Shown here: positions 1 through 64,000 of the stretch, piece after piece
How positions within the stretch are numbered: position 1 is the first letter of the stretch
How the letters are laid out: every line of letters starts with the position of its first letter
Assembly (NCBI RefSeq): GCF_037975245.1
Contig: NC_092572.1
Location: 24,893,989 to 24,957,988, forward strand
DNA from: Apostichopus japonicus
Lineage: Eukaryota; Echinodermata; Holothuroidea; Aspidochirotida; Stichopodidae
Length of the DNA stretch: 64,000 bases
Reading direction: 5' to 3'
Made by a program: the position numbers and the translations under genes
Notes under the pieces: generated by a model
Database searches by the model: none
Told to the model about the DNA's origin: nothing
What the model saw: only the letters and a program-made list of their open reading frames with translations

Positions 1-3000
1 ACGCAGCGTTATGCAATTCTTCCCAATTCGGTTGGTATCCTGTATACGAATAATGACGGATCGATGACAGATTGTGTTTTATATGACATCATCAATTTCT
101 CGTTATGAGAAAACTATGTTCTATAAATTTACAATGACATTACATGAAACTATTTACGAAGTAGAGTATCTTTCCTTTCCAAATCTACATTACTGATATG
201 GATTTATTTAATTGGACCATCAATCTGACATGATAATCACGACGCTTCTAAAACTATAATATGACAGACAGGTGATTTGAATTAAGAAAGGCTTACAATT
301 TAGTGACATTTTCTGAAAACCGATCAAAGTAGATCAAATGCCAGTCAAAAACTTATAGAAAAACACTTTTACCTTCCTTGTGATGACTGACGTAAACTTT
401 TACAAGCTCTTGATTAACGTCTTGCTTTAACTTCAGGCAGTGTGGTAGAAAAAGTTGAACAGGACGTCTGAACTGAAGTTTGTTTGGGAGAAGTTCCACA
501 GTCACAGAGGAATTATCCGTGAATGATTTCGAATGTGCCTCAAACCTGACATTAGATACAATGTTCATCTCGATGGAACACGGCTCTGTCAGAGCGTTGG
601 GAGGGATTTCCAACTTCACATTTGTTCCGTGAATTCGCATATTTTGTCCATCTACGGACACCAACGACTGTGTACTCAGAGGAGAAGAGGTGACTGAAAC
701 AGAAAATATAGAATGATAAATTTTTATGAAATGAGAGTAGTTATTAGAGTTGAAAAAAATGTAAGATAATATATAATAGTGTAAAGGAAAGTAAATTTTG
801 GTAACAAGTAATCAATGTTCTATGCATAATGTAACTATTGATACGTATATAGCATATCGATTAATAAAATTATTAATTCACAGTTCATTATAGATGGTAA
901 AGATTATGCGCAATGAAAATGATCAATCATAGTCTTATGAATAATTTTCCTGAGAACAGAAAAGAATAAACGACGCCACATCAACAACCATCATGAGCAC
1001 TTCCATTCTGCCCGTTCTACATTAACTTACTATTGAAAAAACAAGGTAAAAAGATAACTCAGGAAGGAATGAACTAATTTATCGACCAACGATTAATTAA
1101 TCAATTTACCTGAGCCCCTTGATACCGGTGAATTACGGGCATATGCAGCTGCCTCGGATTCAATCATTGGATCAGATGCTGGAGGGTTGAAATAATGTTG
1201 TCTTAATTTAGTCATTCCCAAATCAGAAATCTACAATAGAACAATGAAAAAAAAAACATGAATGAACTATTTCACATTTACTGCAAGTTTTATGTTAAAC
1301 AGAACAAAACACACATATGAATTAAACACAATGACATGTTTTGCATCAATAAGGCGGTTAATAGAAACAGAATGACCGTAGTATCAGTTATAGTTTCTGG
1401 AATTACTCGATCGCCTAAGGATGTCAGTAACAATATCATTAACGATACGAGTATATCAAAGTTACCTTTAAATTTGAAAGATGTTCTTGAGCATGTTCTG
1501 TCTCAAAGACGACGTCTCTGTCTTCATCTTCATCTACGAAACATGAGAAAATGATAAAAAACAGTAGTACAATATTAAAATGAAATGCTTTATAACTCGA
1601 AAAATTGAAAACATGGTAAGTGATGAGGAGCATGAATTAGATTGTAGTTCGTTCTGTCGATATTTGAATACAGACGTCTCACTAACAATGTACGTTCATT
1701 TGTCAAATATTATTGTTTCAGATTCATGAAATAATACGTGAATTATTTTGACTGTTGTTTGTTGAAAATTAAATTAAATAGTTCGTGCGATTATGACTGA
1801 TGATACTCCTGTAATTTCTTACCTCCTGACGAGTGAGGCTTCTTGGGGTGAATTTCACTCGTTGTGTCATAGTACTAAAAATGAAAACAAAAATATTCAT
1901 CAAAGTAATTATCACAGGCTTCTTCACTGACATCGTAATGACACAAAATAAACAGAAAATATGTTTATGATAGTATATAAAAGTTAGAAAGTCTAGCATT
2001 TTGATCCTTAATGAATCTTCTTCTGAGGCTAGCTGAAACGAAAGCAGACCAAAGAACAACGAATATAGCAGATTTAGACATGATAGTGAAGAGAACCGCT
2101 GACGGAAGTTTACAAGCGTCACGTGAATGAGCCGACGTAAACATCACTACAAAATAGCAAACTAACAGTCATGGGTGACAATATATGGTATCTTTTAACT
2201 GAAGTAAAAGCTGACATATACATGTTTCTATTTGAAAGTATAAAAACTTACTGTGGACTGGCCAAAATTACTAAAGGGTCAAAGATGTGAAATGTCAAAC
2301 AAAACAATATGCACGTAACATTCGGAGGGATACACTATCCTTTATTATTTAATGTATTAAGAGAATCGGGCCTCCATAAAGAACCCTTTTCAGAATATTT
2401 ACTAACATCTCTTCTAGCTAGTTTGCCAGCTGGACTAGCCAATCAATATTTCGAATAAATAAGTAAAATCCGAGGTTTTTAGGTTTTAATCAATAAGTCA
2501 AACCACCACAAAGCAATTACATCAATGTAGTTTTATAGATAGACTAGTCAAGTACAACAACAATACAAAAAAAATGAACAAAAGAAAATAGAGTATAACA
2601 TTGAACTTTATGTATGTGGTAAATACGACCACGACTCTGTGTCTGGATGATAAATTAGTGTGACACCGAGTTAATTGCAGCCAATAAATATTTACGTTTT
2701 TAAGACAATTTCGATCTGCATTTGAGTAATTCTCTTTAGATTTGGTAACATTATAGAACAAAAGTAACATGGTGCATTAAAGGCAGGAGTCTAGCTTATT
2801 TGGAAAAGTATATTCATACAATACATATATTGTCTTTTTGACATACCTCGGATACCTCTGATTCCCCGGAGGAATCAGTTTCCGCATCGGATTCTGACTC
2901 ATCTGAAGGCTCATATTGCTCTACCTTGCCTGAATGTTTTGATAGACAAAATAATGAATGCATTTGAAACTGTAAGAATAATTCATTTTTCAAGACTGAT

Positions 3001-4893
3001 GTCCTAAAACACGCTGAATATTCTTGAAAAGTATACTATAACTCACTGCATTAGTACTCACAAATGTAATACAAATAGGAAACGTAAATAGATCTATAGG
3101 ATGCGATTTGTTCAGGAAAGCAGTCAGCTTTCGTAGTGGGAAAGACAACAATGTAGCCTTGCCCAAATGTTTACGATTGTACAAATTTAACTTTAGTTTC
3201 GTGTTGTACACAAGATTTGAAAAGTAGAGGTATGTTTGTGTTGGTGGTGGTGTTGGTGGTGGTGAGGAGTGAGGGGGGGGGGGTTCGCGGTTTGAGATGA
3301 CTAAGTCCATAGTCAGATTTAAGTACGGGCATGACAGGAAGTGTCATCAGCAGACCCATTATTTCATAAACTCTAGAAGGTCTTCAGGACGTCTAGTAAA
3401 ACTAGGCCCAATATGTTTCATTCTGTTCTGTTTTCTCTCCTATATTTGTCTTCTCCGTTTCATCCCTGAAACTCTCAATTTGCTCACCCCTGTCCTTCCC
3501 TCACTACTTGTTCCCAAATGGTTACCTTTTTCGTACGACCTTTGACGTTGCACAAGCCCGCTTGCTGATGTAAAGGATGACACCTGCGGATTGGAATACC
3601 ATAATAATAATAAAAACCATATCTGCGAAATTTGAGACAACATATATGTACTCCAACTGGTGATTTTATTTTAAAAAACAAATTTAAAATGCATTTTTTT
3701 TACAGAAAGGAAATAAAGTTAGCTCAATGACTAAAGTTTGCCATATAGTTTATTAGAAAAAGATGAGTTGTATCTTCGTAATATGAGGATAGTTCTAATA
3801 ATAGGTCTAACTAACCCCAGAATCAGAAGAAGTTTCTGAACGACTGGATGATTTTCTGGATGAATCTTGATAAAAAACACTCGGTGCAGACTTCTGTGTT
3901 TTACGAGTTTCAACCGAACTTGCTAAATAATTGAGAAAATTGTAAAAATTATTGCAAATTTATTGAACATCCCCAACACATCTGTTTAGAGGGCGTACTT
4001 GATTTAACACGTGTTTATACCTCAGAAACATATCGATAACTTGATAGCTTAAATTCCTAGACATTTTTCTATTGTTTTGTTACTTTTGTACTTTATGTTT
4101 CAAAAGAATTACTTGTCCCTCCAAAGGAAATACATTATACGATTAGAAATTACATTTATTGGTCATTTTAGAAAGATTGTTAGCCATTTACATATCCATG
4201 AAAGATTAACTAGATATTGTCACTATTGAGCAGAGCCTAGTTTTTTAGAGGTTCAAATTGCAATCAACATTTCGGAATGTGTGACATTATACACTTTACT
4301 GGTACGTGATCGTAAAAAGAGTTACCAGGCAGAGCTGTGTTATGTTGGTATCGTGAATTTAAGCACGTAGGCCTATCTCTTTTTTTTTTCTATTCATGCA
4401 CAATGCTTTAAAAATTGTTAAGTGAAATTAAAAACAACGAAAACATATATGAAACGTAATGGAAGAGAAACTTAGAATGACCATTACCTGAATGTGCACT
4501 CGTCTTTTTCTTGCTCTGTGAAGATGAATATAAACAGTGAAATGTCTCATACCATGAAAAGACAAAGTGACACATACTTTTTGTTTATCTTACATTTCTG
4601 CGAAATAGTACGATCTCACTTGTAGATCGAATTGCTCATGTTTCCCATTCTTTCAAGATGTTTTGCATTAAACGTATTTAAACTATTTACATCTTTAATG
4701 GATTTCCTGTTGCATATAGATCACTTTAGCATTTTGTACTCACTGATTTTATTTTGTGCATTTACCATATAACACTCACCTTGTCTGATACGTCACTAAC
4801 ACGTCGGGTGATTTGTAACTGGTTTTGAAAGAATTTGATGGTCTTCTTTTGAGATTTTACCTCCTTTTTTAGATCTATAAGGAGTTCTTTCTC
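1..4893 (-). CDS. Coiled-coil/ZU5 protein, partial (C-terminal part lies beyond the left edge)
   Basis: Exons read on the minus strand with matching phases: 4893-4780 (38 codons, charged coiled coil rich in K/E), 4515-4488, 3922-3816 (Ser-rich), an alternative acidic exon 2929 or 2924-2847, 1874-1823, 1533-1466, 1230-1110, and 693-373. The last exon (107 codons) is a ZU5 domain: it shows the strands around the GGxh-type start, the stretch LEIPPNALTEPC, and the later LFLPHCLKLKQ. It ends in phase 1 at a good donor, and the paralogue at 32-45 kb continues into a UPA domain from the same phase, so UPA is expected left of base 1. ZU5-UPA pairs occur in UNC5 receptors, PIDD and ankyrins. No start codon is visible. 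The 4893 exon begins in phase 0, exactly the phase in which the propeller exon at 7957-7162 ends, so this may be the 3' part of that gene. Confidence 0.68.
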
Positions 4894-4948
4894 CTGCAAA
4901 AATGCAATTATACATTGGTTCATTTATCATAAAGTCGAATAATACACC

Positions 4949-5260
4949 GGTGCTGTGGCATCGTGGATTAAGGAGGTGGCATTTCAAGCAATGAGGCTTA
5001 TCAATCATGGGGTTCGGGGTTCAATCCCGGTCGGGTCATAGAAAGGTGGATTTTTCATCCAAGAGCAATCTACAGTTTTCTCATCTGAAATGACTTCTAA
5101 ATTAAAAAATTCCGGATTTTAGTTAAAATGTTGAATTGGAAGACACTCGACAGTTCTAATTCATAATCCCCCAGCCGGCTTTTCCCACATTCGTGGTCAC
5201 TTAAGCATCGTAAAATTCACTGCCTGGTTTTCTTATTCCACACTGAAATAGGAGTAAGTT
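4949..5260 (+). mobile_element. tRNA-derived SINE
   Basis: A tRNA-like head with an A-box-like stretch (ggcatcgtggattaagg) and a perfect B box (ggttcaatccc, 5018-5028) is followed by an AT-rich body of about 200 bases. It lies just upstream of the coiled-coil exon of the ZU5 gene, in an intron or intergenic stretch. The right boundary is a guess. The remaining sequence from 5260 to 6306 shows nothing I can name. Confidence 0.6.
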
Positions 5261-6306
5261 AGCGACCAATAAAGAAGAGTGAGGTGGCATTTTCAAAAAG
5301 AGTTAGACAGTTTTAATGTCCACCAATTAAGCATCTCGCAATTACCAAGTTTGACAATAATCTCAGGCAGCTAAGTCTTAGATAATGCGGGTGATTTGTT
5401 GCTCGGGGAAAGTAAATTGGCTCCCAGCTTCTATGGAACCTTTCATATAAACTCAAACGGTAATGCCATGGAATGTGAATTTCCTAACTGACTGTACATA
5501 ATTTTTGTCGACCAATTTGGTCATTTTTCATTTCGAGCTAGGAAACTAAAAACTGCTTTCATTTTGAGAGAAGTTATTTTATGTAATTTTAAGTGTTGGG
5601 AGGGTACTGTCTGTAATCACTTTGCTTCATATGCCTAACCTAATTGATTCTACGTATCTTTTTCCTTTCTTCCTCAATCGTTTGGATTCTTAGCTGTTGT
5701 TGGTTGAATTTTAATAGGAACGAATCGTCTGTTAATAGATCAAAACGATTTTAGGGTTGCATTTAAGCAGTAAATTTCAACCTTTACTTCACTGAATCAA
5801 TTAGACCATTTCTCATCCAAACCTATATAAAGTTGTTATGTAGTTATTTGTCTCTATTCATTCGACCGAACACGAGTGAAGCTAAATTATGTTCAATAAA
5901 CTAGAGAGCAATCAATTTATAGTACAGATGCAGACCATTTTTATCGGCTTTACATAAGACCAAAAGAAAAATTTGCGAAGATTAGAGCACATATTGTCAA
6001 CTCACGCTAGCACATACAAACATACCCTATTATGACAACTCCTTTGGTAATAGCTCATTATCTTTCTATGACACAGCATTGTAATTTCATTAAGACTAGT
6101 ATTGACATTCAATATTTCATGATACCTCATCGGCTCTTAGATGCTCACACATATGGACAAGTAATTGAAATCAAATGAGAGAGTAAAGTTAACTCTCGAA
6201 TCGTGGGTGCTAACAAACTTTGTTACATTTTAATTGTATTATGACGTCGAACGGAGTATGATTGATTAAATATCAACACTAAAATATAAGAACATTTGCA
6301 ATTTAA

Positions 6307-8467
6307 CTAAGATTCCAATAGAATGTCCTCGTGCATTTCAAAGAGCGTTTTCATTCGCTCTTTTGTAGTCATCGCTGTATCTCCGAGTTTTGATGCTTCA
6401 CTTAATGACCTTTCCACCGGGAGGGCACTGATGACGAATGCTTTACGTTCTCTTGTTTTAAGTGACGTAAGGAGCACTTTCTGAAATGTAACCAGTTTGA
6501 TGATCCGATCATGAGGATTATAATAAGAACAGGGTAAAAACCCAAAAATGTTGTCATGATGTGGGAACTTGGTATTGCACAGCCGGCTGACGTTGGCAAA
6601 CCTATTTCAAACTCTTTCTGCGAGAGTATATGATGCATCATTTGTAGGAAGTCAGCTCATTTTCGGAAGCATTCTCATGATAGATTTGGCTTGTTGTTGG
6701 AGACCAAACTCAATAATCTTTATAAAAAGAACTGATTCTACTCTCAATTGGAAATCAGTCTCTATGCAACAAAAAGTCACTTTGATTAGGTATGGAGGGA
6801 GGTTCAATACAATGAACCAAGTTTTGGATGTCGTTTTATAGTATTCACCTTTCCTGTAAGTAATTTTCTATTTGGTGAACTGTATTTATAGTAGTGATGC
6901 GTCCAACTTTATATGAACTTAAGCATGTGATCATGTCGTAGACATGAAATACTACTGCAACTTATTACGATCTGGTAAATTTAAGTAGATTGTTTGCCCT
7001 GGAAGATTCAATGTTTGCAATACCCCAACTTCGCCTGCCACAGTATAAATGCTTCCATGTTTATTAACAATATTTTTATTCTTTACATCGATAACTTAGT
7101 CATTGCATATTCATTTCGATGACGTTTAGTTTACACTTAACTTGATGAATTAGCTACTTACCATATCAAATAATGATACAACATTTCTTTTGTTGTCGGC
7201 AGCGATGAGTATGTCATCAGGTGTGATCCTGATTTTCCATGATTGTAGGAATGTCACCGCGTGTAGACAGCAACCGTCCACATTTGAATAGATTTGAAGT
7301 TGCGTTTTGTCCCACAGAACGAATACTAACTAAAGTACAGAATGAACTGTTATGCTGGTTGCCATAGTGACAACACTCAGAGAATTCTCGAATGTGAGCA
7401 CCTTTCTGCCTCTTGTAATATCGAGTGACATAGCTTGACCGGATACAGCCAACGTGACGTACATCTTGTCCGTGACAACTACCATGTCCGATAGGGAGTC
7501 CTTGGCATCTACGTCTCTTATTAATATCTCTCCTTTTTTACGAAAATCGAGACCCAAAATAATGACATTGTTAGACGAAGCTGCAGACAAGAATATCTCG
7601 TCATCTCTAACAAAAACATTAGAAGGTTGTATTTGTAATCTGACAGACTGCTGTAAACTATTAGTATTCAAGTCATAACATTCAATTTGATTCTTGAATA
7701 CGACCACAACTTCAGAATTAGTCTCAGACTTGGTAAGTGAAACCAAATAGCGACCAGTTTTTTGCCGATGAGGAGTTATCGATAGTCTATCGCCACGACC
7801 GGCCTCCCCTTTAACACTGGCATAGACGAATATCGACGTTTTCATTAAATCCTTATAGTATGCCGATATAACTACTGTCCCTGACGAAGATGGTTCGGTA
7901 TTAATATCGTTGATCTGCCATTTGTCTCGGTCTGAATCATCCGATATGGATGTTAAACTGTTAACAACAAGATATTTAAAAACAAGAAATTTAAATAGCC
8001 TTATGCATCATTACTAACATTTCTATCGATTTTGGGGTTTGCATATTGTGACAAGAAAACCAAAATTTTAACGTTGCAGAAAGAATGTTGGTCTCTTTTG
8101 ACGAACAGAATATATGTCTCTAAGCGTAACATGCGCTATAAATCAAGTTAATTTTCCATATGTTTGGTCTGTACTCATCATATGTGATATTTTACACCAA
8201 GGCTCTCTTAATGTAAAAGTTTTTCAAAGGATCCAGTCAAATAATCCCGCAACGCCATTAATATTCTTCCTAAATAAATAGAGAGCCTGGGTTGGTGAAA
8301 GCGATGGGACGAGTGTTGTTCAATAGCGTACTTCTTACATATCATGTTCAACAGTAGGGGAATATATTTTACTTGCCATTCAGCTACACCTTATTTGTTT
8401 GAGCTTAATGACAAATTATAAAACATGTTAAAACTTACCGTGTAGGAGTAAGACGTTCTTCTGCCAT
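6307..8467 (-). CDS. Beta-propeller protein with in-frame TAG (possible pseudogene or 5' part of the ZU5 gene)
   Basis: Three coding exons: 8467-8439 (start, nine codons plus two bases, reading MAEERLTPT), 7957-7162 and 6480-6307, ending in TAG. They sum to 999 nt, 333 codons. The middle exon is a beta-propeller-like domain of repeated blades (for example VVVVFKNQIECYDLN, ILGLDFRKKGEILI), beginning with the shared motif DKWQIND. It aligns along its length with the propellers at 12.8 and 43.6 kb. Codon 219 is TAG (7332-7330), inside the conserved segment SITVH...LVFVLW, and the frame stays open and homologous after it. The last exon is helical and resembles the post-propeller exon of the 44 kb paralogue, but runs into a stop instead of a donor. 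Splicing 7162 to 4893 would also stay in frame, so two isoforms are possible. No enzymatic function is visible; propellers are usually protein-binding platforms. Confidence 0.68.
7330..7332 (-). other. In-frame TAG within the propeller exon
   Basis: The plus strand reads cta here, which is TAG in the reading frame of the propeller exon. The two paralogous propellers have sense codons at this position, inside the stretch joining SITV to the LW strand. Downstream residues remain recognisably homologous in the same frame. Confidence 0.85.
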
Positions 8468-9185
8468 TTTATTGAAATAGTCTAGAGTGTGACTGACATT
8501 CAGTGGATGTTAACACTTGGATACACTAAATAATATCTTCTTTTTGGCCATCAGGGAATCTTTCAAAAAGAAGTACATAATAAAAATCGTAGTAATAATA
8601 CAGACTTAGCGTTAATATCGATAACATAACTGATAAATATAACATTATAACATACCTGACTTATATACTTGTTAACACATTCATTGTGTCAAAAATAGAA
8701 ATAAAAAACTGATTATCCACTAAAGAGCCATTTGTAGGAAAAGTAAGTAGGCCTAACGGTTTGATCCTAGCAGGATCTGAGTCAGTTACAGAAACTAAGA
8801 GGGACAAATACTCACACAGAACACAGATAGGTTAATTGAGCATTGTGAATCCAAAAGAGATTGATGACAGAGGATTAGTAGACAAACCAGGGAGAGGAGA
8901 AATAAACCAACAAGGGGAAGAGGAGAGGTAGGAACCAGAGGCAGCTTTTCGTTGCAATCTCTTCCCTTTTTGACCTTGAATGCCAATGAAGATGATCTGG
9001 ACAGGGAGCGGACTCTCTGAATGGTTGCATGCACCCTTTTGGCACTATGGACTCTGGCAATAAGGTGTTTTTTCTAAACATTTGTATAGCATATGAATGA
9101 GGAATTGTTGGAGAAAATACGACGATATCGAAGCGCTTGACTGCTGGCAATTCCAGACTTGCAGTGGCGGGGATGGCAGCTAGAA

Positions 9186-9187
<2 letters not shown>

Positions 9188-9250
<63 letters not shown>
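9188..9250. repeat. (AT)n microsatellite inside the Penelope-like element
   Basis: About 60 bases of uninterrupted AT dinucleotides with one TG variant. It produces meaningless Tyr/Ile open frames on both strands. Confidence 0.95.
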
Positions 9251-9542
9251 CTAGTGTGTGTCTGTGGGCTTGTTGCATAAGTTAGTGGAGAAAAAAACCG
9301 TGTTCCTTGCAAACAGTTACATCGAGGAAGGTAAACTTCTAGTGTGAGTAATCAGAGGTGAAATTAATGGTGCTGTGGAAGGAATTGATGTGATTGATGA
9401 AGGTAAGCAGTACTTCGAGATGCATCGTCTGCAGCCACCACATTGTTGAAACCAATACAATAACCAGTCACAGCACCCCACCCACACACAAGACCAAGGG
9501 TCACATCACTTTGCACAACTTCTAATGTCATCTATCTGATCT

Positions 9543-9840
9543 CTTGTAGAGTTTGCGGCATCCAGTATCTTAGTGAAACCAAAACCGCCTTCAAGAAGCG
9601 GTTCTATGGTTACAGATCAACAGTCAATACCATGAAGATTGAGATCCCGGTTGGAGAACACTTTGACCTTCCAAACGGTACCATTAATGACATGTCCCTA
9701 CCGAGTCCTAAGTAAGCCGTCCTGACCTCAGTAGTATGACTCAGTAGAGAGAGACTGTGGATGCATCGCATTCACACCATTCAACCTCATGGGTTCAACA
9801 TTCAGGAAGGACATGACTTACCTTTCTTCTGCCCCCCCCC
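9543..9840 (+). pseudogene. Penelope-type GIY-YIG endonuclease remnant
   Basis: In one frame from about 9545 the translation reads CRVCGIQYLSETKTAFKKRF, then VGEHFDLPNGTINDM, and after two in-frame stops (TAA 9713-9715 and a TGA shortly after) continues with RERLWMHRIHTIQPHGFN. This is the Cys-knuckle, Y-x-G/S-E-T, R-x-x-x-HR-like, HF and W-x-x-x-x-x-T-x-x-P-x-G-x-N order of the endonuclease domain carried by Penelope-like elements. The stops and the missing start make it a pseudogene. Confidence 0.72.
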
Positions 9841-11181
9841 CTTTCTCAGTGTCCTATTGCTCCCCCTCTGCCAACTCTTCCACACCTTAATCCTCTTTCT
9901 GTGTCCCTCTACAATATTATCCCCTACCTTTTGGTTTCTTTCTCCTCTCCATGGTCTGTCTATTAATCCTCTTACATCAATCTCTTTGTGTTCACCCTGC
10001 TCATTAACCTATCTGTGTTCGTTCTGTGCTTGTATTTGTCCCTCGTAGTTTCCGTAACTTGTCATTTAGCTCTGAAGCAGATACTGCTAGGATCGAAACG
10101 TCAGGCTCACTTACTTTTACACAGGTATTGTGTATTAGTATGAGGCTTACATTAAATATACTGCTTATTGGTACTGTAGGCTCAAATTTTATATCAGAAC
10201 TATTGCGATAATGAATGTGTGTGTTAAAGATCTAACATACCAATTGGACGAATGATCTGTCTGAAAAACACTTTTAATACTGCTATAATTTATATCATAT
10301 TACCTAAGATAAGCAAACAAATTCGAAGTGAAAATTAAAAAGCACTCACGTGTGTTTCTTCGAATAAATTCATATGCTGCCCTTGTTGCAACAGTGTATA
10401 CCATATACCTTGTAGCGGCAAATGTTTGCTACAGTATAACCAGTATACCAGTAACAGTATAAGCCGTATACCCTAATAACATTTTAAGTCGGTATGGTGC
10501 AAAGAGAAGACATTTCACACTTGTGTAAACTTATTTAAAGTTCAAAGTATCTTCACTTAAGATAAAATATTTAACAATGTCAATAGTGAATCGCTATGCA
10601 ACCAAGGGATGATGAATATTCAATAACTAATAAGACATTGGTATTAACATTATGTACTTGTGCTAAAGTCCAAAAGTGTTTGACTGAGGATTGCCCATTA
10701 CCTATTGTTTCCATATGTGGGGAACGTGGGTTAATTTATATAATGGTCGTACCGCATGTAAGGGTTAATACCTATTTTATTTCATACGTGTGGGGGAAGG
10801 GGGTGTGGGGGTTCTAACAGAAAGTGCTCGGTACGTGTCATAAATTGCAAACCATAGTTAACATCACAGCATAGTTATTGTTTAATTTGGGGAAAACATA
10901 GGAAACTGATCACCAAAGTCAAACACAGTGTTTCAGGTGACTCATAAATTGGTAAAGATTGTTGAAAAATTCGGGCAGCATCCGGACATTTACTTTTCGA
11001 CTGTTATCTTCTTCAAACAGCATTGTTGAAAGGCCCACCAGACTCCCCCTGTTTAAATATATTAGCTAGTGCACTTCGTAAATACAAAATTCCATCTCCA
11101 TTAGCATTATTGTCAGCAGCCTCAATTAGAAAAAGGTATATTCGGATATTATTACTTCCGAATGTAAAACACCCTAACAAA

Positions 11182-11498
11182 CAGTGGCATACTAGCGGGG
11201 TGGGGCGGAAGTTCACCCGGGCACCTGTAAGGTATGGGACGCTATGCCACAGCCCAAAATATAAAGAGAAAAATATAAAATAAATAAAAATGAAAATTCC
11301 TAACCATTCTATAAGGTTCAAAGCTTTGCAAAAGATTTTGCATCATTTTGCATCCAAACCACCTAACTTTAACTAAAAATTCTCAAAGGGGAAGGGGAAA
11401 CCCCTTCCCGTAGACCCCTTCCTCATAACGACATGCCCAGCAAGTGGTGACAAAGGAAGAATCCGTCCCGGGTCCTAACCATTACATGTGTGCCACTG
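11182..11498. mobile_element. hAT-type MITE
   Basis: The 317-base segment starts cagtggcatac and ends with the reverse complement of cagtggcacac, an imperfect terminal inverted repeat of 11 bases of the CAGTGGC class known from hAT transposons. The eight bases on each side (ctaacaaa and gttacaaa) match at six positions, as an eroded 8 bp target duplication would. There is no coding capacity. Confidence 0.6.
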
Positions 11499-12676
11499 GT
11501 TACAAATGCCACTTTCTATAAAATCATACTCATAACCGATATCAGCTTGTTTCATGCGGCTCATATATTAAGTTACGAAAGTTAGGAGGTTTCAAACTTC
11601 GGCCAAACACTTACTGCCTCCTCTACCGCTCCCTAAATTGGGACTATTTCGTACGCCTATGGTACCACATAGATATCTGAAATTCTTGTCCCCTGCCTCT
11701 ACTTTTTGAGCACTTAAGTGTGTCATCATTTTTGACAACATGTTTCAACTTTTGCAAAAGATATCTCCTGGATGTTATGGATCTACAATTGTGTCCCAGA
11801 ACTTACAAATTTTACATCCCATTTAACTCAAATACTCATACAATAGACTTAACATGAGTAATTATTTTTAACACATGGATGAGCGTGACATGAGTTTCTG
11901 CCATATTTAATAGTGGAAACCAGATTAGGTAAGATTTGGTTCAGGAGTCACAGCCTTGTATTCTTTCCTAAAGTCGATCTTTACAATACAAAAAAATGGC
12001 ACGGGGAAGACACTATACAAAAGCAGAATAACTTACAATTGGCATCATAAATTCGAAAGAATGTAAATTCCAAAAAAAAAATATTTCCGTGCTCTGACTT
12101 TATTTCTTTGAATGTCTTACGTTCGAGTTAACGAGAGAAAGTAATGGAATTAAAATAGTAATGCTTTAACAATTTTCTCTTATTATTTCATTAAACAAGA
12201 AATGCGATTGTCAATAATATTCCGTCATTTAGACAAGTAGCCATCATGTGTTAATAACTGACGTGAAATTACGAAGTATAACGACCAATGATGTACGGTA
12301 CAATGGAACTGCATCATTTTGAGTATAGTTTTACATGTTTGACGAAAGCTAGTTTTCTGTTACCTTACGTTGGAAAGTGATTCAAAGAAAAGGTGACAAG
12401 TTAATGTCTTTCCTAGGCAAGAACACACTTAGAAATACTAAAGAAATGTTCCCTGACGATAACTGTGAGCAGGAACGCCCAAAAAGTTAGCTCAGAATCA
12501 CCCTATAGGTACAGCAATATGTTTTTTTCTTTTAATGAAAGGTTAATTTGTTTTAGCACATAATACTCTTATAAGAACGTCGTGTGTATCTTGAAAGTGC
12601 ATGGATTAATATTCATCCCTTATTTTGTATATTATTTGTTCAAATAGAGCCTTGCAGCCCTTTCTGATTAAATTTC

Positions 12677-12682
12677 TTTATT
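12677..12682 (-). promoter_or_regulatory. Candidate polyadenylation signal of the 12.8 kb propeller gene
   Basis: AATAAA on the minus strand, about 100 bases after the stop codon at 12783. Confidence 0.4.
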
Positions 12683-12782
12683 ATTTTTACACAAATGTAA
12701 ATATTCATTTCAGTAATATCTCAAAGAGAACGATGGCAGCAAGTTAGCATAGATCATGTTATTAGAAATTGGCTACATCAGT

Positions 12783-15163
12783 TCAACAAGAAATAGTTTT
12801 ATCACCTTTTGACTTTCTTCTAGCTGCCTTTGCGCTATTTGGGTTGTAAACGTTTATATCGCCATCCATTCTGCCGATTGTGAGTAACATAGACTCTAGA
12901 TTTATTCTTATTCTGTGCGAATTATCTACATAGAAAGAGTACAATAGCCGATTGTTTCCCAGTGAGTGTACCAGGATGTGTTCTTTACCCCACAAAATAA
13001 ATAGTTGATCTAGTTGCTTACTAACAGTTATACTCATCGGTGCCAACTCTGGCCTAGTCAAATTGTTATATTTACATCGCAGGAATCCATGATCGTTATA
13101 CTGAAGGGCTTTATTTTCCAAAGTGGTGCACACAAAAATTTTATTAGGATCAACGATGGCTGTTATTTCGAAGGGCCAGTCACCATCCATGCCCTCCAAA
13201 AATATTGTCTTTATGTTCTTTAACTTTAAGTCAAAAACGTCTACCTTCCTGGACTGAAAAAATGCAATCAAAATATGTTCTTCCCTTGACGCCATACAAG
13301 TGACCTCTCCATTGAGTGCTGCAGCGTCAAGTGGCATTTTCATTTCGTATTTATACAGTTGTAATGTACGATCCGAGCAAGTAGCTATCAATTGAGCTTT
13401 TTCCAAAAAGCAGAGGAATCTTGGCCACATTATTCGGTCAGTCGGTTCGTATATTTCTTTGCTTGCTAATGGTTCCAATCCTGAAAACAGATCAATAAAT
13501 GTTACATTCAACCTGTCGTTGTATCCACACACGGCTATTTTATCGGACGCGTCCAGCATGAAATGAGACGTACGCCATCCATGAATTTCTGGTCGATATC
13601 TCCCAACCTTTATCCTGCATGGAGAAAATGTCTAGACTGATTAAACTATTGGTTTGTGATTCAGTACTCATGTTTGGTTACTCCATTTCCTTACCAGTCA
13701 CACACATGTAACAACGTTTAGAGTCACTTAAACACAACAAAGTATGTACTGACACGAGAACCCCAGTGTTGAAAAACAAATTGTTGAACGGTATACAACG
13801 TTGGTTTATTGCTTTGTATGTATCAAATTGACACAAATGCAAAGTTGGTTTGTTCACGGATACATGATTTGCTATATCACCTTATGTAACATTATAAGGT
13901 CTTAATAATTCATACATTGTACTTATAGGTTAGATATGATTTCACAGTCTTGCTCCCGTTCGAACTTTGAACATTCTTTACGTTGACCGATATTGAGCAT
14001 CGACTAGTGTAAGACAAATAATACAAATTTTCGCCCGTGCTACCCGGAAAAAGTACTTACTTATTCACTGGCTTAAGTTTCTTTGTAGTCATTATGCTTG
14101 GAAGTGTTTCACAACTCCAGATCTGAAATGAATATTATCAAAGAATATGAAACCAGAGAATTAACATTTTCGGTTGAAGAACTGGTATTTCTTTATCCAA
14201 GGAAAGTCAACATTGACCTTTTTATAACGTAGTACTGAACACAATTAGGTTTATATTGAATCTTTAAAACTCGGCCTCATTCCTGATTTCAAATTTCATA
14301 ATTCATAGATCGCCGTTTTTCACATGGTTAACACTTTTTCCTTATCTTCTTTGATAAATTATGTAACATGGTACTTCTATGAAACATGCATACTTTGTTT
14401 AAAATATTAAGCTTAAAATGTGCGATGCCAACTCTTTAATGACGAGTTATCTAAATGACTTCAATCGTCATTGAATTATAAAAAGTTCTAATTAAATTTA
14501 TTCAAATACCTTAAAAATATTTCATATTAAAACTCTGCACAAAGTTTCAAGCTTTATTTATATACACATGGCAATGAGTCATCTTTCTTGCATCATCCAA
14601 AACATTGATTGCACATGTAGTGAAAAGACCAAAGCAACATGATGTATGCAGCGTTGATAGAATGTCTTATTTCTTCGCTCTACTGTACTCATGCCACACT
14701 GTCGCTAGAACATCGTACATTTATACTGTAAATGTAGTTGATAATTTAATGTTGTGGGATTAATGCACTAGCTTCACTTTGCTTAACGCTTAGTCTAACG
14801 AATTTCGTCATCAGATTTCAATCTAATTATAGTGTTATTGGAAAATTTACAAGTTCCACGGATCTATAGTGCACATGTTTTATTATGTAATGTTACAACT
14901 TATTTATGTAAATACGTTAACCTAATAGTTATATTATACTTAACCTTGAAGTACTAAACTACAATATTTCTTAAATGAACATGCGGAAGAACTCACTACA
15001 TTAATGTAATCGATGAATATTACCATCGGCTAACTTCACTGGTACAAAGAAGGTATCAATAATTTAAAGTAACAATACGTATCTAGAAATCACTCACATG
15101 TACAGTGCTTACCTTACGAAGTCTGCTCACTGTCATACGTCTATAGAATAATGGAGTCTTCAT
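12783..15163 (-). CDS. Compact intact beta-propeller protein
   Basis: Exons 15163-15113, 14122-14061 and 13614-12783 join with consistent phases and good splice sites (gtaagc, gtaagt; cag acceptors). I favour the ATG at 14092, which gives 287 aa beginning MTTKKLKPVNK, because it aligns with the starts of the two paralogues (MAEERLTPT, MAANHLMPT). A start in the first exon would give 314 aa. The 832-base exon encodes the whole propeller: blades such as LIATCSDRTLQLYKYE, ILIAFFQSRKVDVFDLK and KIFVCTTLENKALQYND, then the family motif SITV...QLFILWGKEHILVHS. The protein stops after a short basic tail (KAARRKSKGDK), with no coiled coil or ZU5, unlike the 44 kb locus. Function is unknown; a protein-binding role is likely from the fold. 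Confidence 0.78.
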
Positions 15164-17438
15164 TACTTATGGTTGATGAAATATATATGCCAAAGTTCGA
15201 TCTGATAAATGCATCTTAATATTGGGTTATCCTAGTTCATATTGGGAATGTTAACAAGGTTCAATGTTTACTCGTAACTATAATTAAGTCACATATTTAT
15301 ACGTTGTATCTGTATTAATAGCGAACGCTGTAAATGGAATTGCAAATGCACATTGTTTCGCAGTGACTCTTAGCAGGTGAACAAGTTTACTAGTATGTCG
15401 GTGGTGTCAAAACTACTACCTCAACGTCACTAGTGCAATGACAAATCCTTCCTTATATCTTAAAGTATGTCGATATATTCCAGTATCACCAGAATTTGCC
15501 TCATATTACTGGGGTCAATATCTATGACCTTTCACTACTTATCTTAAATGATACGGAAAATTGTGAGGTCGCTGATATCTCGCTCTATATAAAAAAAAAA
15601 AGTTTAATAGTGCGAAGCGATGTAACAGAAAAGCGCAGGATAACGAATTTCGTCTATACGCCAAAGTATGAATGGAGTCTACAGGTGAACGATTCTCAGA
15701 GTGACCTTCGGTCGATATTTCTAGAGGGAGTCAAACTTCAGCTGATCTCTTATGTATTCATCATACTACTTTAGTCTGAATATTCGGACTTAAAGCTTAG
15801 TTTTTTGTAGTTCCGTGCAGACGTTACACCATCCACAATCCAAACAGACTTTGATACTACGAAACGAAAGTAAACAATCTTATCTGATCTACTAATTGGT
15901 TGACCTTGCATAGCATATGTTCAACCAGGTACGTAATGCGATCGTGATCAACAATACTCACTGCCATTTAAATATATCAAGTACAGAACCAAACTGAATG
16001 ATGATACTGATAACGGAGAATTGGAAATATGACAGTTAGGGATTCTATGTCATCCAGAATTGATAGCGTAAGGATCTACGATATTGGGTTGCTTATCAAT
16101 CGCCGCGTGCCTACGTTGAGTGTTATAACAACGGTACAAAGTAGCAGTAACATATTCAATCGTATATTATGGTAAAATAAAATAACAATCTGTCCTGTAT
16201 AGTTTAACATCGTAGAGAGTAAATTTTGTTGTTTTGCAGATTATTGCTTATGCCGTTAAAATTGTATCACACATGCCGTGATAAAATTATTCATGGTTAT
16301 GAATTTACCGCTATGCACACTAGACAGTGCTGACATTTTCATTCACTTGATGACATGATTAAGAAATGAAGAAAACGTAAACAATAAACAGTAAATTAAT
16401 AATATAAAGCAACAAACAGTCAGGAAGCTATTTAGTCTTCTTTTGTGTCCGTTCTTCTGTAAATTAAATTAACGCCCACCTTGTGCTGCCCGATGGCATG
16501 CGTGAAGGAATGATTAAGTAAGGTATATGTTTTTTTTCACTGTTGTCAAAAATGGTTGCGAGTATTTCTATCCATGCATAAAGGGATATTGAAAATATTA
16601 TCTTAAACAAAAGACAAAATAAATCCAAGTTAAACCGGCTATAGTTTAGCGGGCAGTTTCTTTCATCAACAAAATAATGTTTTTCGATTTTTATGATTAA
16701 TACTTTACATTTTGATCCAAAATTATGTGAACCAATACTGAAGGTCACTCTTACTGGCTTTGAAGATTAGCATTCATCATGTACATTTCTGTTGGGATGA
16801 TGCCATGTACATATAAAGTGTACACGAACGTGTACAGTTGTATTGTTGTAGCAAATGTGTTCCTTTTATTGCACACGATGTCAAGTATTTCTCTTAACTG
16901 TGGGAAAAGTGAAAGTCATTGGCTACTTCTTCAACTTGTATGAATGCTTCTTTGTTTAATTACGGGGTAAACCATCACGGTTATATTATTAATAAAGAAT
17001 TGTTCGCCTCAAGTGAGATAAACTGATGCATAAAATCACCAAACTATGAAGTAATGGGCATAGTATCATTGTAACGAAAGTGTAACCAAGCAAAGCATTA
17101 ATAAAGGCTGCTTAATTATTAACTCCGTAAAATCAAATAACTGTCATTCTTAATATTGCTTTGTAAAATGCAATCACTTTCGTTTTAAGCTAAGAAAAAA
17201 AAACTGGAATTCATTATAGCAGATTGAAGTAGGACAATCGTTGTAGTTAAAGGATGGCGAAATCCATCGATAATCAATATTGAACAAATAACATACTACT
17301 ATCTGTGTCTTTGCGAATACTGGAAGGTTTAGTTCTGGAATGTTTGAAATGTATATTTTATATTTGCGAAAGCCACTTTTGACGAAGAGTTAAAAGTTGT
17401 ATTAAGGATTACAATTTTTTGGGTATAAAGATTTCACA
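15164..17438. other. Intergenic region between divergent genes
   Basis: About 2.3 kb separates the minus-strand propeller gene from the plus-strand Ig receptor gene. It probably holds both promoters. I see no TATA box or CpG cluster I would defend, and the open frames at 15496-15774 and 16464-16748 have no recognisable domain. Confidence 0.5.
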
Positions 17439-27251
<9,813 letters not shown>

Positions 27252-27429
27252 TCCTTTGACCATAAATGTAGTCACACGATATAGTGTATTAATAGCATTA
27301 CCTTTTCATGAGCACTTCAACCTTTCGAGGTTTTTCTCTCATAGTATTAGTGACCGCATTAATCATATTTATTCTCTTGTGATGTTTGTTAAGCACACTT
27401 TCTTCTAGCGTCCATCATATTAACTTGTA

Positions 27430-27435
27430 AATAAA
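27430..27435 (+). promoter_or_regulatory. Candidate polyadenylation signal of the Ig pseudokinase gene
   Basis: AATAAA about 180 bases after the stop codon at 27251 and just before the (AT)n array. Confidence 0.4.
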
Positions 27436-27475
27436 TACACCAAACAACTGTTAAGATTTTGAAACGTATTAAAAC

Positions 27476-27541
<66 letters not shown>
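27476..27541. repeat. (AT)n array, left half split by a transposon
   Basis: Uninterrupted AT dinucleotides that end exactly where the transposon end caggggcggatc starts. The array resumes at 30680 on the other side of the element. Confidence 0.9.
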
Positions 27542-27544
<3 letters not shown>

Positions 27545-28052
27545 GGGCGGATCGAGGATTTTGAGAAAGGGGGGGGGCCGACATCCCGATGGTAGCACTT
27601 TAGTGATCGGCGTCCTGGGGAGGGGTCTGGAGGGAGGGGTTTTCCCTGGAAATTTTTGGTTAATTGTGAGTGCTTAGATGCAAAATGGTGAAACATTTCG
27701 TTAAAAACTAGAAAAACCAGAACGCCAGACACGCTTCTTTTTGCACATATTTTTTTCTCGATAGACACATATTTAACAAGCTCAGCAGTGCATGTACAAT
27801 GGATACACTATTATTGTGTCGATTCGTTTTATCTTTTGCGCGAAAGTTATGACACCAGATTCACCCCAAGAAAAAACATAAAACAAGATATATTCAATGA
27901 GATAATTATAATATACTTATTAATGAAAGAGGGTGTAGGCGGTTTTACACTATATAACGCAACGTAGTCCCTGAAGTAGAACGTAGAACCTGAAGTATTT
28001 TTAAGGGAGGGCCCGATAATAAGCGGAAACGGATCACCGACCGAAAACAATA

Positions 28053-30049
28053 TCGGAATTTGTGGACTATTTCTTGCTTCCTATTGTATTAAAACAAAGC
28101 ACCTATGTGAAAGACACAAATCACATTCTTAAAATTGTGGAAGCCATGTATACCAATACTCCCCAAGGGGAGGCATTAGATATATGTCAAGAAGTCTATG
28201 AAAAGGCGGAAAAAAACCAATATGGAATAAATAAAATATCTTCCATATCCATGCGCAAACTAATTGAACTTATTTTTAACAAGAAACTGTTTCGAGTTCA
28301 ATAACCAATTCTATCTACAAAAGATCGGTTGCGCCATGGGCAGCCAAGCCTCTCCGGAAATCTGTGATATCGTCATGCATAGACTGGAAAACCAGATTTT
28401 ACCGACAGATAATAAAATCTTAAAATGGCTCCGCTATAGAGATGAAATTCTATTGCTTTACGACGGTTCACCTCAGGAACTTGAACAACTAGTAAACAGG
28501 TTAAATGAAATTCACTGCTTCTTAAAGTTTACGGTAGAAATATTACACACCGAGGTAACATACCTAGATTTGAAAATCTTCAAAGGTCCAAGGTTTGAAA
28601 CCAATGGGTTATTAGACACCAAAGTCTACACCAAACCCACGGAAACCTTCCAATACCTCGACAGAAACTCTGCACACCCACTTGCCACTTTTAAAGGCTT
28701 CATTAAAGGGGAAGTCTTACGATACACACGTCCCTGTAACAATGAGACTAACTTCTTACAGAAAAAGAATGCGTTCACAGAGAAACTGTTACTCCGTAAC
28801 TATAAGAAAGAGGAAATTGCCTCAGCCACGAAAGGCATAAAATTTGAAAACCGTGGGCAATACCTCACTACCAAACCTAAACAAAAGGAACCACCAATGG
28901 TGTTCAAGCTTACCTATACACCCCATATCAAAACCACGCATTTGAAAAATGTACTTTTGAAACATTGGCACTTAATCTCGCAACACGCGGACAGGGTCGT
29001 AGCCAAGTTTTTTTGTTGGGGGGGGGGTGGAGGATTTGATTTGCCGACGGATCTGGAAGTGGTGACTGAATGGGGGAGGGGTCTAAGGGGAGGGGGTGTC
29101 CCCCTCCCCTTTGGAAAATTTTTAGTCTTGAAACGTCCTTAGATGCAATCTGGTGCAAACTTTAAGTCAAATTTGGCACCGTAGAATTTCCATTTCGATA
29201 TTATTTTTATGGCAGTCAGCAGAAGAAGAATTAATTGGGACCAATTATCGAACTGTGTTTTTTCTTTCACCGATCGTTGAAATAGTGAAACTTCGTGATG
29301 AAAATGTTCAGAAAACTTTCCGGTAATGAGAAATAACAACATTCATTGATATACAAGCGAGAAACGTTAAAAATTGTGTACAATTCGTGAGCCGTGTCCT
29401 TAAGTTTTCCACGGAGAACGAATGACATCTGCGATGACGTCATTCTGAACAGAGGATAATAACAACACGTTGTCACACGATAGAACGAATCATGGGCTGC
29501 GGCCTATACGGAAGCCTTTAATTCCATTTCTTTCACTGAGTTGCCGGCGATTCTGGCACTCATCTAGCTGAGCCTGGCTACAGTAGCTATACTGACGGCC
29601 GTGACATTATCAGTTATTTGCCGAGAGGATTTTAACTTGCAGGCGTCGGGTGATTGGATTGGTGAATGAGTTTATCAGATGAAGAACTGGAAAATCGAAA
29701 TAACCGATAAAGAAGCTCCCGTTCTCCTTTTCTCTATTCAGCTTTCCTTCTTTCTTCCCCTTCCGCTCTCTTCACCTTTTCTCCTTTTGCCGACAGACCC
29801 AAAATTTGCCGACAGCGACCAAATTATTGGGGGTGTGACACCTCACCCCCCCCCCCCCCCCCCCCGCTCGCTTCGCCCCTCCACGCGGAATTATCCAAAC
29901 TGTTTCAAAAAGAACCGATTCTAGCCTACAAAAGGGCCCAAAATCTCAAAGATTTACTTGTTAACTCAAGGTTTCATACTAACGAAGAATCAGCTGACTC
30001 CCAAGGTTCACACGAAGCTCTTTTAGATGCTCTTATAGCTGCACTATGA
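28053..30049 (+). pseudogene. Penelope-like reverse transcriptase remnant, frameshifted and interrupted
   Basis: The C-terminal half of a Penelope-type reverse transcriptase is readable: VKDTNHILKIVEAM, then after a frameshift near 28300 the signature CAMGSQASPEICDIVMHRLE, then FLKFTVEILHTEVTYLDLKI. The catalytic Y-x-DD is YRDE, so one Asp is lost. After the 28991-29888 insertion the frame resumes with the family motif PILAYKRAQNLKDLLVNSR and ends at TGA 30047-30049. The N-terminal half is absent because the inverted arm directly precedes it, and no GIY-YIG domain follows. The copy cannot be active. Confidence 0.85.
28991..29888. mobile_element. Insertion in the Penelope-like RT with 7 bp target duplication
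   Basis: The 7-mer cacgcgg occurs at 28984-28990 and again at 29882-29888. The RT frame before the first copy continues without shift after the second. The inserted block has weak inverted ends (agggtcgtagc against aggggcgaagc), G- and C-tracts, and an internal stretch similar to the G-rich left part of the enclosing composite at 27550-27690. It has no coding capacity. Confidence 0.8.
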
Positions 30050-30675
30050 GTTCATAAAAACTCGTGCACAGAAAATAGATGCATTTTGAACGAGACGCCC
30101 AGGCCGAATATAAAATATTCAAAGGCTACTACTGATGAAGCTCCTCCTATAAAGTTTGAGAGCAGAAACCGGTCTAGTTGGTCATAAGAACCTACGCTAG
30201 TCTTTCCTACTATTAACAGTACACTCAATTCACCTAATAGGTGCAATTATGTTTCACCACGAGGAGCATGCTATAATTTCATGTTCCTCGGGCCCTCCCT
30301 TAAAAATACTTCAGGTTCTTGGCGACTACGTTGCGTTAGATAGTGTAAAACCGCCTACACCCCCTTTCATTCAGATAATTATGATATACTTGCTAACTGT
30401 GCATTGATTTTCCCTGACAGTAATAGTCAGCACTATAGTACTGAGCCGTATCTAATTAATAAGTGATGTCGCGTAGGCCTGATAATTGCCTTAGTTTCAA
30501 ATTTGGAATAAAAACGATCGCGTTTTAGGGAAGAGCAGATGGATATATATTAGGCTTTTCTTTCATCAAGTTATGCCTATTAGGAATTTGAAGTACTCTC
30601 ACATAAAAAAAAAACCCAACTGATTTCCAAAAAGAGGGGGGGGGGCCGGGGCCGGGTCGGCCCCCCTGGATCCGC

Positions 30676-30679
<4 letters not shown>

Positions 30680-30706
<27 letters not shown>

Positions 30707-30729
30707 GATATATATATATATATATATAT

Positions 30730-30825
<96 letters not shown>
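30680..30825. repeat. (AT)n array, right half of the split microsatellite
   Basis: AT dinucleotides with a few TAGATA variants, starting directly after the transposon end at 30679. Confidence 0.92.
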
Positions 30826-30826
<1 letters not shown>

Positions 30827-31196
30827 ATAATAAGAAATTTTACAATTTGGGTAAACAACTAGAAAATTTTGCAAAGTATGTTTATGCAATGACATGAGTG
30901 CATGGAATTGAGTGTTGGTTGAAGTATCCGATATGCGACTAAGACTAAGACTCATTTTTTTTGGCAGATATGGAAGGAAACGTTGTCAAGTGAAAGTCCT
31001 GGGAGTGAAATATCTTTTGCTGATATATACGTCCCAATGGGAGGAAATGTGCAAAAAGTGGCAGAATGCAGCTTGCACGAAAACTACTAAACAGTGTGCT
31101 TTTTATAATGCGTCCATGCAAGGTTTCATAGGAGTATGAAATCTCCTAATGTAAATATGATACTAGATCTTAATAGAAACCATTGATCACATGACT

Positions 31197-31366
<170 letters not shown>

Positions 31367-31523
31367 AAATGATTTTCGAGTTGGATAGCATCATGTTTGA
31401 TCTCTAGAGTAGGGCAAAATATGTCACCAAAAACAGAACTAGTATTGTTCGATATAGGTGACAAACGCCTACAGTGGAATTACGATCTTCCTTACCGGTT
31501 TCGAACCTCTGGACATACAATCA

Positions 31524-31670
31524 GCGTCCATAGCATAGTGGTTAGGGTGTCCGCGTACAGAGCGGGAGGCCCGTGGTTCGAATCCCGGTGGAGGCTGAAA
31601 GTTTTTTCACTGTTCTTGATTTTCCAACTCATTACGATTTTCATTTATATATATATTATATATATATGAT
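31524..31670 (+). mobile_element. tRNA-like SINE
   Basis: The first 72 bases fold as a tRNA-like unit: acceptor halves gcgtcca and tggaggc pair at six of seven positions, the anticodon stem tccgc/gcggg pairs fully with G-U allowed, and the B box ggttcgaatcc lies at 31575-31585. The T stem is poor and the would-be anticodon (aca) is not a normal one, so I call it a SINE head rather than a functional tRNA gene. An A/T-rich tail follows. Confidence 0.58.
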
Positions 31671-31978
31671 ATTAATCCTGAAATGATATGTAAGCGATAT
31701 TTTTTCATTGAACGATCTGAATGAAAGTAGAAAAGCTCAAGAAAAATAATATAATGTAACACATTGATTCATGATAGTTACTCCAAGTAATGTATTACTA
31801 TATCTCTTAATGAGATGTTTGAGAGTAGCAAGAAGAATAAGAAATATCCAAAAGTGGGCGTGTAATATGTATTTGTTCCAAACTTTGAATTGCCATATTG
31901 ATTTACCCCCGAGGAAATTACAAGTTTTGTCAAATCTTCGTTAGTTGTGCCCTTACGGCGTATTTCGGATTCCAGAAG

Positions 31979-34900
31979 TTATTGCACGTCATCAAAGGTA
32001 TGTGTGATAATGCGTCTAGGTTTTCCTTCATCTTCGTCTGAGGTGCTCTCCTTCAAGAACTATAATATAAATATAAGAGAGGATCCATCATAATCGCCAT
32101 TGTTATAAATTAATTACAAGCGAATGGCTGACAAGAGCGATATTAATCAATGGTTTCATGACGTTGATAAACACGAAACTGACAAAAAGGCAATCCAGAC
32201 TTTCCAGCACTTGATTTGGTCCGTATATGATATGCACAAGACTTCTCCTCCGAAGATTCAATGCTCTGAAAAGTTATAATCTAAAGAGAGGAAAGAAAAT
32301 AAGAAGATATATACCACTGACCTGAGATTTTTGGCCGAGGGTAAGTGTGTGGAGGGGGAGAGGAGCGGGAGCAGGATGTGGGACTGAATTGCTTTAATAT
32401 AATTAATATGAATAAAATAAAATTATATAAATATATAAGTAGTAAGCCGTTTGCCTTACGTTAATTTGTTCTTATGCATCTCGAACATGTTTTTTTTTTT
32501 TTTTTTGGGGGGGGGGTAAATTCTATAAGCAGCACTTGATTTCCCGCTTTTTTTTTACCATATCAGTACTAAGGTACAAACTTTGGTCAACCCTTTCCTC
32601 TAAAACCCACAATTTTTCTCCTGTCAGGTAACAGACTGGTAAATAAAAAGAAAATAATAAGGTTGATGAAAATTAAAATGTTAAACAATTAAATAAATAT
32701 CCATTGTAATAAAGTGAGGGCTGAAAAAGTTTCATGCTATTTGATAAATAAACACAAATGCCTCTAGATTATTTTTACATTTTTAGTTCAAATTCATGGA
32801 AAATACTAAACATTAAATCCTGAACTGCATACCTGATATCCCAGCGTAATTTGCCATTCACTTGGAGTTACTTTTTGGAAAAATATCGTCAACGGCTTCT
32901 TTTCGTCCTTTCTGAATAGAAATGGCTGCCGTTGATGTACAATTTTGTTCGTGTCATTTAAATATTTCTGAAAAATAGAAAAAATAACAGTAATCACTTG
33001 CTTTTTTCCGAGTGTAAAAATTGATGAACATAACATTCTAAGCAAAACTAAATGACCACAAACAGAATAAAGTTTGTGTTATGGGTTTTAAAATACACCG
33101 ACGTTATCATTAAAATTTAGATGAACTCCTAACAAGTTACTGAAACTGTAGACTTACAGCAAATGATACAAAGATATCCTTGAACCCTATTTTAATTTTA
33201 TATAGGGAAATAAAATGTAGGCCTAACTATATTGAATCATACGTTACGATTTATCTTAAGGCGTTGCGAGTGTAACATATTTCGATGTTACACTACACTA
33301 CATATAAATAATTCGATAGCACCAACAGCATAAAACGGGATTCGATGAATATACAGACAGCCATTAGTAAAGGTGATATTATATATACTAACATTTCCTT
33401 TTCCTGGTAGATCCAAATAATAACCAACTTCAACTGTTCCCTCACAGTCAGTTTCCACAAGCGGTTTGCCGGCAGTGAATATTTGTAGCTTTTTGCCTTC
33501 AACAACTTCGTTATCCACCTTGTATGTTACCCAACAGAATTGTTTCAAGAAAACGATGCATGTGTCATCTCTTAGTTCAAAGTGAGCGTCTTTTTCTACT
33601 TCCCAGTGAGGTACACCTTCTGCTAAAAGAGGGAAATTGCTCAAAAAGAACACAAGTAAGGGAGAACGAATGATTTTTACAACTAAACCTTATACCATTA
33701 AATTCAGTAACTTATAACTTCCATCAATTCAATAAATTATTGCAGGGTTCTAATAGTAAATTGAGAAATAGGTAAACTATTTCCATATCTATAACTCATA
33801 AACATATTTTCACGCCACAAACGTTCACTACCAGTTGTTTATTTGAATATAAAATTAATGTCTGTGTCAGCTTGTCTCTCTTTTTGACTCCTGTACGTGA
33901 AATTTCGTATCTACATAATTAAATGAAAGATTGTGATAACAACTTATTAAAAGAAACTTTGGATCAATATATCCTTCCATGTGTTACTTTCGATCATGCC
34001 GAAAGCATGTTGCCGTTAAAAAATCTCGAAAACGACATTAGTGATTACTTACGTACGTGGTGACTTGTTAAAATCGTTACCGAGTGGTTCTGATTTCCTT
34101 GCTTTAATTTTAGACAGTGTGGTAAAGTTAGTTTAACGGCCGTTTGGAGATAATTCAACAATGACAGCTGAATTACTAGAAAACGTAACCTCGTGGTCTG
34201 ATTCCAAGGTGCGATTTATTAGCACCAAGCGGATTTGACAGTCTTCTGCGAGAGCATTTTGTGGAACATCGAGAGAAATGTCGGTACCGATGATTTCCAA
34301 TGTGCCACCTTTCTTCGTAATTGTTTTTGAGGCTTCTAAATTGACCTTTTTAGATCTGGCGTTTTCTGTTATTAGAACGAAATAAGTTGGCTACAATAAA
34401 TAATAATCAAATCATCGTGCAATCAATAATGTGCCAATTGAAACTAACGCTTATGCTTTAGGAAACAAAGTCCAAGTCAATAAATTATGTATAAGAGAAG
34501 GTATTAAAAACACTTCAATTGTTATTCAAAGTCGGAAGTAAGCTCTTGTGGAACGGGCACCGGTACGTATACGTTTGCTACTGCATTATTTGATGTACAT
34601 GTAAGGCCTATGCCGACTTATGCCGCAGCGCCAATAATGAAGCGATATTAAATAAATTCTGAACAATCATTCAAATAAAAGCACATTTCCTATATTATAG
34701 ACTTTCTCATTTTCAAACTTACAGTGGACCTAACAGGCCACGTTGGAAGTCAGTACATCTTAGACTACAGTAGCTGTGGCAATTAACTAATCACAAATAA
34801 CTTACCCGTGCTTTGCGTCACTCGGAAATAGTTCTGTATTTGCCAAAACATTTAATTTATCTCTCAATTACATTTCGACTAGGAATCAAACATTCCATAT

Positions 34901-37900
34901 ACATCATAAACTGTTGTCTCTCACGAAGGGTTTATGCAAACAAGTGTAACCTACAAAAACTGCAAATATAAACATTTGTCGGGAATGGCCACGAGAAGTC
35001 CTATCAGCTAATTTGAACGAAACGAAAAGCAATTTGTAGAAGCATAACATAAAAGTAGTGGTCAAGTTCCGGAAAACTGTCTTTCGTTTTATAACTTTTA
35101 AAATGATATTTCAGGTTATTTTGTCGAAGAAACCATATATTAAGAAAGTGTGCATTGTTGGCATTATATCCAAAAGTAACATTATAAAACATTAAAACTG
35201 TCTTCATGTGCATATACAGGGGTTAATCATTATTAAAAGAATTGTCTGGTAGCCCTTAGAAGTTTCCTTTAAAAAAAACGATAAATAATTTTCAAACATA
35301 TTTTCAAAATATGAGAACGCTAATGTTGCGTTTGACAGAGAAACGATTTTTTAATCGTGCAGGATGGATATTTCAAATATACTTTGAACGTGAATACGGA
35401 ACGTGACGTCACCTTCGCAAATACAGATTGCGACATAACACACGCTCCATACAGTTCCTACAGTAATCACAAAATACACCGCGCTTGAATACAGATTAAT
35501 TTTTTCCTTAATTTTCGGTGAAATTTCTTATAAATTATAAATGTTTTAAAAAAAATCGTTAAGCCGTCATACAGATGGATTTTTGTGTTATACAAGATAA
35601 GTTTGAACAGCACACTCTTCGTTGTTTATACATCGCGCTGTCCAGCTACAACGCGAAGAATGTTTGCATGTAGGCTACCTCTAACGTTTACAATCGGACA
35701 GTTCTGCGAAGCCTAAGCTTCTCGGTACTACATTCTGCTCTGACATCGATTACGCCAAGATTAATCTTCCGGTGTTCCAATACTTTTGAAGTTCCTTTAC
35801 CGTAAAGGTGATCCGTGAATTTTATTTCAGCGATTTCGAAGAACAGTTTATGAACTGTGGTTTGAGTGTGAGAGTGTATTATGTGCAACGCTTTGTACGT
35901 GTACCAACTGGGCATGGTAGGCTGTATACGTACGTTCGCAATGTGTACGTAATATATAATAGGCAATCACCTGTGCGTGTACACGCGAGAGTGTATTTGC
36001 TGCGGAAATGGTAGCGCTAACTTCAAGTCATTCGTTTTGCCTATTTTCCTGCACTATGTTAATCACCAAATTGATGCATTCGAACAAACGGTGCTTTTAG
36101 TGAGAAACTGGTGAATTTGAAAACAAGATTTCTACAAGAAGGACACGTCGAATGGGGACAATTTTCACATGGTTAGAAAGTGAAGATTGAACTACGAGGA
36201 CAATGTATCAAAATCTTCCACCAGACAATTCCTTTAAAGAAACAATTTTTCCAGGTCTCTTTTATTAAATACACGGTCATCTTTTTTTTAAATTGGTATT
36301 GTAATGTTAGTAAAAATATAGTAAAGCAAACAAGACGAAGTGCAACAAATACCTAGCGTTTGATGTTTACGATACGCTTCTTTTATGGCGTTATCATGAT
36401 CGGGTCCGGTCCCACTACCTCTCTGTAAGTAAAATGTTAAGAGTAATATTCAGATGTAGTAAGTAAAGAAGACTTCGAACGTCTCTGAACTGAAGTTCCA
36501 TCAACACGAAACAAAATAATGAAGTACATTTCAACCTACAAATATTAGCCAATTTCGTTAAAAAATTAAATTGTTCTCCTTGTTTTTGTTTGTTTTATCT
36601 TTGGATAAATGACTTAACTTTTGTGGCAAACAACGAAAACTTTGCCATCTCAGCTGAGCTGCAATTTGGTGATTTTTTTAACTTGACTGTTTATTAGAAT
36701 ATTAAAAATATTTTTTTCAAAGAGACAAAGAGAATGACTGTTGATCCAACGATGCAGAAAAAAAATCCACCAAGGATGTTAAAGAAGCATGTTCACTCGC
36801 CGGAATTTTTTAATGTTTGAATTAAAACAACCTTAAAACAATAACTCTACAACTGAAAATCAACTGCCATATTTATATATGCATTTTTTCGTAAAAAAGA
36901 ACAAACGATGTTCATCATTAATTTGCTAGCTTCAGTCCGCCATGTTATTCCCTGCAATACGGCACAATATCGTCCCAATTCTTTAGGATGATATTGCTAT
37001 ATCAAAGAAAATGACCAAGCTAGTCATTTGGTAATTTTTGTACAAAACCTATTTGCTCACCCATTCACTTGTTTATGAATAGCAAGATATGTTTGGTAAC
37101 AAAGTGAGGTTCAGTTTAGTTTACTTACCCCTGAATCTACAGACGTTAATGTCTCAGACCTATTAAACTTCGATTCTGCAGGGAAAATACCGAAATTAAA
37201 AATGAACTCAATTAGGGAAGTGTATAGCTATACAATATAAATCCAACGCATCAAACACATAACGCATACATTTCAACCAACTATATGTCACCACATAATA
37301 TAAAGGTGCCAAATTGTAAGTTTTACACCTTTCATACACTAAAGATGTTTCAGAACTATCTAATATTGTTTTTAGTACACTTCAATAGTAAAGAAAGGTC
37401 ACATCATACCTGCTCTTCTGTCTAACTTCTGTTTCCGAGCCGACTGAAGAGCGGTCTGTGAAAGTAGTGATATGTTAGAAACATTAACAATGAAATAATT
37501 TACAAATATGATTTCGCTTTTATCTCATGTGACTGAATATACATTAAGTAACAACCAGTAATCATCTCCAACAAATTAATTCATTCTTTAGTAACATGAC
37601 TACATAACTCATGCGACCTGTTAACTCAGTGGTTTTGATCATTTGTTAAGTTTATTTCAAAACGATTTACAACTAACGATCATCAGTCTTAACAACGTGC
37701 TTAGTGATTCAATATAACGGCTAGATCAATGTACGATTCACTGTATAGTTTGTCGATTTGTCTACAACAAAAACTAGCAGCCGTTTGCCATAACTTACTT
37801 TGTGAACAATCTCCTTTCTTGGTTCGCTTTGTGGTTGGTAGTTCTGGATCATTTGTGCAAACTCACTGCGCAGACTTTAAAGATTATCGCTGAGAGTTTT

Positions 37901-40900
37901 TAGTTCAGACAACTGAGGTGACAAAACGCTCTCTATTTCTGAGCTTATTTGCTTAAAATAGTACCCATAGTATTCCTAACTGCTACTGTATAAATAATCT
38001 TAGATATGTTCACTTATTGCTTATTGATAGGGACTGAATATACCACTAGTGTAAGGCTTTCCATACACATTCTCAAGTCAAAGTGTGGTGTCTTCCCGAC
38101 TGGATATAGAGAAACATTACCAAGTAGCACACCCATCAAAAACAATGCTATGCCTGCAGTCTATTTTTAAATGTATGTACCATATTATACTTGTTCCTAT
38201 TCTATAATCAAATAAAAAAAAATCCTTGATAGTGCGAAGTGCCTCACTCGTACCCGACACAAAGTATCTGGTTTGGCAAATTTAAATGGTACCGGCATTT
38301 AAATAACTTTATTAATGTTAAAACACCGCTGACATAAATCATTTTAAAATTAAATATATTAATCACAGAGAAGGAAATTGAAATATTACCAAAGTTTGTT
38401 TTTGCATCACGATTTATAGCGCTGAGCTTAGAAAATTGTCTTACTGTTATAAGTTTATAACATTTATTTGTCTGCAAACGGTTATCGTAAATGTGACCAA
38501 ACACAGGTACATATACCAATGTATTTTGTGTTGTAAGTATATATTATATCCACATATTTGTGAACATGATATGTAATAATTTGCTGTATTATTGTAACAA
38601 AATTATGCATGTACTCTTAAAATGGACATACTATAGTCAATGTTCAATCCAAGACTAGCTCCGTACCTAATGCGAGCACAATTCGATTACAGATTTAACT
38701 TGCGTTTTATTGGTATCTACGAGTCGCATCTGAACTTAAAAACACCTGCTATTAATTCGTTTGTAATTCAAACATAACTTTTCTCTTGCAGGGTCCCAGC
38801 ACACTCACACGTTAACGTCAGGGTATTTAAATAAATACCTTCATAGCTGCAAATCACCAAAATTAATCAAGTAATAATTTATCGATTAATACCGACAAAC
38901 ATTTCAAAGCTGTGATGCAATTTATATGCAAACTTACGGCTTATGGAAAGATCAGTGAACACAACACCTCCCATACGGAGTGTTATTCTTTTCATTTGAG
39001 ATTAGATGATTATCTGTTTGCATCGCGATTACTTTATTCAATAAAAAAAAATTCTAATTTTCTTTCCTATAATCGGTATTTGAATTAGTATGTTCAAGTG
39101 AGCTTCGTGCTTATATTAGGACTATGATGCTTGAAATATATCTCGATACTTGTCGGTTATATTACACCACGTCAGAACAAAGAAATATTGGATATTGAAT
39201 ATCTCCATTAAACTAAACAATAAGTTTTACTGTTTCAGCCAAGCCTGACCTCGGATATAATGTCTACAATTTTGTGTTCTGTAAACAGACAATTTGCTGA
39301 ATTGTCACGGCAAGTAACAGGTTTTTACTATGGAGAAATTGTAAACAAGAAGATATCGTCAGGTAATGAAAATGTATTGAAACGGTTATTAATATTTGCT
39401 TACCTTCATTATAAAGTCACGTAGTTCCTTGATATCGTTTTGGGCATCTGTTGTCCTTGACATTTGAGTTTCGCTTGCCTCTCGCAAATCCACAATAGAC
39501 TTTTTCACCTGTGATTACGGTAATTATTATCACTCAGTGGTGTTTTTCATTATTGGAAGTTGTTATTATATCAGGTATATCAACACGCAAAACAATATCC
39601 CGTGATTCCCTCTAACCATGCATACTACAAACAAAACAGAGTGTGGATAAAGCTAATCCTTGACCATGTTATGAATGTTTGAGCTACCGTTATGTGATAT
39701 CTATTACACAAAGATAACTTTTTTACCTCTATTTTTAATATATTTAATACATTTGTTACGAAAATACAGATTAAACAATAAATAACGAATAACATGTGAT
39801 TCTGAAGTATATTTTATACATTTGCTCCAACATATGCTTAAAAGTAAAAAAAGAAATATCTCAGAAAACGCGCTGATTACATTTATTCATCCACCCTTGT
39901 GTATACCGCTTACTTCATTAAGTTCTGTTTGGAGGAGAACGGAAATGTTATTCACGTCCTCTGTCGTCAGTTGTTGACGTTGAAATGTCTCTTTCTTTTC
40001 TTGAAGATCCTCTTGAAGTTTTATGTTTTTAGAGGTCAGCTGAAATACAGATTGTAGACAACGTTTATATATTACGCTTTACATTTCAGGTGCATATTGC
40101 TTTTAAAGTAAATCTGACAATGGGACAAGTAATAAAAACACCATGAAAATATTTTCTTTGTTTCTTAGTTATAAAGGATGACTGAACGCACAATGTTGTG
40201 TAAGTCCACGAAGAAAGTCGAACTTATAAGAGCTGGTAACGCTCCATAGCTGTTCTTACTTTCCTAATACTTTCCTTGAAGTTATGATGTATCTCTGGAA
40301 TGCTCTTTATAAGTGAATTGATGATGACGTCGGCCCATCACTTTAGCATTAAATGTTTGCTGTTGGTACATTGTTTTGTCAATTGTCATAAGTCAACCAA
40401 CCATGTTTGTTTAGTTCATGTAAACATCAGAGGATCTTATGGGTGATTATTCAACACCAATTCTCTTTGCTAATTTAGAAACACATTGCACACAAATCAG
40501 TTATGGTGATGTAATTCTTATGTTGCCATTTTCAGTTTGATGTTGCATCTGAGGAACTGATCTAATGTTCTCTTTAAAGTCCAGTAACTTTAATTGATGA
40601 AAGACTGCTGTAAAATGGATAATTTCTCACAAATTAAAAAAGGGTATACCAATGCAGCTTATATCATTGCTTCCTTAAGGTCTACAAAATAAGGCAGTTA
40701 ATGTTGATTCTGAAGTCATCCTTAGGCTGTTGTTACATAACATAGATTGCATCAAACATAAGCTAAATTCTGTAAACATAATGAATTTAAGTTATTTGTA
40801 TCTTGAGTCTATATAACTTAAATATAAATTAAAGCTGCATTAACATTTGAAAACAAAAAGGACTATGACACCTTCATCTCTGTCTTGGATGTTATCTATT

Positions 40901-43900
40901 TGACGTCGACGATCAGTTCCCATTGCTGCATCTTTCTTTGATTGTAAATATTTCAGATTTTCAAAACGAATGGAGAATTCGATAGGTGAAGATTTGACTT
41001 TTCTTCAACATATTATATTTGTTCTTGTTATCGATGACTTATAGAAAAATAAAGAGGACCTTACGTACGTTTTGCAACTTCTCTTCTGAGGCGGATGAAA
41101 TCTGCTGTAAGTCTTTAATTTGATTCACTTGGCTTTCTATCATTCTCATGTCTTCGATCTTATTCTTTTCAAGTTCTTCAATAGTGGACTTTAACTAAAG
41201 TTAAACGAACGAGTAAGAAAGTTAATTTCATATATTGTCTAAATTGCAATATTTTTTATGAACGATTGATATATTTTATTGATAATTTCAAAATTTGCGA
41301 GCATAAGTAATCAGAACAAAAATTACTTAAGTGATACGGGATTGTTCTCTCGTTTACGACGCTTGCGCTCAGTTTCGAAAAAGTGTTAAGTCATGTTCTC
41401 AGTGACATATTAACTATACACTCACAATAGATTAAACTTCGAACATAAAACGATGTTGCTTATAGTCTAAACTCCAAGATAAATACACTTTAATAACCCA
41501 TCGATTTTAACCTGTCGTCTCTGAAAAGTACTAAGCTGAAAATTCCCCACTGCTTGTATTCTCCAAAGAACGTGACATTAACTTTATTGCTACTTTTTTC
41601 GGTTTAAGGGTATGTCACGAGTATGCACGAGTATGTGACAGTGTAATTGTCTTACTTACTTCGTCGGTCTCTTGCGTTCGCTTTTCAGTTTCCTCCTTTT
41701 GTGATTTCAAGTTCGATATAATTTGTTCATCTGTGAAATGATTGGTAAACAATGACCAGTCAATTTTCTGTATTACTTTCCCCACGAGTACAATTAGACT
41801 AACAAATACACCTCCTACCTAATTAAGTTAACTTTTAACATAGATGTCTGTGAGAAATGTTAGAGGTATCATGATTGACATACTAAGCAGTTACTAGGCA
41901 AGCAATACAAAACTGGCAAATCACCTAGGCTACTGGTGGGGCTAGCATATGGGAGGGAGGGGAGGGTGTGCTGATAAGTACCAAGAAAAGGGTAACTACA
42001 CATCCACTAAAGAGGCCGTAAGCTTATTACTTATTGCAGACATCTAGATGAGTCAATTGAAAGAAGATAGCGTGTGGCGACCGGTCCAGTAACGCACATC
42101 ATCTCATGCTGGCTACAGTTTGAGGGACATTGGACTTATCAAACGGTGCCCTCGACCGGAAGCTTGGCCAACTTTTACATGTATGGCAGGAATATCATTA
42201 TGTGTGAACTTAGTAAAACTTACTAGTAAGTACTTCTGACTTTCATTACATATAAATACAAACTACACCTTAAGTAAAGGTCACATATATTTTGGAAAGT
42301 CATAACAATTTCTTTCTACATGATTTCACTAGTTATTTAACACTCTAGGTAAAAGAGTTCCTTATTAGGACGCTTATCTCTGGTTAATATTAACAATTTC
42401 TCAAACCATGGTTATGCTTGAGCGAATGTAGACTCTGCTTTGATGGTATATTGCTGTATGTGGCCCGATTGCTTATTGCTACGCTACTGTAAATCACCAG
42501 GAAAATACTTAAGTTACCTAAACGTTCATTTTAATTGCAATGATTGGGTCGTTGAACAGAAATAATTACTCACACTTTAAAAAAGTATCTTCAATCATTA
42601 CTGCCAGCTTTCGTCGAGCCCTTAGTCTGCTGTATGTCGTGTTCGCAGTTTCTGCTCTGCCTAAAAGTGATATCGTACCAACCATTGTCTTTCTCCTGAT
42701 AGTAGGATATGGTGGAATGTTATCTAATGTCTCCTCTTCTGGATGGAATAAATCTCTTTGATTCTTTTCTGTGGTTGTTGACAGAAGTTGTTTCTTAAGC
42801 ATCGCTAGGTCGATTATGGTTTCCTAAATGAAGAAGATCTCTAGATAGAATATTCACCGTATATTGGTGATGATGATATATAATGGACTATCATAATGTT
42901 TATCATACAATGGACATGTAATCAAATTTAAAGGTTACTCTAGAAACAAACGTAAAACCTGTGTGAAAAATATTGCAGTTGAGTTACAATAGAGATGTCG
43001 CCATTATAGCACTATGCATATATGAACACATTGAGGAGCGGTTGGAAACTTCTCACGGAGCACAGTATTGTGTCTATGGAAATCACATCTTAACATACTA
43101 CATCTCAGTAATATCAGCAATATATCCAAGTCCCAATGAAATGAATAACAATAAAGGACTCGATCTGAACATGTTCTTTCGATAGTTTTGATATTTCTGA
43201 TCAGGTCTGCTGTTGAGAGAACCGAACCTCGGATATAACATTGTATTACGAGGTATATCGTTCACCATATGATGGAAGTGATGTAATGCAATGTTAACGA
43301 CAATAAGGATGCCAAGGCCAATGCGAAAGCTGCTTATGACGATTTAAGTTTTACTTTCCTAATAGTGTATGCATCATTCGTAAGAATTATACATTGTAAA
43401 GAGCAACTTACAGTTTGGTATTGTTTCATCTTGTCTTGAAATAATCGAACATTTATACAGGAGTTTAAACGTTGTTTCAATCATTCATGACACAGCAAAT
43501 GATTACAGAAGAACATGTTTTACTGTCACAAATGAAGCTATAATACTTGTCCAAGTTCGGCTAGATACTTACCACATCGTAGATCAGTATTTCGTCCTTG
43601 CATTGGTTTACGGAAAACATGATATTGCTATCAGTTATTCTCACTTTATTTGAATGGGAAATTTCAGTACAATGAATATTGTCACTTGATGTATCTGGAT
43701 AAATACAAATGTTTACATTATCCCAAAGAATGAAGACCAATTTCTTCTCCTTGTGAACCGTAATGCTATTTGCCCTGCTGGACCGTGTCACTCCATTTTT
43801 GAATGAAATCACTTTGGACGTATCCGATGAACTAAGACAGTACGCAAAAGCATGGCCACTCAAGGTCGTGCATAGGTATAATATGTTATCTACCACAGTC

Positions 43901-44895
43901 ATATCCGCAGGGTAATCTCCATGCTGAAGGTTGCCTAATAGAAAGTCTCTTTGTAATCGCCCTTCGATGTCAAAAACTTTTACTGTGCATGAAGAAATAA
44001 TTGAGACAAAAATGTCTTCATCTTTTGTACAAATACAAGATGATCCGTTTTCTAAAGTTATGGAATTGTAGAGCATACCTCTGTTAACTTCGTAAAATTG
44101 TAGGTTCTTTCCAAAACTTACTACAAATGCGGTTTTGTCTTCAAGTAAAGATAAACATTGTGTGAAACGGTCTTTCATAGATTTGTTAACTGAGTGCTGT
44201 TGGATTTGTTGAATTGTTTTACCCACAACAATACAGATCGAAATATATGTTCTACTAGTAACGTCGTTAAATTGAGAGGAAGCCACCATGCCAGATGCTC
44301 CAGTGGTAATATCATTGATTTGCCATTTATGATCTTCTGTTTCGTTATGCAAACGTTGAAGTCTGCAGGAATAGAAAATTTGCAAAGGAGGATCAATTTG
44401 TTATCGTACAGGGATTTTTTTTTGTGAGTTTGCCATATGAAAGGTCATTATAAGAGAAACTTTATCACTGCATATCATTTGCTTGCTTATAAGACAATAC
44501 ATTGAACTTATGAGTGCATGCATTGAGAGAATGTTTAACGGTGAAACGCGCATCAAAGCAAATAATTACTTTCAACCTCAAACGAAAAGGCGTTTCTTGC
44601 AGCTAACGTTGGGCAAATACCGAGACAGCTTCAGTTACGCTGGCATCTTCAGTCTGTGCAAAAATGCGCACCGTTAAACATAGACCATATTCACTTACAT
44701 GTGCACTTACATATGAGTAATTATATACAATTATATTATTTTTCCTAACGCTTTCTAAGATGCAATATTAAATAAATGCATTCCATTCAAACTATATCTT
44801 ATTTGATTTATGAATATCAGCTTCCTGAATCTATATTTTCAATACCTATTAGAGTAGTGTACTTACAACGTCGGCATAAGGTGATTTGCAGCCAT
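31979..44895 (-). CDS. Beta-propeller, coiled-coil, ZU5, UPA protein with two damaged but skippable exons
   Basis: Exons: 44895-44867 (start MAANHLMPT), 44362-43573 (propeller), 42823-42574, 41730-41660, 41194-41069, 40039-39914, 39508-39404, 37912-37799, 37455-37410, 37175-37129, 36422-36353, 34365-34053 (ZU5), 33619-33393 and 32967-32833 (UPA), 32059-31979 (end, ...DDVQ, TAA). The five exons from 41.7 to 37.8 kb are heptad-like, K/E/Q-rich coiled coil. ZU5 shows IIGTDISLDVPQNALAEDC, and UPA shows HFELRDDTCIVFLKQFCW. Two lesions exist: TAA at 37879-37877 and a frameshift in the ZU5 exon (313 nt against 321 in the paralogue). Both exons are phase-symmetric; without them the rest is an open 701-codon frame. 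ZU5-UPA is known from PIDD and UNC5 (cell-death control) and ankyrins. I find no death domain. A scaffold or death-pathway role is inference. Confidence 0.75.
35237..36233. mobile_element. TTAA-flanked MITE in an intron
   Basis: TTAA stands at 35233-35236 and 36234-36237. Directly inside are inverted ends aagaattgtctggtag and, in reverse complement, aggaattgtctggtgg. The 997-base body has no coding frame of note. TTAA duplication is typical of piggyBac-type elements. It lies between the last linker exon and the ZU5 exon of the propeller/ZU5/UPA gene. Confidence 0.65.
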
Positions 44896-45549
44896 TATTG
44901 TTGGTTCCTGAAGATGAGCTATATCGCAAGTTGTCTATTTGAGCACTGGAAAACAAAATTGACGAAGTACGTTATTATCGTTATTCCGGGTGAATATGCA
45001 CGCGTTTAAAATCACCACTATTATTATTATTGTTATTGTTATTTTTATTATTATTATCAATTAGTCAATAACGTCTGATTTTTGGTCATGAACGAAGATT
45101 TGACTTTGCAAGTATCAGCACTGATAAAATCATACGTAGTCCGTTCACAGTTCTTCACTCTAAAAGTTGTGATTCTCAGAACGTTATATTTAGTGTGAAG
45201 AGGGTTATTTCGCTATCGGCATTGAACTTTGTATTTTAGAGTATTGGTCAACATATTGACCGTGTAAACATTTTGGTTTGTAAGGAAAACAGAACAAACA
45301 AGTGCAGCTATTTATCACCATGCATAAATACAACTCTGTGTAAATAAGTGCAAACGGGAATTCCTGTCTATATAGCTCCAGCAATTCAACTGTTAACAAA
45401 TATCATATCCAGCCACGACACCATGGGAATTGCAACGACATATTTCAAATCTACTCCTCATAAAAGAATCATGTTCTGTCATGACAGCGCTCGTTATTTA
45501 CTTTGCAATCATGGGTGTACACTGAAGGCTGGATTTCTTACTAGAAATA
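44896..45549. other. Upstream region of the propeller/ZU5/UPA gene
   Basis: This holds a short ATT/GTT triplet tract (about 45013-45058) and otherwise nothing I can name. It should contain the promoter of the minus-strand gene. Confidence 0.5.
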
Positions 45550-45593
45550 CCCTGGTAGAAATGCCAGTAGAACCCAGTTCAAAAATCAACTAG

Positions 45594-45975
45594 GTTCTAC
45601 TAGGGCCTACTATGTTTAACTGGTTTTTAACTGTGTTTAACTGGGTCTTACTGGGTTCCAACTGGGCTATGCTGAACATGAGCTAGGTTCAACTGGGTTT
45701 ACACAATGTTCAACTGGGTTTGTTCAGACCCAACTGAGTTTGAACTATGTTTGAACTGATCCAGTTGGGCTTCAACTAGGTTTGACTGGTTTTTGCACTT
45801 GCCCAATTGGGTTTGAACTATGTTGACTGGTGAACTTGCCCAGCTGAGGTTTAACTAGGTTTCACTGGTTTGCACAAGCCCAACTGGGTTTGAACTATGT
45901 TTACTGGTGAGCTTGCCCTGTTGGGGTTGAACTAGGTTTCACACTGTTCCAACTGAGTTTGGACTATGTTGACTG
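45594..45975. repeat. Left subterminal tandem array (AACTGGGTTT-type unit)
   Basis: Degenerate units of about 25-55 bases built on aactgggtttgaactatg and tactggt. They are the reverse complement of the right-hand array. Confidence 0.8.
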
Positions 45976-48002
45976 TTTTTATTTTAGGCGTAATTGTCAA
46001 GAATATTATAATGTAAGTTCGTAAGCAGTAACCGTATCGTGATATATTAAAAATGCTAAATTAGCCAACTTATGAGGGGTGTAAAATAAATATTTGTCAT
46101 ATTTATCACAGTTATGATTAAACGATTACATTTTTGTACCGCAATGATTAAAAATACGAAATATTTACTATATAATAAATTTGAAAAAATTATGTTATAC
46201 TTTGTTCGTCGATTTGAACAATTGGGAGGCAAAATGCCTTCCTAGTGCAAAATAGTATGATTCGACTAAATTTGAACTTTGACATTTGTCCCTTGCGTTA
46301 GCGCTAAATTTATAAATTCCGAATCCGCAAACCACATACGCCAACAGAAGCTTCACAGAATAATCGCATTTGTAACCGATTTTGCCAACAATTTTAAATT
46401 ATTACCGCGGCTAAGTTCCCTTCGTTGTGATCTTGCAGTATCTTTATATTATTGACACATACTTGTAACATTATAATTGATTGTAAACGTGCTCTTTATC
46501 ATAACTATTTGAATTGAACAGAAACTTCATATATAGTGACCTAGGACTATAGTATAGGCTAGGCCAAACAAACCGGCTCCCTACTAGGTATACCACATGG
46601 TACCATTGCTAACGTTAGACATATCCTAACGTTATATTTGCCTAGCTATAGGGGCCTTACCTAGTTATACTCAAGTTAACACCTATATTTAGCCGCATGA
46701 TTTTAGGAAAGTTATCGTCAACTAGCAAACATAATAACAATTTTCAAAATTTACGCAATTGCGTTGATTGTTATTTCAAACATGAAGTGTCCTATTGCCG
46801 GCATAATAACATACTTTGCAAAAGTCATTAGCCTAGTGAAGTGTAAAACATAGGCCTACACGTATATGCTACAAATGTGAGGATGCCCTACACTGAACAT
46901 TTTGAACATATGATTAAACTATCAATCTAATTTAAAGTGAAGTTTCATTTGTACAGTGTAAGATGGTCAGCTCTTACATAAAGTTTTGTTTGGTACCATA
47001 GTTTTACATGTTTATTAGTGCACTGTGCAGTGCTCACTGTACAGAGGGCTATACATGTGTACCGTATATTTGTATGTTGTCTTGTGGCAGCATAAGGGTT
47101 GATTTAATAACAAAGTTCTGTCTCTCTTCTGGGTTGCTAGGCAACTATCTTGTTCTTCCTGGAAATTAGCCCTCACAGGAAATGGGGTCTGTGTGTATAT
47201 ATTTTAGGAACAAAGGAGTTTAGTGAGGGTAAAGGGAGTTGGCAGTTGGCTATGAATAGCTGAGCGAGGCAGTTGTAAAAGAAGAGAAAGATAGTTTAAT
47301 GGCTGGATAGTTTGTTTTAAACCTATATTTACATAGTTCAGGTTACTGTAGAGTGTAGACCTTATTATTTTATGGAAGTTGTGATATTCAACTGACAGTC
47401 TGGGACACTATTTATTATAAAGGATACTATTTACTATAAAGGATATTAATTTACAATAAAGGATATTCCAGGACACCATAACTTATAAAGGACATTATTT
47501 TACTGAAAGGATACCCTGGAACACACATAAATTAAAGGATACTTTTTTATGGGATCGGACATTCATAACAACATTTATTGGGTTCAACTATACTGATGTC
47601 GTAGAATATCTGATGTCGTGGAAGATCTGAGGTCGTAGAATACTTCTATGTCACCAGCAGGCCAACTCATCAGAAAAGACTTTTAAATTAAGTGTATTTC
47701 TTTATATTTTGGGTGCGCACCTCACGACTGTAAGTTGTTTCATTTAATTTTTGACTGGGCCCAGATCAGCTGCAAATTGTTTGTTATTCATATTTATAAT
47801 TTCTTTTGATCCAATCCAGTTGATTTCTCCATTTTTTATGTGTCTTGCTCTGTGCTAGGTCATCACACCAAACCCAGAGTTCTCTGATCAAGAACAAACA
47901 TTTATTTTCAGTGGCTAACACCCTTACATACAGTATAGATCTACTGTTAAAAAATGAAAACTTCTTATTGTGTGGTGTTACTGTTATATAAGTGTAGATA
48001 AC

Positions 48003-48420
48003 ACCAGTTGAGAATCCCAGTTCAAACTATTTAAAAATGATAGCAGTAAAACATAGTTCACCCAGTTTAACCTAGCAAAACATAGTTGACCCAGTTGAAC
48101 CCAGTAAAACATAGTTGACCCAGTAAAACATAGTTGAACCCAGTAAAACGTAGTTGACCCAGTAAAACATAGTTGAACCAGTTGGACCCAGTAAAACATA
48201 GTTGAACCCAGTAAAACATAGTTGAACCAGTTGGACCCAGTAAACATAGTTGAACCAGTTGGACCCAGTAAACATAGTTGAACCAGTTGGACCCAGTAAA
48301 CATAGTTGAACCAGTTGGACCCAGTAAAACATAGTTGAACCAGTTGGGAACCCCAGTTCACCCATTTCAACCTAATTCAAATTTGGGCCAATTTCCGTAA
48401 AGAAAATTCCAGTTGAACCC
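48003..48420. repeat. Right subterminal tandem array (CATAGTTGAACCCAGTAAAA-type unit)
   Basis: About fifteen units of 21 or 32 bases; five 32-base units near 48170-48340 are almost identical, so this half was amplified more recently than the left half. It creates repetitive open frames on the minus strand (WVQLVQLC-like) in all three phases, which are artefacts. Confidence 0.85.
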
Positions 48421-48434
48421 AGTTTCCACCAGGG

Positions 48435-48947
48435 TATGTTGTTTACTTTAGGTGTGATATTTCCTTGAGAGTATTTTTCAATGTTTAAGCTTCATCCGTA
48501 TTAGCTACCTGCGACATATAAGCCCATATCCATTTGTCAACATAGAAAGTGTGGCCAAGTTCTCAGATATTCGTTTCGTGTTTGTTTAATTACATATGTA
48601 TTAAAATTTTGTAATGTTTGTAAGAATGGCTGTCTCTCGAACTGAACTATCATATGATATATCTCTTGTAAACTAGAAAGCAATATTCTTCGACACTTAC
48701 ATACACAACAAACATTGCACATGTACATACCAGCAAAGTGTACATTTAGTGCAAACTTAATCGCGGATTCCAACATACGACCATACGGCTAGTTTACCGA
48801 ATGAATGCCGTTGATTTAGCATTGAAAAGTAGTTTCAATCACACATATAAACAATGTCACTGCAACACACGGTAGTGGCCTACTGTTTCATTACCACTAG
48901 ATATGTGCAAAAAACATAGTGACTGGAGAAACATGATCCTAACCACC
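48435..48947. other. Intergenic stretch
   Basis: No exon, RNA or repeat that I can support. Confidence 0.5.
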
Positions 48948-49639
48948 CAGGTGCGTATCCAGGGGGGGGGCGTTGTGGGCGCGCGCCCCCCGGGTAAGAA
49001 AAAGAGAAGAGAAAAAAAAGAGAAGAAAAAAGGAAAAAAGAGGGGAAAAAAGAGGAGGAGGAGAGGAAGGAAGGGAAAAGAAAAAGAAGAAAGAGAGAAA
49101 AAGGAGAAAAAGAGGGAGTAAAAGCAAAACGTGAAGACACCGGGAAGAGAAAGAGGAACAGTGACATCATTACAGCGCTGAAGGGTAGCCAGTGTCGGAT
49201 CAATGATTTCGTAAAAGTGTGACTCACCCTACCCCTTACACCGACAACTCCCGTTTCCATTTTCCTCTCTCACTAATGATCTATATATATACTATATATG
49301 GTCTATCATAACGCGTGTGTAGAATTGTGCTATGAAACCAACTGTGGCTGGTCTCGAACTCGACCGTGTCGTCGGGGAACATGACGCATTTTGGGATGGG
49401 GGCGACCGCCCGCCACCCCCCATTCAGCATTTTTTAAATGATATCGCTAAGTAATTTCAAAATAGAAAGTGCTTAGAGGCAACTTACAAGGCCTGGGAAG
49501 TGTCATTTCCAGCGATCTGGGAGGCATTTTCGGCCAAAATTTTCTTGCACGCTTCGCGCCAACCTATGGTGGCGCTACGCTTAGATAATTTGCCTACAGG
49601 CTTCGGCCCTCCCTTGGCAAATTCCTCGCTACGCGCCTG
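48948..49639. mobile_element. GC-ended non-autonomous element with polypurine tract
   Basis: The ends caggtgcgtatccagg and, in reverse complement, caggcgcgtagcgagg are imperfect inverted repeats. Next to the left end lie a G-tract and a GC palindrome (ggcgcgcgcc), then a purine-only tract at about 49001-49121. No target duplication is evident. It shares the motif tgtcatttccagcgatctggg with copies near 50226 and 50936. Confidence 0.5.
49001..49121 (+). repeat. Polypurine tract
   Basis: About 120 bases of nearly pure A/G on the plus strand. It gives a Lys/Glu/Arg-rich frame on the plus strand and a Leu/Phe/Ser-rich one on the minus strand, both spurious. Confidence 0.85.
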
Positions 49640-49994
49640 TTCGAATTTGTAACGCAAACAGCAGATATCACATCATATCAGTGAGCATGAAAATGGCGTT
49701 CCAGGATGAAAAGCCTCAAAACTGTCCGACTTGCCTGAAAAAATAACCAAAAATTTTCTCGCGCTTCGCGCGCGTTCAACGTGTTCATGTCAATATCATA
49801 TAAGCAAGCATCCGTTATTACATCGAATGCCATCATGTACCGTACGGTCCATTAAAATTGCGCAGTATACCGCGGGATGCTAATGTAAACAACGACATGT
49901 CTCATGTAGATGTATAAAAAGCATGGAGGTCCAATTATGTCAAAACTCTCTTTTACATTAGTAATGGCGAATTAGGGCCTGCACCCCCGCCGCG

Positions 49995-50374
49995 CAGTGG
50001 CGGAGCGTCCATATGGTCAGGGGCGGATGCCCCCCCCCCCCTGACGGACTCAAATGGACTGCTGGCGCCCTTTTCAGCTCTTTACCACTTTTTACTTATT
50101 CTAGATTATTTACTTTTTTATTGCGCTCTCATCTACTTATTGACATTTGTCACATTTTGTTGGTGTAATTTGGCGATGACACCTTATTCTTCGTCTATCT
50201 GCAAATTAGCCAGGCCCGGAAAGGGTCATTTCCGGCGATCTAGGGAGTATCTTTACTCAAAATTTTCTGTACGCTACGCGCCAACCAGTGGTGGCGCTCC
50301 GCTTAGATAGTGTCGAAAGCGCCCCTACAGACCATTCTCGCCATTCCTGACCAATACCCCTAGCTCCGCCACTG
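49995..50374. mobile_element. hAT-type MITE, 380 bp
   Basis: The perfect 12-base inverted repeat cagtggcggagc (49995-50006) and gctccgccactg (50363-50374) bounds the element. The flanking octamers ccgccgcg and gcgccgcg match at seven of eight bases, as expected for an 8 bp hAT target duplication. There is no coding frame. Confidence 0.75.
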
Positions 50375-52115
50375 GCGCCGCGCCTCCTACGCCTATGTGT
50401 GTAGTGTTCGGTTTCGGAAATATCTGCTATTTTTTCATTTCCTTCAACCAAGTTTTATAATAGCCGTTATAACAGGTTTTAATATTTGTACACCAATAAA
50501 TTAACTGTGTCTGAATTTTAGAAAATTTCTGACCAACATTCTACATCACACTTCCCTCTACTCGTGCAATTTTGACCGGTCTGTTAGGGGTTGAAGGAAG
50601 TTTTTTTCTTTATTGGTTGTCCATAGATGAAATTTTGTACAACATTATGGGTATGTTTTGAAGTGAGTTTATTCACGAGAAATGTGAATTTTCAAATTCT
50701 GAACAAATATGGGGCTTAAAACCTTGAAAAGTGGGGCTGACGGGTATTGTGGGCCGCGACGTAGAATCACCTACAAAAGCAAAGACCCACAGGAGATGCG
50801 ATCAGGTCGAACATGATGTGTGCCGGGTTGACAATCTTCAAAAAGGTTATGGATGGAAAAAAAAAACTATTAGGAAATACTTGGTTCTCAGGCAAAAAGT
50901 GTACATCTGGTTGGTCATTTCAAGCCCGAGAAGTGCCGTTTCCGGTGATCTGGGGGGTTTCAAAACAAGAAATTTTAACGGTATTGTTACCAATGGTACA
51001 TTGATAACACTATATTGACATAGTATATTTCATATCAATCTTTATTAATTGAATAGGTTTGAGGAAAAAAAGGAAAATGTATATATTTCTGAGTTCTTGT
51101 CAAGATATAACACAGGAAAACACCGAGGACAATAAGTTTGGAGCCAATTTTAGAATTGTAAGTAAAATTATTCAAAACATGATTGTTTAGAGTAGATATG
51201 CAGATAAGAAAAGTCACATACATCAGGCTGAAATTAGAATACATTTTGTCGTTGGCGTTAAAGAGTTTACTAGTGATTGGAACGTCAGCTTAATTTTGTA
51301 TCTCTTTTATTAGAAGTGGACGGGTAAAATTTATTTATAAAAATATGCAAATGTGTTCAAGAAGCGCTTTGATATACGGGTCAAGGAGAATGGAATAAGC
51401 TCATATGACGTTGATAAAGACAAATGTATATCAATGATACGGTATATGATAATCATACAGTTAAATGTTAATCATACATTTAGTGTCATAAACATACCAA
51501 AACGGTTACTACTCCAAAGCCTCCGTGTAAAAGAACGAATAGATGAATAGTTTAATATCACGCACTAAAGGCAACATCTGCTTTAGTTTTGTAATGGCGG
51601 TTTTCGCAAGTGCCAAATATAACGGATTATATCTCATTGATACAGATGTGCTATACACGATGGTTGAGTTGAGATAACGTCTGCAGATGACTGTATGGAT
51701 ATATCTCGGCAATTAGCACTAAAATACAACATGCCTTAACCCTACCCAAAAAAAAAATGTCACGATTGAACATCATGACGTTTACTAAAAAAAAATTGCA
51801 TAATAAATCATATCTAGTTATCATATAGCTAATTGCAGGAAAAATCATAAGCATGACATTGTCATTTTCAAGCCAAATCCAGCCAGTCCGTTTAACTTTT
51901 TGGCGTAATATCTCATTCATTTGTCCCATCTTGAGCACAACTGTCCATTCATGCTTTGTAAGAAGTCACACATCTCAACGAAAGCAATTCTAGAGGACAG
52001 TATAGCCTATATTATTATGCTAAGCATACATTTGTAATAACATTTGACGAAAATATTTCTTCTCTAGACTCTAGGCTACTTTGTTTATAGATAGTTGCCA
52101 AAAGGCTGTCATGCA
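50375..52115. other. Repeat-derived and intergenic sequence
   Basis: Up to about 51000 it contains a further copy of the motif seen at 49490 and 50226 (gtgccgtttccggtgatctg). From 51000 to 52115 I see no exon, RNA gene or repeat. Confidence 0.5.
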
Positions 52116-55100
52116 TTATTTCAGATCGCTGGAAATGTCGTTCAGTTGTACAAATGTAGATCGTGAATATGCCAGTGGCTTTGCCCGCGATGTATTACTG
52201 TGTACCAATCCTTGAACGCTGCCATTGGGTTTCTCTGGAGCATAAAACAAAAAAAGTAGAGCCGTTCATGAAATAGGATAGCTGTCTGAGATCCAAAACA
52301 CAAACTTGTTTAGCGGCGAGTCCGATTCTTATGTAACCATGTTAGTTTCAACTTTTCCATTTGTCAAAGTTTCATCTTATGTTTCCTTCAAAATTATTGG
52401 TAGAAACAAAGAAGAGTATCAATTTGAAATGCATATGATTTATATATGAGGACTTGGAGCAGTCTTAATATTGCTGCAATAGTTATTGAATTATTACTCT
52501 TTTATTTAATTAAAGAGATTTCTGCTGTGTGAGCAAAATGAGACAACTTTACAGACTACTTACCGCCATTCATCGCGAAATCTAACAAACTGTATAGAAA
52601 GTAAACAGAAAAACAAAGATATTACTAGTGGAATATTCAAGTGATGATGATAGTTCCAAGCGTTAGCGAGACACTATGCTAATAAAACGTATCAAGGCAT
52701 CAAATATAGAACAATATATATATTACAGTACTTAGTTGTTAAAGAGATTTGTTACTTATGGCTATGCTTCTCAACTCACCGATTTTGCCTTCGTAGATAC
52801 ATATACCGACAGCCATTTTCTTTCTAAGTCCCAATTTTGCAAAATTACTGAAAAAATAACTAAACTTTTAGATGTATTTGTGAAGTAAATGTTATTTACC
52901 TCTGCCTGGTATTGATCATCGGTCACCATATCACCACCACGTTTTTCCTTTAGTGAAGAAAGTGAAATGAGTTAAATCACCATCTTTGTTATCGTCTGAA
53001 GCGATCACGTTAGGAATTTCATAAAACAAATGATATGTTGCATTGATGGCTTAAAATGACAAATGACATGATAAATTACGATATTTTCATTGAAAACACT
53101 TCCCGACAGTCAAATAGTTTAGTGGAAATCATGGCTCACCTTCCATTTTCCGGTCGAATCGAGACGGTACCAAAATGAAATTGGTATCCACAATACTGTT
53201 GATGGAAACATAATTGAAATATTATTTTATGTGGATTCCTTCTGACTAAATGTTTAATTCATATAGGCTTCTACATAAATGTATCTTAAAAAACAACAAC
53301 AACGTTCAGATCCACTTACACACGGAAATGTCTAAATTATTTATTCTTACTGACCGCTGTATAAAAACTTTGCTAACTTTAATTGACTCACATGTTTTTT
53401 TTATTTTTTTTATAATTTATCTAGAGTTTATTATTGTAGAACATGCACTGACGTACATTAAATATTATATACACTTACAAGGAATTATTGCTTGCATTAT
53501 TCGAATCGAATTGTGTATTTTCTCTCGTAGTACAGTTTGGTCTTAATTTTCCTTGTTTTTTAAATTGTTTTTAATGATACTAAATAACAAGAAAAGGATA
53601 AGAAAGAGATATTGCCCTGTACCACGAATGTTCTTATGTTGAAGTTGAGTCAAACTGTAGGTATCATCAAATCCATCTTCCGGTAGCCAGCAACATTCCA
53701 ACCTGGAAGAAAATGCAGTTTTGTAAAACATGGATGGTTAAAAAGTAGTAATGATAGAAAAAACATAAGCACAGTAGTTGTGTACTTCTTAAGAGAACAA
53801 ATGAAAATCAAGTTAAAGATGGTAGTAAAGACGACATTTCCTGTTCTAAAGACTACCGTCAGACCTTTACATGAAGCTTGCAAAAGTCATATGAGTCTGC
53901 CTATATTGATGAGTTGCGAACTGAACTTACTCCACTTTTTGGAGGTCCCTGCAGCAAAGTATGTACTTCAACATGTTCCGCGTTTCTTCAGTAGAGAACT
54001 CTCGACCAATTTCCGTTATTTTAAGGCATTTAATGTAAGCCAATTTGCTAATCTGTAGACCCGACGTTAAATGAATGATTCCTCCTGTTGTGTCAGCGTG
54101 ATGTACACAATCTTCAAGATGTAAACATTTAGTTTGAATCTACAGTAAATAAACGTTAACAGTTATGTGAAATTGGTGTTACCGGGTGTAATAAAGTAAA
54201 AATCACTCACAAACTCATTATGTTCGTATTCAAACCATTATACAAGAAAGAGAACATGCCCATAACGTAAAACAAACTCAGGCGTATTGAAAGTAAATGA
54301 ATGGCTAATTTATATATTGCTTAAATTGAAGAATTTTTCGAAATGATTTCTTCATGCTTAATGAATAAATATAAGTGAACTGTACTAACCTCAAGTTTAC
54401 ACGCGATGTCAATTAACTGTAATGTAGACCTCTGAAGAAGCTTGCTGCTGTCCTTACTTAAGAGAACTGTCTCTACGCAAAGTTCCTGAACATTTTCTTT
54501 AATCTTTTCAATTTCATCTGTTGTTTCAAGCAAGCAAAGAATTGCAAATTTGTCACCATCTTTAAGGCTTTGCAGGTATTTAATAATCCTAGGAGCCACT
54601 TCTGGATTAAGCCCACATGCAAATCGATAAACATATTGGAGATTAAACGGGTCTAACCGACTCATCACTTGAGCTAATTCAAAATCTGATATTTGCATGA
54701 TATAGTTAGAAAGGAAAGTTGCAGCATACCATTCACAAAACAGTTTGTGATGGAATCTTACTTCAGTAGTTTCTTGAATATGCTCCGAATCTGAAATACC
54801 AGGCTTATCTATGATATTGGTTACATCTTCAGCCACCAAAATACCAATTCTTATAAAGTTTGAATAAACTTCCTCTCCCACTACCGCTAACATTTCTTGT
54901 TTGTTCCAAGTTATCTTCTCTTCTTCTGCAGAAAGACCGTTAAATGCTAGTTCATCCAATCTTGCATGCGATTCTCCAAATGCACGAATCTTTTCAGCAT
55001 TGTCATTATCTTTGTTGTCTTCATGGCCATAAAAACACGATACAATATACCGGAAGAAGGCAGTAACGGAGTGAAAAGTTACTTGGTTATCCCATTTATA

Positions 55101-58100
55101 AATGATATGAGCATACATTGAGAAAAACAAAGGTACTACCATAAATTCACCAAGAATTGGACTTTCCTCCATACGCTGTTTTATCCGTTCTGCGACATTT
55201 GGATCATCTTTCACCGCCTTACGAATATATTCATTCCTCGCGTTCTCATCGAAGCCTGACAATCTAGCAAAGGATGTATTTGGCGCTAGTTCCTTAGGTA
55301 GAACATTTGACCTTGTTGTTAATATGACTAAAGCATTTTGAAACATAGACCTTTTTATGATATTACATATATCGGTTTCTTCATTCCGATGAGGAAACTC
55401 ATCATAACCATCAAAAATAAAGACGACAGATGGGCTCTTTTGAAGAATATATTTTACGTCATTGTCGTCTAAGACGGTGTCCGTCGGAAGCAAAATGTGT
55501 TTTATTGCTTGGAATATAGATGTTACACCTTTTAGTCGTCTGAGGCGAAGAAAAATTAACATGTCTACGTGTTTGAGGGGTGATTTTGAGTTTCCTGTAC
55601 ACCACTCATACACCAATTGAAGAGCAAGAGTTGATTTGCCCTGTCCGGGATCACCTTCTACAACTCGTAAGAATGACGTTATTGGATATTCTTTTACGAC
55701 AAGACACTGATAAGATCCAAGAACATTCCAGTTAGGCTGTCCTCTTACTCCAGTCAAAGTTTGAAGCTCCATACAGCCTTCTACAAAAATATCGCCTATG
55801 CCAAATATTCCGTCTCGAATGAAAGGAACTGGTCGTATAGTGCTGTACTGGTTTTCGTAAGTTGTTTTCATTTGTTGAATAAACATTGCCATTTTCTCTG
55901 AGGGAAGCAACAGAAGAAAATCCGTTTTACTTTACCAGTCACCAACGTTTGGTGATGATATCTTAATTACTGTAATGTTGGCTAACTAAATGTTTGTTTG
56001 TTTGAATGGCATCACAGAATTACTTGATATGAATAAAGTCAGCAAATGATTTGCGAATTCGGTGATAAATTGAACCAATCTCCTTGGTCGATTGTAAAGC
56101 GTGTTTCTAATCGCCTGGAAACAGTACAGTCCTGTAAGTTTCACAAGATGGTCATTTTGTTTTGTCAAGTGCATGCACTACTGCCACTAAGAACTGTAAA
56201 CTATAACGTTTCCTGAATATGCTAAAATGGAAACATCACGTGAGTTAAATTGTTAAATCATAATAATTACCATAGAAAAACAATCATGAATTATTTCCTT
56301 CTTTTGTTAAGCTTTTTATCTGTGTCAAAACATTATAATATAAGCAGATGGGTTATTTTGAAACGTGACTGGTATTGTGTCATCGGAATGCATCATCAAC
56401 GTATAACATTTTCCAATAAAAGAATGGGATATGTGTTATTGTACATGCAAAATTCTGCTATAGAATCAAATTGAAGGCAGCTGGAAGAAAAATACATGAT
56501 GAAATGAATAATACCTGAGACGCCGTCTGTGGATCCGGGCAGCATTGTGTTAAGCTAAAGTTGTATCAATAAAAAAGAAATATTCTTAGAAAAACACTTG
56601 GTTTTATTATTATTGCTTTTTTTGGGCTTAAAATTTATTGATATTAAAGAAAATCGTATAACATACGAATAAATTTCGATGCAATTGTTCCTGAACGGAA
56701 ATACATTCAAAAAAATTAAAGTGTTGAACTTGATTCTTCAAAACCAAAAGCCACATATATTCCTGCAACATCTCAACCCTTTTAGTACACACGATGGTGC
56801 TACACACAGCGGTTACTACTGACTACTAACATACACGAAATGTTAGCTAAAATAATGTTGAAGAGTTCAAGACGTGTCTAGCCAAAACATTACTAAATAA
56901 GACCAATTTTCGTCCGCTACAATTATCAACGAGATCAATTTAAGTAATAATTTAAAAAATAATTGTTTGTTTACTTACTTCAGTTCTTTCGGGGTCTTCT
57001 ATGCTTGTCCTACTTTTCCTGAAGTAAACTGCGTGAGAAAGAAACAAATGAAAGAAAATAAGAACCAAGTTACAAACGATGATGTTATAGTTGTCGACAC
57101 CAATTGTCATACAATGCAATTTAATCCTGAACAAACTGTAATTCCAATGTTATTTTTAGGTTGCAAGAATACATGTTTAGCATATCACGAGTGTAAATTA
57201 GTGTTGTAATGTAACAATACACTACACATACAAGTCCTGTACATTACCTCTGAATATTACAGCAGCAATGATCAAGATGATAATTACGACTGCAGTAGGA
57301 ACCAAAATAATCGGCAACAATTTTCCCGGCTTTCCAACCGTTTCAATTGTTGACGATTGTTGGCTGTGGCGTAGACTGGATGTTGTAGAGATTACAGGGT
57401 CTGCATGAATAAAAAGGAACCAAGTCATTTCTTATAGTAATGCATAAACAGTTTAAGTATGCACAACTTTTTGAGACTTTCTCAATCTTTTAAAGATCTA
57501 AAAAAAAAAAATCTAAAAAAATCAGACTTATGACAATGATGACGACAATGGCGAGTACGATATTCATAACGATGGCGATGATCATGTCCAAGTGACGGCA
57601 ATGAAGGGGGTTATGGGTTACATGATTTACAAGAAGGTAATTAACTTATTGTATATCATATAATACAACCTACTTCCGAGGATAAGTAAGTCAAATTCCG
57701 TCGACCACTGTGGTATTTCACTGGTTGATCCATCTGTATCACAAACCAACGTCAATCTGGATACATCGTTTGTAATAATCTTGAAAGTAGAAGTTAGCAC
57801 AACGTCAAATGTGTTGCCTTTCGATACAACTTCTACTTCTTTCTTGGAAAAGGATATGGCAGTTGAATGTTTTGCGTAAAGCGTTCTCCAGCTAAGTGTA
57901 ACCTTTGGTCGTATTCCATGCAAAGAACATGTTAAGATTCCTTCTTGGTTAACTTTTAACACACAATATTGATCAGCTCTGCAACCATTAATGACAGGAT
58001 ACGCAGGAATTGGATTAACTAAAAAGAGAAAAAAAATACCTGTGTCACGAACGCTGGCATGACTTACATTTGGGGTTGCTGACGCGGGGGGGGGGGGGGG

Positions 58101-61100
58101 GACGCTGAGTTACACACAGTGAAATCACGAGTCAATCTCAAGTTGAAGCACAGTCGTTCTCGAACTTGGAGCATATATTATCATAGTCTGATATCCATTA
58201 ACGTAAGAGTAATACAAACAAAGCAACACTGTTCTTCCTTCGTTTATTACCGACGTGTGCTTATCCTAACGTCTACATTTCCAAGATTAAGGTAATGTAC
58301 GTCCAACGAGGTGCTATAACTACGGGGTTTTTTCCACCTGGACCACGAACTGGGATTTATTAAGCTATCCACTAACTTTCAACTCGTCACTGAATTGGAC
58401 CGTATTCTATGCTTTAAAATCTCATAAGAGAACTTTTATTTCTCTTTTCATATGTGTTTTTGTCCTTTACAGTCGGAAATATTTGCAATACTTTGAAATG
58501 CATTCTAAAGAAATTGAATTCCTATATCTAACTACAAGAAAAACATGAAATGTCTCCGAGAGCTGCAGCTTTCGATGGATTTTACCTCTGGCCCCCACTC
58601 GGTACTCTTATACATTCCAGAGAAATGTTTCTCTCTGACAACGGATTTAGTTTTTAAAGTCGCTTAAGACAACAAGAAATATCTCCAAATGTTATGCCTT
58701 CGGGAGAAAATAAAATCCGTTCTAGTCCATGTATTTTTGTGCTTTAAATTTGCTTGGAATGAACACGACATAATAAACACTATCGCTTTCGGGGAATTCC
58801 CCTCCTAGAATCCTCACTACGACTTGAGCTTTATAGTCATGCAGCTTTATAGTAATGCAGCTCTCGGAGATTTTCCTCCACTACACCCCTTCACTCCCCA
58901 TCCCTAAACCTCTCACACCTGTGCGTCTAGACAATAGCAGTGTACTTTGTAAATGTGAAAAACATCGCCAATTTAGTTGGTTATTCCGAAAAGTTGCTCG
59001 GCCAGTCATTACAGTCAATCCCAAAAGATTGAGTCGGTACCAACATTATATTACACCTCTTGCAAAATGGTGAATGTACACTACTGAATGTGGATAATGT
59101 TTCACGCTAAAGCTTATAGAAATAAATGTCAAGAAATGAAATTGAAATAGCTGTCAATGACAGCTTACTTACTGTACACAAACAGGTGGTACAAAGCAAT
59201 GTGATCTGTTATACCGTCACTGTAAATACAAGCGTATAGGCCTTCGTGTTGTGTTTTCACGTGTTGTGTAGTTAAAGCACCATTTTCATCAAGCTCAAAG
59301 TAATCCGTGGTAGCATTCTCAAAGTACTTATTGATAAAAATTGCATAACCGAGATTCTCAAATCTGTTGTCATAAAGTCTTCTCCAGATTAGGAAAGATT
59401 TCTGCTCTTCAGTACATGTTATTGTCACCACTGCATTTTCCTCAACAGCAATCATATTGGTAGTGGCCGTTGTATAGTCCACGCTTCCATACAGTATTAA
59501 AATCGAAGACTCGTTACAATAAACAAAATGTGAAGAATCGTTTGCTTTGCAGACCAAAAGCGACAATGAAGCTGCATCAAAATGATCGTCCATCATCAGT
59601 GAAGAAGAGATAAATGTCACATTATCCTTTATAACCGATTTAGCTTGTGTTGTCATGTATTGGTCACCTGCTTCACTGCGTTTCGTCCAGTAGGGGTCAA
59701 TTTTTGGTCGTGAATGTATAGAGCATATGACTTCACTTTCACGTTTTATTTCTTGTGTGCACACTTGCTTGTCTTCCCCGCATAAGTTAATGACTGGACA
59801 TCCGGAAGGTTTGACTGTTAAATATTAGTATATATTGTATTAATATTAGAAAATATAGTGCAAGATATGCTTGTATATATTCGCTTTTTTGATAGACATC
59901 ATCCCGAGTATTGATGCTATTAGAAATTAACATTATGGTGTTTTATTGAATTCATTCTAAATTTAATTTTGGCAATCCGATGATTGTAGCAGAATTTATT
60001 GGTCAATTGTTTTACTCTATGGCATGATAAGAAAATTTTAATTCTATGATAAGTGCAATGATTCAACTTTATCCATCGAGGACACTTTATTATGGTCCCA
60101 ATTAGATCTATTTAATAAAAAGTATATATTACGTCATATCAAATTTGCGTAACAAGTAATCTGGTACACAACTAATACTGACGAAGGTTTAAATAATAAA
60201 TTTTGTATCAATTATTTTCTTCTAGGAAACCGACTTAACATATTAACGATTCATGTGGTGTGTGGATGTAAAATACAAATAAGCATGTAATAATTGTAAA
60301 GTTATTCTCACCTGTAGTAATGACATCTACATGATATGTTATTGGTTCTTCAAATTCTGAATTAAATATCAATACCGCGAATGTTCTCTCGTGTGCCAAG
60401 ACAATGTTCTCTATCAACAGCGAACCATCAACAGCAACTGCATACATACCGTTGTCACAACCACCACTTGACTGCTCGGCACTTATGCAACTTACAATTG
60501 GTTTACCTTGTACAGTGTCTATGGAGTCATACCAATGAATTGCATGGAAACCGATGTCAAATGAGCATTTTATGGTTCCTTTTCGTCCTAATTCAAGATA
60601 TTGTCTCGGTTCGCAGTCATCGTTAACATCTGCGTCTGCTTGGATAGATATAAAGCAATTGAAGCAAAAATAGATCTTAATATTATAGAAATGAAATGTC
60701 AATTATATTCAATTTTTATGCTTAGCTTATGAGAGTACATTCGATTTAAGGCATTCAACGTACTATAAAACAAAACAGTCGCTACTTCGTTAGTAAACTA
60801 CAGTATTCAAAATGTTAACTGTCATCTCAAACGCAATAGCGTATTAGGTCTCTAAGTTATCATTCAATAGTTGGAAACCGTTGAACAGACAAGATGGATG
60901 TTCTGGAAACTGAACACCTGTGTTCCTATTGGTACATATATTACAAAGATAGCTCCTACTACAACCTGCTGTTTTAACGGTTTCAGTTTTGAAATGATAT
61001 TGTTATCTAGACTTTGGACTGACAAATAATCAATCTCAGTTACGTATTGACTTTAATAATGTTAAGCAGCACAGATTGTTTACCTTCCATAACAACTACT

Positions 61101-61153
61101 AAAGTTGCCTGTGCAGCAAACGACAAAATGGCCTCCCTAAACTTGTATTCCAT
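52116..61153 (-). CDS. Ig-domain transmembrane receptor with intracellular NACHT NTPase and LRR-like tail
   Basis: Exons: 61153-61084 (signal peptide), 60635-60312 (Ig1), 59814-59173 (Ig2 and Ig3), 58018-57674 (Ig4), 57400-57248 (membrane span, about residues 488-510), 57028-56979, 56554-56515, 55897-54390 (NACHT), 54139-53931 (LRR-like). The end is ambiguous. The exon starting at 53702 can read to TAA at 53543 (1166 aa, hydrophobic end), or splice at 53626 to 53195-53140, 52947-52900, 52823-52780, 52589-52564 and 52234-52116 (1236 aa). All phases match. The NTPase has Walker A GDPGQGKST (about 623-631), Walker B VVFIFDGYDEF (about 699-709), sensor-like LTTR (about 737) and the winged-helix-type FHHKLFCEWYAATFLS. 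The LRR-like exon shows LHLEDC and CLKITEIGREFS. NACHT proteins oligomerise on ligand sensing. Here the sensor would be extracellular Ig domains, an inference from gene structure. Confidence 0.86.
58083..58102. repeat. Poly-G tract in an intron of the Ig-NACHT gene
   Basis: A run of G residues in the intron between the Ig3 and Ig4 exons; likely length-polymorphic. The rest of this 1.15 kb intron shows nothing further. Confidence 0.8.
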
Positions 61154-62024
61154 TTGTTGTTATTAAGTTATAGGCTAGTCGACCACGAATTTCTTGTGAA
61201 CTTTTGTTCGACTTTACTTCATCGTTCACTGTATTAAACCACAACACGAGTCATGCATCTCTTGAACTTTAACAGTGAGGTTTATTCAATTGGCTGTGTG
61301 TGAATTTGAACACAAGAACATAATACAAACCTCCATTACGTATGGGCTATGGATATATATGATTTGAAAGAGATGACGTCATATTTTGCTTAAAAACAAG
61401 ATGATGACCTTTACGTGAAAAGCTCAGTAAAATGTTGCTCTGCTTGTGGAATAAAACGTCAACATTGTGTAAGTCGACAACACTTTGAAATGTAATGTCT
61501 TCTTACAGTTATGAAAAGAAATCTTTTACGTATACACTTACGTCCCAATGGTTCACAAGGCGGAAAGTCAAGCGGTATGTTATTATGATTAACATGTCAG
61601 TCGTACTATAAACTTCACTGCCTTAGAAACGGTACATTACAACATCCATGCATACCAATGCAAACTATCAATGTTACACCAAACGTAGATATTTTACCAG
61701 TTTCTTTGAAAGTTGTTTAACAGAATGCCTTACATATATTACATATTCTGATTATGAAAGTTGAGATTAAGGGCCAAGTTAAGATATTGTTGTGCACTTC
61801 TAGAGCAATTTCAAGCACAAAAATACATTTCATTATGAGAAATGTATCTTGGAATACATCCCAGAGCCCAGGTGGGGTTCCAGACGGCCAAGTCAACACC
61901 TCGTCAATAGCTGCAGCATTTTATCTTGTTGTCTTTACCTTTTCAATTGCAAAGGCCTATATTGGTAAAATGAGTTATTCTGAATGCAATTATGTATCTC
62001 TTAAATATTATGTCTGGCGTTATT
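61154..62024. other. Upstream region of the Ig-NACHT gene
   Basis: This should include the promoter of the minus-strand receptor gene. I see no core promoter element or repeat that I would defend. The plus-strand open frame 61754-62167 overlaps the LINE remnant and is spurious. Confidence 0.5.
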
Positions 62025-64000
62025 GCATTCTCCCTGCCCCTACATTAAATAGTACATTTGTTATCCACTCAATGCATTTTTCCTCTGATGCCATAATGAT
62101 TAAGCTGATAAAGCAAAATGTTGTGGTCGATACTGTCAAACGCTTTCGAAAGATCAAGAACAAATAAAATGAAATCGTATCAATATCTAGGGCATTGGAC
62201 AACTTGCCAACCGCGTCAGCAAGTGCCAGCTCCGTTGAGTGTTTAGGCCTGAATCCATATGGACCATTAAACAATACGATGTGATTGTTAATGAAGTAAA
62301 AAATACGATTATATACGGTTCTTTAAAAAATCTTAAAGAAAGTTGAAAAAAGAGAAACTGGTCTATAGTTGTCATCATGTATTGGGTCACCTTTCTTATA
62401 AACAGGAATGACTTTAACAAGTTTGACCTGATCTGGAACAATCAACTTGTCAGAGAGCAATTATAAATGTAAACCAGGGGTTTGGAAATATATGCAATAA
62501 CTTTTCTAACCAGCCAGGTTTCATGTCATCAAAACCTGCTGATTTAGACAAACCAGATAAAGCCACTGTAATGAGTTCTTCCTCATTTGTTGGTGTCATC
62601 AAAACTGTATAGGAATTAGGCCTACCGATGTAAGAATTAGCAGTTGTCCTACTCTGAATAGCTGCAGCCAAAGAAGGTCTAAAATATTAAATTCTTTTGC
62701 AATTTCCTCAGGATCAGTCAGTACATTGTCAATAGTTTTTTTTGCGCTTTACTGACTGGAGAATGCCACTACCTATCCACGGGTGTCACTTTTTCGACGT
62801 TTAAAGTTGGTTAAGTAGATAAACGGAAAACAAATATCATAAACATCTTTCACAGTGGCAGTAAAATTATCGTACGATGAATTTACGTTATTGTCATTAT
62901 AATTATGGTCCCAGCTAAGATCACTCATCACTGAGAGAGAAGGATCGATGTTGGCCTTGGAATAGTTTTTTGTGAAGTAACCATTCTGGTAGTTCCCCTT
63001 CTAAAACTTAGTAAATAAGAATATTGGAAAATGGTAACTGTTGACGGTGATTAGCACCCAGACAACAATTAGCCCTTACATTGGTAATTATGTGATTGAT
63101 TAAAGAAACACACTCATATTTTGTTCGTGTAGGCTTAGTAATACAAGGAAGAAAGTTACTTAAGAAAAACATGTTGAGTATTTCGGAGGAATTTTCCTTC
63201 AATAGATCGATATTAAAGTCATCCATAATATATAATCTCTGAATCAGGTTTCCGAGAACCCAAGTACTGTAAACTCATGGTCTAAGAGAGATAGGAAGTT
63301 AAAGATAGGATCAACATTTTGTTCAGACTCCGTCTATTCAAATGGAAAAAAAATGTTCATGTGTTTTAGTTTATTGAAATTTTCAATGTTGTAGTACTTA
63401 CAGTGAGTAGAGTTTTTTTAATCATCGATGAATGGATAGGAAAGATTTAAGGTAAGATCGAAAGAATTCCTGTTTTGTGAATGATTGACATTGAACAAGT
63501 CAAGAAAATCAGTCGTTGGTTACCATACTAAAAGAAAACTTGACATTACAGTACACACAGGTCCACAACCTCGAAGAACAAACATAGTTAATAATACCAG
63601 CAATATGGGAAGAAACCCCACATTTTTGACAGCTTACACGATTAGTAGAACTTAAAGTGGTTTTACATTTACAGCAATAAAGTGGCATAGATGAAATAAA
63701 GAGGTAAAGAACTAAAAAGGAAAAACAAGTGTCGAGTAAATAATTCTATTGGATCACCTCAGTTTAAACGGTATTTTCAGCAGGAACCTGCTGGTCAACT
63801 ACAATCTCTGAAGGTCGTTGATGCCACAGATTCGCTTGGTGAATTCCGTACCATTTTTGTTAATTAGGGAGATGATTTTCCATTCCGAAGAAGCGGTGGC
63901 AGTTTCGTCTTGAGAACTGCTCAACATCATTGGTCTCCTTAAGCGCCCGGTCGCACTTATATTCGAGAGAGGACATTTTATCTTGAAGTTTCTTCAATTT
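62025..64000 (-). mobile_element. Decayed non-LTR retrotransposon (LINE), truncated by the window edge
   Basis: Reading the minus strand from the right edge: an ORF1-like coiled coil with SRRNCHRFFGMENH (about 63990-63860), an endonuclease end with DDFNIDLL and PCITKPTRTK (63226-63008), then reverse transcriptase pieces KSAGFDDMKPGWLEKL, VKVIPVYKKGDPIHDDNYRP, NGPYGFRPKHSTELALADAV and, in another frame, DLSKAFDSIDHN and YGIRGKCIEW. Several frameshifts separate these blocks, and the copy stops abruptly near 62030, within the RT domain, so it is dead. The motif set fits the Jockey/CR1 group of LINEs; the clade is not resolved. Confidence 0.8.

Follow-up and report, generated by a model that had tools for sequence, protein, structure and literature searches.

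A sea cucumber gene predicted to join Ig-type domains, a membrane span and a NACHT ATPase in one protein, a further member of the AjNLRC4 kind

NLRC4, NOD2 and NLRP3 are cytosolic proteins in which the NACHT follows a CARD or PYD and is itself followed by a long LRR. A 64,000-nucleotide stretch of Apostichopus japonicus DNA (hereafter the window) raised the question of whether a single gene may instead place Ig-type domains and a membrane span before the NACHT. We identified one gene of 14 exons between 61153 and 52195 on the minus strand, whose coding sequence of 3591 nt, with the end of the stop codon at 52195, would yield a protein of 1196 amino acids (136.3 kDa, pI 5.24; Table 1). All 13 introns are of the GT...AG type and the reading frame is kept throughout the 3591 nt. 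The exons lie where the sequence-only reading had placed them, on one strand and with frame-keeping junctions; the coding length of 3501 or 3711 bases given there has to be corrected. The predicted product runs from a probable signal peptide through four Ig-type domains, one membrane span and a NACHT STAND ATPase to a short LRR-like end. A tblastn search with 101 homologues as queries (1e-5) found no further family copies within the window.

Table 1. Features of the predicted gene in the window
Feature	Positions	Strand	Basis
Exon 1, probable signal peptide (MEYKFREAILSFAAQATLVVVME...)	61084..61153	-	phase 1 donor into Ig1 exon
Exon 2, Ig1	60312..60635	-	frame, splice sites; homologous to relatives' Ig1
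Exon 3, Ig2 + Ig3	59173..59814	-	Pfam on Ig3; beta-rich in model; conserved cysteines
Exon 4, Ig4	57674..58018	-	C2-set_2 match; conserved cysteines
Exon 5, stalk + membrane span (residues 491-509)	57248..57400	-	Kyte-Doolittle; helix in model
Exon 6, basic juxtamembrane segment	56979..57028	-	K/R count; within P0001
Exon 7, short juxtamembrane segment (LNTMLPGSTDGVS)	56515..56554	-	within P0001
Exon 8, NACHT, then helical + winged-helix parts	54390..55897	-	
Walker A, GDPGQGKS, residue 623	55632..55655	-	
Walker B, FDGYDE, residue 703	55398..55415	-	
Exon 9, start of C-terminal LRR-like unit	53931..54139	-	alpha/beta elements in model
Exon 10, C-terminal unit	53623..53702	-	within P0001
Exon 11, C-terminal unit (WIPISFWYRLDSTGKW)	53140..53195	-	within P0001
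Exon 12, tail	52900..52947	-	within P0001
Exon 13, tail	52564..52589	-	within P0001
Exon 14, last coding, with stop	52195..52234	-	within P0001

The NCBI protein P0001 (A. japonicus, on a 34.6-Mb contig) is identical at every letter to residues 87-1196, so the span and the NACHT are also joined in an independent annotation. Eight relatives with uninterrupted frames on contigs of 3.6-8.2 kb span 9-12 of the 13 junction positions, intron-free as expected of spliced transcripts. The view that the Ig chain, the membrane span and the STAND ATPase form one predicted protein is thus supported, in agreement with the earlier assignment of all three to one gene, and both P0001 and the eight relatives contradict an Ig/TM part that stops short of the NACHT. 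A NACHT product with a separate start may occur as an extra isoform, as suggested by an in-frame ATG at 55892 and by relatives without Ig/TM. Extra products of the locus, either a cytosolic NACHT isoform from this internal start or a decoy ending after the span, are possible, if somewhat unlikely. The ATG stands in good context (AAAATGG) five bases into the NACHT exon, read-through past exon 5 would add eight residues before a stop (ORF 57222-57431), and P0102, which a relative encodes on a 2.2-kb contig, has Ig and TM but no NACHT and stops, with a basic tail, soon after the span; P0102 is, however, a different gene and not the window locus. The same ATG, the Ig/TM-less relatives and P0102 could also point to two adjacent genes, one for an Ig membrane protein and the other for a NACHT protein, misread as one. 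We reject this very improbable reading on the grounds of P0001, which links the span to the NACHT via the same two short exons, and of the eight uninterrupted relatives, beside many annotated relatives of two species with both parts in one frame. Despite an unclear first exon, a dying copy without function is hardly credible, given 3591 nt free of frame breaks, intact motifs and a NACHT exon that is intact in a near relative at 90%.

The first exon was chosen among nine upstream candidates, of which 61153-61084 ranked second in hydrophobicity and had the top donor score. Of the signal-peptide exon proposed earlier, then, a candidate with the best donor stands, and the NCBI model P0001, which starts at Met87 inside exon 2, lacks it. 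An alternative first exon (61833-61734; higher hydrophobicity, weaker donor) was set aside. Several Ig-type domains precede the span in the window protein, and the earlier count of four is borne out to differing degrees. Ig3 fared best (Pfam V-set at 3.5e-5, with 24.4 bits where the cut-off is 26; Ig_3 at 0.003), while Ig4 matched C2-set_2 weakly in the window protein (0.11) and better at the equivalent position of P0002 (0.00024). Ig1 had no Pfam match of its own when the window protein was scanned up to E 1, and its probable identity rests on homology; that of Ig2 rests on homology together with a structure model, which lacks the first part of Ig1. Both assignments are weaker than had been stated. 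The cysteines of Ig2/Ig3 (150, 162, 220, 265, 327) and of Ig4 (358, 364, 376, 438) are kept in all rows filled there (30-31 rows). By eye, the usual F-strand cysteine is absent from Ig1. A search for kin with the ectodomain returned six matches, five of them from A. japonicus.

Behind the span, in P0001 and in the uninterrupted frame alike, lies the NACHT (Pfam PF05729, 1.9e-20, residues 620-772), complete with Walker A and Walker B as described before and with an NLR fold behind it, as in the NLR family. The likeness of the predicted fold to NLRC4, NOD2 and NLRP3 extends from the NACHT through the helical part that follows the winged helix, and the sequence profile matches NLRC4 at 5.1e-18. 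Of the 11 Pfam families that the window protein matches (E up to 1), none is an N-terminal CARD, PYD, BIR or Death effector domain; the N-terminal effector slot is occupied by the Ig-TM part. The label NACHT/LRR found no support at the sequence level, as no LRR family appeared among these 11 families (up to E 1) or, for 39 members, among the best 25 of 27 Pfam families (E 0.01 or better). In the model the C-terminal end forms a short strand-helix-strand-helix-strand, which may be called LRR-like at most, and elsewhere in the family a unit of 152-168 aa is repeated at this place. Two of the fold predictions ran on mixed alignments (39 and 23 rows).

The advice to look among echinoderms for the same domain order was sound, since a sea cucumber family was found to which the window protein is kin over its full length. 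In the homology search, 32 of the first 33 matches extend over 80% or more of the 1140-aa query, and P0002 (1190 aa, 136.3 kDa, pI 5.30) is 40% identical over 98%. A profile search at 1e-30 gave 15 matches, A. japonicus and Holothuria leucospilota among them. These searches scored the 7994 and 7992 candidates, respectively, that shared most words. NACHT-only forms make up 50 of 108 rows (a few of them far relatives), six of these relatives have predicted myristoylation-like starts, and P0027 carries two C-terminal Death domains. Among the titles and abstract starts listed from open-licence PMC literature, where one search was directed at Death domains, none reports an Ig-TM-NACHT-Death protein, and a search of the same literature for NLR myristoylation matched no paper. 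A quick tree (69 rows, far outgroup) placed 24 of 26 NACHT-only rows in one 26-row set (support 85) that also includes two Ig rows. A careful tree (40 rows of 116 matches, no outgroup) needed two changes between Ig-TM and NACHT-only forms and did not reject a single NACHT-only clade (p 0.536). The direction of change between the two forms is not settled by these trees.

The architecture had been presented as a receptor design not known from vertebrates. Its novelty finds no support: a 2021 paper already describes it from A. japonicus. AjNLRC4 (MN607598) is an Ig-TM-NACHT receptor described with membrane localisation and function (PMC8699970; also PMC11932488), with surface location, ligand binding and phagocytosis reported (PMC8699970). 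Set side by side through published positions and primers, AjNLRC4 and the window gene share the order Ig, membrane span, NACHT, without a CARD, with the span at 483-503 and 491-509 and the NACHT at 600-757 and 620-772, respectively. Two AjNLRC4 primers encode GTPQYLEL and AFPVVSGC, which best match the beginning of Ig1 (residues 26-40) in 17 and that of Ig4 (348-361) in 16 of the 25 full-length rows; the window gene shares 5 of 8 letters with the first at residue 32 and 5 of 8 with the second at residue 351. Seven primer or siRNA stretches all have at least five mismatches to the window, ruling out that the two are the same gene. The window gene is a further member of this known sea cucumber family, of the AjNLRC4 kind but not AjNLRC4. 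Another report (PMC13133943) describes AjNLR-new (PIK48001.1), with Ig, span and NACHT in A. japonicus, whose 1197 aa, 136 kDa and pI 5.34 are near the window gene and P0002 alike, a comparison by these values only. The AjNLRC4 and AjNLR-new papers have authors in common.

The membrane span, called clear before, is so indeed (Kyte-Doolittle 3.34 over 19 residues; a helix in the model, P0001 407-432), and 39 of 108 rows have a similar span ahead of Walker A. In the window protein, the 15 residues that follow the span hold 4 K/R and the 15 that precede it 2; 36 of the 39 rows have more K/R towards the NACHT (equal in P0032 and P0040, reversed in P0037). The AjNLRC4 paper counts two membrane spans (PMC8699970); the second, at 776-795, sits where a NACHT helix sits in the window gene's family, and we therefore read the family members as single-pass type I receptors. 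AjNLR-new differs, being described with Ig inside, NACHT outside and an extra first span ahead of the Ig part, on the strength of a TMHMM prediction and of a NACHT fragment that bound to cells (PMC13133943). For the window protein, we find such an inverted topology most unlikely: the NACHT side is the one richer in K/R, the conserved Ig cysteines fit a secreted fold, and a NACHT of this fold would require nucleotide and so be cytosolic. We suspect that a signal peptide, easily miscounted as a span, would flip the prediction.

A type I orientation together with a mechanism by analogy with AjNLRC4 seems to us reasonably probable as a whole. The Ig chain would bind microbial or self ligands outside the cell, and ligand or clustering would bring the cytosolic NACHT blocks together. 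Judging by motifs and fold, the NACHT may rest ADP-bound in the manner of NLRC4/NOD2 and open on nucleotide exchange, and the assembled inner part might then recruit partners towards phagocytosis or lytic death, the outcomes reported for AjNLRC4 with beta-actin and a caspase as partners (PMC8699970, PMC11932488). Since the module before the NACHT is an effector CARD in NLRC4 and would be a sensor here, the NACHT or the C-terminus would have to supply the output; the sensor and effector ends look swapped. Counting against the mechanism are the many family members whose NACHT exists without Ig (the 50 rows above), the lack of exon 1 in the NCBI model, the three rows that break the charge rule and the opposite orientation given for another member (PMC13133943). 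A bolder proposal, to which we give rather little credence, is an inverted NLR class with an N-terminal extracellular sensor and the effector at the NACHT and C-terminus (as the two Death domains of P0027 may suggest), in which ligand would nucleate an inflammasome-like disk under the membrane and NACHT-only relatives, some perhaps myristoylated, would co-assemble as helpers.

NLRs are taught as cytosolic, yet this sea cucumber group, of at least two genera, appears to couple an extracellular Ig chain to an NLR switch. The kind is known, yet prior papers treat single members, with topologies in conflict; the window gene and its relatives offer a test case for a STAND ATPase driven from outside the cell and for how sensor and effector exchanged ends. 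A study on Chiridota heheva (PMC8913654), likewise on sea cucumber NACHT proteins, gives 6 of 53 NLRs with 'other domains', Ig V-set among them. At the place of exon 7, many relatives carry EGIPMM-like letters, which by eye are degenerate in the window gene.

The window gene comprises 14 coding exons with a CDS of 3591 nt (1196 aa); all 13 introns are GT...AG and keep the reading frame, with phase 1 for the first five. Its predicted protein consists of a probable signal peptide, Ig1-Ig2-Ig3-Ig4, a stalk and a membrane span (491-509), followed by two short juxtamembrane exons, one long exon for NACHT and the parts behind it, and a short C-terminal alpha/beta unit split over six small exons. Pfam recognized NACHT (1.9e-20) and, on Ig3, a V-set domain (3.5e-5).

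A search among about 5.8 billion proteins gave 101 matches. The top match, P0001 (A. japonicus, 34.6-Mb contig), includes neither exon 1 nor the beginning of Ig1, and is identical letter for letter to residues 87-1196; thus, an independent annotation links the span to NACHT via the same exons. Among 13 relatives with the source label lgn, nine were checked for junction crossing. Eight (P0005, P0012, P0013, P0025, P0027, P0028, P0037, P0111) each form one uninterrupted reading frame (1117-1624 aa; contigs of 3.6-8.2 kb), and their alignments cross between 9 and 12 of the window gene's 13 junction positions. Since introns are expected at those junctions in unspliced DNA, we read these eight as spliced transcripts, judged by the intron places of the window gene and not by their own. 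The ninth, P0102, a short Ig-TM form, crosses 2 junction positions; it lies on a 2.2-kb contig, has Ig domains and a span but no NACHT, ends in a short basic tail, and appears decoy-like. The core of the sequence-only reading, which placed an Ig chain, a span and NACHT in one gene, is sound: 14 exons are in frame and P0001 joins span and NACHT. The window gene is a new member of a receptor design that was described in A. japonicus in 2021.

We classed 108 sequences (107 matches and the window model), which are clusters and isoforms and not gene counts, by a hydrophobicity rule applied 90-170 residues before Walker A (residue 623 in the window protein). A span preceded NACHT in 39 of 108, at 118-166 residues before Walker A (by name, A. 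japonicus 18 plus the window model, Holothuria leucospilota 13, lgn 7; P0001 and the window model are the same gene), and 25 of these 39 passed a loose signal-peptide rule. Scanning without the 90-170 limit gave strong peaks at the same place and, in some rows, weaker ones within the Ig part. NACHT-only forms made up 50 rows, a few being far relatives; six more were NACHT-only with an MGN start (P0047, P0059, P0060, P0080, P0083, P0084), and 13 fell in no class. Several MGN-start forms also have basic residues, and these starts resemble an N-myristoylation signal. By eye, P0010 has two tandem NACHT modules in one annotated protein. P0099 (source label jgi) combines Ig, NACHT and Pfam LRR with a weak Death match; the rule applied here detects no span in it, and it is perhaps a separate Ig-NACHT joining.

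AjNLRC4, a published A. japonicus Ig-TM-NACHT receptor, is assigned two spans (483-503 and 776-795) in PMC8699970, the second beginning 176 residues past the NACHT start stated there. Besides its span, the sole stretch of the window protein over the hydrophobicity limit is 789-807 (1.72), lying 169 residues past the NACHT start and 166 past Walker A. In the profile alignment this stretch corresponds to LRNLMKTPLFVV of NLRC4, which is soluble and has a solved structure. A peak reaching the limit lies 164-170 residues past Walker A in 19 of the 56 rows classed as NACHT-only or MGN-start, where no span precedes NACHT, and 166-174 residues past it in 11 of the 39 span rows. Because 789-807 aligns with soluble NLRC4 and a like peak occurs in rows without a preceding span, we count one span only in this receptor kind, judging AjNLRC4 by the position of its reported span and not by its own sequence. 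In 36 of 39 rows, the 15 residues following the span contain more K/R than the 15 preceding it (P0032 and P0040 equal, P0037 reversed). Ten of the 12 Ig2 to Ig4 cysteines are each shared by 97-100% of the rows that are filled at that position (30 or 31), and cysteines 137 and 231 are nearly private to the window protein (3% each). The K/R excess and the conserved cysteines speak for Ig outside and NACHT inside, contrary to the inverted topology assigned to another receptor, AjNLR-new, from TMHMM (PMC13133943), a prediction that may, we suspect, have taken a signal peptide for a span.

The C-terminal unit was counted by an LxLQSGxW-like motif, a count that misses the degenerate copy of the window protein itself: among 112 rows, 51 had one copy, 19 had two to six and 42 had none, with most in P0046 (six), P0042 and P0045 (five each), spaced 152-168 residues apart among the rows listed. 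In a structure model of P0043, which has four units, strands and helices recur, and the model aligns with NLRC4 as far as the end of the NLRC4 chain, at a large rmsd; we call the unit LRR-like, not LRR. P0027 carries, in one 1624-aa frame on one contig, five Ig-type domains (by eye), a span, NACHT and, behind the C-terminal unit, two Death domains (Pfam 4.5e-23), although the Death-bearing form may be a chimeric contig.

The window gene clusters with P0002, P0003 and P0004, all A. japonicus Ig-TM forms (tree support 100/99), and a single clade of the NACHT-only forms from both species is compatible with the data (p 0.536). Between relatives, the Ig2 to Ig4 ectodomain is less similar than NACHT-HD2 in all five NACHT-HD2-identity bins (for example, 0.33 vs 0.54 in a bin of 121 pairs), and looser constraint on Ig loops could produce this without selection. 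Since P0114 shows 90% identity over the NACHT exon and runs on into the same intron, it probably represents this gene's orthologue in a closely related species.

AjNLRC4 is reported to sit at the cell surface, where its Ig part binds microbes, to form dimers after Vibrio infection, with uptake, to bind beta-actin through its inner part (Kd 5.87 uM), and to act through a caspase-MLKL route ending in lytic death (PMC8699970, PMC11932488). By analogy, the window gene may follow this outline: a ligand would meet the receptor outside the cell, receptors would cluster, NACHT would exchange nucleotide, and an assembly would form beneath the membrane. The one span, apparently swapped sensor and effector ends, and Death-bearing and MGN-start relatives are family-level points that add somewhat to the interest.

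Two ORFs with weak Ig matches elsewhere in the window are perhaps another Ig gene.

Features of the window, with strand and basis
Feature	Positions	Strand	Basis
Ig-TM-NACHT gene, coding exons	61153-52195	-	
ORF with ZU5 domain	353-811	-	Pfam 2.6e-11
Two ORFs with weak Ig matches	17406-20238	+	Ig_2 0.0003; C2-set_2 0.0046
Reverse-transcriptase (RT) fragment	28264-29142	+	Pfam 9e-6, under family cut-off
RT-like letters	62187-62441	-	by eye
ORF adjoining the RT-like letters	62020-62322		no match in Pfam
tRNA gene	31524-31596	+	Rfam
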